Assembly (NCBI GenBank): GCA_021848345.1
Contig: JAJZUV010000009.1
Span: forward strand, 1-64,000
Reading direction: 5' to 3'
Source: Pseudomonadota bacterium
GTDB lineage: Bacteria; Pseudomonadota; Gammaproteobacteria; Burkholderiales; Burkholderiaceae_C
Length of the DNA: 64,000 nt
The translations under genes and the position numbers were made by a program. The notes beneath the pieces are model-generated. The model searched no databases, was not told the DNA's origin, and saw nothing but the letters and a program-made list of their open reading frames with translations. Below are positions 1 to 64,000 of the stretch, in pieces; the stretch's first letter is position 1, and the number at the start of each line of letters is the position of its first letter.

Positions 1-26
1 CTTTGCTTTTTCAGGAGTCGCCTCTC

Positions 27-638
27 ATGATGGTGCTTTATTCCGGCACGACCTGCCCGTTCTCGCAGCGTTGCCGTTTCGTGCTGTTCGAAAAGGGCAT
101 GGATTTCGAGATCCGTGACGTCGACCTGTTCAACAAGCCCGAGGACGTCAACGTCATGAATCCCTACGGCCAGGTTCCCATCCTGGTCGAGCGCGATCTG
201 ATCCTGTACGAATCGAACATCATCAACGAGTACATCGACGAGCGCTTCCCGCACCCGCAGCTGATGCCGGGCGACCCGGTGGCTCGCGCGCGCGTGCGCC
301 TGTTCCTGTTCAACTTCGAGAAGGAACTGTTCGTGCACGTGGGCACGCTGGAGGCTCGCGCCACCAAGGCCAACGAGAAGGCCATGGAAAAGGCGCGCTC
401 GGCCATCCGCGACCGCCTGACCCAGCTCGCTCCGGTGTTCACCAAGAACCGCTACATGCTGGGCGACGAGTTCTCCATGCTCGACGTGTCCATCGCGCCG
501 CTGCTGTGGCGCCTGGACCACTACGGCATCGACCTGCCCAAGTCGGCGGCGCCGCTGGCCAAGTACGCCGAGCGCATTTTCCAGCGCCCGGCCTACATCG
601 AGGCGCTGACGCCGTCCGAGAAGGTGATGCGCAAGTAA
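27..638 (+). CDS. sspA: Stringent starvation protein A (GST-fold RNA polymerase-associated protein)
   Basis: SspA binds RNA polymerase and alters transcription under starvation and acid stress. It has a glutathione-S-transferase fold but no GST activity in the studied family members. The 203-residue product has the thioredoxin-like N-terminus with TTCPFSQR, the cis-proline segment GQVPIL and the YESNIINEYIDE helix, followed by an all-helical C-terminal half. The length matches the family. ATG 27 is chosen over upstream in-frame codons because AGGAG lies at 13-17, nine bases before it. sspB follows 25 bp downstream in the usual sspA-sspB operon. Confidence 0.95.
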   Translation: MMVLYSGTTCPFSQRCRFVLFEKGMDFEIRDVDLFNKPEDVNVMNPYGQVPILVERDLILYESNIINEYIDERFPHPQLMPGDPVARARVRLFLFNFEKELFVHVGTLEARATKANEKAMEKARSAIRDRLTQLAPVFTKNRYMLGDEFSMLDVSIAPLLWRLDHYGIDLPKSAAPLAKYAERIFQRPAYIEALTPSEKVMRK

Positions 639-663
639 GTCCGGCACGCCGCTGGAGGCCACC

Positions 664-1230
664 ATGACCGACACCGCCGAGGGCTCCACCTCCACCAAGC
701 CCTACCTGTTGCGCGCCCTGTACGAATGGTGCTGCGACAACGGCTTCACGCCGCATCTGGCGGTGCGGGTCGACTCCAGCGTGCGCGTGCCGCGCGAGCA
801 CGTGCGCAACGGCGAGATCGTGCTGAACATCAGCTTCGGCGCGACCAGCGGTCTGAACATGGGCAACGACGACATCAGCTTCCGCGCCCGCTTCGGCGGC
901 GTGGCGCGCGACATCGTCGTGCCGGTGAGCCACGTCACCGCCATCTACGCCCGCGAGAACGGCCAGGGCATGGCCTTCCCGGTGAGCCAGCCCGAGGCCG
1001 AGGGGCAGGGCGGGGGCGAGGCGCGGCCCGGCCCGCATGTCGAAGGCGAGCCCGCGCCGCAACCCGCCGCCGCAGTCCCGGCGCCCGCGGCGCCCGCCGC
1101 CGGCACCCCGCGCCTGCATGCGGTGCCGCCTGTCGGCTCCGAGGCGCCGGCGGCGCGCAAGGCACCGGGCGACGACGAGCCCGAGCCGCCTCCCCGCACA
1201 CCGGGCTCGCATCTCAAACGAGTCAAGTAG
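664..1230 (+). CDS. sspB: ClpXP protease specificity-enhancing factor SspB
   Basis: SspB is the adaptor that brings ssrA-tagged stalled-ribosome products to the ClpXP protease. The conserved substrate-binding domain fills residues 1-105 (PYLLRALYEWC, TPHLAV, ISFGATSGL, DISFRARFGG). A flexible proline/alanine-rich linker follows, ending in a short basic-hydrophobic tail (HLKRVK) that corresponds in place to the ClpX-docking motif. A GGAGG Shine-Dalgarno lies just before ATG 664. The gene is probably co-transcribed with sspA. The long, low-complexity linker is normal for the family. Confidence 0.95.
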   Translation: MTDTAEGSTSTKPYLLRALYEWCCDNGFTPHLAVRVDSSVRVPREHVRNGEIVLNISFGATSGLNMGNDDISFRARFGGVARDIVVPVSHVTAIYARENGQGMAFPVSQPEAEGQGGGEARPGPHVEGEPAPQPAAAVPAPAAPAAGTPRLHAVPPVGSEAPAARKAPGDDEPEPPPRTPGSHLKRVK

Positions 1231-1257
1231 GGCGCACCCACCCGGAACGCCTTTCCG

Positions 1258-1333
1258 GCCGCTTTAGCTCAGCTGGTAGAGCAACCGCCTTGTAAGCGGT
1301 AGGTCATCCGTTCGATTCGGATAAGCGGCACCA
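1258..1333 (+). tRNA. tRNA-Thr (anticodon TGT)
   Basis: The 76-base gene folds as a standard cloverleaf. Acceptor strand GCCGCTT (1258-1264) pairs with AAGCGGC (1323-1329). The D arm is GCTCAGCTGGTAGAGC. The anticodon stem CCGCC/GGCGG-type arm carries the TGT anticodon, which reads ACA. The T arm has loop TTCGATT. Discriminator A1330 is followed by an encoded CCA (1331-1333). It lies 27 bp after sspB. I found no duplicate of its 3' end nearby that would mark an integration site. Confidence 0.95.
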
Positions 1334-1355
1334 CGATTGCAGCGCGCAAGGCCGA

Positions 1356-3089
1356 TCAGGCGCTTTCTGGCGGCTGCGCCGGGGGGCGTTCGCGTACGCG
1401 GCCCTTGGCAAGCTCGTAGATCCTGTCGGCACCGCCATAGCCGGCGGATCCATGCGCGACGGCCACCACGGTGGGTACGCGCCGGCGAATGCGCGGAATC
1501 AGGCGCTCGGCCTGGTCGGGGGCGATGGCCGACGTCGCTTCGTCGAGCAACAGGATGCGCGGATGCCGCAGCAGCGCCCGGCCGATGGCGATGCGCTGCC
1601 GCTGTCCCCCCGAGAGCTCGCGGCCCATCACGCCCACATGGCGCCGCAAGGCGATATCGACGTCGCGCGGAGCTCCCCCCAGTTCGTCGAGTTCGAGGTC
1701 CCGCGCCACCTGCCGCAGATCCTCCAGGGATGGCGCCTGGGCGCAGCCGTAGCCCAGGTTGTCGGCGACCGTGCCGGTAATCATCAGCGGTGACTGCGCA
1801 ACCGCGGCGACGGCCTGGGTCACCGCGGCGGATCCCAGGCCCGTGACATCCCGCCCGAGGATGCTCACCCGCCCTTGCTCGGGTGGGAGCAGGCCGAGCA
1901 TCACGAGCAGCAGCGTGGACTTGCCCCCGCCGGAGGGACCGACGAGCAGCGTGAGCTGTCCGCGCCGAGCGTCGAATCCCACGGCGTCGAGCACCCTCGC
2001 GCCGTTCAGGGACAAGACGAGGTCGCGGACCTCCACGGCCAGTTCACTCGACTGGTCGAACTCCAGCTTGCCCGCATCGGGTTCCTCGGGCAGTTCCAGG
2101 ATGCGCAGGCCGTCGCGCAGGTTGATCTCGTTGCGCTTGAAATCGGACAGGGTCGACGCCAGCACGGTGAAGGGCGAGGTCAGCGCCACCACGTAGCCCG
2201 CGACCATCGCGAAATCGCCCGCGCTCAGGGCGCCGCGCAGCGCCAGCACGGCGGCCGCCACCGTGAGTACCGTGAGGCTGGTGCCGGCGAGCAGCGCCTG
2301 GCCGGCCAGCAGCATGGCCAGTCGAACATTGCCCTTGCTCACGTCGTCGGCATGGCGCCGCAGGAATTCGCGCGAGCACGCCTGCTCCCGCGCCTGGGCG
2401 GCATTCATCTTGACGTCGAACACGAAGCCGACGCGTTCGGTGAAATAGGAGCCCAGCCGATCGGCAGCCTGGGCGACGCTGGTGTGGGCGCCCTGGGTGC
2501 GCCGGGACAGCACGACGGTTCCCGCGAATACCGCCAGCATCAAGGCGCCGAAGGCCAGGGCGTAGCGCGGGTCGATCACGCGCGCCAGCACCGCACAGGC
2601 CAGCATCCACTGGATCGCCGTGGGCAGCAGGGCCCAGAACAGGGTGTAGGTCAGGGATCCGAAGGCCGTTGCGCAGCGGTTGAACCGGGACAGCAGCGTT
2701 CCCGGGTCGATGCGAAGCACCTCGGCGTATTGCGCGCGCAGAAAGCTTGCATGGAAGGCCTGTCGGAAGGCGGCCTCGCATCGCGCCTGCGTCGATGCCG
2801 CGGCCGCGTTGCGAAGCCATTCCATCGATGCCGCGGTGCTCCAGCACACGCCGTAGGCGAATGCGAACGACAGGGCGAGCCTGCGAGCGTCGCCCTTGGA
2901 ACCAGGCCCGATGGCATCGATGGCCAGGCGCAGAAGGTACGGGATGGCCGAGTTGAGCAACGCGACGCCGGCGACGATCAGGCAGGCCAGCGCGAACTGC
3001 CGGGCGAACCCGGGATACCCCTTGCGGGCCACCGTGAACGCGAGCAGGTAGCCCTTCGCGAACCCGGAATGCGGATGCGGGCCGACCAT
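1356..3089 (-). CDS. ABC exporter half-transporter (fused membrane and ATPase domains)
   Basis: The product of about 577 residues joins a six-helix membrane domain (roughly residues 25-320) to an ATPase domain (350-570). The ATPase has Walker A GPSGGGKST near 384, a Q-loop AQSPLM, the signature LSGGQ near 492, Walker B ILLLDEATS and a switch histidine in VAVAH. There is no N-terminal C39 peptidase domain. ATG 3089 is preferred to GTG 3092. It starts about 15 bp after a PIMT-like methyltransferase gene on the same strand, so the two are probably one operon. That pairing resembles export genes of modified-peptide clusters, but no precursor or other maturase is visible. The substrate is unknown. 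Confidence 0.75.
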   Translation of the reverse strand: MVGPHPHSGFAKGYLLAFTVARKGYPGFARQFALACLIVAGVALLNSAIPYLLRLAIDAIGPGSKGDARRLALSFAFAYGVCWSTAASMEWLRNAAAASTQARCEAAFRQAFHASFLRAQYAEVLRIDPGTLLSRFNRCATAFGSLTYTLFWALLPTAIQWMLACAVLARVIDPRYALAFGALMLAVFAGTVVLSRRTQGAHTSVAQAADRLGSYFTERVGFVFDVKMNAAQAREQACSREFLRRHADDVSKGNVRLAMLLAGQALLAGTSLTVLTVAAAVLALRGALSAGDFAMVAGYVVALTSPFTVLASTLSDFKRNEINLRDGLRILELPEEPDAGKLEFDQSSELAVEVRDLVLSLNGARVLDAVGFDARRGQLTLLVGPSGGGKSTLLLVMLGLLPPEQGRVSILGRDVTGLGSAAVTQAVAAVAQSPLMITGTVADNLGYGCAQAPSLEDLRQVARDLELDELGGAPRDVDIALRRHVGVMGRELSGGQRQRIAIGRALLRHPRILLLDEATSAIAPDQAERLIPRIRRRVPTVVAVAHGSAGYGGADRIYELAKGRVRERPPAQPPESA

Positions 3090-3104
3090 CACGGCGCGCC
3101 TTGT

Positions 3105-3995
3105 TCAGCCAAGGCTCTTCGGAGATCCGCGCGCACCTCGGGGTACTTCGCGCGGCGGACTGCGCGACAGCCACCATCCCTTGCCGACACACCACGCGCT
3201 GTCGCCGGGGCGGTCATCGCGCACCAGGGAGCGAATGTCCTTCCAGCTCTCGGTTTCCAGTGCGCGGCTCAGGGCGCCCGGGTCGAGCGCCTCGCGTGCG
3301 CCGATGCAGGGCGTGAACCCCGCTCGGCCGAGGCCACGCGCCGAGTATCGGTCGGCGTCCAGGCGGGTGACTTCGAGCAACAGCCCCCACCCGCTGTCCG
3401 GTGTCAGCGGAACGATCATGCGACCCCCGGGGTTCAGCGCATCCAGCCACGCAGCCGGCAGGTCCGCCACACCGGCGTTCACGTAGACCACGTCGACACC
3501 GCGTGGCGGCGCATCGGCCGGTGCTCGCGAGAGCGCCGAGCAGGCGTGCACTTCCACGTTCGGCCAGCGCTGCAGATGCATGCGCGCCTGTCGGGCAAGC
3601 CCGGGATCCAGTTCGAACGCCAGCACCCTGCCCGCGGGGCCGACCAGGCTGGCCAGGATCGCCGTGTAGTACCCGGTCCCGGCGCCCACGTGCAGAACGG
3701 TCTGCGCGCCGCGAGGAGCCGCCGCGGCCAGGCATTGCGCGTGCAGCGAGGGTTGGCCGTTGTGGATCCTTCGCTCGAGGTCGAGCCCGACCAGGATGTC
3801 CTGATACAGCCAGCGAGGGTCCGCGTCAGGGGTGCGCACATACGCGGCGCCCGCGCAGACCCACCAGGGGCCTGGGCCCAGGTAGTCCTCGCGTGCGATG
3901 TCCGAGAAGGCCGCGATCAGGCGCTCGTCGGTCGACCCGGCGCCGTGCACGAGCAGTTTGGCAAAGAAGCTTCGATGCTGTTCTAGCGAGGCCAT
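3105..3995 (-). CDS. Protein-L-isoaspartate O-methyltransferase-like SAM methyltransferase
   Basis: The 296-residue product looks like the PIMT/PCMT family. It has the pre-motif GQPSLHAQ near 80, SAM motif I VLHVGAGTGYYTA near 100, and a later LNPGGRMIVPL segment. True PIMT repairs isoaspartyl residues, but the conserved GQTIS-type loop is altered here (GQPSL) and the N- and C-termini are longer. The gene may therefore act on a dedicated peptide substrate. Start ATG 3995 lacks a strong Shine-Dalgarno. The reading frame stays open upstream to 4343, but that part overlaps rarD and looks non-coding. The ABC exporter gene follows about 15 bp later. The link to a peptide natural product is inference only. 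Confidence 0.65.
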   Translation of the reverse strand: MASLEQHRSFFAKLLVHGAGSTDERLIAAFSDIAREDYLGPGPWWVCAGAAYVRTPDADPRWLYQDILVGLDLERRIHNGQPSLHAQCLAAAAPRGAQTVLHVGAGTGYYTAILASLVGPAGRVLAFELDPGLARQARMHLQRWPNVEVHACSALSRAPADAPPRGVDVVYVNAGVADLPAAWLDALNPGGRMIVPLTPDSGWGLLLEVTRLDADRYSARGLGRAGFTPCIGAREALDPGALSRALETESWKDIRSLVRDDRPGDSAWCVGKGWWLSRSPPREVPRGARGSPKSLG

Positions 3996-4309
3996 GTCGG
4001 CACGATACCGGGATTCCTGAAGCCGATGCTCGCATCGGGGCAATCGCCTGCCGCCGTCGCATGCGATGCCGATCACGCGCCCGGCATGGCCCGGACACGC
4101 GTCGGCGGCCCTTGCGCCTCCGGGGCTCAGGATCTTGGTTCCAGCGGCGCACCGAGGCTTCTGCCCGAACGGTCGCCAGGGGGACCCGATCAGCGCTTGC
4201 GGAGGACGGTGGAACTCCGCGCGGCGTGGCTGGTCTAACAGTCGGTCGCCTGGTCCATCTCGGCCTCCACGAATTCCCTGCCGGCTCGACCTCGGATTGG
4301 AGTGCAAGG
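3996..4309 (+). other. Gene-poor divergent region
   Basis: These 314 bases separate the minus-strand methyltransferase gene from the plus-strand rarD. I looked on the minus strand for a short precursor-peptide gene. The ATG-initiated frames there close within a few codons or merge with the methyltransferase frame, so none is supported. Two minus-strand frames are stop-free through the region, which at this GC content is not evidence of coding. No clear promoter hexamers stand out. Confidence 0.5.
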
Positions 4310-5218
4310 ATGAAACCCGCCTCGAGCATGTCGCGCGAATCACCAGGGATCGCTTGTGCCTGCGCGGCCTACGCCATTTGGGGTCTTTACCCGCTGTATT
4401 TCAAACTGCTCCAGCATGTTCCCGCGCTGCAGATCCTCGCGCACAGGGTGATCTGGTCGCTGCCGCTGGCGCTGGCCGCCGTGGCCTGGAGCGGCGACTG
4501 GCGCGGACTGGCCCGGCTGCGCGAAAGGCCCGCATGGCTTGCGCACTTCGGTGCCGCCGGGCTGCTGCTGGTGTGCAACTGGGGGGTGAACATCTGGGCG
4601 GTCAACCACGGACATGTCGTCGAGGCCAGCCTGGGCTATTTCCTGAATCCGCTGCTGACCATCGGCCTGGCTACCCTGGTGCTGCACGAACCGCTGCGCC
4701 GGGCGCAGCGCGTGGCCATCGCCCTCGCCGTGGCGGGAGTCGCGTGGATGGGTGTGGCCCTGGGCGTGGCGCCCTGGATCGCGCTTGCGCTTGCAGCCAG
4801 CTTCGCCGGCTACAGCCTGTTGCGCAAGACCGCGCCCCTGGGGGCCTTCGAGGGCCTGGCGCTGGAGACGGCCCTGGTGTTTCCGCTGGCCATCGGGTAC
4901 CTGGCCTGGCTCCCCGCCGGGCAGGCGAACGTGTTCCTCGCCTCGACACCCGGCGAACGCCTGCTGCTGGCCGCCGCGGGGCCGGTCACCACCATCCCCC
5001 TGCTGTTGTTCGCGGCCGGGGCCAGACGCATCCCGCTGGCCATGCTCGGCATCCTGCAGTACGTCACGCCGACCATGCTGCTCGTGCTGGGCGTCGCGCT
5101 GTACCGCGAACGATTCGATATGGCGCACGGTGTCGGGTTCGGCCTGGTGTGGGTCGGCATCGCCATCTACCTGGGCGATCGCCTGCTGCCGCGCAGGGAC
5201 GCACATCGATTGTCGTAG
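4310..5218 (+). CDS. rarD: EamA/RarD family inner-membrane permease
   Basis: The 302-residue protein is a ten-helix drug/metabolite transporter of the RarD subfamily. It shows the N-terminal AYAIWGLYPLYFKLL signature, HRVIWSLPLA, NWGVNIWAVNHG and the ESALGYFLNP-like segment ASLGYFLNPLLT. Two EamA repeats cover most of its length. The substrate of this family is not settled (the E. coli rarD locus is tied to chloramphenicol sensitivity). ATG 4310 has GGAG at 4299-4302. An in-frame ATG at 4328 is the alternative. The gene is not clearly in an operon with its neighbours. Confidence 0.85.
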   Translation: MKPASSMSRESPGIACACAAYAIWGLYPLYFKLLQHVPALQILAHRVIWSLPLALAAVAWSGDWRGLARLRERPAWLAHFGAAGLLLVCNWGVNIWAVNHGHVVEASLGYFLNPLLTIGLATLVLHEPLRRAQRVAIALAVAGVAWMGVALGVAPWIALALAASFAGYSLLRKTAPLGAFEGLALETALVFPLAIGYLAWLPAGQANVFLASTPGERLLLAAAGPVTTIPLLLFAAGARRIPLAMLGILQYVTPTMLLVLGVALYRERFDMAHGVGFGLVWVGIAIYLGDRLLPRRDAHRLS

Positions 5219-5219
5219 C

Positions 5220-5252
5220 GCGGGGCGCGCGCCCATGGCCGGTGCGCCCCGC
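5220..5252 (+). terminator. Stem-loop after rarD
   Basis: A perfect 9 bp inverted repeat, GCGGGGCGC (5220-5228) and GCGCCCCGC (5244-5252), encloses a 15-base loop. It begins two bases after the rarD stop. There is no T-run, so intrinsic termination is plausible but unproven. Confidence 0.4.
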
Positions 5253-5531
5253 AACGCGTGCGCCGCTTCCCGGATATCAGGATCGGTTGCGATGTGCCGG
5301 GGCTGCATTGCAGGGTTCGCCCGGCGTGCCGGCCGATGCTGGCGGGCCCGGATGTCATGGGCCTCGGGAAGAATCGGCTCGCAGTTGACCGATCTTCGGT
5401 GAAATCCCTCAAAAATTTCAGCGAGCGCCCGGAGTCCCGGACAAAGCTTGTCCAAACCCTCTGGTGTCCGGGCCAGACTCGGGATACAACCCAGGCAAAA
5501 CGGCCCATTTGCCCACCGAGAAAGCTCGCCC
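5253..5531 (+). other. Non-coding leader before the acyl-CoA ligase gene, with nested inverted repeats
   Basis: No gene is evident in this stretch. It holds a 6-3-6 inverted repeat, GGACAA-AGC-TTGTCC (5439-5453). Part of this also belongs to a larger 8 bp repeat, CCCGGACA (5436-5443) with TGTCCGGG (5465-5472). The position, 60-95 bases upstream of ATG 5532, suits an operator or a leader hairpin. I cannot assign a regulator or a convincing -35/-10 pair. Confidence 0.35.
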
Positions 5532-7175
5532 ATGCACGACGCAGACCTGCGGCCCAACGCGGCCAACCACCGCCCGCTGACCCCCATCCAGTTCCTGGAG
5601 CGCGCCGCGGCGGTGCATCCTCGGCGCCTGGCCGTCGTGCACGGCGCGCTGCGCCGGGACTGGGGAGAGGTGGGACAGCGCTGTCGGCGCCTGGCCAGCG
5701 CGCTGCGCCGGCGCGGGCTGCGCCCGGGCGACGTGGTGGCGGTGATGCTGCCCAACGTGCCGGCGATGGTGGAGGCGCATTTCGGCATTCCCATGGCCGG
5801 CATGGTGCTCAACACCCTGAACACCCGGCTGGATCCGGAGGCGCTGGCCTACATGCTGCACCACGGCGGCGCGCGCGCGGTGCTGTGCGACCCCGAGTTC
5901 GCCGCGGTGATGCGCCAGGCTGTGGACCTGGCGGTGGCCCAGGGCCTGGAGCGCCCGCTGCTGGTGGACGTGGCCGAGACCGAGTTCGACGTGGCCGGCG
6001 CCAGCCTGGGCGGGGTGGACTACGAGGCGCTGCTGGCCGAGGGGGATTCCGCCGAGCATCCGCCCGGAGTCGACGACGAGTGGGCCTCGATCGCGCTGAA
6101 CTACACCTCGGGCACCACCGGCAAGCCCAAGGGGGTCGTGTATTCCCACCGCGGCGCGCATCTGAACGCCGTCTCCAACGTGCTGGAGTGGGACATGCCC
6201 CAGCACCCGGTGTATCTGTGGACCCTGCCGATGTTCCACTGCAACGGCTGGTGCTTTCCGTGGACCATCGCCGCACGCGCGGGGGTGAACGTGTGCCTGC
6301 GCCGGGTGGACGCCGCGGCCATCCTGGGGCTGATCCGGGAGCACCGGGTCACCCACTACTGCGGGGCGCCGATCGTGCACGGCATGCTGGTCAACGCGCC
6401 GGCCGCGCTCAAGGCGGGCATCGCGCACCAGGTGCGCGCGATGGTGGCCGGTGCCGCGCCGCCGGCGGCGCTGATCGAGGGCCTGGAATCCATGGGTTTC
6501 GACCTCACCCACGTCTACGGACTCACCGAGGTCTACGGCCCGGCGGCGGTGTGCGTGAAACAGCAGGACTGGGAGGCGCTGCCCCTGCCCGAGCGAGCGC
6601 GCCTGAACGCCCGCCAGGGCGTGCGTTACCACCTGCAGGACGGCGCCACGGTGCGCGACCCCGACACCCTGCTCGAGGTCCCGCACGACGGGCAGACCAT
6701 GGGCGAGGTGATGTTCCAGGGCAACATCATGATGAAGGGCTACCTGGGCGACGCCAAGGCCTGCGAGGCGGCCTTCCGCGGCGGCTGGTTCCACACCGGG
6801 GACCTGGCGGTGGTGGACCCGGACGGCTACATCAAGATCAAGGACCGCAGCAAGGACATCATCATCTCCGGCGGGGAGAACATCTCCAGCATCGAGGTGG
6901 AGGACGTGCTGTACCGCCACCCGGCGGTGATGGTGGCCGCGGTGGTGGCGCGCCCCGACCCGAAGTGGGGCGAGACTCCCTGCGCCTTCGTCGAACTCAA
7001 GGCCGGAGCCAGCGCCACGCAGGACGAGATCATCGCCTTCTGCAAGGAGCACCTGGCCGGGTTCAAGGCGCCGCGCCAGGTGGTGTTCGGGGAACTGCCC
7101 AAGACGGCCACGGGCAAGATCCAGAAGTTCGTGTTGCGCGAGCGCGCGCATTCCCGCGATGCGATCGACGTCTGA
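5532..7175 (+). CDS. Acyl-CoA synthetase, AMP-forming (medium/long-chain type)
   Basis: This enzyme activates a carboxylic acid to its CoA thioester through an acyl-adenylate. The 547-residue product has the P-loop YTSGTTGKPKG near 191-201, the HVYGLTEVYGP adenylate motif, GWFHTGDLAV, the KDRSKDIIISGGENIS hinge region and the C-terminal lysine in PKTATGKIQK. It resembles the group that includes methylmercaptopropionate-CoA ligase and other medium-chain ligases, so the exact substrate is open. ATG 5532 is chosen because family similarity begins just after it. The sensor kinase gene follows 36 bp downstream, without obvious functional linkage. Confidence 0.85.
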   Translation: MHDADLRPNAANHRPLTPIQFLERAAAVHPRRLAVVHGALRRDWGEVGQRCRRLASALRRRGLRPGDVVAVMLPNVPAMVEAHFGIPMAGMVLNTLNTRLDPEALAYMLHHGGARAVLCDPEFAAVMRQAVDLAVAQGLERPLLVDVAETEFDVAGASLGGVDYEALLAEGDSAEHPPGVDDEWASIALNYTSGTTGKPKGVVYSHRGAHLNAVSNVLEWDMPQHPVYLWTLPMFHCNGWCFPWTIAARAGVNVCLRRVDAAAILGLIREHRVTHYCGAPIVHGMLVNAPAALKAGIAHQVRAMVAGAAPPAALIEGLESMGFDLTHVYGLTEVYGPAAVCVKQQDWEALPLPERARLNARQGVRYHLQDGATVRDPDTLLEVPHDGQTMGEVMFQGNIMMKGYLGDAKACEAAFRGGWFHTGDLAVVDPDGYIKIKDRSKDIIISGGENISSIEVEDVLYRHPAVMVAAVVARPDPKWGETPCAFVELKAGASATQDEIIAFCKEHLAGFKAPRQVVFGELPKTATGKIQKFVLRERAHSRDAIDV

Positions 7176-7211
7176 GAGGGCGGCGACCGCGGGGGCAAGG
7201 TGGTGAAGCTC

Positions 7212-8840
7212 ATGCCGCGGCAGGCGCGTGGCGAGCCCCGCGAGGCGCGACGCGGCTTCGCGTGGCAGCCATGGACCGTGGTCGCGGCCTACGTGGCCGC
7301 GGCGAGCCTGTGGGTCCTGGTGTCGGATCGCATCGTCCGGGTCTCGGTGGGCAACGCGGGCATGACCGAGGCCTTCGCATCGGCCAAGGGCCTGGTGTTC
7401 GTGGCGATCACCGCCGGCTTGCTGCACCGGCTGCTGCGCCACCTGGGACGCGAGGCGCTGATGCGCCGCGTGCTGCCGACCACGGTGTTCGAGTCGGCGG
7501 GCTTCGGCATCGCCATCTCGGACGCGCACAGCAGGCGGCTGATCGCGGTGAACCAGGCCTTCGCGGAGGCACGCGGTCGGCGCCGCGGAGATTTCGCGGG
7601 CTGGCCGGTCGCACGCCTGTTTCCCGAGGATCGCGAGGCGGAGCTGCGGCGCCTGATCGACAGCCTGGACGAGGGCGAACACGGCGTGCTGGAAAGCGAG
7701 AACCTTCGCGCCGACGGTTCGCATTTCCCGGTGCGTATCGATGCCACCGTGGTGCGCGACGCCGCGGGCGCGGCGCGCTACTGCATCGCCTTCGTGTTCG
7801 ACCTCAGCGAAAGCCGCAAGACCGAGCAGGCCCTGGCCGACAGCGAGCGTCGCTACCGCGATCTGTTCGACCATTCGCCCATCGGCAAGCTGGTCTGCGA
7901 CGGCGAGCGCATCGTGATGGCCAACGAGCGTGCGTCGGCCATGTTCCGGGCGGGCGATGCGGCGCAGCTCGTGGGCCACAGTCTGCTGGACGTGGTGCCC
8001 GAGGCGCGCCGCGGCGTCGTGCTCGAGAGCCTGGAGCGTTTCCGGGCCACCGGCGAGGAGGCGCAGGAACTGCGCCAAGGCCGCGCGCGGCGCCTGGACG
8101 GGCAGGAGTTCGACGTTGAATACATGGCCTCGCCCTTGCTCGAAGGGGGGCGCAGGTTGATGCACGTGATCGTGCAGGACGTCAGCGAGCGCCGCGCGCT
8201 GGAGCGCGAGATCATCGAGATCAGCACCGCCGAGCAGGCGCGCATCGGACGCGAGATCCACGACGGCATCTGCCAGCAACTGCTGGCCACCGATCTGATG
8301 GTGCTGGGCCTGGAGCGGCGCATGGCGCGCGACGGCGCGGACGCGAAGGCGCTGGAATCGCTGCGCCAGATCGCCGCGCAGATCGAGCAGGCGCTGGGGC
8401 AGGCGCGCGCGCTGGCCAATGGAAGCGCGCCCGTGCACATCGACGCCGCCTCGCTGCAGGCGAGTCTGCAGGCCATGGCCGCCAGCGCGACATCCACCCA
8501 CGGCGTGCCCTGCGCGGTCGAGTTCTCCGGCGACGCCCAGGGCATGGACCAGGTCACGGCGACCCACCTCTACCGCATCGCGCAGGAGGCGGTGGCCAAC
8601 GCCGCCAAGCATGCGCACGCCTCGCGCATCGAGATCCGCCTCGAGGCGCACGGCGCGGCCTTCAGCCTGCGCGTGGACGACGACGGCGTCGGGCTTCCCG
8701 AGGCCGACCCGGCCTGGGGGCACCTGGGGCTGTCGATCATGCGCTACCGCGCTCGCATCATCGGCGCTTCGCTGGGCTTTGTGTCGCGTCCCGGAGGGGG
8801 CACGCAGGTGCGTTGCGAGCGCGACGGCGCCACGCCGTAG
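7212..8840 (+). CDS. Membrane PAS-PAS sensor histidine kinase (NarL/HisKA_3 type)
   Basis: The 542-residue protein has two membrane helices (about 20-42 and 58-76), two PAS domains (about 90-205 and 215-330), and a HisKA_3 dimerisation domain with phosphoacceptor His350 in REIHDGICQQL. The ATPase domain has N-box QEAVANAAKHAHA and G1 box DDDGVGLP. Such kinases normally phosphorylate LuxR/NarL-type response regulators, but none is adjacent, so this is an orphan kinase. The signal is unknown. ATG 7212 is preferred because AAGG lies 11 bases upstream; GTG 7200 and GTG 7203 are alternatives. Confidence 0.85.
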   Translation: MPRQARGEPREARRGFAWQPWTVVAAYVAAASLWVLVSDRIVRVSVGNAGMTEAFASAKGLVFVAITAGLLHRLLRHLGREALMRRVLPTTVFESAGFGIAISDAHSRRLIAVNQAFAEARGRRRGDFAGWPVARLFPEDREAELRRLIDSLDEGEHGVLESENLRADGSHFPVRIDATVVRDAAGAARYCIAFVFDLSESRKTEQALADSERRYRDLFDHSPIGKLVCDGERIVMANERASAMFRAGDAAQLVGHSLLDVVPEARRGVVLESLERFRATGEEAQELRQGRARRLDGQEFDVEYMASPLLEGGRRLMHVIVQDVSERRALEREIIEISTAEQARIGREIHDGICQQLLATDLMVLGLERRMARDGADAKALESLRQIAAQIEQALGQARALANGSAPVHIDAASLQASLQAMAASATSTHGVPCAVEFSGDAQGMDQVTATHLYRIAQEAVANAAKHAHASRIEIRLEAHGAAFSLRVDDDGVGLPEADPAWGHLGLSIMRYRARIIGASLGFVSRPGGGTQVRCERDGATP

Positions 8841-8873
8841 GGCGCTTGCGCCGCGCGAACGAGGCGGTGGGGT

Positions 8874-10646
8874 TCAGTCGGCCGCGGCCGGCTGCGGCGC
8901 GGCGCGCAGGCGCGCGTCGTTCTGCAGGATGTCCTCGAGTTCCGCGCCGGCCTGGCGCGACAGCGCGATGAGCGCGGCCTGGTCGTGATAGACCGCCTGC
9001 TGGCGTTCGAGCAGGCGCTGGTCGTGCTGGGCGAACACGGCGGCGAAGGCCTCGACGTCCAGTTCGGGCGCCACCTGGCGCAGCGCCTGCTTGCCCATGT
9101 CCACGCTGGAGCCCCAGGTCTCGCGCAGCACCTGCTGGATGCCGAGTTCGCGCAGGCGCATCAGGTGGGTGCGGTTGCGCGCGCGGGCCAGCACCGGGAC
9201 CTCGGGGAAATGCATGCGCATGAGTTCGGCGATCTTCACGCTGGCCTCCACGTCGTCCACCGCCAGCACGAACAGGCGCGCACGGTCCACGCCGGCCGCT
9301 CGCAGCAGCGGCAGGCGGCTGGCGTCGCCGTAGTAGATGGTGTTGCCGAAGCGGCGCACGAAATCCACCTGCTCGGCGCTCGCGTCCAGCGCCGTGAAGG
9401 GCACGCCACGCGCGTTGAGCATGCGCCCCACCACCTGGCCCACGCGTCCGTAGCCGGCGATCACCACCGGGCGTCCGGGCTCGTCGATGGGGCTGAACGG
9501 GGGAGCTTCGCGGGCGCGTGCCCACGGGTGCAGCAGCCTGTCGTGGGCGATCACCGCCAGCGGCGCCAGCGCCAGGCTCAGCGCCACCGCGGCGGTGAGC
9601 ACGTCCGCCGCGTCCGGCGCCAGCAGGTTGCCGCGCGCGGCGGCGAACAGCACGAAGGCGAATTCGCCGCCGCAGGCCAGCAGCACCGCCAGCGGCCGGG
9701 CCACCGCGGCCGGGCCGCCGGCGGCCCGGCGGCCGGCATACAGCGTGAGCGCCTTGAGCACCACGATGCCGGCGCCCAGGCCGCCGATCAGCAGCGGGCG
9801 AGAGGCCAGCAGGGCCAGCGGGATGCCCATGCCGACCGCGATGAAGAACAGGCCCAGCAGCAGGCTCTCGAAGGGCTCGATCGCGGCCTCGAGCTCGTGG
9901 CGGAATTCCGAATCGGCCAGCAGCACCCCGGCCAGGAAGGCGCCCAGCGAGGCCGACAGTCCCACCGCGTTCAGGGCCACCGCGATGCCCACCGCGCCCA
10001 GCAGGGCCGCGGCGGCGAAGAGTTCGCGATTGCCGCGCCCGAAACGGGCCACGTAGCGGAACATGCCGGCCAGCAAGGGGCGACCCGCCACCGCGAGCAG
10101 GCCCAGCACCACCAGCGCCGCCCAGCCGGGCTTGCGCCCGGCGCCGCCGTGCATCGACAGCAGCGCCAGGATGGGAATGACACTGACGTCCTGGAACAGC
10201 AGGATGGCGAAGGCCTCGCGCCCCTGGCGGGTCGTGAGTTCGCGGCGTTCGGCCAGCAGCGGCAGCACGTAGGCGGTGGAGGACATGGCCAGCGCCACGC
10301 CCACCAGCGCGGCGCCCGGCGGGCGCAGGCCGGCCAGCAGTGCGATGGCCGCCACCGGCAGCGCGACGCCGGCCATCTGCAGCAGTCCCAGGCCGAATAC
10401 CTGGCGCCGCAACGCCCACAGGCGCGCCGGCTTGAGTTCCAGGCCGATGAGGAACATCAGCAGGGTCACGCCCAGTTCGGCCGTGTGCAGCACGGTCTGG
10501 GGCTGGGAATCCACGCGCAGCCCGTAGGGGCCGACCGCGATGCCCGCGATCAGGTAGCCCAGCAGCGAGCCCAGTCCAAGACGCTTGAACAGGGGCACCA
10601 GCAGCACGGAGGCCGCGAGCAGGGTGAGCACGGCGGTGGCGGACAT
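8874..10646 (-). CDS. Monovalent cation:proton antiporter-2 (Kef-type) with RCK domain
   Basis: The product of about 590 residues belongs to the CPA2 family. A membrane domain of some twelve helices (GYLIAGIAVGPYGL, LIGLELKP, SSTAYVLPLLAE, LLFQDVSVIP, FLAGVLLADSEFRHELEAAI) is followed by a Rossmann RCK/TrkA-N domain with GYGRVGQVVGRML. KefB/KefC proteins export potassium in response to glutathione adducts. No ancillary KefF/KefG reductase gene is nearby, so ion and ligand are not certain. ATG 10646 is used; the frame upstream is not conserved-looking. It ends 33 bp from the convergent sensor kinase gene. Confidence 0.85.
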   Translation of the reverse strand: MSATAVLTLLAASVLLVPLFKRLGLGSLLGYLIAGIAVGPYGLRVDSQPQTVLHTAELGVTLLMFLIGLELKPARLWALRRQVFGLGLLQMAGVALPVAAIALLAGLRPPGAALVGVALAMSSTAYVLPLLAERRELTTRQGREAFAILLFQDVSVIPILALLSMHGGAGRKPGWAALVVLGLLAVAGRPLLAGMFRYVARFGRGNRELFAAAALLGAVGIAVALNAVGLSASLGAFLAGVLLADSEFRHELEAAIEPFESLLLGLFFIAVGMGIPLALLASRPLLIGGLGAGIVVLKALTLYAGRRAAGGPAAVARPLAVLLACGGEFAFVLFAAARGNLLAPDAADVLTAAVALSLALAPLAVIAHDRLLHPWARAREAPPFSPIDEPGRPVVIAGYGRVGQVVGRMLNARGVPFTALDASAEQVDFVRRFGNTIYYGDASRLPLLRAAGVDRARLFVLAVDDVEASVKIAELMRMHFPEVPVLARARNRTHLMRLRELGIQQVLRETWGSSVDMGKQALRQVAPELDVEAFAAVFAQHDQRLLERQQAVYHDQAALIALSRQAGAELEDILQNDARLRAAPQPAAAD

Positions 10647-10728
10647 GCGCCGATGGTAGGGCCAGGCCGGTTCGAGCGCGCCGTGCACGGCGCGCAGCCC
10701 GCGCGCCACCCCAACGGCCGGGGTCGGC

Positions 10729-11223
10729 TCAGGACTTCGGCGGCGGGCGCCGGCCGCGCAGCATGCCGAACACCAGGTAGCCCGAAACCAGCAGGAACAG
10801 CGCGGCCAGCGCGGCCTGGCCGTAGCCTGCGAAACCCGAAGGGTTCTTCCAGCGATGCTGGATCACCTCGTGCGCGAGTGCCTGCACCTGGGCCGCCGGC
10901 GCGAAGTCCAGCTTGGGGTCCAGTCGACGCGCGCGCTGCAGTTCGTCCTCGGCGAGGGGCCATTTGCCTTCGGCGGCCAGCACGCGCGCGTCCACGTAGT
11001 GGGCGCGCGCCGAATCCGGCTGCGCGGCCAGCACCTGCGCCACCGCGTGGTCGGCCTGGTTCAGGTGGCCGTCGCTCAGGAGCGCCTCCACCTGGTCCAG
11101 CGTGGCCGCGGGAGCGGCGCCCGCGGCCGGCATCCAGGCGAGCACGAGGCCGAGCATGCAGACCGCGGCGAAGAGGCTGCGCGGGCGGGGCGGACGGGAA
11201 GGGCGGAACGGCGAGGTCGGCAT
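10729..11223 (-). CDS. Exported or membrane-anchored tetratricopeptide protein
   Basis: The 164-residue product has an N-terminal signal sequence or anchor (SLFAAVCMLGLVLAWMPAAGAAPA). Two or so TPR helix pairs follow (DQVEALLSDGHLNQADHAVAQVL, ARAHYVDARVLAAEGKWPLAEDEL), then a C-terminal membrane helix (ALAALFLLVSGYLVFGML) and a short basic tail. The topology suggests a periplasmic TPR domain held between two membrane segments. Function is unknown; TPRs mediate protein contacts. It lies 82 bp upstream of the antiporter gene on the same strand and could share its transcript. Confidence 0.7.
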   Translation of the reverse strand: MPTSPFRPSRPPRPRSLFAAVCMLGLVLAWMPAAGAAPAATLDQVEALLSDGHLNQADHAVAQVLAAQPDSARAHYVDARVLAAEGKWPLAEDELQRARRLDPKLDFAPAAQVQALAHEVIQHRWKNPSGFAGYGQAALAALFLLVSGYLVFGMLRGRRPPPKS

Positions 11224-11327
11224 GGAGCGGAGCGGTCGGGTCACGGCCCCGGGCGGGTGGGCCAGGCCACGGACCTTACTACAAGGCAGGGGGTCGAGGG
11301 GTCGACTGGACCGGGCCTGGCGGGCCT

Positions 11328-12410
11328 TCAGCGCGCGCCCAGGTTCAGCAGGTGGATCAACGCCCAGGACACCAGGCCCAGCACGACCAGGGACAGCGAG
11401 ACGACCGCCGTGACCCGCGGTCCGGCCTTGGCGATGGCGCGCATGTCCACCCCCAGGCCCAGCGCCGCCATGGACACGATGGTCAGCCAGGTCGAGGCCG
11501 CGGACAGCGGCGCCAGCAGATGCGTGGGAATCAGGTTCGCCGAGCGTGCCGCCACCAGGCCCAGGAAGCCGAGGATGAACCACGGCACCAGCTGGCCCAG
11601 CGAGGGCAGGCGGGGGGGCGTCGCGGACCCGGCGGCTCGCGCGGTCGCGGCGCGCCGCCCGGCCAGCGACAGCGACAGCACCACCGGACCCAGCATCAGC
11701 ACCCGCACCAGCTTGACGAAGGTGCCCACCTGCGCGGCGACCTGGCCGGCCGGCGCGGTGGCCGCCAGCACCTGCGGCACGGCGTACACGGTCATGCCGG
11801 CGAACACCCCGAACATGCGCGCATCCATGTGCGCGGCCGAGGCCAGCAGCGGCAGGCCCAGCACCACGGCGACGCCGAGCACGGCCGTGAAGGCGATGGA
11901 GGCGCCGACGTCGTCGCCATGCGCGCCGATCACCGGAGCCACCGCGGCGATGGCCGAGTTGCCGCAGATGGAGTTGCCGCAGGCGATCAACGTGGACAGG
12001 TGATGCGACAGGCCGAACAGGCGCCCCAGCGCATAGCTGGCGCCGATGGCCAGCACCACGACCAGCGCGATGCCCGCGAGCAGTCCGACACCGGCCTGCA
12101 GCACCATGCGCGCGCTGATGGTGGCGCCCAGCAGCACGACCGCGATCTCCAGCAGGGTCTTGGCGCTGAAGCGTATGCCCGCGGTCCAGCGCGGACCCGG
12201 TGCCCACAGGGTGCGCACGGCGGTGCCCAGCAGGATGGCCAGTACCAGCGCCTCCAGCCAGGCGCGGCCGAGCCAGCGCGTCTCCAGGGCTTGCAGGCCC
12301 ATCGCCGCCGCGGTGACGGCCACGCACAGGACCAGGCCCGGCAGGACGCTCAGGGCCGCGGCGCGCCCGGCGGGGCGCAGGAAGCTGAAAACATAGGCGT
12401 TCGAGTTCAT
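11328..12410 (-). CDS. yeiH: YeiH/UPF0324 family inner-membrane protein
   Basis: The 360-residue hydrophobic protein has about ten transmembrane segments. It carries the UPF0324 signatures AKTLLEIAVVLLGA, LIACGNSICGNSAIAAVAPVI, AFTAVLGVAVVLGLP and FKVVRVLMLGP-like FVKLVRVLMLGPVV. Members are putative transporters, in some bacteria linked to sulfur compounds such as sulfite or taurine products; substrate here is unknown. A perfect 16 bp palindrome lies immediately before the start codon. The gene is divergent from an acetyltransferase gene. Confidence 0.85.
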   Translation of the reverse strand: MNSNAYVFSFLRPAGRAAALSVLPGLVLCVAVTAAAMGLQALETRWLGRAWLEALVLAILLGTAVRTLWAPGPRWTAGIRFSAKTLLEIAVVLLGATISARMVLQAGVGLLAGIALVVVLAIGASYALGRLFGLSHHLSTLIACGNSICGNSAIAAVAPVIGAHGDDVGASIAFTAVLGVAVVLGLPLLASAAHMDARMFGVFAGMTVYAVPQVLAATAPAGQVAAQVGTFVKLVRVLMLGPVVLSLSLAGRRAATARAAGSATPPRLPSLGQLVPWFILGFLGLVAARSANLIPTHLLAPLSAASTWLTIVSMAALGLGVDMRAIAKAGPRVTAVVSLSLVVLGLVSWALIHLLNLGAR

Positions 12411-12426
12411 GGGGAGAATTCTCCCC
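12411..12426 (-). promoter_or_regulatory. Perfect 16 bp palindrome abutting the yeiH start codon
   Basis: GGGGAGAATTCTCCCC is fully self-complementary and ends directly at the yeiH ATG. On the coding strand its GGGGAG half doubles as a Shine-Dalgarno ten bases from the start. It could be a protein operator or a hairpin that hides the ribosome site. The next 55 bases are unusually AT-rich for this genome and probably hold the divergent promoters. Confidence 0.4.
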
Positions 12427-12554
12427 GGGGTGTTTGGATGTGTAAAACGAATTGTTTTCCTTTTATCAATCGATTTTTCATGTTCTTGCGGGGCCCGCCA
12501 CATGGCCGATACGATGCGGTGCTTCCCGACTCGATCCGGCGGACGGCGGTTCCC

Positions 12555-13169
12555 ATGGCTACGAATCCCAGGCCCGCGCCGATGCGCGTGGCGACCTCCG
12601 GCCCCGAGTGGGCCGAACGGGCGCAGGAGGTGGCGCGCGGCATGCGCCTGGCCGCCGAGTTGAACAAGCTGGGCTTCGACGACGCGGCGCGCATCCGGGA
12701 GTTGTTCGCCGAGTTGACGGGGCGGCCCGTGGACGAGGGCTTCCGGCTCATCCCGCCGTTCTACACGGCCGGGGGCCGGCGCATCCGGATCGGGCGCAGG
12801 GTGTTCATCAACCAGTGCTGCACCATCTACGACATGGGCGGCGTGGACATCGGCGATCGGGTGATGATCGGGCCCAACGTGAGCCTGATCACCGACGGGC
12901 ATGCGATGCCGCCCTCGCAGCGCCGCGCCTGGATCGAGGCGCGGCCCATCGTGATCGGTGCGAACGTGTGGATCGCCGCCGGCGCCACCATCGTGGGTGG
13001 CGTCACCGTGGGCGAGAACTCGGTGGTGGGCGCGGGCGCCGTGGTGACCCGCGACGTGCCGCCGAACCGTTTCGTGGCCGGCGTGCCGGCCCGCGTGGTA
13101 CGCCGCCTGGACGCGCCCGACGGCGAGCCCGACGGCCGTCTGGCGCTCGGTGGGGAGACGGGGAATTGA
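12555..13169 (+). CDS. Hexapeptide-repeat acetyltransferase (NodL/LacA/Maa type)
   Basis: The 204-residue protein is a left-handed beta-helix O-acetyltransferase of the maltose/galactoside/NodL group. Residues about 60-185 carry the hexapeptide repeats (RIRIGRRVFINQCCTIYD, VDIGDRVMIGPNVSL, VIGANVWIAAGATIVGGVTVGENSVVGAGAVVTRDVP), with the catalytic histidine in LITDGHAM. The C-terminus is a short charged tail. It transfers acetyl from acetyl-CoA to a sugar-like hydroxyl; the acceptor cannot be read from sequence. The AraC gene begins 5 bp after its stop, so the two are probably one operon. Confidence 0.8.
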   Translation: MATNPRPAPMRVATSGPEWAERAQEVARGMRLAAELNKLGFDDAARIRELFAELTGRPVDEGFRLIPPFYTAGGRRIRIGRRVFINQCCTIYDMGGVDIGDRVMIGPNVSLITDGHAMPPSQRRAWIEARPIVIGANVWIAAGATIVGGVTVGENSVVGAGAVVTRDVPPNRFVAGVPARVVRRLDAPDGEPDGRLALGGETGN

Positions 13170-13174
13170 GCGCC

Positions 13175-14029
13175 ATGGCGCGCGAGCCCTTCGACGCGCC
13201 CGCGGGCGACTGGCTGCGGGCGCGTCGCGACGCCGAGACCGGCATCGAGGCCTTGCGCGCGCACTTCCAGGGCCATGCCTACGATCCTCACGACCACGAC
13301 GACATGCTGGTGGGGTTCACCGAGCAGGGCGTGCAGCGTTTTCGCTGTCGCCGCGCGGTGCACACCAGCCTGCCGGGGCGTGCCATCCTGATCGAACCCG
13401 GCGCGCTGCACGACGGGCACGCCCCCGAGCCCGGCGGATTCACCTACGCCATGCTGTACCTGCCGCAGGCCTGGGTCGACGGCGCGGCGCGGCGCCTGGA
13501 GTTGCACGGTCTGCTCCAGGTGGGAGCCGCGTTCGGACAGACGCTGGTGGAGGACGCCGCGCTGGTCGGGGCGATCCGGGGCGCCTTCGCGTCGATCCAT
13601 GGCCGCGAGGGGCGCCTGGCGCGCGACCAGGCGCTGGACACTTTGCTGGGCAAGCTGGGCGCGCAGTCGCGCGTCGCGGCGCCGTCCGCCGAGCGGGCCG
13701 TGCCGGCGGCCGTGGCGCGGGTGCGCGAACTGCTGCACGAGCGCATGGAGCAGGACCTCGGGCTGGACGACCTCGCCGAACTGGCGGGCATCGACCGCTT
13801 CCGGCTCACGCGCGGGTTCCAGCGCGGCTACGGCAGTTCGCCGCACGCCTACCTGGTACGCCTGCGCCTGCGCGCCGCGCGCGCCCTGCTGGCGGCCGGG
13901 GCGACGCCGGCGCAGGCGGCCGCGCAGACCGGCTTCGCCGACCAGAGCCACATGGGACGCTGGTTTCGACGCGCCTACCGCATGACCCCGGCCGCCTACC
14001 GGCGCATGTGCACGAACGTTCCAGACTGA
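13175..14029 (+). CDS. AraC family transcriptional regulator
   Basis: The 284-residue protein has an N-terminal cupin-like sensing domain (HDHDDMLVGFTEQGVQRFRC, PGRAILIEPGALHDGH) and a C-terminal pair of helix-turn-helices (LDDLAELAGIDRFRLTRGF, then AAQTGFADQSHMGRWFRR and the TPAAYR end motif). AraC proteins activate neighbouring genes when a small ligand binds. It is 5 bp downstream of the acetyltransferase gene and 44 bp before the DUF2000 gene. An AraC regulator next to DUF2000 is a common pairing, so DUF2000 may be its target. Confidence 0.85.
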   Translation: MAREPFDAPAGDWLRARRDAETGIEALRAHFQGHAYDPHDHDDMLVGFTEQGVQRFRCRRAVHTSLPGRAILIEPGALHDGHAPEPGGFTYAMLYLPQAWVDGAARRLELHGLLQVGAAFGQTLVEDAALVGAIRGAFASIHGREGRLARDQALDTLLGKLGAQSRVAAPSAERAVPAAVARVRELLHERMEQDLGLDDLAELAGIDRFRLTRGFQRGYGSSPHAYLVRLRLRAARALLAAGATPAQAAAQTGFADQSHMGRWFRRAYRMTPAAYRRMCTNVPD

Positions 14030-14073
14030 GGCCGGCCGCGCCGGCGATCATGGTCGTCTCGAAAGGAGCGGAC

Positions 14074-14481
14074 ATGTTCGATACCAAGGTGGCGCTGGTC
14101 GTGCGCGAGGATCTCGCGGTGTGGCAAAAGCTCAACGTGGCGGCCTTTCTCGCCACCGGCATCGCGGCCGAGGTGCCGCGGGCGCTGGGCGAACCCTACG
14201 AGGATGCGGCCGGGCGGCGCTACGCGCGCATGCTCGGCCAGCCGATGCTGGTGTTCGTCGGCGGGCTGGACGCATTGCGCGCTGCGCGCCGAAAGGCGCT
14301 GGAGCGCGGCCTGCTCGTCGTGCCCTACGTGCGCGCGATGTTCTCCACCGGCCATGACGCCGCCAACCGCGAGGTCTTCCGGGCCGACGACGCCGACGCA
14401 CCCGACCTCGTGGGCCTGGCCCTGCACGGCCCGAGGAAGGACGTGGACAAGGCCGTCAAGGGCCTGGCCCTGCACGGCTGA
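14074..14481 (+). CDS. DUF2000 family protein
   Basis: The 135-residue protein shows the DUF2000 pattern: KVALVVREDLAVWQKLNVAAFLATGI at the start, then EPYEDAAGRRYARMLGQPMLVF and VPYVRAMFSTGHDAANREVF. The family has a PTH2-like fold and no established function. A clear AAAGGAG precedes ATG 14074. It sits downstream of an AraC regulator, the typical context, and converges on the PatZ-like gene with only 7 bp between stops. Confidence 0.8.
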   Translation: MFDTKVALVVREDLAVWQKLNVAAFLATGIAAEVPRALGEPYEDAAGRRYARMLGQPMLVFVGGLDALRAARRKALERGLLVVPYVRAMFSTGHDAANREVFRADDADAPDLVGLALHGPRKDVDKAVKGLALHG

Positions 14482-14488
14482 GCCGTGT

Positions 14489-17170
14489 CTACAGTGCGTG
14501 GCGCACGAGGCGGAAATCGGGGTCCTCGGGGTAGGCCTCGACGGCGAAGCCCAGGGCGCGCATGAGCTTGAGCATGGCCGGATTGTTGCTGAGCACCAGG
14601 CCCTCCATGGTCTTGAGCCCGCGCTCGCGCGCCACGTCCATGATGCCCTGCATCAGGCGCGAGCCGATGCCCTTGCCGTTCCATTCGTCGGCCACGACCA
14701 GGGAGAACTCGCAACTGCTGCGGTCCGGATTGGTGATGTAGCGCGACACGCCGATGATGCGCTCGCGGCCCGGCGACTCGGGCGCGGCGGGGTCGACCTC
14801 GTGCACCACGGCGACCAGCGCCATCTCCCGGTCGTAGTCGATCAGGGTGAAGCGCGCCAGCATCGACGCCGGCAGTTCGGCGCGCGACGAGACGAAACGG
14901 AAGTAGCGGCTTTCCGGCGACAGGTTCTGCACCAGTTGCTGCAACAGCGCGCCGTCGCCCGGGCGCACCGGGCGCAGCAGGTACTCGCCGCCGCCGGGCA
15001 GCGGCTGCACCTGTTCGAAGCGTGCCGGGTAGGGCAGGATGGCCAGGTGGCGGTAGCGGTCGGCGCTGCCGGCCATGGCCAGCTGGCCGCCGTCGACCAC
15101 GATGCGCGCATCCACCGCGACCGCGCCGTGCTCGTCGACGATCACCGGGTTGATGTCCATCTCGCGCAACTGGGGAAGCTCGCACACCATCTCGGACACC
15201 CGCAGCAGCAGTTGCTCCAGCGCCTCCAGGCTGGCCGGCGGGGCACCGCGCCAGGCCCCCAGGGTCTCGGCCACGCGGGTGCGCTCGATCATGTGGCGCG
15301 CCAGGAAGGGGTTCAGCGGGGGCAGTTCCATGGCGCGGTCGCGCATGAGCTCGACCAGCACGCCGCCGGCGCCGAACACGATCACCGGGCCGAAGGGGTC
15401 GTCGGTGACCATGCCGACGAATACCTCGCGACCGCGCCGCGCGGCGGCCATTTTCTGTACCGTCACGCCGTGAATGCGCGCGCCGGGCTGCAGGCGCGCC
15501 ACGGTGCGCATCATCTCGTCGTAGGTGTCGCGCGCCTGCGCGCCGCTGGAGATGTTCAGCGCAACGCCCTGCACGTCCGACTTGTGGCTGATGTCGGGCG
15601 AGTCGATTTTCATCGCCACCGGGAAGCCCATCTGGCTGGCCAGGAGCATCGCCTCGTTGCCGCTGCGCGCCAGGGCCGCGTGGGTGACCGGAATGTGGAA
15701 GGCCGACAGCAGCGCCTTGGACTCCATCTCGGTGAGCACGGTGCGGCGCTCGGCCAGCACGCCCTCGATGACCAGGCGCGCGCATTCGACGTCGGGCGCG
15801 CGCAGGTCGCTGAGCGGCGGCGGCGTCTGCTGCAGCAACTGCTGGTTGCGGTAGAAGGTGGAGATGTTGCCGAAGGCTCCCACGGCGGCTTCCGGGGTGC
15901 GGAAACTCGGGATGTCGGCCGCGCGCAGCGCCGCGCGCGCCGGCTCGGTGGTGGAGTCGCCCATCCAGCAGGCCAGCAGCGGCTTGCCGAATTGGCGTCG
16001 CATCGCCGCCACCGTCTCGGCCGCGGCCAGTCCGTCGCTGCCCGCCTTGGGGGAATGGATGGCCAGCACGCCGTCGATGGAGCGGTCCTGCGCGGCCGCC
16101 TCCAGCGCGATGCGGTAATGCTCGGCGCGCGCGTCCTCGGAAAGGTCGACCAGGTCGCTGAGCGAGGCCAGCGGCGGCAATCGGTCGCGCACCGCGGCGG
16201 CGGAGCCGGCATCCAGGCGGCCGAGCTCGAGGCCGATCTCGTTCATCCAGTCGGCCGCCAGCACGCCCGGGCCGCCGCCGTTGGTGATCACCGCCAGGCG
16301 TCGCCCCACCGCGCGGTAGCGCGAGGCCAGGCACTTGGCGGCCGAGAACAGTTCCACGAAGGAGCGCACGCGCACGGCGCCGGCGCGGCTGAGCGCGGAG
16401 TCGAACACGTCGTCGCTGCCCACGCTGGCCGCGCTGTGGGTCTGCGCCGCCTCGCCGCCGGCCGGGCGCCGGCCGGCCTTGAGCACGATCACCGGCTTGG
16501 CGCTGGCGGCCATGCGCAGCGCGCTCATGAAGCGCCGCGCGTTGGTGATGCCTTCCAGGTAGACGATGATGCTGTGGGTCTGCGCGTCGTTGGCCAGGAA
16601 GTCCAGCGCGCCGTCGATGCCCACGCCGGTGTGCGGGCCCACCGAGATCAGCGAGGAGAAGCCGACGCGGTTTTCCAGCGCCCAGTCCAGCATCGAGGCG
16701 GTCAGCGCGCCCGACTGCGACACCAGGCCCAGCGGACCCGGCTGTGCCAGCGGACCGCAGGCGCTGGCGTTCAGACCGGCGGAGGGGCGCTGGAACCCCA
16801 GACTGTTGGGTCCGAGCAACTGCAGGCCTTCGCGTTCGGCGATGTCGCGCAACTGACGCGCGCGCTGCCCGTCGATTCCGTGCGAAACCAGCAGGGCGCT
16901 CGCGCAGCCCATGCGCGCGGCCAGTTCCAGGGCCTCGGCCGCCTGCTCCTGGGGCAGCGCCAGCACGGCCAGGTCGGCATGGGCGTGGGAAAGCTCCTCC
17001 AGCGTGCCGCTGGTGCGCAGGTCCACGAAGTGCAGGCGGCCCTGGTAGGCGCCCTGGCGCAGGGCCTGTTGCACGGCCAGCGCCGGACTGTCGCCTGCCT
17101 GCCCGTCGGCCTCGCCGAAGACCACGACCGAATCGGGGGCGAACAGCGGCTTGAGGTAGTGCTTGTCCAT
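14489..17170 (-). CDS. Acyl-CoA synthetase (NDP-forming)-like protein with C-terminal GNAT domain (PatZ/Pat type)
   Basis: The product of about 893 residues has, in order, a CoA-binding domain (DSVVVFGEADG), a succinyl-CoA-ligase-like domain (GLVSQSGALTASMLDW, VITNGGGPGVLAAD), an ATP-grasp domain (GFPVAMKIDSPDISHKSDVQGVAL) and a GNAT acetyltransferase domain (ISVGVSRYI-like IIGVSRYITNPD, DEWNGKGIGSRLM). This is the layout of PatZ/YfiQ lysine acetyltransferases, which silence acetyl-CoA synthetase by acetylation. The histidine that ADP-forming synthetases phosphorylate is replaced around HSPKAGSDG, so regulation rather than catalysis is likely. An alternative start is ATG 17179. Confidence 0.85.
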   Translation of the reverse strand: MDKHYLKPLFAPDSVVVFGEADGQAGDSPALAVQQALRQGAYQGRLHFVDLRTSGTLEELSHAHADLAVLALPQEQAAEALELAARMGCASALLVSHGIDGQRARQLRDIAEREGLQLLGPNSLGFQRPSAGLNASACGPLAQPGPLGLVSQSGALTASMLDWALENRVGFSSLISVGPHTGVGIDGALDFLANDAQTHSIIVYLEGITNARRFMSALRMAASAKPVIVLKAGRRPAGGEAAQTHSAASVGSDDVFDSALSRAGAVRVRSFVELFSAAKCLASRYRAVGRRLAVITNGGGPGVLAADWMNEIGLELGRLDAGSAAAVRDRLPPLASLSDLVDLSEDARAEHYRIALEAAAQDRSIDGVLAIHSPKAGSDGLAAAETVAAMRRQFGKPLLACWMGDSTTEPARAALRAADIPSFRTPEAAVGAFGNISTFYRNQQLLQQTPPPLSDLRAPDVECARLVIEGVLAERRTVLTEMESKALLSAFHIPVTHAALARSGNEAMLLASQMGFPVAMKIDSPDISHKSDVQGVALNISSGAQARDTYDEMMRTVARLQPGARIHGVTVQKMAAARRGREVFVGMVTDDPFGPVIVFGAGGVLVELMRDRAMELPPLNPFLARHMIERTRVAETLGAWRGAPPASLEALEQLLLRVSEMVCELPQLREMDINPVIVDEHGAVAVDARIVVDGGQLAMAGSADRYRHLAILPYPARFEQVQPLPGGGEYLLRPVRPGDGALLQQLVQNLSPESRYFRFVSSRAELPASMLARFTLIDYDREMALVAVVHEVDPAAPESPGRERIIGVSRYITNPDRSSCEFSLVVADEWNGKGIGSRLMQGIMDVARERGLKTMEGLVLSNNPAMLKLMRALGFAVEAYPEDPDFRLVRHAL

Positions 17171-17242
17171 ACTGCGCATTGTGCGCCGCAGCCAGGGTGG
17201 CGGGCCAGTCGCATAATGCACTTTCCGTCGTTCCTTTGCGCC

Positions 17243-17677
17243 ATGACCAAGCCTGTCCCACAACCCACCGAACTCACCGTGCACCGCGGCTCGCGCGTGC
17301 TGGAAGTCGCCTTCGACGACGGCGCGCGGTTTCGCATCCCCTTCGAGCTGATGCGGGTGTATTCCCCGTCGGCCGAGGTGCGCGGCCACGGCCCGGGCCA
17401 GGAGGTGCTGCAGACCGGCAAGCGCGAGGTGCTGGTCGACGCGCTCGAACCGGTGGGCAACTACGCGGTGCAACCGAGTTTCTCGGACGGGCACGACACC
17501 GGAATCTACACCTGGGAGTACCTGTATTTCCTCGGTCAGGAGCGCGAACGGCTGTGGCAGGAGTATCTGGAGCGGCTGCAGCTGGCCGGCGCGGATCGCG
17601 ACGCGCCGATGCAGGCCGCGGGCACCGGTTCCGGCTCCGCCTGTTCGTCACACCAAGGGGGAAGGCATGCCCACTGA
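17243..17677 (+). CDS. DUF971 (gamma-butyrobetaine hydroxylase-like N-terminal domain) protein
   Basis: The 144-residue protein is a stand-alone DUF971 domain: [36 protein letters not shown], then [21 protein letters not shown], which is the typical ending of the zinc-binding N-terminal domain of gamma-butyrobetaine hydroxylase. A serine/glycine-rich tail follows with CSSH and HAH. Function alone is unknown; the family is linked to iron-sulfur or ubiquinone contexts. Its last 11 bases overlap ubiE, so it is very likely translationally coupled to the ubiquinone genes. Confidence 0.8.
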
Positions 17678-18407
17678 ACCGACCACGCATTTCGGCTTCG
17701 AGACCGTCGCCGAGAGCGAGAAGGCGCGGCGGGTCGCCGAGGTCTTCGACTCGGTGGCCCCGCGCTACGACCTGATGAACGACCTGATGAGCGCCGGGCT
17801 GCACCGCGCCTGGAAGGCCTTCACCGTGCAACTGGCCGGGCTGCGCCCGGGCCAGCGGGTGCTGGACGTGGCCAGCGGCACCGGCGACCTGGCGCGCGCC
17901 TTCGCGCAGCGCGTGCAACCGGGCGGCATGGTCGTGGCCACCGACATCAACGGCGCCATGCTGGCCGAGGGGCGCCGGCGCCTGCTCGACGCCGGCGTGT
18001 GCGTGCCGGCCGCGCAGTGCGACGCCGAGCACCTGCCTTTCGCCGACGCCAGCTTCGACCGCGTCAGCGTGGCCTTCGGCTTGCGCAACATGACCCACAA
18101 GGAGGCCGCGCTGGCCGAATTCCGGCGCGTGCTGCGTCCGGGCGGCAAGTTGCTGGTGCTGGAGTTCTCGCGTCCCTGGGAGCCGCTGCGTCCGCTGTAC
18201 GACTGGTATTCCTTCCAGGTGCTGCCGCGTCTGGGCCAGATGGTCGCGGGCGATGCCGGCAGCTACCGCTACCTGGCCGAATCCATTCGCAAGCACCCGG
18301 ACCAGGCCACGCTGAAGTCGATGATGGAACAGGCCGGCTTCGTCGGGGTGCAGTGGTACAACCTGAGCGCGGGAGTGGTGGCGCTGCACGTGGGCATGCG
18401 GGGCTGA
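17667..18407 (+). CDS. ubiE: Ubiquinone/menaquinone C-methyltransferase UbiE
   Basis: UbiE transfers a methyl group from SAM to C2 of the demethoxyubiquinol ring (and demethylmenaquinol). The 246-residue protein contains the family signatures [24 protein letters not shown] motif [12 protein letters not shown], the DAEHLPF motif, [32 protein letters not shown] and [14 protein letters not shown]. It heads ubiE-ubiJ-ubiB, the common gene order for aerobic ubiquinone synthesis in proteobacteria, with 7 bp to ubiJ. Confidence 0.95.
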
Positions 18408-18414
18408 TCCGGCG

Positions 18415-19089
18415 ATGTCCGACACCACCGCCACGGCAGGTTCCGCGACGGGCAAGGCCTTCGCCGACGCGCAGCGCCACGCGCTGCGCGCGCTGGCCGC
18501 GCTGCTCGACCACCTGTTGCGCCAGCAGCCCGAGGGGCGCCGGCGCCTGCTGCCGCATGCCGGCAAGACCCTGGAACTGCGCGCCGGCTCGCTGGGCCTG
18601 CGCTTTCGCGTGAGCGAGGACGCGCGGCTGCTTGCGCTGGAACCGGGCGAGCCCGGGGAACGCGAGGACGCCGCCCCCGCGCTGCGCCTGGACGTCGACG
18701 TCGCGCGCTGGCTGTCCGCCCAGCTGCGCGGGGGCGCCGAGGCGGCGCTGGGAGGCGTGCGCATCGCCGGCGACGCCGAGTTCGCGCAGGCCGTGTCCTG
18801 GCTGCTGGGGCACCTGCGCTGGGATGCCGAGGCGGACCTGTCGCGCGTGGTGGGCGACGTGGTCGCGCACCGCGCCGCGCGCGCCGCGGGAGCCGCCGCG
18901 GCACGCGCGCGCTCCTTCGCCCGGCGTGCCGAGAGCGATGCGCGGGAATGGCTGCGCGAGGGGCCGCGCGGCGTGGTGGGGCGCTGGGAGCTGCAGGCGG
19001 CGGCCGGCGACGTGGCGCGCCTGCGCGATGCCGCGGCCCGGCTGGAAAAGCGCGTCGACGCGGTGCGTCGGCGCCTGCACGGGTCCTGA
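18415..19089 (+). CDS. ubiJ: Ubiquinone biosynthesis accessory factor UbiJ (SCP2 domain)
   Basis: UbiJ is a lipid-binding scaffold of the cytosolic Ubi complex that carries ubiquinone intermediates. The 224-residue protein has an SCP2-like lipid-binding domain over about residues 20-130 (LRAGSLGLRFRVSED, DVDVARWLSAQLRGGAEAALGGVRIAGD). A C-terminal helical part ends in an apparent coiled coil (LRDAAARLEKRVDAVRRRL). Identification relies strongly on position between ubiE and ubiB. Sequence is alanine- and arginine-rich and poorly conserved, as usual. Confidence 0.85.
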   Translation: MSDTTATAGSATGKAFADAQRHALRALAALLDHLLRQQPEGRRRLLPHAGKTLELRAGSLGLRFRVSEDARLLALEPGEPGEREDAAPALRLDVDVARWLSAQLRGGAEAALGGVRIAGDAEFAQAVSWLLGHLRWDAEADLSRVVGDVVAHRAARAAGAAAARARSFARRAESDAREWLREGPRGVVGRWELQAAAGDVARLRDAAARLEKRVDAVRRRLHGS

Positions 19090-19095
19090 GCCCTC

Positions 19096-20676
19096 ATGCG
19101 CCGACTGCTGCGCCTGTTGCGCATTCTCCTGGTCGCGCACCGCTACGGGCTGGATCAGCTCGTGCTGGGCGGGTTCAGGCATCGCTGGTTGCGCGTGCTG
19201 GCGCGGGTGCTGGCGGTGGGGCGCGACCTGAGCACCCCGCGCGGCGTGCGCCTGCGCCTGGCGCTGCAGAGCCTCGGGCCGATTTTCGTGAAATTCGGGC
19301 AGATGCTCTCCACGCGGCGCGACCTGCTGCCGCTGGACATCGCCGACGAACTGGCCCTGCTGCAGGACCGTGTGCCGCCCTTCGATTCCGAGCTCGCGGT
19401 GGCGATGATCGAGAAGGCCCTGGGACGTCCGCTGGACGAACTGTTCGAGACCTTCGAGCGCACCCCCGTGGCCAGCGCCTCGATCGCGCAGGTGCATTTC
19501 GCCACGCTGCCGCCGGCGGCGCCCGCGCGCGCGCAGGACACCCCGCGCGACGTGGCGGTGAAGGTGCTCCGCCCGGGCATGCTGACGGTCATCGACCAGG
19601 ACCTGGCCCTGATGCGCCTGCTCGCCGGCTGGGTGGAGCGGGCCTGGGCCGACGGCAAGCGCCTGAAGCCGCGCGAGGTGGTGGGCGAGTTCGACAAATA
19701 TCTGCACGACGAACTGGACCTGGTGCGCGAAGCCGCCAACGCGGCGCAACTGCGGCGCAACATGGACGGGCTGGGACTGGTGCTGATCCCGCAGATGGTG
19801 TGGGACCTGTGCCGGCCCAGCGTGATCGTCATGGAACGCATGCGCGGGGTGCCCATCAGCCAGGTGGACCGGTTGCGCGAGGCCGGCGTGGACATCCGCA
19901 AGCTGGCGCAAAGCGGCGTGGAGATCTTTTTCACCCAGGTGTTCCGCGACGGCTTCTTCCACGCCGACATGCACCCGGGCAACATCATGGTCAGCGTGGA
20001 TCCGCAGACCTTCGGCTGGTACATCGCGCTGGACTTCGGCATCATCGGCACCTTGTCGGCCTTCGACAAGGACTACCTGGCGCAGAATTTCATCGCCTTT
20101 TTCCAGCGCGACTACCGGCGCGTGGCCGAGCTGCACCTGGAGTCCGGCTGGGTGCCCGCCGACGTGCGGGTGGAGGAGCTGGAGGCGGCGGTGCGCACGG
20201 TGTGCGAGCCCCAGTTCGAGCGCCCGCTGAAGGACATCTCGCTGGGGCAGATCCTGATGCGCCTGTTCCAGGTCTCGCGCCGCTTCAAGGTGGAGATCCA
20301 GCCGCAGCTGGTGCTGCTGCAGAAGACCCTGCTCAACGTCGAGGGCCTGGGACGCCAGCTCGACCCCGATCTCGACCTGTGGAGCACCGCGCAACCCTTC
20401 CTGCGGCGCTGGATGCGCTCGCAGGTGGGCTGGCCGGCGCTGCGCGAGCATCTGCGCCGCGAGGCGCCGCGCTACGCGCAGTACCTGCCGTCGCTGCCGC
20501 GCCTGGTGCACCAGGCGCTGGAGCACACGGTGAGCGCCCGCGACCGCGATCTGCAGCGCCAGCTGCTGGCCGAGCAGCGACGCACCAACATGCTGCTGCA
20601 GGGACTGGTGGGTTTCGGCCTGGGGGTGCTTGCGGTGCTGCTGGTGATCGCGCTGTGGGATCTGCGCCCGTTCTGA
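19096..20676 (+). CDS. ubiB: Ubiquinone biosynthesis regulatory ATPase/kinase-like UbiB
   Basis: UbiB is an atypical kinase-fold ATPase (ADCK/COQ8 family) needed for ubiquinone synthesis. The 526-residue protein has the family [14 protein letters not shown] (KxGQ) motif, the alanine-rich nucleotide loop region [14 protein letters not shown], the invariant lysine in [31 protein letters not shown] and [11 protein letters not shown]-terminal membrane anchor ([18 protein letters not shown]) follows. It is the last gene of the ubi operon and starts 6 bp after ubiJ. Confidence 0.95.
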
Positions 20677-20721
20677 GCTGACAGCCTGCTAAGGTAGCGC
20701 CAACTTCCCACCGCCCACGCC

Positions 20722-21503
20722 ATGGCCCTGCTGCTGCTCGATCTCGGCAATACCCGCCTGAAATGGGGTGTGTGCGAGTGCCCTCCCGACGCGTCGCCGG
20801 GGCCGGTGCGCGCGCATGGGGCCATGCCCCTGGAGTCCATCGAGACCCTGGCCGACAGCGTGCGCCCCCACGGCAGTGCCGGATTGCGCGCGGCTGTGGG
20901 CTGCGCGGTGGCCGGCGCCGTGGCCACCATGCGCGTGGAGGCGCAACTCACCCGCCTGGGCCTGCGCTGCCACTGGATCCATTCGCTGCCCCAGCAGGGC
21001 GGCGTGCGCAACGGCTACACCACGCCGAGCATGCTGGGCGCCGACCGCTGGGCCGCGTTGGTCGGCGCGCGCCTGCGCCACCCCGGTCAGGCGGTGCTGA
21101 TCATCAGCGTGGGCACCGCGGTGACCATCGACTGCCTGGCCGCCGACGGGCGCTTTCTCGGCGGCGTGATCCTGCCCGGGTTCGGGCTCATGCTGCGGGC
21201 GCTGGAAATGGGCACCGCGGGCCTGAAGGTGCCCGAGGGCGAGTTGCGCGAATTCCCCAACAACACCAGCGACGCGCTGATGACCGGCGGCGCGCTGGCC
21301 ATCGCCGGGGCCGCGCGCCAGATGCACGAGCGCCTGGGGCGGGTGGAGCAGCGCACGCCGCTGGTGCTGCTGACCGGCGGCGCCGCGCCCAAGCTGGAAC
21401 TGGCGCTGGGGCTGCCCCACCAGAGCGTCGAGCACCTGGTGTTCGACGGCCTGCAGGGCATCGCGGCCGAGCTGGGCCTGATCGCGCAGCCGCGCGCGCG
21501 CGC

Positions 21504-21507
<4 letters not shown>
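20722..21507 (+). CDS. coaX: Type III pantothenate kinase
   Basis: CoaX phosphorylates pantothenate in the first step of coenzyme A synthesis. Unlike CoaA it is not feedback-inhibited by CoA. The 261-residue product shows the ASKHA-fold motifs [12 protein letters not shown] (phosphate 1), [12 protein letters not shown] and [25 protein letters not shown], and a later LTGGAAPKL. It is 45 bp after ubiB, probably with its own promoter or read-through. Its TAG stop overlaps the stop of the convergent hslU gene. panB and panC at 41-43 kb feed this enzyme. Confidence 0.93.
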
Positions 21508-22808
<1,301 letters not shown>

Positions 22809-22833
22809 CGCGCTCTCGCGGTGCGGCCGCGCA

Positions 22834-23370
22834 TCAGTCGAGGGTCTCGATGCGCAGCTCGTGGTTGGTGTAGATGCACAGGTCGGCGGCGATGTGCAGC
22901 GAGCGCTCCACCACCTCGCGTGCCGCCAGCTCGGTGTTCTCGAGCAGCGCGCGCGCCGCGGCCTGCGCGTAGGCGCCGCCGGAGCCGATGGCCAGGATGC
23001 CCTGTTCGGGTTCGAGCACGTCGCCGTTGCCGGTGATCACCAGCGAGGCGCTGGCGTCGGCCACCGCGAGCATGGCCTCCAGGCGACGCAGCGCGCGGTC
23101 GCTGCGCCAGTCCTTGGCCAGTTCGACCGCGGCGCGCACCAGCTGGCCGTGGTGCTCCTGCAGCTTGGCCTCGAAACGCTCGAACAGCGTGAAGGCGTCG
23201 GCGGTGCCGCCGGCGAAGCCCGCCAGCACGCGTCCGTCATGCAGCTTGCGCACCTTGCGCGCGCTGGCCTTGATCACCACGTTGCCCAGCGTGACCTGGC
23301 CATCGCCGCCCAGGGCTACCTGCGCGCCGCGGCGCACGCTCAGAATGGTGGTGCCGTGATATTGGTCCAT
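22834..23370 (-). CDS. hslV: ATP-dependent protease proteolytic subunit HslV (ClpQ)
   Basis: HslV forms the proteolytic chamber of HslUV. The 178-residue protein begins MDQYHG and then TTILSVRR, so the catalytic threonine (Thr7) is exposed by removal of a six-residue propeptide. Other signatures are [45 protein letters not shown] and [18 protein letters not shown]. It is upstream of hslU in the standard order. The promoter is likely in the 51 bp after the STAS-protein gene or further upstream. Confidence 0.95.
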
Positions 23371-23421
23371 GGATGAAGCATAAGCCCTCGGCCGCGACTC
23401 GGCAGGCCGCCGCGCGCGGAT

Positions 23422-25263
23422 TCAGGTCTTGCGCAAATCCACCTGCGCGACCGAGCTGATGCCGAGGATGGCGAACAGGCCGGCGATCAGCCGGTGGGTA
23501 CCCTCGAAGCGCACGCTGCGCCCGGCGCTGCTCTGCGCCATCACCCAGTTGAGCATGATGCCGGCGCTGGCGAAGTCCAGCCGGCGCAGCGCGGCGAGGT
23601 CGACCAGCACCGCCGAGCGCCCCGCGGCGGCCTCGTCCAGCGGCTGGAGGAAGTCCTCGCTGCCGCCCCGGATCTCGCCGTCCAGGTGGGCCAGCGCGAC
23701 GCCGTCCATCTCGCTGTTGGCGAACCGCGTGGCCACGCGGCCCGTCGGTTCGCCGCCGTGCGGGCCGGTCGCCGCGGACGCGTCGCCGGCGGTCAGTCGC
23801 ACGCGGGCGCGGCTGGGCTCCCACGACGGGGGCGAGATCTCGTAGGTGACGCAGTAGTCCAGCGCGGTCGCTTCATAGGCTTCCTGGGCTCCGGCCAGGC
23901 GCAGCGCCTCCAGGCGCGCGTTCCACCACGCGGCATCGCTTTCGCGCTGCATCGCCGGCGAGTTCGCCGTGCAGGCCTCGAGCAGATGGTCGAGGCCCGA
24001 GATCTCCACCTCGCAGCCGCTGGCCGCGTTGAGCACCTTCAAGGCCTCGGCCAGGGGTTGTTCGGCTCCGGAAGCCGCGGCGGTGAGGGCGTTGAAGTCC
24101 AGGTTGACGCTGGCCGCGCCGGCGCGCGCCAGTTGCAGCAGCGCCCGCGCCTGCGCGGCGTCGAACTCGCCCAGCGCCGCGAAGGAGGCCTGCGCGCCGC
24201 CGCCCGCGGCGGCGCGCGCGGCATCGGGTCGCGGCGCGGTCGGCGCGGCGTTTCCCCAGGACGGCGCCGAGGACTGGAAGCGATCCAGATAGTCGACCAC
24301 CAGGGCCTCGAATCGCTGCATGTCGCCGCTGGCGCGGTACAGGTCGAACAGGGCGAGCCAGAACTCGTTTTCCAGCTTGCGCTCGGGCGAGCCGGAAATC
24401 GCCTCCAGCAGCGCGCGCTCGGCCCCCTGGTCGTTGCCGTTCGCGAAGTCCATGCAGGCCTGGTCGAACAGGGGGCTGGAGGACACGCCTTCCTGCACGT
24501 CCACGGCCATCGAGCGGGTCGGGTCGCTGGGCTGCGAGCTGCGCAGCCAGGCGGATTCGCCCGACAGCGGCGGCTCGGTCGTGGCCACCGGGCCCAGTCG
24601 CGTGGGCGCCAGCTGCGTGGCCTCGATGCGCGTGGGCTCCAGAGGCGCGAGCTCCAGGCCCCCGGCGTCCAGCGGGCCCGGCGCCATGCGCGTGGGCTCC
24701 ATGTGGCCCGCGGCCATCTGCGTGGGCGCCATCTGGGTCGGCGCGGGCATGGTGGCCTGGTCGGGAGCGGCGCGGGTCGGCAGGCGACTGGAGGTGTTGG
24801 TGGAGGCGAAGCTCAGCGGCTGCGTGCTCAGCGGCGGAGCCGGTTGCGGCCGGGTCATCGCCGCGGTGGGCGCCAGCGAAGGCGGGTGGATGCGCGACTC
24901 CGCGGTGGAGTCCTGCACCATCGCGCGCTCGATCTCGTTGATCTTGCGCAGCGTGGCCTCGCGCTGCGGCGCCTTGGGCGCGACGACGCCGGCGCCGGTG
25001 TCCGGGAGGTCGGAGAACACCAGGTCGGGGGTTTCGCCGCTGGCCTGCTGCTTGCGCAGGCGCCTCAGTGCCGCGAGTTCGCGTTTGCGGATGAAGGAGT
25101 CGAGCTTGCGCTGTTCCTCGCGCGCGCGCTGGTGTTCCTGTTCCTGCTGTTCGCGCAGCGCGTTCTCGTGGCGCGTGAGCGCCCAGTCCTGGGTCGGATT
25201 CTTGACGAATTCCGAGACCCGACCCCAGAAACTGCGTGGCTTGGGAGATTCGTCGTCGGCCAT
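23422..25263 (-). CDS. Multidomain STAS/TPR-like protein of unknown function
   Basis: The 613-residue cytoplasmic protein has a charged coiled coil (about 30-75) and a long Pro/Thr/Met linker with degenerate repeats such as APTQM, EPTRM, EPTRI and APTRL (170-225). Then comes what looks like a duplicated module. A TPR-like helical part (264-336, ending PSW) precedes a STAS-like segment (358-430). A second helical part (440-481, again ending PPSW) precedes a C-terminal STAS domain (about 517-611). STAS domains act as anti-sigma-factor antagonists or lipid-system partners. Burkholderiales carry similar genes near dksA and hslVU. The function is unknown. Confidence 0.65.
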   Translation of the reverse strand: MADDESPKPRSFWGRVSEFVKNPTQDWALTRHENALREQQEQEHQRAREEQRKLDSFIRKRELAALRRLRKQQASGETPDLVFSDLPDTGAGVVAPKAPQREATLRKINEIERAMVQDSTAESRIHPPSLAPTAAMTRPQPAPPLSTQPLSFASTNTSSRLPTRAAPDQATMPAPTQMAPTQMAAGHMEPTRMAPGPLDAGGLELAPLEPTRIEATQLAPTRLGPVATTEPPLSGESAWLRSSQPSDPTRSMAVDVQEGVSSSPLFDQACMDFANGNDQGAERALLEAISGSPERKLENEFWLALFDLYRASGDMQRFEALVVDYLDRFQSSAPSWGNAAPTAPRPDAARAAAGGGAQASFAALGEFDAAQARALLQLARAGAASVNLDFNALTAAASGAEQPLAEALKVLNAASGCEVEISGLDHLLEACTANSPAMQRESDAAWWNARLEALRLAGAQEAYEATALDYCVTYEISPPSWEPSRARVRLTAGDASAATGPHGGEPTGRVATRFANSEMDGVALAHLDGEIRGGSEDFLQPLDEAAAGRSAVLVDLAALRRLDFASAGIMLNWVMAQSSAGRSVRFEGTHRLIAGLFAILGISSVAQVDLRKT

Positions 25264-25306
25264 GGGCGGTGGATGGGGCGGCTGCGCCGGGCGGGCTGGG
25301 CTGCGC

Positions 25307-25975
25307 TCAGTCCCCGAACATCTTCTGCTTCATCTCGCGCCGTTGCTGGGCCTCCAGCGACAGCGTCGCCGTGGGGCGCGCCAGCAGGCGCCCGATGCCG
25401 ATCGGCTCGCCGGTCTCCTCGCACCAGCCGTACTCGCCGTTGTCGATCAGCGCCAGCGCCTGCTCGACCTTCTTCAGCAGCTTGCGCTCGCGGTCGCGCG
25501 CGCGCAACTCCAGCGCGTGCTCTTCCTCGATGGTCGCGCGGTCGGCCGGATCGGGCACCAGCAGCGTGTCCTCGCGCAGGTGCTCGGTGGTCTCGCCGGC
25601 GCTGCGCAGCAGTTCGTCGCGCAGCGTGCCCAGGCGGTGACGGAAGAACTCGAGCTGGGCCGAATTCATGTACTCGCTCTCGGGCATCGCGAGCACTTCG
25701 GCGTCGGTCAGTTCCTGGGGCGACTTCGACTTCCAGGCGTTGGCCAGCTTGGGGTCGGCGTGGGTCGGTGCGGTGGAGGGGGCGACGGTGCTCATGGCGG
25801 TGGCTGCGTTGGACGATGCGGAGGTGCTGCCCGCGGCGGGCTCGGGAAGCGGCGCGGCGGGCAGTGTAGCGGTAGCGGATGACGCACGCGCGACACCGGA
25901 TCCGGACGGCCGGCGCGTGGCGGATTTGCCGCGCGTGCCGGGTGCCGCAGGTGCTGCGCGTGTGCTCTTGGCCAC
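25307..25975 (-). CDS. dksA: RNA polymerase-binding transcription factor DksA, cysteine-poor form
   Basis: DksA binds in the RNA polymerase secondary channel and with ppGpp controls the stringent response. Residues 75-222 match the family: the coiled coil carries the two tip aspartates in DPADRA (142, 145). The globular end reads GEYGWCEETGEPIGIGRLLARPTAT and keeps only Cys185; the other three zinc cysteines are Thr188, Ser206 and Ala209. Such zinc-independent DksAs are known in proteobacteria. About 70 Ala/Pro/Ser-rich residues precede the core. GTG 25975 follows AGGGGG by a good spacing. A shorter start at ATG 25795 is possible. Confidence 0.88.
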   Translation of the reverse strand: MAKSTRAAPAAPGTRGKSATRRPSGSGVARASSATATLPAAPLPEPAAGSTSASSNAATAMSTVAPSTAPTHADPKLANAWKSKSPQELTDAEVLAMPESEYMNSAQLEFFRHRLGTLRDELLRSAGETTEHLREDTLLVPDPADRATIEEEHALELRARDRERKLLKKVEQALALIDNGEYGWCEETGEPIGIGRLLARPTATLSLEAQQRREMKQKMFGD

Positions 25976-26179
25976 GATTCATCCCCCTGTGGTCTTTGTA
26001 GCACCTGCGACCTCGCAGGCCGCAGGCAGCTGTTGCTCGAATGCAACCGGGGGCGTGATTCCAGCGTCAGCGCCGGACCGGGCCTGGCTCCCGCGGATGC
26101 CGGCGCCGTTCGCGCCCGGGCCCTTGCGCGGCCGCGTGCCGATCCCGGCTCGCTCGGCGCGAAGACCAAAAACCGGCGG

Positions 26180-26185
26180 ATTATA
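26180..26185 (-). promoter_or_regulatory. Probable dksA -10 element (TATAAT)
   Basis: On the minus strand TATAAT sits in the 268 bp gap between the cobW-like gene stop and dksA, the only consensus hexamer there. No good -35 is visible at 16-18 bases. Use of this site would give dksA a 5' untranslated leader of about 200 bases. Confidence 0.45.
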
Positions 26186-26243
26186 AGCGCATCGGGTGCG
26201 CAAGCCGGGCCATACCCGCGCGGCGGGCGGGCGCCGCCAGGAT

Positions 26244-27323
<1,080 letters not shown>

Positions 27324-27436
27324 GGCGTATCGGGCTGGCGGGTCTGACGGGTGGGGTTTCGGGCGGGCGTGGCCGCGCCGCGGCGCGGGGCGCGCGCGGC
27401 GCGCCTCCGACCCGAAAGTGTAAGCCGCCGCGCGAT

Positions 27437-28618
27437 TCAGCGTGCGCGCAGCAGCAGACCCTTGAGATACTCGCCCTCGGGGAAGCTCAGCAGCAGCGGA
27501 TGGTCGGGGGCGGCGCCCACGCGCTGCACGATGTCGGCGTCGCGCCCTGCGTCCACCGCGGCCCCGGCCACCACGCTCTGGAACAGCGGCGCGTCGATGC
27601 CCCCCGAGCAGGAGAAGGTGAACAGCCAGCCGCCCGGACGCAGCAGCCCCAGCGCGAGGCGGTTGATGTCCTTGTAGGCGCGCGTGGCGCGCGGAGCCTG
27701 CGCCACCGTGGGCGCCAGTTTCGGCGGGTCGAGCACGATGGCGTCGAATCGCTCGCCGGCCTCGCGAAGTTCGCGCAGCACGCGCCCCACGTCGGCCTCG
27801 CGCAAGGGGTTGCGCGAGGCGTCGAAGCCGTTGTCGCGCAGGTGTTCGGCCGCCAGCGCCAGCGCCGGCGCGGAGGAGTCGACGGTGATCACCTCGGAGG
27901 CGCCGCCGGCCAGCGCCGCCAGCGTGAACCCCCCCGTGTAGCCGTAGCAGTTGAGCACCCGGCGCAGTCCGCGCTCGCGCACGAGTTCGCGAAACCGCAG
28001 CCGGTTGTCGCGCTGGTCGAGGTAGAAGCCGGTCTTGTGCCCGCTGGCGACGTCGACGTGCAGGCGCATGCCGTGCTCCTCGATGTCCACGCGGCTGTCG
28101 CCGTCGCCGTGCAGCCAGCCGCTGCGTTCGGCCAGGCCCTCGCGCTCGCGCACGCCGACGTCGGAGCGTTCGTGGATGCGCAGGCCGGGCAGGCTCTCGC
28201 GCAGCGCCTCCAGAAGGGTTTCGCGCCAGCGCTCGGCACCGGCGCTGAGCAGTTGCACCACCGCGATGTCGGCGAAGCGGTCGACGACGAATCCGGGCAG
28301 TCCGTCGGCCTCGCCCCACACCAGGCGGGCGGCGCGCAGGTCGATGCCCAGGTCGCGGCGCCGCTCTATCGACGCGCGCACGCGCTCGCGCAGGAAATCC
28401 CGGTCGATGCGCTGCGCCGGGTCGAAGCTCCACATGCGCAGCCGGATCTGCGAGGCCGGGCTGTAGGCGGCCCAGCCGAGAACCTGGCCGTCGTGGGATT
28501 CGACCCGCACGGTCTCGCCGCTGTCGGCGCCGCCGCGCGCGATGGCGCCGGCGAAGATCCAGGGGTGGCGGCGCAGCACGGCGCGCTCCTTGCCGGGGTA
28601 CAGGCGGATGACTTTCAC
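27437..28618 (-). CDS. rlmI: 23S rRNA (cytosine-1962-C5)-methyltransferase
   Basis: RlmI methylates C1962 of 23S rRNA. The 393-residue protein has an N-terminal PUA domain (RLYPGKERAVLRRHPWIFAGAI) and a central EEHD-like domain. The SAM methyltransferase domain has VLNCYGYTGGFTLAAL, VDSSAPAL, VLDPPKLAP and the catalytic-cysteine segment FTFSCSGG. Start GTG 28618 is two bases after the last part of the xerC intergenic gap and is supported by alignment of the KVIRLYPGKE motif. xerC lies 19 bp upstream, so they are probably co-transcribed. Confidence 0.9.
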   Translation of the reverse strand: MKVIRLYPGKERAVLRRHPWIFAGAIARGGADSGETVRVESHDGQVLGWAAYSPASQIRLRMWSFDPAQRIDRDFLRERVRASIERRRDLGIDLRAARLVWGEADGLPGFVVDRFADIAVVQLLSAGAERWRETLLEALRESLPGLRIHERSDVGVREREGLAERSGWLHGDGDSRVDIEEHGMRLHVDVASGHKTGFYLDQRDNRLRFRELVRERGLRRVLNCYGYTGGFTLAALAGGASEVITVDSSAPALALAAEHLRDNGFDASRNPLREADVGRVLRELREAGERFDAIVLDPPKLAPTVAQAPRATRAYKDINRLALGLLRPGGWLFTFSCSGGIDAPLFQSVVAGAAVDAGRDADIVQRVGAAPDHPLLLSFPEGEYLKGLLLRAR

Positions 28619-28637
28619 GGCGATGCGCGGTGGGGAT

Positions 28638-29630
28638 TCAGCGCGGCTTGCGCGCGCGGGGATGGGCCTGGTCGTAGACCTTGGCCAGGTGCTGGAAGTC
28701 CAGCCGGGTGTAGACCTGGGTGCTGGCGATGCTCGCATGTCCCAGCAGCTCCTGCACGCCGCGCAGGTCGCCGCTGGACTGCAGCAGGTGCGAGGCGAAG
28801 GAGTGGCGCAGCATGTGGGGGTGCACGGCGATCGGCAGGCCCGCCTGCAGCGCGCGCCGGCGCAGCTCCTCGCGCACGCGCTGGGCGGTGATGCGCGCGC
28901 CGCGCGGGCCCAGGAACAGGGCCGCGCGGTCGCCAGCGGCGGCCTGCGCCGGCGCCTCGCCGCGCAGCCGCAGCCATTCGCGCAGCGCCTGCATGGCCTG
29001 CGCGCCCACCGGCACGCTGCGCCGCTTGCCGCCCTTGCCCAGCACGTGGGCCTCGGCGCCGTCCCAGTCGATCCAGCCCAGCGAGACATGCTCGGCGCCG
29101 CGCACCGGGCGCAGGTCCAGCCCCACCAGCTCGGACACGCGCAGCCCGCTGGAATACAGCAATTCGGTCAGCGCATGGGCGCGCGCCTCGGCGCGGGCAT
29201 CGGCCTTGGCGTCGCCTGCCGAGGCCAGCGCCAGCGCGTGTTCCACGCTCAGCGCCTTCGGCAACGGGCGCTGCGCGCGGGGGGCGCGCAGTTCGCGCGC
29301 CGGGTCCGTGCGCAGCAGGCCCTCGGTGCCCATCCAGCGCAGCAGGCCGCGCCAGGCCGACAGGCGCGCCGCGATGGCGCGCGGGCTCATGCCCTGCGCG
29401 TGCAGCGCGGCGACCCAGGCGCGCAGGTGCCGCGGCTGCAGGGCGTCGGCGTCCACGCCGGCCCGCGCGGCGCGCAGGCACAGGTCGCGCAGGTCGCGCC
29501 GGTAGTTGACCAGGGTACGCGGCGCCAGGCGCCGTACCTGCTCCAGGCGCAGCAGGTGTTGTTCGCAGGCCTGTCCCAGCCGTGGCGGCGCGGCCGCGGC
29601 GTCGGGAACGGCGGGCCGCGGCGCCGGCAT
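28638..29630 (-). CDS. xerC: Site-specific tyrosine recombinase XerC
   Basis: XerC with XerD resolves chromosome dimers at dif. The 330-residue protein has the SAM-like core-binding N-domain (1-110) and the catalytic domain with Arg164 (SSGLRVSEL), the beta-hairpin lysine in GKGGKRR, His272 and Arg275 (HPHMLRHSFA), His298 (LLGHAS) and Tyr307 (VYTRLD). It is preceded by dapF and a DUF484 gene, the conserved dapF-DUF484-xerC order of proteobacteria, which marks it as the housekeeping XerC and not a phage integrase. Confidence 0.95.
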   Translation of the reverse strand: MPAPRPAVPDAAAAPPRLGQACEQHLLRLEQVRRLAPRTLVNYRRDLRDLCLRAARAGVDADALQPRHLRAWVAALHAQGMSPRAIAARLSAWRGLLRWMGTEGLLRTDPARELRAPRAQRPLPKALSVEHALALASAGDAKADARAEARAHALTELLYSSGLRVSELVGLDLRPVRGAEHVSLGWIDWDGAEAHVLGKGGKRRSVPVGAQAMQALREWLRLRGEAPAQAAAGDRAALFLGPRGARITAQRVREELRRRALQAGLPIAVHPHMLRHSFASHLLQSSGDLRGVQELLGHASIASTQVYTRLDFQHLAKVYDQAHPRARKPR

Positions 29631-29633
29631 GGT

Positions 29634-30296
29634 TCAGGCCCGGGCCAGCAGGCGCAGCAGCGCCGACGACGCGACCTCGCCCACGCGGGCGAGGACCTCG
29701 GTGCCCATGTCGGCGGTGAAGCGATCCGACTGTTGCGAACCCAGCACCAGCAAGCCGAACGCGGCGGACTGCGCGTCCGCGCGCAGCGCAACCATGGCCA
29801 GCGACTGCGGCGGCGCGGACAGCCAGCGCGCGGCCTCGAAGCCGGCGTTGGCGCCGCAGAAGGGCTGGCTCAGGCTGTTGGCCAGCACCGGGATGTCCTC
29901 GCCCACCGGGGCCGCCTCGTCGAGCCCCGCGAACTCGGGACCCACGCCCCACAGGCGCAGAGCGGCCAACGGCAGATCGAAGCGCTCGCGCAATTCCTCC
30001 ACCACGCGGCGCGGCAGCGCCGAGGCGTCCGTCAGCTCCAGCAGCGCGCGCGCCCAGCCGAGCAGACGGCCCGACAGGGCCTCGTTGTCGGCGGCGTTGC
30101 GCATCATGTCGGCCAGGCGGTGTTCCAGCGCGCGCATCTTGTCGCGCAGCATCTCGATCTGCCGTTCCTGCAGCGACACCGCGCGGTTGCCGTGCGGGCT
30201 GGCCAGCTGCACCGTCGCCAGCAGTTCGGCATGGCGTTCGAAAAAGTCCGGGTGTTCGGCCAGGTAGGCGGCGAGGTCCTGTTCGCTGAGTTCCAT
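29634..30296 (-). CDS. DUF484 family protein
   Basis: The 220-residue protein is a DUF484 member: ELSEQDLAAYLAEHPDFFERHAELL at the N-terminus, SLQERQIEMLRDKMRALEHRLADM forming a coiled coil, then a GAF-like domain (RFDLPLAALRLWGVG, GLLVLGSQQSDRFTADMGTEVLARV). Biochemical function is not established. It sits between dapF and xerC, with only 3 bp to xerC, the conserved gammaproteobacterial and betaproteobacterial order. ATG 30296 is used, as the conserved ELSEQ segment begins there. Confidence 0.85.
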   Translation of the reverse strand: MELSEQDLAAYLAEHPDFFERHAELLATVQLASPHGNRAVSLQERQIEMLRDKMRALEHRLADMMRNAADNEALSGRLLGWARALLELTDASALPRRVVEELRERFDLPLAALRLWGVGPEFAGLDEAAPVGEDIPVLANSLSQPFCGANAGFEAARWLSAPPQSLAMVALRADAQSAAFGLLVLGSQQSDRFTADMGTEVLARVGEVASSALLRLLARA

Positions 30297-30315
30297 CGGA
30301 TTCCTTCCAGAAGAT

Positions 30316-31197
30316 TCAAGGCGTCGCGCGCGGCGCGGCAAGCGTGTCCAGGTCGATGCTGGCGTCGAACACGTGCACCGCCGGGCCGCTCATGAGCACC
30401 GGATGGCCCGGCCCTTCCCAGGCGATGCCCAGCTCGCCCCCGCGCGCCTGCATGCGCACCGGGCTGTGCAGCCAGCCGTGGCGGATCCCCGCGACCGCCG
30501 CGGCGCAGGCGCCGGTGCCGCAGGCCAGGGTCTCGCCGGCGCCGCGCTCCCACACGCGCAGGCGTGCATGGTGCGGGTCGAGCACCTGCAGGAAGCCGGC
30601 GTTGACGCGTTGCGCGAATCGGGGGTGATGTTCCAGCCGCGGGCCCACGAGGCCCACCGGGGCGCGGTCGACGTCGTCGACGCGCTGGACCGCATGCGGG
30701 TTGCCCATGGACACCACGCTCAGGCGCAGCAGCTGGTCGTCCAGCGCAAGCTCCCAGCGCGGCAGATCGCCCTCGAGGCTCGAGCGCAGTCCCGAGGCGT
30801 CGAAGGGAATGTCGGCCGGCTCGAAACGCGGCGGCCCCATGTCCACGCGGACCTCGCCGTCGTCGCCCATGCTGGGCTCGATCACGCCCGCGCGGGTCAG
30901 CACGCGCACCGTGCGCTTGTCGGTCAGGCCGCGGCGGCGCACGAAGGCGACGAAGCAGCGCGCGCCGTTGCCGCACTGCTCGACCTCGCCGCCATCGGCA
31001 TTGAAGATGCGGTAGCGGAAATCCACGTCGGGGCCGGGGGGCGCCTCCACCACCAGGATCTGGTCGGCACCGACGCCGAAATGCCGATCGGCGAGCAGGC
31101 GCAGCTGCCCCGGCTGCAGCGCGAAGGGCTCGCGGGTGGCGTCGATGACCACGAAGTCATTGCCGGCGCCGTGCATCTTGGCGAAATGCAGGACCAT
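30316..31197 (-). CDS. dapF: Diaminopimelate epimerase
   Basis: DapF interconverts LL- and meso-diaminopimelate for lysine and peptidoglycan synthesis, using two cysteines as acid and base. The 293-residue protein has both: Cys75 in [10 protein letters not shown] and Cys226 in LACGTGACA. The N-terminal [15 protein letters not shown] and central SMGNPHAV motifs also match. It begins a probable operon dapF-DUF484-xerC-rlmI on the minus strand and lies 30 bp after the lipid A acyltransferase genes. Confidence 0.95.
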
Positions 31198-31227
31198 GGA
31201 GGAGGCGGTGGGGGGGGCGTTGCCCGG

Positions 31228-32121
31228 TCAGTACAGCGGCGGCTCGCCCGGCGGGCGGGTCTTGAATCGCTTGTGCACCCAATGATATTGGCTGGGCATC
31301 TCCAGCACACGTTGTTCGATGAACCGGTTCAGGCGCAGCAGCTCGGCGTCGATGTCCGCGATGCGGCCGTCGCGCAGGCCCGGGTAGTCGTCCCAGGCGG
31401 GGTGGATGGTCACCTCGTAGCCACGCGCTCCGGGCAGCATGCGCGCCACCACCGGGTAGACGCGGGCGTGGGAGGAGGCGGCCAGGCGCGGCACCACGTC
31501 CAGCGTGGCCGCGGGTACGCCGAAAAAGGGCACGAAGCGCGAATGCTTGGGGCCGAAATCCATGTCCGGCAGGGTGTAGAAGGGCGTGTGCCGGCGCAGC
31601 GCGCGCAGCATGCCGGTGGCGCCTTCGTGGCGCGACACGATGCGCTCGGTGGCGAAGCGGCTGCGTCCGCTGAGCACCCAGCGGTCCAGCGCCCGCGATT
31701 TCTGCGGCGTGTACATCCCCGACAGCGGGCGCCGCGCGGCCAGGGTCAGCGCGGTCCACGCGGCGTCCATGCCTTCGAAATGCAGGCCCACCAGCAGCAC
31801 CGCGCCCTCGCCGTGCAGCGCCTCGTCCACCGGCCCGCTCAGCTTCAGCAGGCGTCGCAGGCGTCGCGGGCCACCCCACCAGAGCAGGCCGCGGTCGAGC
31901 AGCGCGCGCGCCACGCAGACGAAGTGTTCCCGCGCCACGCGTTCGCGCTCGCGCTCGCTCCAGTCCGGAAAGCACAGCTCCAGGTTGCGCAGCGCGATGC
32001 GCCGGCGCCGGCGCGCCAGCAGCCACAGCGCGCGTCCCAGGGCCCAGCCCAGCGCGGCCTGCACGGGGTAGGGCAGCCAGTGCAGCAGCCACAGCAGCGC
32101 CAGCAGCGCACGCGTGGTCAT
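31228..32121 (-). CDS. Lipid A biosynthesis acyltransferase (LpxL/HtrB family), second copy
   Basis: The 297-residue inner-membrane enzyme adds a secondary acyl chain to Kdo-lipid A. It has an N-terminal hydrophobic anchor (LLALLWLLHWLPYPVQAALG), the catalytic HX4D motif His114-Asp119 (LHFEGMD), and the later FAT-like RHEGATGMLRAL and PDMDFGPKHSRFVPFFG segments. The PDMDFG motif is typical of the LpxL-type proteins of Burkholderiales. Its start overlaps the preceding acyltransferase stop by four bases, so the two tandem copies are coupled. Which copy adds laurate or myristate cannot be told. Confidence 0.88.
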   Translation of the reverse strand: MTTRALLALLWLLHWLPYPVQAALGWALGRALWLLARRRRRIALRNLELCFPDWSERERERVAREHFVCVARALLDRGLLWWGGPRRLRRLLKLSGPVDEALHGEGAVLLVGLHFEGMDAAWTALTLAARRPLSGMYTPQKSRALDRWVLSGRSRFATERIVSRHEGATGMLRALRRHTPFYTLPDMDFGPKHSRFVPFFGVPAATLDVVPRLAASSHARVYPVVARMLPGARGYEVTIHPAWDDYPGLRDGRIADIDAELLRLNRFIEQRVLEMPSQYHWVHKRFKTRPPGEPPLY

Positions 32122-32993
32122 GACGAGGCCTCCCCAGCCGCGACGTCGTGCCCGCCGGGCGGCAGCGGTGCGCCGGCCGGGTGCTTGTAGCGGTTGTAGC
32201 CCCACAGGTACTGTCGCGGGCAGGCGCGCACGAGTCGCTCGATCTCTGCGTTGAGCAGCGTCGCCGCCTGCTGCGCATCGTCCGGCAGCGGCGCCGACAG
32301 CGCTTGCAGGCGCAGCAGGTAGCCGGCGCCGCGCGGCAGGCGCTCGGCCACCGCGAACACGATGCGCGCGCCGGTGAGCTGCGCCAGGCGCGCCGGCAGG
32401 GTCATGGTGTAGGCGGGGCGGCCGAAAAACGGCGCCCACACTCCTTCGCCGGCCGACGGCGCCTGGTCGGGCAGCATGCCCACGGCCTCGCCGTTGCGCA
32501 GCGCCCGCAGCAGCGGGCGCATGCCCGCCACGCTTGCCGGCGCGGCGCGCAGGTTCTCGCGCAGCCGGGCGTCGGCCAGGTCGTTCAGCCACGCCTTGTG
32601 CGGAGGGCGATACAGCACGGTGATCGGACCCCACTGCGCGGCCACCTGGGCGGACACCTCGAAGCAGCCCAGGTGGGGGGTCAGGTACAGCACGCCGCGT
32701 CCTTCCCGCCAGGCCTGCTCGACCGCCTCGCGGCCCTGCACCCGCACGCGGTGCACGGCGGCACCGGCGCCCGTGCGCAGCCAGACGAAGGGCAGTTCGC
32801 TGGCCATGCGCCCGGCTTCCATGGCCGCCGCCAGCGCCAGCGAACGCGAGCCCAGGCCGGCTTGCGCGAGGTTGTCGCGCAGCACCCGGCGGTAGCGCGG
32901 CGCGGCGGCATAGACCAGCAGGCCGAGCACGGCGCCACCGGCCTGCAGCAGACCCAGCGGCAGCAGCGACAGGACGCGGATCAGGCGCAGCAT
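32118..32993 (-). CDS. Lipid A biosynthesis acyltransferase (LpxL/HtrB family), first copy
   Basis: The product of about 291 residues has an N-terminal membrane anchor (LIRVLSLLPLGLLQAGGAVLGLLVY), the HX4E catalytic motif His107-Glu112 (PHLGCFE), the ITVLYRPPHKAWL substrate loop and the GEAVGMLPDQAPSAGEGVWAPFFG segment. It is paralogous to the next gene, with which it overlaps by four bases. The start is uncertain: ATG 32993 fits the family best, with ATG 33008 and ATG 33038 as alternatives, and none has a good Shine-Dalgarno. It is divergent from metK. Confidence 0.87.
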   Translation of the reverse strand: MLRLIRVLSLLPLGLLQAGGAVLGLLVYAAAPRYRRVLRDNLAQAGLGSRSLALAAAMEAGRMASELPFVWLRTGAGAAVHRVRVQGREAVEQAWREGRGVLYLTPHLGCFEVSAQVAAQWGPITVLYRPPHKAWLNDLADARLRENLRAAPASVAGMRPLLRALRNGEAVGMLPDQAPSAGEGVWAPFFGRPAYTMTLPARLAQLTGARIVFAVAERLPRGAGYLLRLQALSAPLPDDAQQAATLLNAEIERLVRACPRQYLWGYNRYKHPAGAPLPPGGHDVAAGEASS

Positions 32994-33087
32994 GGTGAAC
33001 GGCGGCATCGAGGCGGCGAGGGCGGGCAAGCGCAGCATGTTAGCGACGCCGCCCCGGCGTCGCCTCACGCAGCGGGCTCCGTCGCTC

Positions 33088-33093
33088 TATAAT
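33088..33093 (+). promoter_or_regulatory. metK -10 element (TATAAT)
   Basis: A consensus TATAAT in the divergent gap between the acyltransferase gene and metK would start RNA near 33100, exactly where the first helix of the structured leader begins. No recognisable -35 is present at the usual distance. Confidence 0.6.
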
Positions 33094-33099
33094 GGGCTC

Positions 33100-33236
33100 T
33101 GTCGCCGAGTTAATGACAACTTGCGGGGCGACAAGCCGGCAGCTTCCGACGCTGCCTGCCGTGGGAACCGCTAAAGCGTCGGCATGCAGCAGGCCCGAGG
33201 CGGTTCCCCCACCGCATGAACTTCTGGAGCTCGCGC
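33100..33236 (+). promoter_or_regulatory. Structured metK 5' leader, candidate cis-regulatory RNA
   Basis: Three hairpins can be drawn. P1 pairs 33100-33106 (TGTCGCC) with 33127-33133 (GGCGACA) and has an inner GAGTT/AACTT hairpin (33107-33122) plus a GCGG bulge. P2 pairs GGCAGC (33138-33143) with GCTGCC (33151-33156). P3 pairs GGGAACCGC (33163-33171) with GCGGTTCCC (33200-33208). GCCTGC (33154-33159) could instead pair with GCAGGC (33189-33194) in the P3 loop. The Shine-Dalgarno GGAG (33226-33229) follows. A SAM- or SAH-related sensor is plausible given the gene, but I do not recognise a named class with confidence. Confidence 0.5.
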
Positions 33237-34442
33237 ATGGCCGATCAGCACTCTTCCTCGCACCTGTTCACCTCCGAATCGGTTTCGGAAGGCCACCCCG
33301 ACAAGGTGGCGGACCAGATCTCCGACGCTATCCTGGACGCCCTGCTCGAGCAGGACCCGCAATCGCGCGTGGCGGCCGAGACCCTGGCCAACACCGGCCT
33401 GATCGTGCTCGCCGGCGAAATCACCACCCGCGCGGTGGTGGACTACATCCAGGTCGCCCGCAACACCCTGCAGCGCATCGGCTACGACGACGCCGACTTC
33501 GGCATCGACCACAAGAGCTGCGCGGTGCTGGTGGCCTACGACAAGCAAAGCCCCGACATCGCCCGCGGCGTGGACCGCGCGCAGGACGACGGCCTCGACC
33601 AGGGCGCCGGCGACCAGGGCCTGATGTTCGGTTACGCCTGCGACGAGACGCCGGAGCTGATGCCGGCGCCGATCTACTACGCCCACCGCCTGGTCGAGCG
33701 CCAGAGCCAGGTGCGCCGCGACGGGCGCCTGCCGTGGCTGCGCCCCGATGCCAAGAGCCAGATCACCTTCCGCTACGAAGGCGGGCTCCCGGTGGGCATC
33801 GACACCGTGGTGCTGTCCACCCAGCACGCGCCCGACATCGAGATGGGGCAGCTGCGCGAGGCGGTGATCGAGGAGATCATCAAGCCGGTGCTGCCCGCGC
33901 ACTGGATGCGCAACCCGGTGAAGTATCTGATCAACCCGACCGGGCGCTTTGTCATCGGCGGCCCGCAGGGCGACTGCGGCCTGACCGGGCGCAAGATCAT
34001 CGTCGACACCTACGGCGGCGCGGCGCCGCACGGCGGTGGCGCCTTCTCCGGCAAGGATCCGAGCAAGGTCGACCGCTCGGCCGCCTACGCGGCGCGCTAC
34101 GTGGCCAAGAACATCGTCGCCGCGGGCCTGGCCAGGCGCTGCCTGGTGCAGGTGTCCTACGCCATCGGCGTGGCCGAGCCGACCAGCATCATGGTGACCA
34201 CCCAGGGCACCGGCGTGGTGGACGACGCGCGCCTGGAGGATCTGGTGCGCCGGAACTTCGACCTGCGCCCGCGCGGCATCATCCGCATGCTCGACCTGCA
34301 GCGCCCGATCTACGCCAAGAGCGCGGCCTACGGGCATTTCGGACGCGACGAGCCGGACTTCACCTGGGAGGCGGTGGACAAGGCGGCGGCGCTGCGCGCC
34401 GACGCCGGCCTCAGTCCCGAGGTGCCGGTGGTCGCCGCCTGA
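33237..34442 (+). CDS. metK: S-adenosylmethionine synthetase
   Basis: MetK makes SAM from methionine and ATP. The 401-residue protein has [22 protein letters not shown], the [15 protein letters not shown] motif, the [19 protein letters not shown] loop and the C-terminal [16 protein letters not shown] 33237 is chosen because GGAG is seven bases upstream; the upstream in-frame ATG 33216 has none. ahcY and metF follow, so this is a complete activated-methyl-cycle cluster apart from methionine synthase. Expression is probably controlled by the structured leader. Confidence 0.96.
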
Positions 34443-34443
34443 G

Positions 34444-34449
34444 TACAAT
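34444..34449 (+). promoter_or_regulatory. ahcY -10 element (TACAAT)
   Basis: TACAAT begins just after the metK stop codon and lies about eight bases before the first helix of the SAH riboswitch, so transcription would start at the riboswitch. A -35 hexamer is not clear in the end of metK. Confidence 0.55.
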
Positions 34450-34456
34450 TTCTCGG

Positions 34457-34590
34457 CCTCGAGGAGCGTTGCAACGCCCTCGGCCCGGGTGCGCATGATG
34501 CGCGCGCCGGAGCCGCGGGTCGCCAGGCTCGGGGTCCGTTGACGTCGACGGAGCGCACTTCGGTGCGCGCCGTCCATGCAACCGCGCTCA
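34457..34590 (+). ncRNA. S-adenosylhomocysteine (SAH) riboswitch
   Basis: The element has the conserved SAH-riboswitch strings in order: GAGGAGCGTTGCAAC (34461 onward), GCCAGGCTCGG (34522 onward) and CAACCGCGCTCAC near the 3' end. P1 pairs CCTCGAG (34457-34463) with CTCGGGG (34528-34534). The pseudoknot pairs GAGCG (34464-34468) with CGCTC (34585-34589). A variable extra stem fills 34535-34578. Known members bind SAH and switch ahcY on when SAH builds up. It lies directly before ahcY, the usual target. Confidence 0.93.
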
Positions 34591-34661
34591 CCTCATCCGT
34601 GCCCGTCACGGCGATGCGGTGCGCATCCCCTGGCGGGCCCACGTTTCGCGGAGATTCCGAC

Positions 34662-36080
<1,419 letters not shown>

Positions 36081-36094
36081 CCCCACGGACCCGC

Positions 36095-36919
36095 ATGAAC
36101 GTCGACCATCTCAGTTTCGAGTTCTTCCCGCCGAAGACGCCCGAGGGTGCCGACAAGCTGCGCGCGGCGCGCCGGCGCCTGTACGCCTGCGCGCCGGAGT
36201 TCTGCTCGGTGACCTTCGGCGCCGGCGGCTCCACGCAGGAGGGCACGCTGGACACGGTGCTGGAGATCGCCGGGGAGGGCATGCGCGCGGCGCCGCACCT
36301 GTCGTGCATCGGCGGCAGCCGCGACAGCGTGCGCGCGCTGCTGCAGCGTTACCGCGATCAGGGCATCCGGCGCATCGTGGCGCTGCGCGGCGACCTGCCC
36401 TCGGGCTACGGCCTGGGCGGCGAGTTCGCGCACGCCGCCGACCTCGTGGCCTTCATCCGTGAGCAGACGGGCGACTGGTTCCACATCGAGGTCGCCGCGT
36501 ATCCGGAGATGCACCCGCAGGCGCGCAGCCCGGCCGACGACCTGAAGCATTTCGTGGCCAAGATGCGCGCCGGCGCCGATTCCGCGATCACCCAGTACTT
36601 TTTCAATCCCGACGCGTATTTCCGTTTCACCGACGAGGTGCGCAAGGCCGGCATCGACGCTCCGGTGGTTCCGGGCATCATGCCGGTGACCAACGCCAGC
36701 CAGCTGCTGCGTTTTTCCGACGTATGCGGCGCCGAGGTTCCGCGCTGGATCCGCCTGCGGCTGCAATCCTTCGGCGACGACCGCGCGTCCATCCTGGAAT
36801 TCGGGCGCGACGTGGTGGCGCAGCTGTGCCGCAAGCTGCTGGAGGGCGGCGCCCCGGGCCTGCACCTCTACACCCTGAACCAGGCCGACGCCAGCCTCGC
36901 CGTCCTTGAAAGGGTGTGA
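36095..36919 (+). CDS. metF: Methylenetetrahydrofolate reductase
   Basis: MetF reduces methylene-THF to methyl-THF, the methyl donor for homocysteine. The 274-residue FAD-binding TIM-barrel protein shows SFEFFPPKTPEGADKL, SVTFGAGGST, LRGDLPSGYG, IEVAAYPEMHP, AITQYFFNPDAYFRF and PGIMPVT. It lies 14 bp after ahcY and is therefore probably under the SAH riboswitch too. The small gene often found between ahcY and metF in related bacteria is absent. Confidence 0.96.
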   Translation: MNVDHLSFEFFPPKTPEGADKLRAARRRLYACAPEFCSVTFGAGGSTQEGTLDTVLEIAGEGMRAAPHLSCIGGSRDSVRALLQRYRDQGIRRIVALRGDLPSGYGLGGEFAHAADLVAFIREQTGDWFHIEVAAYPEMHPQARSPADDLKHFVAKMRAGADSAITQYFFNPDAYFRFTDEVRKAGIDAPVVPGIMPVTNASQLLRFSDVCGAEVPRWIRLRLQSFGDDRASILEFGRDVVAQLCRKLLEGGAPGLHLYTLNQADASLAVLERV

Positions 36920-36948
36920 GCCCCCTCCGTCGCCGGGCGCGGGAGGGT

Positions 36949-37283
36949 GCCCCCTCCGTCGCGGGGGGCGACCCCCGCTCCGCCCCCCGAGGGGGGCACC
37001 CCCTGCCTTGGGGCGGCCCTGCGGCAGGTGGGTTCTCGGCAGCGGGGCGTGGTGCACTGAAGGGGGGCTTTCAGGCGGGCTGCATAGCCGCCTGCGGCGG
37101 CCTGAAGCCAAGCACCCTTAGGTTTTGGGCCGCCGAAGGCGGCTCTGCACCGCCACCTGAAACTGGCGGCAATCGCGACGCCTCCCCATTGTCGAGAGCA
37201 CACCCACCGCAGGGCCGCCCCAAGGTGGGGTGCGTCCCCCTCGGGGGGACGGAGCGGGGGTCGCCCCCCGCGACGGAGGGGGC
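36949..37283. repeat. MITE-like palindromic element with 80 bp terminal inverted repeats
   Basis: The 480 bp gap between metF and amn holds two 80 bp arms, 36949-37028 and 37204-37283. They are inverted copies with only a few mismatches and flank a 175 bp centre. The outer end reads GCCCCCTCCGTCGCGGGGGG on the left and its complement on the right. The centre has further hairpins such as GCCGCC-GAA-GGCGGC (37129-37143). A partial copy of the outer end (about 36921-36948) precedes the left arm. There is no coding capacity. It may be a miniature transposable element or a chromosomal intergenic repeat, and may also stop transcription. Confidence 0.75.
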
Positions 37284-37399
37284 ATCTCTACTGCTAAGCT
37301 CGGCGCATGAACGAGTCGGGATCTGAAGGACGAGTCGGGGCGTTGCCGGAGGCTGCGGCCTTGGGGGACGGGGCGCGGCCGGTGCTGGAGGGCGAGGCG

Positions 37400-38887
37400 A
37401 TGGAGCGCAGCCACGTCAGCGCGGAGGCGGCGCTGGCGCATGTGCAGGCGCTGTACGCGGACGGGGTGGCGCGGCTGCACGAGGCGCTGCGCGAGGCCGT
37501 GCGCGGCAACGCGCCGGCGCGGCGGGTGCGCGCCTACTATCCGCGGGTGCGCCTGGTCGCACAGGGGCATCCGTCACCGGAGGCGCTGGCCGATTCGCTG
37601 CCCAGCTACGGCTTCGTCTCCGGACCCGGAGTGTTCGAGGCCACGCTGACCCGGCCCGACCTGTTCGCCGACTACTACCGCGAGCAGTTCGAACTGCTGC
37701 TGCGCAACCACGGCGCCCCGCTGCAGGTGGGGCCCAGCGAGGTGCCCATCGCGCTGCCCTTCACCTTCGACGAGCACACGCGATTCGAGGCCGAACTGGA
37801 CGCCGCGTCGCGCCGCGAGCTGCTCGCCGGCTTCGACATGCCCGACCTGGCGGCGATGGACGACGGCATCGCCAACGGCACCTTCGCGCCGGCCCCCGGT
37901 CAGGCGCGGCCGCTGGCGCTGTTCAACGCGCCGCGCGTGGACTACTCGCTGCAGCGCCTGCGGCACTACACGGGCTGCTCGGCCGAGCATTTCCAGAATT
38001 TCGTGGTGTTCACCAACTACGGGTTCTACGTCGACGAATTCCTGCGCATGGCCCGGGAGATGTTGCTCGAGCCTGCGCGCGATGCGCAGGATTATCTGGC
38101 GCTGGTCGAGCCTGGCAACGTGATCACGCGCCGCGCGGGCAGTCCCGCGGCGCCCGGCGACGCCGGCATGCCCCCGGCGCGCATGCCCCAGATGCCCGCC
38201 TACCACCTGGTGCGTGGCGACCGCTCCGGCATCACCCTGGTGAACATCGGCGTGGGACCGTCGAATGCGCGCACCATCACCGATCACGTCGCCGTGCTGC
38301 GCCCGCACACCTGGCTGATGCTGGGGCATTGCGCGGGTCTGCGCAGCAGCCAGCAGCTCGGCGACTACGTGCTGGCCCACGGCTACGTGCGCGAGGACCA
38401 CGTGCTCGACGAGGACCTGCCGCCGTGGGTGCCGATCCCGGCACTGGCCGAGGTACAGGTGGCGCTGCAGCAGGCGGTGGCCGAGGTCACGCGCCTGCAG
38501 GGGCTCGAGCTCAAGCGGGTGATGCGCACCGGCACCGTGGCCACCACCGACAATCGGCATTGGGAATTGCAGCCCTTCGGCGGGCCGCTGAGCACGCCGC
38601 GCCTGCGCTTCTCGCAAAGCCGGGCGATCGCGCTGGACATGGAAAGCGCCACCATCGCCGCCAACGGATTTCGCCTGCGCGTGCCCTACGGCACGCTGCT
38701 GTGCGTCAGCGACAAGCCGCTGCATGGCGACCTGAAACTACCCGGCATGGCCGATCGTTTCTACCGCGAGCGCGTGAACCAGCACCTGCAGATCGGCCTG
38801 CGCGCACTGGAGATCCTGCGCGGCCAGCGCATGGAGCGCCTGCACAGCCGCAAGTTGCGCAGCTTCGACGAAGTGGCCTTCCAGTAG
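37400..38887 (+). CDS. amn: AMP nucleosidase
   Basis: Amn hydrolyses AMP to adenine and ribose 5-phosphate. The 495-residue form starting at ATG 37400 has GGAGG at 37387-37391 and is close to the 484 residues of E. coli. The longer in-frame start at 37307 lacks a ribosome site. Conserved parts include AYYPRVRLV, PIALPFTFDEH, LFNAPRVDYSLQRLRHYTG, FVVFTNYGFYVDEF, ITLVNIGVGPSNARTITDHVAVLRPH, LGHCAGLRSSQ and ALDMESATIAANGFR. It is separated from metF by the palindromic element. Confidence 0.93.
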   Translation: MERSHVSAEAALAHVQALYADGVARLHEALREAVRGNAPARRVRAYYPRVRLVAQGHPSPEALADSLPSYGFVSGPGVFEATLTRPDLFADYYREQFELLLRNHGAPLQVGPSEVPIALPFTFDEHTRFEAELDAASRRELLAGFDMPDLAAMDDGIANGTFAPAPGQARPLALFNAPRVDYSLQRLRHYTGCSAEHFQNFVVFTNYGFYVDEFLRMAREMLLEPARDAQDYLALVEPGNVITRRAGSPAAPGDAGMPPARMPQMPAYHLVRGDRSGITLVNIGVGPSNARTITDHVAVLRPHTWLMLGHCAGLRSSQQLGDYVLAHGYVREDHVLDEDLPPWVPIPALAEVQVALQQAVAEVTRLQGLELKRVMRTGTVATTDNRHWELQPFGGPLSTPRLRFSQSRAIALDMESATIAANGFRLRVPYGTLLCVSDKPLHGDLKLPGMADRFYRERVNQHLQIGLRALEILRGQRMERLHSRKLRSFDEVAFQ

Positions 38888-38891
38888 CCGA

Positions 38892-38913
38892 CCGTCCCGG
38901 GTGCGCGGGACGG
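38892..38913. terminator. Bidirectional stem-loop between amn and the IMPase-family gene
   Basis: CCGTCCCG (38892-38899) pairs with CGGGACGG (38906-38913) around a six-base loop, in the 27 bp between two convergent stops. There is no T-run, but position and symmetry suit a shared terminator. Confidence 0.5.
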
Positions 38914-38914
38914 C

Positions 38915-39745
38915 TCAGGCCTCGGCGGCGCGCGCCACCCAGGCGGCCCAGTCGCGCAGCAGCGCGGCGTCCACCGCGGCCAGCGCCGAGCGCTTGCGCA
39001 GCGAGTTGTCGAACACCGGCTCGCCCTGCAGGGTCTGCGCGCTGCCGCCGGCCTCGGCCAGCACCAGGCTGCCGGCGGCGTAGTCCCACAGGCCCTGCGC
39101 TCCGTGCACGTACAGGTGGAAGCGCCCGGCGGCGACCCAGCACCAGTCCAGCGCCACCGATCCCAGCGAGCGCTGCGAGGCGTAGGGCGGGTGCGTGGCC
39201 AGGCTGGCGGCCAGCGCCGGGCCCAGGCGCTTGAAGTCCACGCAGGCGATCGCCCGCTGCATGGCCGGCGGCGGCGGGCAACGCAGGCTCCGCCCCTGCA
39301 GGCGCGCGCCATGGCCCAGCGCGGCGTCGAACAGTTCGTCGCGCATGACGTCGAGCACCAGACCCAGGCGCACGCGCCCGGCCTGCACCCAGGCCAGCGA
39401 GGGACCGAAGGCGGGAAGCCCGGCGGTGAAGTTGCTGGTGCCATCCAGCGGATCGAGCACCCACAGGCCGGGCCCGTCGGGCGCGCCGGCCTCGGCGGCC
39501 ATGAGTTCGAGCTGGCGTTCCGGGCTCATCTCCTCGCCCAGCAGGGGCACCGCGGGCCAGTGCTCGGCCAGGCGAGCCTGCAGGTGGCGCTGCATGCCCA
39601 GGTCGGCGTCGGTGACCCAGCTGCCGTCGTCCTTCAGGCGCGCCCGGGGATCGGCCGCGCGGGGCAGGATGTGCTCGCCGGCCGCCTCGCGCAGCAGTTC
39701 GCCGAGCAGGTCCAGGTCGCCGGGTTGGGGGTGTCGGTGGGGCAT
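38915..39745 (-). CDS. Inositol monophosphatase-family phosphatase
   Basis: The 276-residue protein has the lithium-sensitive phosphatase motifs: LLGEE (metal-ligand glutamates near 71), WVLDPLDGTSNF (Asp98, Asp101, Thr103), and WDYAAGSLVLAEAGG near the C-terminus. Family members act on inositol phosphates, fructose 1,6-bisphosphate or 3'-phosphoadenosine 5'-phosphate, so substrate is not certain. It is downstream of nadB on the same strand, 52 bp away. It is probably not the housekeeping SuhB, whose sequence is usually more conserved. Confidence 0.8.
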   Translation of the reverse strand: MPHRHPQPGDLDLLGELLREAAGEHILPRAADPRARLKDDGSWVTDADLGMQRHLQARLAEHWPAVPLLGEEMSPERQLELMAAEAGAPDGPGLWVLDPLDGTSNFTAGLPAFGPSLAWVQAGRVRLGLVLDVMRDELFDAALGHGARLQGRSLRCPPPPAMQRAIACVDFKRLGPALAASLATHPPYASQRSLGSVALDWCWVAAGRFHLYVHGAQGLWDYAAGSLVLAEAGGSAQTLQGEPVFDNSLRKRSALAAVDAALLRDWAAWVARAAEA

Positions 39746-39797
39746 GGTGCGATTGTCTCGCAGATGGCCTCGGGAATTCGCTGCGAGCGGGGGCGAC

Positions 39798-41396
39798 TCA
39801 GGATTCGCCGCCCGCGCCCGGCACCAGGATGGTCGGCGCCGCGGGGGCGGAGGTGCGCGGCCAGTCGGTGCTGAAGTGCAGGCCCCGGCTCTCGTGGCGC
39901 AGGCGCGCCGAGCGCACGATCAGCTCGGCGACCTGCAGCAGGTTGCGCAGTTCCAGCAGGTCGCGTGTGACGCGGAAATTGGCGTAGAACTCCTGCACCT
40001 CGGCCTGCAGCAGCGCGATGCGGTGCGCGGCGCGCTCCAGGCGCTTGTCGGTGCGCACGATGCCCACGTAGTTCCACATCATGCGGCGCAGTTCGTCCCA
40101 GTTGTGGCTGATCACCACCAGTTCGTCGGCGTCGCTGACCCGGCTCTCGTCCCAGGCGCGCAGGCGCGGCGCGCGCGCCGGCGGCTCCTGCGCGATGGCC
40201 TGGGCCGCGGCGGTGCCGAACACCACGCACTCCAGCAGGGAGTTGCTGGCCAGCCGGTTGGCCCCGTGCAGGCCGGTGTAGGCCACTTCGCCGATGGCAT
40301 GCAGCCCCGGCAGATCGGTGCGTCCGGCCAGATCGGTGAGCACGCCGCCGCAGGTGAAATGCACCGCCGGCACCACCGGGATGGGCTCGCGCGCGATGTC
40401 GATGCCCAGCTCCAGGCAGCGCTGGTGGATGGTCGGGAAATGGTGCCGGATGAACTCCTCGCCGCGCGCGGTGATGTCCAGGTACACGCAGTCGATGCCG
40501 TGGCGCTTCATCTCGAAGTCGATGGCCCGCGCCACCACGTCGCGCGGCGCCAGCTCGGCGCGCTCGTCGTGCGCGGGCATGAAGCGCGTGCCGTCGGGCA
40601 GGCGCAGCACGCCGCCCTCGCCGCGCACGGCTTCCGAGATGAGGAAGCTCTTGGCCTTCGGGTGGTACAGGCAGGTGGGGTGGAACTGGATGAACTCCAT
40701 GTTCGCCACCCGGCAGCCGGCGCGCCAGGCCATGGCGACGCCGTCGCCGCTGGCCGTGTCGGGGTTGGTCGTGTAGCGATACACCTTGCCCGCGCCGCCG
40801 GTGGCCAGGATGGTGTGCGCGGCGCCGTAGGCTCCCACGCGTCCGCTTTCCAGGTCCAGCGCGTAGGCGCCCCAGCAGCGGTCCTGGTGGCCGTCCTCGA
40901 CGTGGCGCCCGGTGATCAGGTCCACCGCCACGTGGTTCTCCAGCAGGCGGATGCCGGGGTGGGCGCGCGCGCGCGCCAGCAGGGTGCGCTGGATCGCCGC
41001 GCCGGTGGCGTCGGCCACGTGGGCGATGCGGCGCTGGCTGTGGCCGCCTTCGCGGGTCAGGTGCAACTGGCCCTGCTCGGTATCGAAGGGCACGCCCTGC
41101 GCACGCAGCCATTCGATGGCTTTCGGGCCCTGCTCGATGACGAAGCGCGTGGCCGGCAGGTCGTTGAGCATCGCGCCGGCCACCATGGTGTCGTGCACGT
41201 GGGCCTCGAAGGTGTCGCCGCTGCCGAGCACCGCGGCGATGCCGCCCTGCGCCCATTGGCTGGACGAGACCTCGAGTTCGCGCTTGGCCAGCAGGGTCAC
41301 CGGCATGCGGTCGGCCAGCTGCAGCGCGGCGCTGAGCCCGGCCAGGCCGCCTCCGATGATCAGCACGCCGTCGCGGGGAGGAGGGGTCGAGGCCAT
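39798..41396 (-). CDS. nadB: L-aspartate oxidase
   Basis: NadB oxidises aspartate to iminoaspartate, the first step of de novo NAD synthesis. The 532-residue flavoprotein has the FAD-binding GGGLAGLSAAL near the N-terminus, SSSQWAQGGIAAVL, the FAD/succinate-binding HPTCLYHP, EAVRGEGGVL, the GEVAYTGLHGANRLASNSLLE motif and a C-terminal helical domain. panC lies 15 bp upstream. nadA and nadC are not in the window. Confidence 0.95.
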   Translation of the reverse strand: MASTPPPRDGVLIIGGGLAGLSAALQLADRMPVTLLAKRELEVSSSQWAQGGIAAVLGSGDTFEAHVHDTMVAGAMLNDLPATRFVIEQGPKAIEWLRAQGVPFDTEQGQLHLTREGGHSQRRIAHVADATGAAIQRTLLARARAHPGIRLLENHVAVDLITGRHVEDGHQDRCWGAYALDLESGRVGAYGAAHTILATGGAGKVYRYTTNPDTASGDGVAMAWRAGCRVANMEFIQFHPTCLYHPKAKSFLISEAVRGEGGVLRLPDGTRFMPAHDERAELAPRDVVARAIDFEMKRHGIDCVYLDITARGEEFIRHHFPTIHQRCLELGIDIAREPIPVVPAVHFTCGGVLTDLAGRTDLPGLHAIGEVAYTGLHGANRLASNSLLECVVFGTAAAQAIAQEPPARAPRLRAWDESRVSDADELVVISHNWDELRRMMWNYVGIVRTDKRLERAAHRIALLQAEVQEFYANFRVTRDLLELRNLLQVAELIVRSARLRHESRGLHFSTDWPRTSAPAAPTILVPGAGGES

Positions 41397-41411
41397 CGTG
41401 GGTATTCCGGC

Positions 41412-42260
41412 TCAGAATTCGAGGTTGTCGATCAGGCGGGTGCGTCCCAGGCGGGCCGCGCCCAGCACCACCAGATGCGCGTCGCGACGCAGCTCTTCGT
41501 CGTCGGCCGGCGCCTGCAGGTCGGCGCGCCGGCGCACGCTGAGGTAGTCCGGTTCCCAGCCGCGAGCGCGCAGATCCTGCTCGGCTTCGGCCTGGATGCG
41601 TGGCAACTGCCCCAGCTCGGTGCATTCGCGCGCGCGCGCGGCCAGCGCGCGCAGCGCCTGCTGCAACTGCGGTGCCTGCGCGCGTTCGGCCGGGCTGAGG
41701 TAGCCGTTGCGCGAGGACATGGCCAGGCCGTCGCGCTCGCGCACGGTTTCCAGCCCCTCGATGCGCACCGGCAGCGCGAACTGTTCGACCATCGCGCGGA
41801 TCAGCATCAGCTGCTGGTAGTCCTTCTTGCCGAACACCGCCGCGGCCGGCCGCACCAGCTGCAGCAGCTTGAGCACGACCGTGGTCACCCCCTCGAAATG
41901 CCCCGGGCGCGAGGCGCCCTCGAGCTCGCCCGCCAGGCGCGGATCGGGGCGCACGTGGAAGGTCTGCGGCGTCGGGTACATCTGCGCCTCGTCGGGCGCG
42001 AACAGCAGGTCGCAGCCCGCCTGTTCGAGCAGCTCGGCGTCGCGTTGCAGGGTGCGCGGGTAGCGCTCGAAGTCCTCGCCCGGGCCGAACTGCAGGCGGT
42101 TGACGAATACGCTGGCGATCACCGGCGCGCCGAGTTCGCGCGCGCGCGCCACCAGCGCCAGGTGGCCGGCGTGCAGGTTGCCCATGGTGGGCACCAGCAC
42201 CGGATGCGGCCCGGAGGCCAGCGCCGCGTGCAGCGCGTCGCGGCTGTGCAGGATCTGCAT
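41412..42260 (-). CDS. panC: Pantothenate synthetase (pantoate-beta-alanine ligase)
   Basis: PanC condenses pantoate and beta-alanine with ATP to form pantothenate. The 282-residue protein has [15 protein letters not shown] with the HXGH motif, [33 protein letters not shown], and the KMSKS-like [11 protein letters not shown]. It is 12 bp downstream of panB, the standard pair, and supplies CoaX at 20.7 kb. Confidence 0.96.
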
Positions 42261-42272
42261 CGAAGGATTCCC

Positions 42273-43139
42273 TCAGGCGACGTAGCCGTGCAGCGCCTCG
42301 TCGGGGAAGGCGCCGGACTTGACGTCGCGAACATAAGCCTGCACGGCCGCGCGCATGCTGCCCGCGCCGAGCATGAAATTGCGCACGAAGCGCGGCTTGG
42401 CGCCCAGCGTGATGTCGAGCATGTCGTGCAGCACCAGCACCTGGCCGTGGGTGCGCGCGCCGGCCCCGATGCCGATGGTCATGCCGGGAAACTCGGCGCT
42501 GACCCGCGCCGCGAGATCCGAGGGGACGAGTTCGAGCACCAGCATCGCCGCGCCGGCCTTGCCGAGTTCGCGCGCCTGGCGCAGCAGGGTCTGCGCGCCC
42601 TGTTCGTCGCGCCCCTGGATGCGGTAGCCGCCCAGCGCGTGCACGCTCTGCGGCGTGAGTCCGAGATGGGCGCACACCGGAATGCCCCGCTCGACCAGCG
42701 CGGCCACCGCCGGGGCCGTCCAGCCGCCGCCCTCGAGCTTGACCATCTGCGCGCCCGCCTGCATCAGCGTCGCGGCGCTGCGCACGGCCTGCGCGACATC
42801 GGCCTGGTAGCTGCCGAAGGGAAGGTCGGCGAGCACCCAGGATCGCGGCGCGCCGCGGCTCACGCAGGCCACGTGGTAGCTCATCTGCTCCAGCGTGACG
42901 GGCAGCGTGGAGGCGTGGCCCTGCATGACCATGCCCAGCGAGTCGCCCACCAGCAGGCAGTCCACGCCGCAATCCTCGAGCAGCGCGGCGCTGGCCGCGT
43001 CGTACGCGGTGAGCATGGCGATCTTCTCGCCGGCCTCGCGCATCGAGCGCAGCCTGTGCAGGGTCATGGGCTTGCGGGCCGCGGGGGGCGCCGTGCCGCC
43101 GTAGGGCGCGGCCGCGCCCTGGGAGGGAGTGTCGGACAT
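42273..43139 (-). CDS. panB: Ketopantoate hydroxymethyltransferase
   Basis: PanB transfers a hydroxymethyl group from methylene-THF to 2-ketoisovalerate. The 288-residue TIM-barrel protein has [62 protein letters not shown] and [19 protein letters not shown]. It begins two bases after scpA ends, indicating one transcript. The metal-binding aspartates of the active site are present. Confidence 0.96.
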
Positions 43140-43141
43140 GG

Positions 43142-43990
43142 TCAGGAAGGGGTGTAGGCCAGGCGCAGGTACAGCGGCGCGAAGGCCTCGGCCTGGGTGA
43201 TCTGCACCAGTCCCTCGCGCGCCAGCTCCAGCAGCGCCACGAAGGTGACCACCGCGTGCAGCACGCCCTGCGAAGGCTCGAAAAGGTCGGCGAATTCGGC
43301 CCAGCGGCGATCCTGCAGGCGACGCAGCACGCCGCTCATGACCTCGCGCAGGGAAATCTGCTCGCGTCCGATGGTGTGGTGCGCGTTCAGGCGCGCGCGC
43401 CGCAGCACGTCGGCCCAGGCGCTGCGCAATTCCTCGACCCCGAGTTCGGGCAGCAGGGAACGCGGCGCGCGCTCCACCGCCACCTGCACGCGCCAGAAGT
43501 CGCGCCCCGCCTGCGGCAGCGCGTCGAGCTGCTGGGCCGCCAGTTTCATGCGCTCGTACTCGAGCAGCCTGCGCACCAGCTCGGCACGCGGGTCCTCGGG
43601 CTCGCCGCCGTCGGGCGCCGGCGGGCGCGGCAGCAGCATGCGCGACTTGATCTCGATGAGCATGGCCGCCATCAGCAGGTACTCGGCGGCCAGCTCCAGA
43701 TTGGTGCGCCGGATCTGCTCCACGTACTCGAGGTACTGGTGCGTGACCTGGGCCAGCGGAATGTCCAGGATGTTGAAGTCCTGGCGTCGGATCAGGTAGA
43801 GCAGCAGGTCCAGCGGGCCCTCGAAGGCCTCGAGGAACACCTCCAGCGCGTCCGGCGGGATGTACAGGTCCTGCGGCAGCTCGAACAGCGGCTGACCGTA
43901 CAGCCGGGCCACCGCCAGGCCGTCGACGGTCTGCGGCAGCGAGTCCGCGGCGGCCGCGAGCGCCTGCTCGGGAGCGCCGGAGTCGGACAT
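43142..43990 (-). CDS. scpA: Segregation and condensation protein A
   Basis: ScpA is the kleisin that bridges SMC heads with ScpB for chromosome condensation. The 282-residue protein has [34 protein letters not shown], the [23 protein letters not shown] segment and a C-terminal winged helix ([21 protein letters not shown]). ATG 43990 is preferred over TTG 44002. In Burkholderiales scpA commonly sits next to panB and a DUF3460 gene, as here. scpB is not in the window. Confidence 0.9.
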
Positions 43991-44018
43991 CGCGCTGGAC
44001 AACGAAGCGCTCCGGCCG

Positions 44019-44216
44019 TCAGTCGATGCCGTACACGTAGGCCTTCTGGCGCACGCGGGCGGCGTCGAATCCGGCGCGCAACTGGGGGTCCTGCGGACGG
44101 TCCCACAGCAGGCCGCGGCCGGCCTTCTGCTCGGACTCGAGCTCGGGGCGCTGGGACTTCAGTTCCTGCAGGAAACGCGTGGCTTCGGACACGTAGGGTT
44201 TGACGGCGAAGGGCAT
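44019..44216 (-). CDS. DUF3460 small protein
   Basis: The 65-residue protein matches DUF3460 (FAVKPYVSEATRFLQELKSQRPELESEQKAGRGLLWD, then AYVYGID at the end), a small betaproteobacterial family of unknown function. ATG 44216 starts directly before the conserved block. It precedes scpA and panB by 28 bp and is probably in their operon. Confidence 0.8.
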   Translation of the reverse strand: MPFAVKPYVSEATRFLQELKSQRPELESEQKAGRGLLWDRPQDPQLRAGFDAARVRQKAYVYGID

Positions 44217-44294
44217 GGGCGTCGTACCGGGCAAGGAGGATTCGGGAAAAGCGGAATGTGCAATCTTAGGCGGTTTGCGCACCCGGGGCCGTGT

Positions 44295-45230
44295 TCACGG
44301 ATGCCGCGCCGGCACGCCGAGGTCGCGCCCGAGCACGCGCTCGAGCACCCGCAGCGGCGCCGTCGACGGCGCCAGCTGGTCGTCGGGGTGCAGGTAGAAG
44401 GTCTGTTCCATCATGTGCTGCCCGCCCATCACCGCGTGCAGCACCTGGTCGGAGAACACCACCCAGGTGCTGCCCGGGGCGAAGTCCACCGCCGCCTGCG
44501 GGGCATCGCGCTGGTAGTCCAGGTCGGACTTGGCCAGGTCGTGCAGCTGCAACATGGCGTGGTCGTAGGGCGTGCGCAGCGCCTTGGTCACGCGCAGCAG
44601 GCGCAGCAACCTGGCGGAGCCCGGGACGGGTGGCCGCAGGCGCGGCGCGAAGCGCTCGGCGAAATCGGGAAAGGCCTCGCCCACGCGCCACTGGCGCGCG
44701 CGCTGGCCCGGGTGCACGTTGGTGAACACGCGCAGCAGCCGCACGCCGCGCATCGGATTGGACGGAAAGGCATCGACGTGCAGGCGGGTGTCGTCCTGGC
44801 GCCAGGAGCGATCGCGGGTCTCCACCTCGAAGGGGCGCAGCGACGCGTTGCCGGCGCGCAGCTTGCCCCGGTACTGCGGAAACAGGCGCTCGACCAGTTG
44901 CGCGGACTGCGAGGCGAAGCGCTCGATCATCGCGCGCAGCGCCTGCAGGTCCGATTCCTCGCCCTGCGCTCCGCGCAGTTCGCCGGAGCCGCGCAGGCTG
45001 ATGTTCTTCGCCTTGCCGTTGCTCCACCGCGTATCCAGGAAACGCGCCTCGCCCGTTTCCAGCACGAAGGGCATGCGCGAGAAGCGCAGCACGCAACCGC
45101 TCTCGACCAGGTGTTCCAGGTGCCGGCTGGGGCCCTGCGCGTAGTCGGTATCGTCGAAATCGCGCAACGCCTGCTGCGGCGTGGGTTGGGTCGGCTGGCG
45201 CCCTGCGGGCGGCGTGATCAGGCCAGGCAT
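44295..45230 (-). CDS. kdoO: Kdo hydroxylase (Fe(II)/2-oxoglutarate-dependent)
   Basis: KdoO converts Kdo of the lipopolysaccharide inner core to the 3-hydroxy sugar Ko. The 311-residue protein looks like this family: DTRLHVDAFPSNPMRG contains the HxD iron ligands His151 and Asp153, followed by RLLRVFTNVHPGQ and the second histidine His265 in FSDQVLHAVMGGQHMMEQTFYL. It lies 23 bp downstream of metG on the same strand. It fits the window's two lipid A acyltransferase genes as part of envelope modification. It has no signal sequence, consistent with cytoplasmic-face action. Confidence 0.8.
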   Translation of the reverse strand: MPGLITPPAGRQPTQPTPQQALRDFDDTDYAQGPSRHLEHLVESGCVLRFSRMPFVLETGEARFLDTRWSNGKAKNISLRGSGELRGAQGEESDLQALRAMIERFASQSAQLVERLFPQYRGKLRAGNASLRPFEVETRDRSWRQDDTRLHVDAFPSNPMRGVRLLRVFTNVHPGQRARQWRVGEAFPDFAERFAPRLRPPVPGSARLLRLLRVTKALRTPYDHAMLQLHDLAKSDLDYQRDAPQAAVDFAPGSTWVVFSDQVLHAVMGGQHMMEQTFYLHPDDQLAPSTAPLRVLERVLGRDLGVPARHP

Positions 45231-45253
45231 CGCGGCTCCTCGGACGTGACGGC

Positions 45254-47428
45254 TCAGCTCACCCGCATGCCGGGCCGCGCGCCCGTGTCGGGAGACAGCA
45301 GGAACAAGCCCGGTGCGTCGTCGCCGGAGGCGGCCAGCACCATGCCCTCGCTGACGCCGAACTTCATCTTGCGCGGCGCCAGGTTGGCCACCACCACGGT
45401 GAGCTTGCCCACCAGCGCCGCCGGATCATAGGCCGAGGCGATGCCGGAGAACACGTTGCGCAGCCGCGGTTGGCCCGCGTCGTCGCGTTCGCCGAGGTCC
45501 AGGCTCAGCCGCAGCAGCTTGGTCGAGCCTTCCACCGCCTGCGCGTCGTGGATGCGCGCGATGCGCAGATCCACGCGCCCGAAGTCGTCGATGCCGATGG
45601 TGTCCGAGGCGTCGGCCTCGGCGCGTGGCGCCGGGGCTGCCGCGGCCGCGACCGGCGCCGGCGCCGGCGCCGGCGCCGCTTCGGGCTCCAGCAGCCGTTG
45701 CAGCGTGGCCGGGTCGACGCGCTGCATCAGGTGACGGTAGGGCGCCACGCGTCGCGGCAGTTCGGCGCAGTCGCTCCAGAGGAAGTCGCGCTCCAGTCCG
45801 AACAGTTCGCGTGCCACCCGGGACGCCGTGGCCGGCAGCACCGGAGCCAGCAGCACGGACAGGGTCCAGAACCCGGCCAGCGCCCGCGAGCAGACGTCCT
45901 GCAGTTCGACGCGGCGCTCCGGATCCTTGGCCAGCACCCACGGTTGCGCGCTGTCGAAGGCGGCGTTGATGCGGTCGGCGTGGGCCATGATCTCGCGCAG
46001 CGCGCGGGCGTATTCCCGCGCGTCCAGCGCCGCGCGCACGTCGTGCGCCAGCGCGCTGGCGGTCTCGCGCAGCGCGTCGGTGGCGCCGGCGTAGTCGAGG
46101 CGGCCGTCGAAGTACTGCGTGATGAAGCGGCTGGCGCGGCTGGCGATGTTCACGTACTTGCCGATCAGGTCGCTGTTGACCCGGGCGACGAAGTCCTCGG
46201 CGCCGAAGTCGAGGTCGTCCACGCGCGCCGACAGCTTGGCCGCCAGGTAGTAGCGCAGCCATTCGGGGTCGAGCTTGAGCTCCAGGTAGCGCAGCGGCGA
46301 GATGCCCGTGCCGCGGCTCTTGCTCATCTTCTCGCCGCCGACCGTCACGTGGCCGTGCACGTTGATCTGGCTGGGCGTCTTGCGCCCGGAGTAGTGCAGC
46401 ATCGCGGGCCAGAACAGGGTGTGGAAATACACGATGTCCTTGCCGATGAAATGCACCTGCTCCACCGCCGGGTCGGCGACGAATTCGTCGAAGCTCTGCG
46501 TGGTGCGCGAGGCCTCGTGCCAGTGCGCGGCCGCCTGGCCCTTGTCGAAATGGTTCTTCAGGCTGGCCAGGTAGCCGATCGGCGCGTCCAGCCAGACGTA
46601 GAAGTACTTGCCCGGCGCGTCGGGAATCTCGATGCCGAAGTAGGGCGCGTCGCGCGAGATGTCCCAGTCGGCCAGCCCGCCGCGGCCGTGCTCGTCGACG
46701 GCGAACCACTCGCGCACCTTGTTGAGCACCTCGGCCTGCAGGCGGGGGAGCGCGTGCGCGCCGTTGCCCTGGGTCCAGTCGCGCAGGAACTCGGCGCAGC
46801 GCGGGGACGACAGCTGGAAGAAGTAATGCTCGCTGCTGCGCAACTCGGGCGTGGCGCCGGACAGCACCGAGTACGGCTGGCGCAGTTCGGTGGGACCGTA
46901 GACCGCGCCGCAGACCTCGCAGGAATCGCCGTACTGGTCGGCCGCGTCGCATTTCGGGCAATGGCCCTTGATGTAGCGGTCGGGCAGGAACATGCCCTTG
47001 ACGGGATCGTAGAACTGCTCGATCGAGCGTGCGTAGATCAGCCCCGCCTTGCGCAGCGCGCGGTAGATGTCCTGCGCCAGTCGGTGGTTCTCGGGCCCGT
47101 CGGTGCTGTGCCAGTTGTCGAAACGGATGAGAAAGCCGTCCAGGTAGGCCTGGCGTCCGGCGGCGATGTCGGCGACGAACTGCTGCGGGGTCTTGCCCGC
47201 CTTCTCGGCGGCGATCATGATGGGCGCCCCGTGCGCGTCGTCGGCGCAGACGAAGTGCACCTCGTGGCCCTGCATGCGCTGCAGGCGCACCCAGATGTCG
47301 GCCTGGATGTACTCCATCATGTGGCCGATGTGGAAGGCGCCGTTGGCATAGGGCAGCGCCGTGGTGACGAACAGGCGCCGCTTGTCGGCGAGCGGGCTGC
47401 TGGAGGGGGAGGGCGTCGGCGAGGTCAT
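45254..47428 (-). CDS. metG: Methionyl-tRNA synthetase
   Basis: The 724-residue class I enzyme has the HIGH motif in [12 protein letters not shown], a zinc-binding CPKC/CEVC knuckle, KMSKS in [10 protein letters not shown], and an anticodon-binding helical domain. An Ala/Pro linker rich in APAPAP leads to a C-terminal EMAP-like tRNA-binding domain ([29 protein letters not shown]). ATG 47428 begins just before the conserved start; the frame is open further upstream. It is divergent from mrp, an order shared by many betaproteobacteria. Confidence 0.96.
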
Positions 47429-47660
47429 GCGCGGTCGGATCGCGGTCGGGGCGTGCCGTCCGGTCGGGCCGGTTCGGCGTGATGGGCGGCGGGGGCCGGC
47501 GGGCGCCGGCCGGGCGGCGCTCGGCGCGCCGGATGCGTCATTGTAGGCAGGCGTCGCGCGGTCTTGCCTCGGCGGGGCCGGCCGGGCGGGGCTAGACTTG
47601 CAGGCCCCGCGGCGCACCCGCGCGGGCGCTCCGAAAACCGTCACTCCGCTCGCACCCATC

Positions 47661-48761
47661 ATGTCCTCGTTGCCGACCCAGGAACAGATCGAACAAGCCC
47701 TCGACGCGATTGCCGACCCCGGCAGCGGCCAGGGGCTGCATGCCGCGCGCGTGCTGCGCAAGGTGGAGACCGCCGGCTCCGGCGTGCGCGTGCAGTTGCA
47801 GTTCGGCTATCCGGCGCGCAGCCAGCACGAGGCGGTGCGCGCGGCCGTGCGCGCGGCCGTGCGCGCTCTGCCCGGCGCCGGCTCGGCCGAAGTGGAGGTG
47901 GACATTTCCACCCGCATCGAGGCGCACTCGGTGCAGCGCGGCGTGCGCACCCTCGAAGGCGTGCGCAACGTGATCGCCGTGGCCTCCGGCAAGGGCGGCG
48001 TGGGCAAGAGCACCACGGCGGCCAACCTGGCGCTGGCGCTGGCCGCCGAGGGCGCCAAGGTCGGGCTGCTCGACGCCGACATCTACGGCCCCTCGCAGCA
48101 GATGATGCTGGGCCTGCAGGGCCGCCCGCAGAGCAGCGACGGCAAGACCATGGAGCCGATGGCGGGCCACGGCCTGCAGGTCATGTCCATCGGGGTGCTG
48201 ATGGACGCGGACACGCCGATGATCTGGCGCGGTCCGATGGCCACGCAGGCGCTGGAACAACTGTTGCACCAGACCCGCTGGCAGGACCTGGACTACCTCG
48301 TGGTCGACATGCCTCCCGGCACCGGCGACATCCAGCTCACGCTCAGCCAGCGCGTGCCGCTGACCGGGGCGGTGATTGTCACGACGCCCCAGGACATCGC
48401 GCTGCTGGACGCGCGCAAGGGCCTGAAGATGTTCGAGAAAGTGCAGGTTCCGGTGCTGGGCATCGTGGAGAACATGGCCACGCACGTGTGCTCCAACTGC
48501 GGCCACGTGGAGGCCATCTTCGGCAGCGGCGGGGGGCAGCGCATGGCCGAGGAGTACGGCGTCGAGCTGCTGGGATCGCTGCCGCTGGACCTGCGCATCC
48601 GCGAACAGGCCGACAGCGGGACCCCCAGCGTGGCGGCCGAGCCGCAGGGCGCGGCCGCGCGCGAATACCTGGCCATCGCGCGCCGCGTGGGCGCGCGCGT
48701 GGCGCAGCGCGCGCGCGACTATTCGGCACGTTTTCCCAGCATCAAGGTGGTCGAGACCTGA
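47661..48761 (+). CDS. mrp: Iron-sulfur carrier protein Mrp/ApbC
   Basis: Mrp/ApbC is a P-loop ATPase that carries and transfers [4Fe-4S] clusters. The 366-residue protein has an N-terminal MIP18-like domain (residues 1-95), then deviant Walker [43 protein letters not shown] and the cluster-binding CXXC in HVCSNCGH. It is divergent from metG, whose start is 232 bp away. No clear operator is seen in that gap. Confidence 0.93.
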
Positions 48762-48861
48762 CTCCGCCGGCCCGGCAGCGCAGCCGGGCGAGGCGGAGCC
48801 CTGCTGTCCGTGAGGATGATCTGGGCAAGCCGGGGTCCCGCGGGTTATGCTTCGCGGACAT

Positions 48862-48877
48862 ACGAACGGTCGTTCGT
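48862..48877 (+). promoter_or_regulatory. Palindromic operator upstream of fadD (TetR-type)
   Basis: ACGAACG-GT-CGTTCGT is a perfect 7-2-7 inverted repeat 45 bases before the fadD start. Such GAACG/CGTTC palindromes are typical of TetR-family repressors that sense acyl-CoA in proteobacteria. The cognate regulator is not in the window. Confidence 0.6.
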
Positions 48878-48921
48878 TTTTCCGCCCCGCAGAAGGGCGG
48901 CTTGATTCCGAGGAGATACCG

Positions 48922-50619
48922 ATGGACCGACCCTGGCTCGAGCGCTACCCGCAAGGGGTGCCCGCCGACATCGACCCCGGCGCCTTTCGCTCGCTGCCGG
49001 AGTTGCTGCAGCGCAGCTTCGAGCAGTTCGCCGAGCGCCCGGCCTTCGCGTTCATGGGCAAGCGCACCACCTTCGCCCAATGGGAACGCGATGCGAAGGC
49101 GCTGGCGGCCTGGTTGCAGGCCCAGGGCCTGCGTCCGGGCGAGCGCATCGCGCTGATGATGCCCAACGTGCCGCAGTACCCGATCGCGGTGGCGGCGGCG
49201 TTGCTCGCCGGGCTGGTCGTGGTCAACGTGAATCCGCTGTACACCGCGCGCGAGCTGGAGCACCAGTTGCTCGACAGCGGCGCCAGCGCGATCATCATCC
49301 TGGAGAATTTCGCCCATACGCTCGAGCAGGCGGGTGAACGCGCCGGCCTGCGCGTGGTCGTGGTGGCCAGCATGGGCGACATGCTCGGCGGCCTCAAGGG
49401 CACGGTGGTCAATCTGGTGGTGCGCCACCTCAAGCACCTGGTGCCGGCCTTCTCGCTGCCCGGTCACCACCGCTTCCCGCAGGCGCTGGCTCGCGGGCGC
49501 GCGCTGCGTTTCGCGCCCGTCGATGCGCGGCCCGAGGACGTCGCGGTGCTGCAGTACACGGGCGGCACCACCGGGGTGTCCAAGGGCGCGGCGCTGAGCC
49601 ATCGCAACCTGATCGCCAACGTGTTGCAAAGCGATGCCTGGAACCAGCCGGCGCTGCGCAGGCATCCCGAGCTGGCGCAGATCAACACGGTGTGCGCGCT
49701 GCCGCTCTACCACATCTTCGCCTTCACGGTGGTCATGTTCCTGTCCGCCTACCAGGGTGGCATGATCGTGCTGATCCCCAACCCGCGCGACCTGAAGGCG
49801 ACCATCGACGAGCTCAGCCGCTACGAGCTGCACTGTTTCCCGGCGGTGAACACGCTGTTCAACGCGCTGCTGCACCACGCGGACTTCGGGCGCCTGAACA
49901 CCACCCGCCTGATGCTCTCGGTGGGCGGGGGCATGGCGGTGCAGGAGGCGGTGGCCCGGCAATGGCTGGAGCGCACCGGATGCCCCATCTGCGAGGGCTA
50001 CGGCCTGTCCGAGACCTCGCCGTCGGTGTGCTGCAACCCGACGGACACCGACCATTTCAGCGGCACCATCGGGTTGCCGCTGCCGTCCACGGAAATGGTC
50101 GTGATCGACGACGACGGCCATGTGCTGCCCACCGGCGAGCGCGGCGAGGTGGCCGTGCGCGGCCCGCAGGTCATGCAGGGCTACTGGGGGCGCCCGGACG
50201 ACACCGCGCGCGCCTTCACCGCCGACGGTTTTTTCAAGACCGGCGACGTGGGCATCATCGACGCGCAGGGCTATGTGCGCATCGTGGACCGCAAGAAGGA
50301 CATGATCCTGGTGTCGGGTTTCAACGTCTACCCCAACGAGGTCGAGGACGTCGCGGTGGCCCACCCCGGAGTGCTGGAGGCCGCCGCGGTCGGCCTGCCC
50401 GACCCGGATTCGGGGGAGTCGGTGCTGCTGTTCGTCGTGCGCTCCGATCCCGCGCTGGACGAGGCAACCCTGCGCGCCTGGATGTCCGAGCGCCTGACCG
50501 GCTACAAGCGGCCGCGGCGCATCGAGTTCCGCGACGAACTGCCCAAGACCTCGGTGGGCAAGATCCTGCGCCGCTCGCTGCGCGAGCAGGTGGTGCAGCG
50601 CCAGGCCTCCCGAGCCTGA
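48922..50619 (+). CDS. fadD: Long-chain fatty acid-CoA ligase
   Basis: FadD activates fatty acids to acyl-CoA for beta-oxidation. The 565-residue protein begins MDRPWLERYPQGVPADID, a typical FadD start. It has P-loop QYTGGTTGVSKGA near 211-222, the linker GYGLSETSPSVC, GFFKTGDVG, the FACS signature DRKKDMILVSGFNVYPNEVE and the catalytic lysine in LPKTSVGKILRR. GAGGAG precedes ATG 48922. A palindromic operator lies upstream. It is the better FadD candidate of the two acyl-CoA ligases in the window. cca follows 19 bp later. Confidence 0.93.
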   Translation: MDRPWLERYPQGVPADIDPGAFRSLPELLQRSFEQFAERPAFAFMGKRTTFAQWERDAKALAAWLQAQGLRPGERIALMMPNVPQYPIAVAAALLAGLVVVNVNPLYTARELEHQLLDSGASAIIILENFAHTLEQAGERAGLRVVVVASMGDMLGGLKGTVVNLVVRHLKHLVPAFSLPGHHRFPQALARGRALRFAPVDARPEDVAVLQYTGGTTGVSKGAALSHRNLIANVLQSDAWNQPALRRHPELAQINTVCALPLYHIFAFTVVMFLSAYQGGMIVLIPNPRDLKATIDELSRYELHCFPAVNTLFNALLHHADFGRLNTTRLMLSVGGGMAVQEAVARQWLERTGCPICEGYGLSETSPSVCCNPTDTDHFSGTIGLPLPSTEMVVIDDDGHVLPTGERGEVAVRGPQVMQGYWGRPDDTARAFTADGFFKTGDVGIIDAQGYVRIVDRKKDMILVSGFNVYPNEVEDVAVAHPGVLEAAAVGLPDPDSGESVLLFVVRSDPALDEATLRAWMSERLTGYKRPRRIEFRDELPKTSVGKILRRSLREQVVQRQASRA

Positions 50620-50638
50620 ATCCGGGGCGCCCGCACCC

Positions 50639-51901
50639 ATGACCGAGCCGCGGGTTCCCGGGCGCGCCTACGTGGTCGGCGGCGCGGTGCGCGACGCGCT
50701 GCTGGGACGCCCGGTGCACGACCGCGACTGGGTGGTGGTGGGCGCCACCGCGCAGCAGATGGTCGACGCCGGGTTCCGCCCGGTGGGGCGGGACTTCCCC
50801 GTGTTCCTGCATCCGGTCAGCGGGGCCGAGTACGCGTTGGCGCGCACCGAGCGCAAGACCGCCGCGGGCTACCGCGGCTTCGCGGTGCACGCCGATCCGT
50901 CGGTGACCCTGGAACAGGATCTGCAGCGACGCGACCTGACCATCAACGCGATGGCGCAGGACGAGCAGGGACACATCATCGATCCCTGGGGCGGCATGCG
51001 CGACCTGGAGCAGCGGGTGCTGCGCCACGTGGGGCCGGCCTTCGTCGAGGATCCGGTGCGCATTCTGCGCGTGGCCCGTTTCGCCGCGCGCCTGGAGTCG
51101 TTCCGGCTGCACCCGGACACGCTGGAGCTGATGCGCGGCATGGTCGCCGCCGGCGAGGTCGACGCGCTGGTTCCCGAGCGGGTGTGGCAGGAACTGGCGC
51201 GCGGCCTGATGGAAGCGGCGCCGCGGCGCATGTTCGAGGTGCTGCGCGACTGCGGCGCGCTGGCCCGCGTGCTGCCCGAGCTCGACGCGCTGTGGGGCGT
51301 GCCCCAGCGCGCCGATGCCCACCCGGAAGTCGACTGCGGGGAGCATCAGATGCTGGTGCTGCAGGCGGCCGCCGCGGCGCAGGCGCCGTTGTCCGTGCGC
51401 TGGGCCTGCCTGATGCACGACCTGGGCAAGGCCCGCACCCCGGCCGAGGTGTTGCCGCGCCACATCGGGCACGAGGCGCGCAGCGTGCGCCTGGCGGCCA
51501 CGGTGGCGGCCAGGCTGCGCGTGCCCGCCGAATGCGCCGAGCTGGCGGCGGTGGTCGCCGCCGAGCACGGCAACGTGCACCGCAGCCGGGAGCTGGGCGC
51601 GGCGGCCACGCTGCGCCTGCTGCAGCGTTGCGACGCGCTGCGCCGTCCGCGGCGCTTCGAGCTCGTGCTGCAGGCCTGTCGCGCCGACCACCTGGGCCGC
51701 GGCGGCGACTGGCCCGCGCGCCCCTATCCGCAGGAACCGCGCCTGCTGGCCGCGCAGCGCGCCGCCTTGACCGTGGATGCGGGAGCGGTGGCGCGGGAGG
51801 TGGTGGCGCGCGGCGCCGGCGCGCAGGCCATCGCGCAGGCCGTGGCGCGGGCGCGCGAACAGGCCATCGAGCAAGCCTCGGGCGCGCGCGATCCCGGCTG
51901 A
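50639..51901 (+). CDS. cca: Multifunctional CCA-adding tRNA nucleotidyltransferase
   Basis: Cca adds or repairs the CCA end of tRNAs. The 420-residue protein has the nucleotidyltransferase motif VGGAVRDALLGRPVHDRDWVVVG, the RRDLTINAMAQD and DPVRILRVARFAARL motifs, and a C-terminal HD domain with LMHDLGK that gives 2',3'-cyclic phosphodiesterase and phosphatase activities. The bacterial type-1 multifunctional form is therefore likely. It may be co-transcribed with fadD, though functions are unrelated. Confidence 0.95.
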   Translation: MTEPRVPGRAYVVGGAVRDALLGRPVHDRDWVVVGATAQQMVDAGFRPVGRDFPVFLHPVSGAEYALARTERKTAAGYRGFAVHADPSVTLEQDLQRRDLTINAMAQDEQGHIIDPWGGMRDLEQRVLRHVGPAFVEDPVRILRVARFAARLESFRLHPDTLELMRGMVAAGEVDALVPERVWQELARGLMEAAPRRMFEVLRDCGALARVLPELDALWGVPQRADAHPEVDCGEHQMLVLQAAAAAQAPLSVRWACLMHDLGKARTPAEVLPRHIGHEARSVRLAATVAARLRVPAECAELAAVVAAEHGNVHRSRELGAAATLRLLQRCDALRRPRRFELVLQACRADHLGRGGDWPARPYPQEPRLLAAQRAALTVDAGAVAREVVARGAGAQAIAQAVARAREQAIEQASGARDPG

Positions 51902-51953
51902 ACCGGGGCCACCGGCAGCCGCGCTGGCTGGGCGCGCCGCGCGGTTCAGCCGG
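51894..51953. terminator. Long inverted repeat spanning the convergent cca and lysR-type stops
   Basis: CCGGCTGAACC (51894-51904) pairs perfectly over 11 bp with GGTTCAGCCGG (51943-51953), with smaller inner repeats in the loop. The arms overlap both stop codons, so this is probably a shared terminator or a mRNA-end stabiliser. Confidence 0.5.
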
Positions 51954-52842
51954 AGCTCGCGTGGGCGAACGCCAGCTCGAGGAAATTGCGCAGCACCGGC
52001 GAGGCGTCGCCGCGCCGCCAGGCCAGCACGATATCGGTGCTCGCGTCGGGGTCGGCGAGTTCCAGGTAGCGCACCTGGGGTACCGAGGCGCGTTGCATGG
52101 ACGCGGCGACCAGCCCGACGCCGATGCCGGCCGAGACCAGGCTGATCAGCGTGGGCATCTCGTGCACCTCCTGCACCACCTGGGGGCTGAAACCGGCGCG
52201 CAGGCACAGCGCGAGTATCTGTTCGCGCAGCCCCGAGCCGAACTCGCGGCTGTACAGGATGAAGGGGTCGTCGCGCAGGCGTTTCAGGTCCACGCGCCCG
52301 AGCCCGGCCAGCGCGTGTCCGGAGTGCACCGCCGCGTACAGCGGCTCGCGCTGCAGCGCGCGCAGTTGCAGCGCCTGCTCGTCGGGCTGGCTGGTGCTGC
52401 GGATGAATCCGAGATCCAGGCCGTGTTCCTGCAACTGGCGCAGCTGCTCGTTGGAGGAGAGCTGGCGCAACTGCAGTTGCACGGCCGGCCAGGCCCTGCG
52501 GAAATCGCGCAACAGCCGGGGGAGCAGCTCGGAAAAGGGCATCGAGCCGGCGAATCCGATGGACAGCTGGCCGCTGGCGCCGCGCCCGGCGCGCTGCGCC
52601 AGTTCCTCGGCGCGCGCCAGTTGCTGCAGCACCACGCGCGCCTGGGGCAGCAAGGCCGTTCCCGCCGCGGTCAGGCTCACGCCGCCTCGCCCGCGCTCGA
52701 ACAGGCGCACCCCGAGCTTGCGCTCCAGCGCGCCGATGCGCTGGGACAGCGGCGGCTGGGAAATGTGCAGCCGCTGCGCCGCGCGGGAGAAATGGCGTTC
52801 CTCGGCGACCGCGAGAAAAGCCCGCAGATCCTGTACGTCCAT
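51946..52842 (-). CDS. LysR family transcriptional regulator
   Basis: The 298-residue regulator has the N-terminal winged helix (MDVQDLRAFLAVAEERHFSRAAQ, then LHISQPPLSQRIGALERKLGVRLFER) and a two-lobed effector domain from about 90. It resembles the BenM/CatM/GltC branch in the SQPPLSQRI motif and effector-domain layout. It is divergent from an MFS transporter, its probable target. Paired palindromes lie in the shared control region, one over its own start codon, which suggests autoregulation. Confidence 0.9.
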   Translation of the reverse strand: MDVQDLRAFLAVAEERHFSRAAQRLHISQPPLSQRIGALERKLGVRLFERGRGGVSLTAAGTALLPQARVVLQQLARAEELAQRAGRGASGQLSIGFAGSMPFSELLPRLLRDFRRAWPAVQLQLRQLSSNEQLRQLQEHGLDLGFIRSTSQPDEQALQLRALQREPLYAAVHSGHALAGLGRVDLKRLRDDPFILYSREFGSGLREQILALCLRAGFSPQVVQEVHEMPTLISLVSAGIGVGLVAASMQRASVPQVRYLELADPDASTDIVLAWRRGDASPVLRNFLELAFAHASSG

Positions 52843-52889
52843 ATGGAAATCATATCAAAGCAGATGAAAAATCGATTTTCCATATGGAA
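52838..52889. promoter_or_regulatory. Two palindromic sites in the lysR-MFS divergent promoter
   Basis: TCCATATGGA (52838-52847) and TTCCATATGGAA (52878-52889) share the same symmetric core, with centres 41 bp apart (about four helical turns). The first overlaps the regulator's ATG. A possible -10 (TATGCT, 52900-52905) for the transporter lies just beyond the second. This fits binding by a LysR tetramer. Confidence 0.55.
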
Positions 52890-52956
52890 CGCACGGGACT
52901 ATGCTGAAAATGTTCCTTCGCATTCACGCCCTGCGCCCCGCGCATCGGCATCGCGC

Positions 52957-54231
52957 ATGCCCACCACGCCATCCAGCGCTCCAGGCGCCGCTTCGTCCGC
53001 CGCGGCCCATCGCCCGGTCCTTGTCGCGCCTTCGTGGCGGGCCCGCGTCGCCGTCGTCGCCGCCGGCATGAGCGCCTTTTTCACCATGTACGTGACCCAG
53101 GGCCTGCTGCCCTCGTTGCGCGGCGTATTCCACGCCGGGGTCGCCGAGCTCAGCCTGACCATCACCTTCACGACCCTCGCGGTGGCGCTGGCGGCTCCTT
53201 TCTCCGGCAGCGTGTCGGATCGCTTCGGGCGTCGCCGCGTGCTGCTGCTGTCGGTGGGGGCGCTGGCGCTGACCACGCTGCTGGCGGCCACCGCGCGCTC
53301 GCTGCACGGTCTGCTGTTGTGGCGCCTGGCGCAAGGGCTGTGCATTCCCGGCATCTTCACCGCCACCGTGGCCTACATCGGCGAGGAATGGCCGTCCGGG
53401 CAGATTCCGTCGGTGACGGCGCTGTACATCTCCGGCTCGGTCGCCGGGGGCTTCCTGGGTCGTTTCATCGCGGGACTGGCGACTGCCCGCTGGGACTGGC
53501 AGGCGGCCTTCGTGCTGCTGGGCCTGATCAACGCGGGCATCGCCGTCGTGATCGCCGCGTGGTTGCCGGCGTCGACGCGGTTCCGGCCCTCCACCAGCCT
53601 GCGCGAGTCCCTGGCCGGGCTGCCGCTGCACCTGCGCAATCCGCTGCTGCTGGGCAGTTACGCGATCGGATTCGGCATCCTGTTCTCCCAGGTGTGCAGT
53701 TTCACCTATGTGAGCTTCCACCTGGCCGAGGCTCCCTACAACCTCGACCTTCGCCAGCTCAGTCTGCTGTTCACGGTGTATCTGGTGGGCATGGCGGTGA
53801 CTCCGCTGGCGGGGCGCCTGGCCTGGCGCTTCGGGCAGAGGCGGGTGTTCTTCGCGGCCGTCGCCTGCTCGGTGCTGGGGATCGCGTCGACCCTGGCGCC
53901 GAGCCTGGCGCTGATCGTCATCGGACTGACCCTGAGCTCGGCCGGTGTGTTCATCGCCCAGAGCATGGCCACCTCGCAGGTGCCGGTGTTCGCGCGCCAG
54001 GCCCGTTCCAGCGCCGTGGGCCTGTACGTGATGTGCTACTACATCGGGGGCAGCGTGGGCGCCTTCGCTCCCAGCGTGGTGTGGCTGCGCGCCGGCTGGC
54101 CCGGCTGCGTGGCGCTGGTCATCCTGGTGCAGCTGCTGATCGCCGCGGCGGCGCTGCGCATCTGGCCGGCACGGCCCGACTCAGCGCAACACCCGATCCA
54201 CCAGCCAAAGCCCCAGCCACAGCAGGCTTAG
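52957..54231 (+). CDS. Major facilitator superfamily transporter (YnfM-like)
   Basis: The 424-residue protein has twelve predicted membrane helices. It carries the MFS loop 2-3 motif SVSDRFGRRRVLLLS after AAPFSGS, the LLPSLRGVFHAGVAELSLTITF start, and a second-half copy LAGRLAWRFGQRRVFF. The pattern resembles the YnfM/arabinose-efflux type of exporter. The divergent LysR regulator probably controls it. ATG 52957 is chosen; an upstream in-frame ATG (52864) overlaps the palindromic operator. The C-terminal Gln/Pro tail overlaps the opposite-strand DUF2905 gene by 51 bp. Confidence 0.85.
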   Translation: MPTTPSSAPGAASSAAAHRPVLVAPSWRARVAVVAAGMSAFFTMYVTQGLLPSLRGVFHAGVAELSLTITFTTLAVALAAPFSGSVSDRFGRRRVLLLSVGALALTTLLAATARSLHGLLLWRLAQGLCIPGIFTATVAYIGEEWPSGQIPSVTALYISGSVAGGFLGRFIAGLATARWDWQAAFVLLGLINAGIAVVIAAWLPASTRFRPSTSLRESLAGLPLHLRNPLLLGSYAIGFGILFSQVCSFTYVSFHLAEAPYNLDLRQLSLLFTVYLVGMAVTPLAGRLAWRFGQRRVFFAAVACSVLGIASTLAPSLALIVIGLTLSSAGVFIAQSMATSQVPVFARQARSSAVGLYVMCYYIGGSVGAFAPSVVWLRAGWPGCVALVILVQLLIAAAALRIWPARPDSAQHPIHQPKPQPQQA

Positions 54232-54372
54232 CGAGCCCAGCGGCAGCAGCCAGGGCTTGCCGAACATGCGCCAGCGCAGGTCCAGGGGCATGCGCCCGAA
54301 ACCGAACTTGCTCAGCCAGGGCAGCAGCGCGCTGAGCACCAGGCTGCCGAGCAGGAAACCGATCAGGCCCAC
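54181..54372 (-). CDS. DUF2905 small membrane protein
   Basis: The 63-residue protein (GTG start 54372) has two hydrophobic helices flanking WLSKFGFGRMPLDLRW. This matches the DUF2905 pattern of a WLSKLGLGRLPGDI-type loop between two membrane segments. The function is unknown. Its start overlaps the end of the upstream methyltransferase gene by 10 bp, suggesting translational coupling. Its 3' end overlaps the convergent MFS gene by 51 bp. Confidence 0.7.
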   Translation of the reverse strand: MGLIGFLLGSLVLSALLPWLSKFGFGRMPLDLRWRMFGKPWLLPLGSLSLLWLGLWLVDRVLR

Positions 54373-55589
54373 GGCGGCTCCACGGCCCCGGCCGGCGCCT
54401 CGTCCAGCGCCGCGCTGCGGTCGCCTTGCGCGAAGCCGGACAACGGCGCGTGCACGTCGCGGCCGACCGCCAGCACCTTGAAGAGTTCGCCCATTTCGTG
54501 CTCGCCCAGCAGTTTCTGCACACCCGAGGCCAGGCGCAACGAGGCCGCGTCGCCGGCGGCCATGCGCGGCGCCAGCAGGTCGAGCAGGCCCGCGTTGAGC
54601 AGGAAACGCGCCTGGCTGGTGTAGCCCAGCACGCGCAGGCCGGCTTCGCGCGCCGCGCGCGCCATGGCGCTGAAGTCCACGTGGGCGGTGATGTCGGAAA
54701 GCCCCGGCTCCCACAAGGGATCGTCGTGGGCTCGATGCGCGCGGTGACAGCGCAGCGTCCCGCTCGCGCGCTGCGGGTGGTCGTATTCGCGCGCCGGGAA
54801 TCCATAGTCGAACAACAGCGCCACGCCCCGGCCCAGGTGCGCGCCCAGGCTGCGCATGAATCCCTCGGCCGCCTCGTGCCATTCGGTCACGCTGCCCTCG
54901 GGCAGTTGCCGCAGGCTCGGCCGCAGCGCGCAGCCCGGCGGCAGCGGGCGTTCGCTCCACATCAGGTTCCCCTCGGGGTCGAGCCCGACGCCGCGCTCCA
55001 GCCAGCCGTGCCCGGCGCGGCGCAGCAGGCGTACCGGCATGGCGTCCAGCACCTCGTTGCCCAGCACCAGCGCGTCGAAGCTTTCGGGCAAGCGCTCCCA
55101 CCAGCACACGCGGCGCGCCAGCTCCGCGGGCAGTTCGGCGACTGCGGCGCGCTGGCGCTCGCGCATCGCCGCCGACACCTCGACGATGGCGTATTGCTCG
55201 GGCAGCCAGGCGCCGGCATCGGCCAGCTCGCGCAGCAGCGCGCAGGCCAGCGCGGCGCTGCCGGCGCCGAACTCGACCATGAGGTCCAGGCGCAGCGAGG
55301 CGCCGAGTTCGCCCAGCTGGCGTGCCAGCGTGGCCGCGAACAGCGGCGACAACTCGGGGGCGGTGATGAAGTCGCTGGCGCCGCCCCAGGCCCCGAGCAC
55401 CCCCGCCGATGCGGCGTAATAGCCCAGGCCGGGTTGGTACAGCGCCAGGTGCATGTAGCGGTCGAAGCCGATCCATCCGCCCGCCGCGCCGATTTCGCGG
55501 CGCAGCACATCCATCAGCGCGGCCGCGCGCCGCGCCTCTTCGGGCGGCGTTGCGGCCGGCTCGCGGGGTAGACTACGCGTTTGCTCCAT
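54363..55589 (-). CDS. MidA/NDUFAF7-family SAM-dependent methyltransferase
   Basis: The 408-residue protein belongs to the DUF185 family, whose mitochondrial member NDUFAF7 dimethylates an arginine of a complex I subunit. Motifs include GWIGFDRYMHLALYQPGLGYYA, FITAPELSPLFAATLA, SAM motif MVEFGAGSAALA, the YAIVEVSAAMRERQ segment, VLGNEVLDAMPV and LLFDYGFPAREYDHPQR. The bacterial substrate is not established. It is divergent from the SDR gene, with 25 bp between starts. Confidence 0.85.
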   Translation of the reverse strand: MEQTRSLPREPAATPPEEARRAAALMDVLRREIGAAGGWIGFDRYMHLALYQPGLGYYAASAGVLGAWGGASDFITAPELSPLFAATLARQLGELGASLRLDLMVEFGAGSAALACALLRELADAGAWLPEQYAIVEVSAAMRERQRAAVAELPAELARRVCWWERLPESFDALVLGNEVLDAMPVRLLRRAGHGWLERGVGLDPEGNLMWSERPLPPGCALRPSLRQLPEGSVTEWHEAAEGFMRSLGAHLGRGVALLFDYGFPAREYDHPQRASGTLRCHRAHRAHDDPLWEPGLSDITAHVDFSAMARAAREAGLRVLGYTSQARFLLNAGLLDLLAPRMAAGDAASLRLASGVQKLLGEHEMGELFKVLAVGRDVHAPLSGFAQGDRSAALDEAPAGAVEPPWA

Positions 55590-55614
55590 CGAAGCGATTG
55601 TAGGTTCGCCGCCC

Positions 55615-56451
55615 ATGTCCGAAGCGTCATCCCGCCTTGCAGGGGAACCTGCCCGAGAAGGCGCCGGCCCGCTCGGCGGCTCGCGGGCCGATGCCCCCGC
55701 GCAGCGCCCCGTGGCGCTGGTCACCGGCGCGGCGCGGCGCCTGGGCCGGACCATCGCGACCCGCCTGGCGCAGGACGGCTGGGACCTGGCGGTGCATTAC
55801 CGGGGTTCGCACGACGATGCCGAGCAGCTGTGCGCGCAGCTGCGCGCGTCGGGCGCGCGCGCGCAGGGCTTTCGCGCCGAGCTCGGCGACGAGGCCGCCG
55901 CCGTCGAGCTGGTGCCGCGCGTGGCGCGCGAGCTGGGCCGGGTCGACGCGCTGGTCAACAACGCCTCGCTGTTCGAATACGACGCGGTGGCCGACTTCGG
56001 CGCCGAGGCCGCGCTGCGGCATTACCGCATCAACGCCGTCGCGCCGGTTCTGCTGGCGCGGGCGCTGCACGCCGAGCTGCAGCGGCGGGACACCCGCGGT
56101 TGCGTGGTCAACCTGCTGGACCAGAAGCTGTGGAACCCGAACCCCGACCATCTCTCCTACACCCTGAGCAAGGCGGCGCTGCGCGAGGCCAACACCCTGC
56201 TGGCGCAGGCGCTGGCGCCGACCCTGCGGGTGGTGGCGGTGGCCCCCGGCATGACCCTGGGCAGCGAGATGATCGACGAGGCGCGGCTGCGCGAACTGCA
56301 GGCCGCCGGCCCGCTGGGCCGGGGGCCGAGCGCCGATGACGTCGCCGACGCCGTGCTGTTCGCCCTGCGCAACCCCGGCTTGAGCGGCTGCGAACTGCTG
56401 GTGGACGCGGGCCAGCATCTGCAACCGCGATCCCGCGATTTCGCCTTCTGA
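55615..56451 (+). CDS. Short-chain dehydrogenase (FolM/pteridine reductase-like)
   Basis: The 278-residue SDR protein has the cofactor motif [22 protein letters not shown] and the catalytic Tyr and Lys in SYTLSKAAL. In place of the usual serine block it has [20 protein letters not shown], a pattern of pteridine reductases. folB follows two bases after the stop, which supports a pterin role such as dihydromonapterin reductase. The first 30 residues are a non-conserved extension. Confidence 0.8.
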
Positions 56452-56453
56452 CC

Positions 56454-56816
56454 ATGCGTACCCTCTATCTCGAACGCCTGCGCGTGCAGGCCAGCGTGGG
56501 CATCCTCGAGCACGAGCTGCGCTCGCGCCAGTTGCTGCTGGTGTCGATCGCCGCCGAGCTGCCCGAGGCGCCCTCGCTGCCGGCCGCCGACGACGTCGCG
56601 CACGTGCTGGACTACCGCCTGCTGCGCTCGATCGCGCTGGAGGAGGTCGGCCACGGCCACGTGAACATGCTGGAAACGCTGGCCGGGCGCATCGCGCAGC
56701 GCGTGCTGGGCCTGCACGGCGTGCGGCGCGTGCGCGTGCGGGTGGACAAGCCCAACATCTTTCCCGATTGCGACGGCGTGGGCATCGAAGTGGCCCAGGA
56801 CCTCGCGAGCCGCTGA
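56454..56816 (+). CDS. folB: Dihydroneopterin aldolase
   Basis: FolB cleaves dihydroneopterin to hydroxymethyldihydropterin in folate synthesis. The 120-residue protein has the short conserved pattern [18 protein letters not shown], a [16 protein letters not shown] region, the glutamate and histidine region [15 protein letters not shown] and [19 protein letters not shown]. It is tightly linked to the SDR gene upstream, and ttcA follows 20 bp later. Confidence 0.9.
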
Positions 56817-56836
56817 TCGGACTCCGGAGGGTCGCG

Positions 56837-57727
56837 ATGGATCCGCGCAAGCACGAGCACGAAACGAACAAGTTGTCCAAGCGCCTGCACCGCCTGGTCG
56901 GCCAGGCCATCGGCGACTTCGGCATGATCCAGGACGGCGACAAGGTCATGGTGTGCATGTCGGGCGGCAAGGACAGTCACGTGCTGCTCGACCTGCTGCT
57001 CAGCCTGCGCGAGCGGGCTCCGGTGGACTTCGACATCGTCGCCGTCAACCTGGACCAGAAGCAGCCGGGCTTCCCCGAGGACGTGCTGCCGCGCTACCTG
57101 GCCGGGCGCGGCGTGCCCTTCCACATCGAGGAGCAGGACACCTACTCGGTGGTCAAGCGCGTGGTGCCCGAGGGCGCGACCCTGTGCAGCCTGTGCTCGC
57201 GGCTGCGCCGCGGCATCCTCTACCGCGTGGCCGGCGAGCTGGGCGCGACCAAGATCGCGCTGGGGCACCACCGCGACGACATCCTGCAGACCTTCCTGCT
57301 CAACCTGTTCTTCGGCGGCAAGCTCAAGGCCATGCCGCCCAAGCTGGTCAGCGACGACGGGCGCCACGTGGTCATCCGCCCGCTGGCCTACGTCGAGGAA
57401 GCGGACCTGGCGCGCTGGGCCGAGCATCGGGGCTTTCCGATCATTCCCTGCACGCTGTGCGGCAGCCAGGAGCAGTTGCAGCGCAAGCAGGTCGCCGCGT
57501 TGCTGCGCGACTGGGAGCGCCAGCATCCCGGGCGCCTGGAGTCGATGTTCGGCGCGCTGGGACGGGTGGTGCCCTCGCATCTGCTCGACCGCGGCGCCTA
57601 CCCCTTCGCCGACCTGCGCGCGCATGGCGTCGCCGACCCTGACGGCGACAGGGCCTTCGACCCCGAGCCCTGCGAACCCGCCCCCGACGCCCGGAAGGCG
57701 CTGGCCTGGCTGGACAGCGTCGGCTGA
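56837..57727 (+). CDS. ttcA: tRNA 2-thiocytidine synthetase
   Basis: TtcA puts sulfur on cytidine 32 of certain tRNAs, using an iron-sulfur cluster. The 296-residue protein has the PP-loop [15 protein letters not shown], two CXXC motifs ([10 protein letters not shown] and [14 protein letters not shown]) and [25 protein letters not shown] lies before ATG 56837. It is immediately downstream of folB, probably on one transcript. Confidence 0.95.
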
Positions 57728-57808
57728 CCCAGCGTGCGGCCATGACGCCGCGGCGCGAGTACAGTAGACGCTGAGGCGACGGACTTCCGTCTCCGCGCCC
57801 TCCGATCC

Positions 57809-58459
57809 ATGCCAACTTCCATGCCCCCCCTCGTCATGACCCGGCGCGCGACGCGCGTGCTGCGCGCCGGCGTGCTGGGCGGCGCGCTGGCGCTGTTCGG
57901 CCTGCTCGGTGGTTGCGCGTCGCTGAATGTCAACGCCTACCACGTCGACACGCCGAAGCCGGCGCCGGCGGCGCTGGTGGGCGCGCAGGTGCAGTTGCAG
58001 GCCGCGCCGGCCGACTCCGAGGGGCCGCAGGCCGAGGTCCTGCGCACGGCCGTGCTGGACGCCATGACCCATGCCGGCATGGTGCCGCTGCTGGGCAGTC
58101 CGGCGCCGTTCACGGCACGCTACGCCTTCCACAGCTACGCCGATTTCGAGGCCAGTTTTCCCAGCGCCTGGCCGCCGCCCGGGCAACCCATCCTGCTGCC
58201 CGACGGGGCCTGGATCTACAACGGCTATCCGTGGTGGTATCGGGGCTGGTCGTGGCCCCCGCCCTGGTACGAGCGGGTGTTCGAGGTGGAGATCCGGGAC
58301 GCCTCCAGCGGAGCGCTGGTGTGGCGCAGCAGCTCGATGATCGGCGGCTACGACCCGCGCATCGCCCCGGTGGCGGGGCAGCTCGCCGCGGCCGCCTTCG
58401 CGGATTTCCCGCAGGGCAGCGGCAAACGCCTGGTGCGCGAGCAGCAAGTGCCGCGGTGA
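57809..58459 (+). CDS. DUF4136-like lipoprotein
   Basis: The 216-residue protein has a signal peptide with lipobox LLGGC, so it is probably anchored in the outer membrane. The mature domain resembles DUF4136 (AEVLRTAVLDAMTHAGMVPL near the N-terminus). A Trp/Tyr/Pro-rich stretch (WIYNGYPWWYRGWSWPPPWY) and the VFEVEIRDASSGALVWRSSS strand pair follow. Function is unknown. No tight operon links are visible. Confidence 0.75.
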   Translation: MPTSMPPLVMTRRATRVLRAGVLGGALALFGLLGGCASLNVNAYHVDTPKPAPAALVGAQVQLQAAPADSEGPQAEVLRTAVLDAMTHAGMVPLLGSPAPFTARYAFHSYADFEASFPSAWPPPGQPILLPDGAWIYNGYPWWYRGWSWPPPWYERVFEVEIRDASSGALVWRSSSMIGGYDPRIAPVAGQLAAAAFADFPQGSGKRLVREQQVPR

Positions 58460-58502
58460 GCCCGGAACGGGCCGCATCGCCGCCGCGGCGCGGTGTTTTC
58501 CC

Positions 58503-58508
58503 TATAAT
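58503..58508 (+). promoter_or_regulatory. -10 element (TATAAT) for the fmdB-DUF502-aspS run
   Basis: TATAAT lies in the 191 bp gap before the FmdB gene, which leaves a leader of about 135 bases that can form small hairpins such as GGCCC-GCAA-GGGCC. A -35 is not clear. Confidence 0.5.
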
Positions 58509-58650
58509 CGGCACGAATCTTGCACCCCCGGCCCGCAAGGGCCCGGCGGTGCGCGCATGGGCTTGAAGCCCCTGCGAACCCACTCCATATACAAGGTCGG
58601 CCCAGCCCGCGATGCAGTCGGGCGAGTGCATTTCGCATCAGGAGTTCGTC

Positions 58651-58944
58651 ATGCCCATCTACGCCTACCGCTGCGAGTCCTGCGGACATACCCTGGACGC
58701 GCTGCAGAAGATTTCAGACGCGCCGTTGCGCGATTGCCCGGCCTGCGGCGCCGCGTCGCTGCACAAGCAGGTCACCGCCGCGGGTTTCCAGCTCAAGGGT
58801 TCGGGCTGGTACGCGACCGACTTCAAGGGCGGCTCCGGCGCCTCCCCCGCCGCCAAGACGGGAGGCGGCGCGGCCGCGACCACCGCGGCGGCGAGCGATT
58901 CGCCACCCGCCGCGTCGTGCGGGGCCTCCTGCGCCTGCCACTGA
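58651..58944 (+). CDS. FmdB-family zinc ribbon protein
   Basis: The 97-residue protein begins MPIYAYRCESCG and holds a zinc ribbon of Cys8, Cys11, Cys29 and Cys32 (DCPACG). It continues with the family segment KQVTAAGFQLKGSGWYATDFK and a Gly/Ala tail ending CGASCACH. The family is a putative regulatory or assembly protein of unproven function. GGAG at 58641-58644 decides ATG 58651. In betaproteobacteria it regularly precedes the DUF502 gene and aspS, as here. Confidence 0.88.
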   Translation: MPIYAYRCESCGHTLDALQKISDAPLRDCPACGAASLHKQVTAAGFQLKGSGWYATDFKGGSGASPAAKTGGGAAATTAAASDSPPAASCGASCACH

Positions 58945-59003
58945 AGCACTCCGCCCGGCGCGCGCCGCCGCTCCCCACCGACGTCGTCGCGCGAAAGCTG
59001 CGC

Positions 59004-59645
59004 ATGCGCCTGAAAAACCTGTTCGTTGCCGGACTGCTGGTCTGGTTGCCGCTGACCATCACGATCTGGGTGCTGTGGCAGCTGCTGTCGGTGTTCGACG
59101 GCATCTTCCGCGCCGTGCTCGGCGCGCTGGATGCGGTCGCGCCGTCGCTGGGTCCGCTGCTGGACAACCTGGCCCGCACCCCCGGTCTGGGCGTGGTCGT
59201 GGTGATCGGGGCCATCCTGCTCACCGGGCTGCTGGTGGCCAACATCGTCGGGCAGTGGTGGCTGCGCCAATGGGATGCGGTGATCGCGCGCATCCCCATC
59301 GTCAAGAGCATCTACAGCAGCGTCAAGCAGGTTTCCGACACCCTGTTCTCCAGCAACGGCAACGCCTTCCGGCAGGCCGTCATGGTGCAATACCCCCGCG
59401 CGGGCAGCTGGACCATCGCCTTCGTCACCGGCTCTCCGAGCGGCGAGGTCGCGCTCAGCCTGCCCGGCGAGCACATCAGCGTGTACGTGCCCACCACGCC
59501 GAACCCCACCTCGGGCTTTTTCCTCATGGTGCCCAGGGCCGAAGTGGTGGAACTGTCGATGAGCGTCGACGAGGCGCTCAAATACGTGATCTCGATGGGA
59601 GTGGTCGCGCCGCTGCCGCCTTCCGCGCAGGTTCCGTCCCGCTGA
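59004..59645 (+). CDS. DUF502 membrane protein
   Basis: The 213-residue protein matches DUF502: an N-terminal helix ([23 protein letters not shown]), a second helix ([21 protein letters not shown]), then the soluble family pattern [53 protein letters not shown] and [14 protein letters not shown]. Function is unknown. It lies between the fmdB-like gene and aspS in the conserved order. Confidence 0.88.
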
Positions 59646-59724
59646 CCCCGTCATCCCGGCGCCGGTGCGCGCCGCAAGTCTCCCGAAATCCTTTGGGCAT
59701 CGCCAAAGTCTTCCGTTCCCGATC

Positions 59725-61521
59725 ATGACCCTACGCAGCCATACCCTGGGCGCCGTCACCGAAGCCCTGCTCGGACAAACCATCAGCCTGTGCGGCTGGG
59801 TGCAGCGGCGCCGCGACCATGGCGGAGTCATATTCATCGACCTGCGCGACCGCGAGGGCCTGGTGCAGGTGGTGTGCGATCCCGACCGTGCCGACATGTT
59901 CGCGGTGGCCGAGGGCGTGCGCAACGAATACTGCGTGCAGGTGCGCGGCCTGGTGCGCGCGCGCCCGCAGGGCACCGAGAACGCCACGCTGGGCTCGGGC
60001 AAGGTCGAGGTGCTGTGCCACGAACTGCAGGTGCTCAACGCTTCGGCCGCGTTGCCCTTCCAGCTCGACGACGACAACCTGTCCGAGACCACGCGCCTGA
60101 CGCACCGCGTGCTGGACCTGCGTCGCCCGCAGATGCAGCACAACCTGAAGCTGCGCTACCAGGTCTCGATGGCGGTGCGGCGCTACCTGGACGCCGAGGG
60201 TTTCATCGACATCGAGACGCCGATGCTCACCAAGAGCACGCCCGAAGGCGCGCGCGACTACCTGGTGCCCAGCCGGGTCAACGCCGGACAGTTCTTCGCG
60301 CTGCCGCAGTCGCCCCAGTTGTTCAAGCAGATGCTGATGGTGTCGGGCTTCGACCGCTACTACCAGATCACCAAGTGCTTCCGCGACGAGGACCTGCGCG
60401 CCGACCGCCAGCCCGAGTTCACGCAGATCGACTGCGAGACCTCCTTCCTCGACGAGACGGAGATTCGCGCACTGTTCGAGCCGATGATCCGCGGCGTGTT
60501 CGCCGGGGTGCTGGGCGTCAGCCTGTCCGATCCCTTCCCGGTGATGCCGTACTCCGAGGCGATGGCGCGCTTCGGCTCCGACAAGCCGGATCTGCGGGTG
60601 CGCATGGAGTTCACCGAACTGACCGACGTCATGCGCGACGTGGAGTTCAAGGTGTTCAGCTCCGCGGCCTCGCTGCCCGACGGACGCGTGGCCGCCTTGC
60701 GCGTGCCGGGCGGCGGCCAGATCAGCCGCAGCGAGATCGACGCCTACACCGATTTCGTCAAGATCTACGGCGCCAAGGGCCTGGCGTGGATCAAGGTCAA
60801 CGAGGTCGCGCGCGGACGCGACGGCCTGCAGTCGCCGATCGTGAAGAACCTCGACGACGCGGCGATCGCCGCGCTGCTGGAGCGCAGCGGGGCCCGTGAC
60901 GGCGACCTGCTGCTGTTCGGCGCCGACCGCGCCAAGGTCGTCAACGCCGCGCTGGGCGCGCTGCGGGTGAAGATCGGCCACAGCGACTTCGGGCGTGCCG
61001 GCGGCCTGTTCGAGGACGCCTGGAAGCCGCTGTGGGTGGTGGACTTCCCGATGTTCGAGTTCGACGACGACGAGCAGCGCTGGGTGGCCTGCCACCACCC
61101 CTTCACGGCGCCCAAGGACGAGCATGTCGACTACCTGGCCAGCGATCCCGGCCGCTGCCTGGCCAAGGCCTACGACATGGTGCTCAACGGCTGGGAGATC
61201 GGCGGCGGCTCGGTGCGCATCCACCGCGCCGAGATGCAGAGCAAGGTGTTCGCCGCGCTGGGCATCGGCGAGGAAGAGGCGCGGGCCAAGTTCGGCTTCC
61301 TGCTCGATGCGCTGCAGTACGGCGCGCCGCCGCACGGGGGCATCGCCTTCGGCCTGGACCGCATCGTCACGATGATGACCGGCGCGGCGAGCATCCGCGA
61401 CGTCATCGCCTTCCCGAAGACGCAGCGCGCGCAATGCCTGCTCACCAACGCGCCCAGCCCGGTGGACGAGCGCCAGCTGCGCGAGCTGCACATCCGCCTG
61501 CGCCAGAACGCACCGGCCTGA
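59725..61521 (+). CDS. aspS: Aspartyl-tRNA synthetase
   Basis: The 598-residue class II enzyme has an N-terminal OB fold for the anticodon ([21 protein letters not shown]). The catalytic core contains [56 protein letters not shown], the bacterial GAD insertion domain, and motif 3 [14 protein letters not shown]. It is in the conserved fmdB-DUF502-aspS series. Whether it also charges tRNA-Asn cannot be decided by reading. Confidence 0.96.
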
Positions 61522-61538
61522 GCCCGGAACTGCCCGCC

Positions 61539-62657
61539 ATGACCCGCATCGACGATCCCCGGCACGACAGCGAGGCAGGCCGGGCCGAAGCCACGCTGGA
61601 CACCACGCGCATCGACGATACCCGCATCGCCGCGGTGCGCGCGCTGGTGTCCCCGGCCGTGCTGCTGGAGGAGCTGGCGGTGACGCCGGCGGTGGAAAGC
61701 CTGGTGGAACAGGCGCGCGCCGACATCGCCCGCGTGCTGCGCGGCGACGACGACCGGCTGATCGTGGTCATCGGTCCCTGTTCCATCCACGATTCGGCGC
61801 AGGCGCTGGAGTACGCCACGCGTCTGCGCGACGCGCGCGGCGAGCTCGACGACGCTCTGCTGCCGGTGATGCGGGTGTATTTCGAGAAGCCGCGCACCAC
61901 GGTGGGCTGGAAGGGCTTCATCAACGACCCGCGGCTGGACGGCAGTTTTCGCATCAACGAGGGCCTGCGGCGCGCGCGCGAACTGCTGCTGCACATCGGC
62001 GAGATGGGCGTGCCGGCCGGCACCGAGTTTCTCGACCTGCTGTCGCCGCAGTATTTCAGCGACCTCATCGCCTGGGGCGCCATCGGCGCGCGTACCACGG
62101 AGAGCCAGAGCCACCGGCAGCTGGCCTCGGGGCTGTCGTGCCCGGTGGGTTTCAAGAACGGCACCGACGGCGGCGTGCAGGTGGCCGCCGACGCGGTGAT
62201 CGCCGCCGGCGCGCCCCATGCCTTCATGGGCATGACCAAGATGGGCGTGGCCGCGATTTTCGAGACCCGCGGCAACGCCGACTGCCACGTCATCCTGCGC
62301 GGCGGGCGCCTACCCAACTACGACGCGGCCGCGGTGGACGCGGCCTGCGAGGTGCTGCGCCGCGCCGGACTGCGCGAACAGGTGATGATCGACTGCTCCC
62401 ACGCCAATTCGTCCAAGCAGCCTCGACGCCAGATCGACGTGGCCGCCGACATCGGGCGGCGCATCGCCGCGGGCGAGCGGCGCATCGTCGGGGTGATGGT
62501 GGAGAGCCATCTGCACGAAGGCCGCCAGGACCTGCGTCCGGGGCAGGCGCTGCGCGAGGGCGTCTCGATCACCGATGCCTGCCTGGGCTGGGCGGATTCC
62601 CTGGCCCTGCTGCACGACCTGGCCGCCAGCGTGCGCGCGAGGCGGGCAGGGGGCTGA
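61539..62657 (+). CDS. aroG: 3-deoxy-7-phosphoheptulonate synthase (DAHP synthase, AroG type)
   Basis: This enzyme condenses PEP and erythrose 4-phosphate to enter the shikimate pathway. The 372-residue type I protein shows VIGPCSIHDSAQALEYA, RVYFEKPRTTVGWKGFINDP, LLSPQYFSDLIAWGAIGARTTESQSHR, VGFKNGTDGG, and the DCSHANSSKQ metal-binding block. Which aromatic amino acid inhibits it (AroF, G or H type) cannot be told here. It is 17 bp after aspS, and the NudB gene begins five bases downstream. Confidence 0.92.
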   Translation: MTRIDDPRHDSEAGRAEATLDTTRIDDTRIAAVRALVSPAVLLEELAVTPAVESLVEQARADIARVLRGDDDRLIVVIGPCSIHDSAQALEYATRLRDARGELDDALLPVMRVYFEKPRTTVGWKGFINDPRLDGSFRINEGLRRARELLLHIGEMGVPAGTEFLDLLSPQYFSDLIAWGAIGARTTESQSHRQLASGLSCPVGFKNGTDGGVQVAADAVIAAGAPHAFMGMTKMGVAAIFETRGNADCHVILRGGRLPNYDAAAVDAACEVLRRAGLREQVMIDCSHANSSKQPRRQIDVAADIGRRIAAGERRIVGVMVESHLHEGRQDLRPGQALREGVSITDACLGWADSLALLHDLAASVRARRAGG

Positions 62658-62661
62658 GGCC

Positions 62662-63120
62662 GTGGCGGCGTCCAAGCTGCCGGTGTCGGTGCTCGTGGTG
62701 ATCCACGACCCTGGGCTGCGCGTGCTGTTGATCGAGCGGGCCGCGCAGCCCGGGTTCTGGCAAAGCGTCACCGGCAGCCTGGATTTCCCCGATGAGCCGC
62801 TGGCCGCGGCGGCCGCGCGCGAGGTGGCCGAGGAGACGGGCATCGTCGCCGACGGCGGGCTGCGCGACTGGCACCTGGCCAACGAATACGAGATCTACCC
62901 CCATTGGCGCCATCGCTACGCCCCCGGGGTTTGGAAGAACGTGGAACACGTGTTCAGCCTGGAGGTGCCCGAGGCGACGCCGGTGCGCCTGGCCGAGCGC
63001 GAGCACCGTGCCTGGCAATGGCTGCCCTGGCGCGAGGCCGCGGCGCGCTGCTTTTCCGCGTCCAACGCGCAGGCCATCGAGCAATTGCCGCGGCGCCTGC
63101 GCCGCCGGGAGCCGGTCTGA
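62662..63120 (+). CDS. nudB: Dihydroneopterin triphosphate diphosphatase (NudB-type Nudix hydrolase)
   Basis: NudB removes pyrophosphate from dihydroneopterin triphosphate in folate synthesis. The 152-residue protein uses GTG 62662, with GAGG just upstream. It has PVSVLVVIHD, RAAQPGFWQSVTGSLDFPDEP, then the Nudix core AAAREVAEETGI and the EYEIYPHWRHRYAPGVWKNVEHVF segment typical of NudB. Its stop overlaps the next start (TGATG), so translation is coupled. The aspS-nudB link is common in proteobacteria. Confidence 0.9.
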   Translation: MAASKLPVSVLVVIHDPGLRVLLIERAAQPGFWQSVTGSLDFPDEPLAAAAAREVAEETGIVADGGLRDWHLANEYEIYPHWRHRYAPGVWKNVEHVFSLEVPEATPVRLAEREHRAWQWLPWREAAARCFSASNAQAIEQLPRRLRRREPV

Positions 63121-64000
63121 TGCACCCGCGCACGCCCGCCCGCGACTGGCCGCAGGCGCTGCGCGTGGCCTCGTACAACATCCACAAGGGCGTGCTGGGC
63201 ATGGGCCCGGCCAAGCGCCTGCGCATCCACGCCCTGCAGGAAGGCCTGCGCAGCCTGGATGCCGACGTGGTGCTGCTGCAGGAGGTGCAGTTCGAGCATC
63301 GCCGCCATGCCATGCGCCTGGCCGGATGGCCGGAGCAGCCGCAGCACGAGCTGCTGGGTCAGGGCCTGGGCATGTTCGCCGCCTACCACACGAACGCGCG
63401 CACGCGCCACGGCGAGCATGGCAATGCGCTGCTGTCGCGTTTTCCCATCCTCGGCGTGTCCCACGAGGACGTGTCGGACCACCGCTTCGAGCAGCGAGGC
63501 CTGCTGCACGTGCGCCTGGCCCTGCCGCAGGGCAGCGCGGGCGCGGCCCCGGCACAGGTGCTGCACTGCGTGGTGGTGCATTTCGGACTGTTTCGCGGCG
63601 GGCGCAAGCGCCAGATCGAGCGTCTGGCGGAATTCCTCGCGCGCCAGGTGCCGGCGCACGAGCCGGTGATCGTGGGCGGCGACTTCAACGACTGGCGCGG
63701 CGAGCTCGGCCTCGAACTCGCCGCCGCGGGTCTGGTCGACGTGTCGGCGCGCGCCGCGACCGCGGTGGACCCGCGCCACCCTCGCTGGCACCACCGCACG
63801 CGCACCTTTCCCGCGTGGCTGCCGCTGATGCCCCTGGATCGCATCTATGTGCGCGGCTTCGCTGCCCACGGCCTGGGCCTGGGCTGGGGCGCCGACTGGG
63901 CGCGGCTGTCGGACCACGCTCCCTTGCTGGTCGACCTGACCGCGCAAGCCCAGGACGCGCCGCGCGCGCCGGGCCGAGGCGTAGCGCGGCACACCCTCCA
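63120..64000 (+). CDS. Endonuclease/exonuclease/phosphatase-family protein (3' end cut by window)
   Basis: The open frame runs from ATG 63120 to the window end, 293 codons with no stop. It has the EEP-family motifs VASYNIHKG, VVLLQEVQFEH, HGNALLSRFPI, GGDFNDW, PLDRIYVRG and the catalytic ending SDHAPLLVDL. These indicate a Mg-dependent phosphodiesterase or phosphatase. The conserved domain is complete, so only a short tail is missing. In related bacteria such a gene precedes a cardiolipin synthase, which suggests a membrane-lipid role. It overlaps nudB by one base. Confidence 0.82.
   Translation, partial: MHPRTPARDWPQALRVASYNIHKGVLGMGPAKRLRIHALQEGLRSLDADVVLLQEVQFEHRRHAMRLAGWPEQPQHELLGQGLGMFAAYHTNARTRHGEHGNALLSRFPILGVSHEDVSDHRFEQRGLLHVRLALPQGSAGAAPAQVLHCVVVHFGLFRGGRKRQIERLAEFLARQVPAHEPVIVGGDFNDWRGELGLELAAAGLVDVSARAATAVDPRHPRWHHRTRTFPAWLPLMPLDRIYVRGFAAHGLGLGWGADWARLSDHAPLLVDLTAQAQDAPRAPGRGVARHTL

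Follow-up and report, generated by a model that had tools for sequence, protein, structure and literature searches.

The window, the 64-kb stretch of DNA analysed here, forms the start of a 94-kb contig in a draft genome of 3.26 Mb that is 93.7% complete; about 6% of the genome lies outside the assembly and beyond the reach of our genome-wide searches. Close to the start of the window we found a gene encoding a PIMT-like methyltransferase of 296 aa (3105..3995, minus strand) and a gene encoding an ABC half-exporter of 578 aa (1356..3092, minus strand). They are located between a tRNA-Thr(TGT) (1258..1333, plus strand) and a gene for a rarD-like EamA transporter (4310..5218, plus strand), which runs divergently from the pair. 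The housekeeping gene sspB (664..1230, plus strand) forms the other flank and was used as the synteny anchor. From the end of sspB at 1230 to the start of rarD at 4310, the gene caller found no protein gene besides the PIMT and the exporter. The exporter starts with a GTG at 3092 (alternatively an ATG at 3089), leaving 12 nt to the stop of the PIMT gene at 3105 on the same strand, an operon-like spacing. The tRNA-Thr converges on the exporter gene, with 22 nt to the exporter stop. A preliminary description of this DNA had reported a diverged PIMT-family gene and a single-polypeptide exporter adjacent on one strand beside a tRNA-Thr. This was confirmed: both genes are open, full-length frames with the expected Pfam domains (PCMT in the methyltransferase, ABC_membrane and ABC_tran in the exporter), and the domain scores put the general assignment as PIMT-like enzyme and ABC exporter beyond doubt. 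The GC3 values of the PIMT (0.82) and the exporter (0.86) compare with 0.86-0.94 in six neighbour genes, and codon composition did not clearly mark the pair as foreign.

The window PIMT matched the PCMT domain at 4.6e-20. It is one of five PCMT matches in its genome, three of the other four scoring higher (172, 132 and 101 bits vs. 72 bits), so that better candidates for Pcm exist elsewhere in the genome. All its NCBIfam scores were below cut-off, with 79.3 bits for FxLD, 63.6 bits for PRK00312 and 62.5 bits for the graspetide methyltransferase; for one relative, L040, the best score was to PRK00312. The enzyme carries the SAM motif VGAGTGY and further reads IHNGQP, where its family has INNGQP or INNGEP and canonical rows have ISQP. 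All 58 aligned family rows showed a glycine at the position of the serine of ISQP, which we take to be a substrate contact in PIMT; five Pcm-like rows showed SQP (three rows) and SKP or LAP (two rows) at this site. In terms of PIMT biochemistry, the glycine suggests that contact with the substrate is altered. The family also has about 16 residues more ahead of the core than the five Pcm-like rows, and it carries a C-terminal extension of ~50-60 aa with the motif WCxGxGWWLS (WCVGKGWWLS in the window). RiPP-associated PIMTs (PAMT) differ in this respect, with a C-terminal domain of more than 100 aa that mostly contains WXXXGXP, a motif missing from the shorter extension of the window PIMT. An AlphaFold model of the window PIMT (pLDDT 93.5) had the Thermotoga maritima PIMT (1dl5) as its top structural match. 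The alignment spanned 238 residues with ends at 7 and 280 and a Z score of 27.1, a tie with the 26.5 of 2yxe; the comparison re-aligned Foldseek's own list, and the ranking holds within the families on that list. Among the 50 rows listed only the alignment with 1dl5 reached model residue 280, a figure that gives the last aligned residue only, and canonical PIMTs among the top structural rows ended near residue 235. Identity to 1dl5 is only 21%, however, with an extension of about half the length.

By sequence comparison, the window PIMT belongs to a well-defined and mostly solitary family of enzymes of ~280 aa. Among 120 related genomes including that of the window, seven others carried a match of the same kind with 50-67% identity, the one in G070 being in two pieces. 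Within the genus, the family was present in 5 of 28 genomes, the window's included. A profile search of 399 genomes sampled at family level gave matches at E 1e-40 in 14, again including the window's; this sample omitted most of the genus (e.g. G013, G018 and G027), and the tallies do not count these genomes. In a scan of 84,980 species we obtained 228 PIMT relatives and kept the best 80 for locus work. Most of these best 80 of 228 came from Alphaproteobacteria, Betaproteobacteria and Acidobacteria; single records were titled Deltaproteobacteria and Granulosicoccaceae. Matches, often to canonical Pcm, were also found in 423 plasmid records; in 93 of these the match covered at least 80% of the query, and the best 60 were mainly from Rhizobium and Agrobacterium. 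This is the distribution of an accessory gene. According to the available part of PMC10787088, the large survey described there set aside enzymes of less than 300 aa, a cut that would remove most of this family.

Two phylogenetic trees placed the family in a separate clade (100/99 and 100/100), with the Pcm rows on their own side (99/97 and 100/99). Six actinobacterial RiPP-type rows were included (two tgmC and two fxlM rows, and two rows in which a small gene lies upstream), and the family clade was also apart from these. In the second tree, for which three long rows were removed, the fxlM rows stood beside Pcm (88/73), so that the RiPP PIMT rows did not form one clade, and in an AU test on this tree a grouping of the family with Pcm was not rejected (p 0.245). 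The window PIMT formed a clade with L046 and L047 in both trees (100/100 each), within the genus clade of five members (95/88 in the first and 90/80 in the second tree).

ORF clustering within 5 kb of the best 80 of the 228 loci detected no shared partner gene for the solitary PIMTs beyond common families and close synteny. Common neighbours, with names read from the proteins, were a LysR-type regulator (14 loci), a short-chain dehydrogenase (11) and an MFS-like protein (9), all at changing distance and strand. The widest synteny among close relatives concerned a 166-aa gene located upstream on the opposite strand at seven Bradyrhizobium-type loci. When flanks of 2 kb per side were compared by tblastx (E 1e-6), only 4 of 105 possible pairs among 15 Burkholderiales loci shared anything, three of these four involving ATP-grasp loci, and matching pairs in other groups were mostly from one genus or close relatives. 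A conserved partner for the solitary PIMTs was thus rejected by both approaches.

In the two closest relatives of the window enzyme, L047 (= L036, 67% identity) and L046 (= L037, 65% identity), as well as in L041 (= L053), which is one step further out, an ATP-grasp gene lies directly upstream of the PIMT on the same strand. The gene is therefore present in three of the five members of the genus clade, while the window and L048 are without it. The best model for the ATP-grasps of L036, L037 and L041 was TIGR04187 ('ATP-grasp ribosomal peptide maturase'), with E values of 1e-53, 2e-50 and 8e-49, all below the family cut-off, and MvdC and MvdD were the next-best models. In L036 and L037, the ATP-grasp gene was further preceded, at a distance of about 60 nt, by a frame of 94-99 codons. 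The two frames aligned without gaps, were 59% identical and ended with LGSLxPFPPDY in both cases; the similarity ran slightly further upstream and then faded. Between L036 and L037, the PIMT and the ATP-grasp gave dN/dS values of 0.33 and 0.34, and the small frame one of 0.68, a ratio that makes coding likely and does not by itself prove it. We regard this frame of ~95 aa as a precursor candidate of the two loci. An upstream frame of 56 aa at L041 shared nothing clear with it when compared by eye. A search for maturases and small ORFs near relatives, as the preliminary description had proposed, was thus successful for the ATP-grasp at three loci and for the precursor candidate at two of them. 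At the other 77 of the best 80 of 228 loci no ATP-grasp was found in the available stretch, some flanks being short. A weak phmmer match to an ATP-grasp at L068 (6.6e-5) was gone when a profile was used and was rejected. No exporter was seen alongside the ATP-grasp operons of the relatives, where two contigs end nearby and one has a transposase-like gene.

The gene order of precursor candidate, ATP-grasp and PIMT in L036 and L037 is that of two annotated Streptomyces plasmid tgmABC clusters. The three relatives thus resemble tgmABC graspetides with PIMT (graspimiditides, 'group 13') in the ATP-grasp upstream, and L036 and L037 also in the precursor candidate beyond it, whereas the window has neither. 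There is also a difference in length, with 372-389 aa for the PIMT of these systems and ~280-296 aa in the window PIMT family, and in the hosts: 99% of 1326 such PIMT-graspetide clusters are from Actinomycetota and the few others from Chloroflexi and Acidobacteria, as far as stated in the part of PMC13001092 at hand, so that an equivalent in Burkholderiales would be an extension. A literature search covering titles and the starts of abstracts among the matches listed returned no paper that dealt with PIMT-linked graspetides of Proteobacteria or with the solitary family. With imiditides and pamtides the window has in common that a PIMT is the sole modifying enzyme present. Unlike in those systems, no precursor was found adjoining the window PIMT, and its family was not nested with two Streptomyces PIMTs having a small upstream gene (L199 and L201).

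The exporter consists of a membrane domain and an ATPase domain, and Pfam reported no peptidase domain. Among 14 genomes searched with it, the sister species G027 had a truncated copy with 94% identity at the same locus, and the congener G011 a copy with 37% identity that was split over two frames; no PIMT of the window PIMT's family was found in G011. The family sample of 399 genomes lacked G027, and in it E 1e-48 was passed by the window and G011 alone. In a class sample of 369 genomes (E 1e-44), the only matches besides the window gene were in G629 (36%, partial) and G612 (28%) and to another exporter encoded in the genome of the window (29%). The best plasmid match was an exporter of Rhizobium leguminosarum (33.6% identity). 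Its gene directly follows those for a cyclase of the asparagine-synthase type, which matched PF00733 and, below cut-off, NF033561, and for a lasso B2 protein, which passed the cut-off of NF033537. The plasmid matches examined from E. coli and Pantoea were also annotated beside lasso B2 genes, so that of the four records out of 30 whose surroundings were viewed three were lasso clusters, the fourth, from Salmonella, being unannotated. When only the membrane domain was compared, scores were 165, 109 and 108 bits for three lasso-cluster exporters and 46 bits or less for generic exporters. In a tree the window exporter, the two G011 pieces and four plasmid rows (three lasso-cluster, one unannotated) were separated from 11 generic rows (100/100). 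By these scores and this tree, both of which sampled few other peptide exporters, the membrane domain of the window exporter is closest to exporters of lasso clusters. A PDB sequence search with the whole exporter was dominated by P-glycoproteins and gave no useful information. Among solved structures, Atm1-type exporters matched the membrane domain at 1.4e-10 and McjD only at E 0.016. The window exporter is therefore akin to lasso-cluster exporters and not to McjD in particular. The window exporter resembles McjD-like exporters in being a half-transporter without a peptidase domain, but is not accompanied by a lasso B or C gene in the window.

The preliminary description had seen no precursor, protease or cyclase, and our searches agree. 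A phmmer search of the window detected neither lasso B or C proteins nor an ATP-grasp of graspetide type, and an ATP-grasp remnant in the window was rejected with a best tblastn E value of 0.36 across its whole length. In the window genome, the lasso B2 protease PF13471 had no match at E 0.1, nor had the precursor candidate of L037, and the ATP-grasp query gave a single match of 71 aa at 1.1e-4. The PIMT-rarD gap of 314 nt (3996..4309), suggested earlier as a place for short precursors, contained no minus-strand frame of at least 12 codons wholly inside it; longer frames run through the gap.

The pair was found intact only in the window. No exporter of this type was present near the best 80 of the 228 PIMT loci, where the best score was 112 bits vs. 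321 bits between the window exporter and the lasso exporter of R. leguminosarum. G027 showed sspA, sspB, tRNA-Thr and rarD in the same order as the window, and the pair was broken at the same place: the PIMT gene has an internal deletion and a frame change, the exporter gene is truncated and the PIMT-rarD gap is partly deleted. The preliminary description had named two findings that would speak against its reading, and a pair not conserved as a unit was one of them; the peptide-tailoring affinity of the PIMT stands on other evidence. Over the shared exporter stretch of 217 codons, the window and G027 differed by a dS of 0.046 and a dN of 0.017 (dN/dS 0.38), and this low divergence suggests a recent break. 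For the PIMT, dN/dS against G027 was 0.24 in the first 44 codons and 0.63 in the last 42, and the truncated exporter frame as a whole, with the misaligned tail behind the deletion included, gave 0.85. The window PIMT compared with L036 and L037 gave 0.29-0.30. Of 24 sspB loci in the genus, examined with flanks of ~1.5 kb or less, 20 had the tRNA-Thr in the available stretch, and the exporter was beside the tRNA only in the window and in G027. Eight other tRNA-Thr loci had a toxin-antitoxin-like small pair (three), a transposase-like gene (one), other genes of 354-420 aa (two) or nothing convincing (two), and in G007 the ligase gene that comes after rarD in the window directly follows the small gene pair (names again read from the proteins). 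The 3' flank of tRNA-Thr thus collects varying cargo within the genus.

Among the possibilities raised in the preliminary description (a remnant, a minimal system or a distant substrate) we favour the first, and regard the pair as a stranded, probably decaying, mosaic RiPP remnant at a tRNA-Thr cargo site, with a probability of about 0.5. It is preferred because the genome as searched lacks a maturase and a precursor and because both genes are broken in the sister species. The ATP-grasp operon of the PIMT's relatives, the kinship of the exporter with lasso clusters and the other cargo at the same tRNA also count in its favour. The PIMT-exporter pair would be accessory cargo surviving from a ribosomal-peptide pathway; we infer that both genes once served it jointly, and that the ATP-grasp and the precursor were lost rather than absent from the beginning. 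The chemistry and the substrate we infer by analogy with RiPP-associated PIMTs, as described in the available parts of PMC10787088 and PMC13001092. The methyltransferase would once have moved a methyl group from SAM to the side chain of an aspartate in a cyclised precursor. The adjacent amide nitrogen would then displace methanol, giving an aspartimide that may hydrolyse to isoaspartate. The exporter would have pumped the product out, with a possible role in self-immunity. Against this remnant reading count the full length of both window genes and the low dN/dS of the PIMT, by which the window copies may still be used, as well as the ATP-grasp operons without an exporter and the missing ATP-grasp at L048 and at nearly all of the best 80 loci. 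The tailoring affinity proposed earlier is upheld by the position of the family outside the Pcm rows and by the ATP-grasp operons of the nearest relatives, and is weakened by the AU test and by RiPP PIMT rows that are not one clade.

The two genes might also be neighbours by chance, a solitary PIMT-like enzyme next to a lone exporter of lasso type, retained as a pump that protects from foreign lasso peptides. This would fit with a PIMT family devoid of a shared partner in nearly all of the best 80 loci, with the split exporter relative of G011 that occurs without a PIMT, with a site that gathers unrelated cargo and with the self-immunity given by McjD in the accessible text of PMC5641919. The same-strand spacing of 12 nt and the peptide-pathway relatives on both sides exceed what a random pair would offer, however, and we consider this explanation rather doubtful. 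It also seems unlikely that the pair is a minimal living system, in which the PIMT would be the primary modifier of a linear peptide, as in imiditides and pamtides, and the exporter would secrete the product of a distant or very short precursor gene. PIMT-plus-precursor systems are known (PMC13001092 and PMC10787088, in the parts available), both genes are intact and spaced like an operon, and low dN/dS values were obtained for the PIMT against L036 and L037 and for the shared exporter stretch and first PIMT codons against G027. The ratios for the last PIMT codons and the truncated exporter frame are higher, though; no precursor candidate lies wholly in the gap, the genome has no relative of the genus precursor, and the pair is intact nowhere else in the samples searched, with a dead copy in the sister species. 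An ordinary protein-repair PIMT beside an ordinary lipid or drug exporter would agree with the PCMT domain, the AU test and the closeness of the sub-cut-off PRK00312 score to the FxLD and graspetide scores, but is highly improbable in view of the separate clade, the invariant glycine, the patchy occurrence and the better-scoring Pcm genes in the same genome.

If the window pair is a RiPP remnant, this cargo site next to a tRNA, where one species has the intact genes and its sister species broken ones, would exemplify the disintegration of a RiPP pathway. The operon of the relatives and the unexplained solitary PIMT family are the more interesting result. As a broader and quite speculative proposal, the short PIMT family with glycine for serine might make an aspartimide or a related modification in Proteobacteria, acting within tgmABC-like graspetide operons in Burkholderiales of apparently Thiomonas type and on its own, often from plasmids, in rhizobia; in the window it would have been coupled anew to a lasso-type exporter, giving a hybrid export system. 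A widespread solitary PIMT-like family is now defined, and the candidate three-gene operon is amenable to expression and testing. As a tgmABC-like candidate, this operon would place PIMT-dependent peptide tailoring, so far mainly actinobacterial, in Burkholderiales.

At the loci of the two nearest relatives of the window PIMT, both in Burkholderiales, we found three-gene operons encoding a precursor candidate, a graspetide-type ATP-grasp protein and a short PIMT (L036, 1369-3677; L037, 11086-13406). The precursor candidate and ATP-grasp genes had a GC content of 0.53-0.56, compared to 0.69 (L036) and 0.67 (L037) for the whole loci, and because of this lower GC content both genes were probably acquired. 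The copy of the window locus in the sister species G027 (contig C146, L044, 2565-3598) contained a truncated exporter and a PIMT with an internal deletion and a change of frame. A separate contig of the same genome retained an intact PIMT-ATP-grasp operon.

PIMT genes also occurred in other neighbourhoods. Two Streptomyces plasmids encoded 306-aa PIMTs, each with a gene for a 44-56-aa peptide directly 5' (L199, 3522-4591; L201, 3493-4591), in agreement with the layout of imiditide and pamtide systems. On an Agrobacterium pAt plasmid a gene of the same family as the window PIMT (L197, 4986-5852) lay directly 3' of three small unknown genes, which adjoin two genes of a type VI secretion locus, vgrG and one for a DUF2169 protein. 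A conjugative plasmid of Pandoraea faecigallinarum (L195, 4160-5882) encoded a 2OG-Fe(II) oxygenase 79 nt upstream of its PIMT-family gene. In the related genome G032, a gene that we read as a putative asparaginase followed the PIMT-family gene on the same strand (L040, 8313-10292); this adjacency is possibly due to chance.

The Thiomonas-type genome G017 encoded a lasso-peptide-like cluster, in which the gene for an asparagine-synthase-type cyclase comes after that for a PF13471 protein (L233, contig C26, about 5877-7993), and a PIMT-family member on a different contig.

A further candidate cluster was located on a plasmid of Legionella adelaidensis (L207, 2319-6984). Three tandem peptides of 57-58 aa with similar leaders are followed by a protein matching the ATP-grasp query (tblastn, 2e-32) and without a match in Pfam, after which come an unknown protein, HlyD and an ABC transporter with a peptidase domain. 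The whole resembles a graspetide-type cluster.
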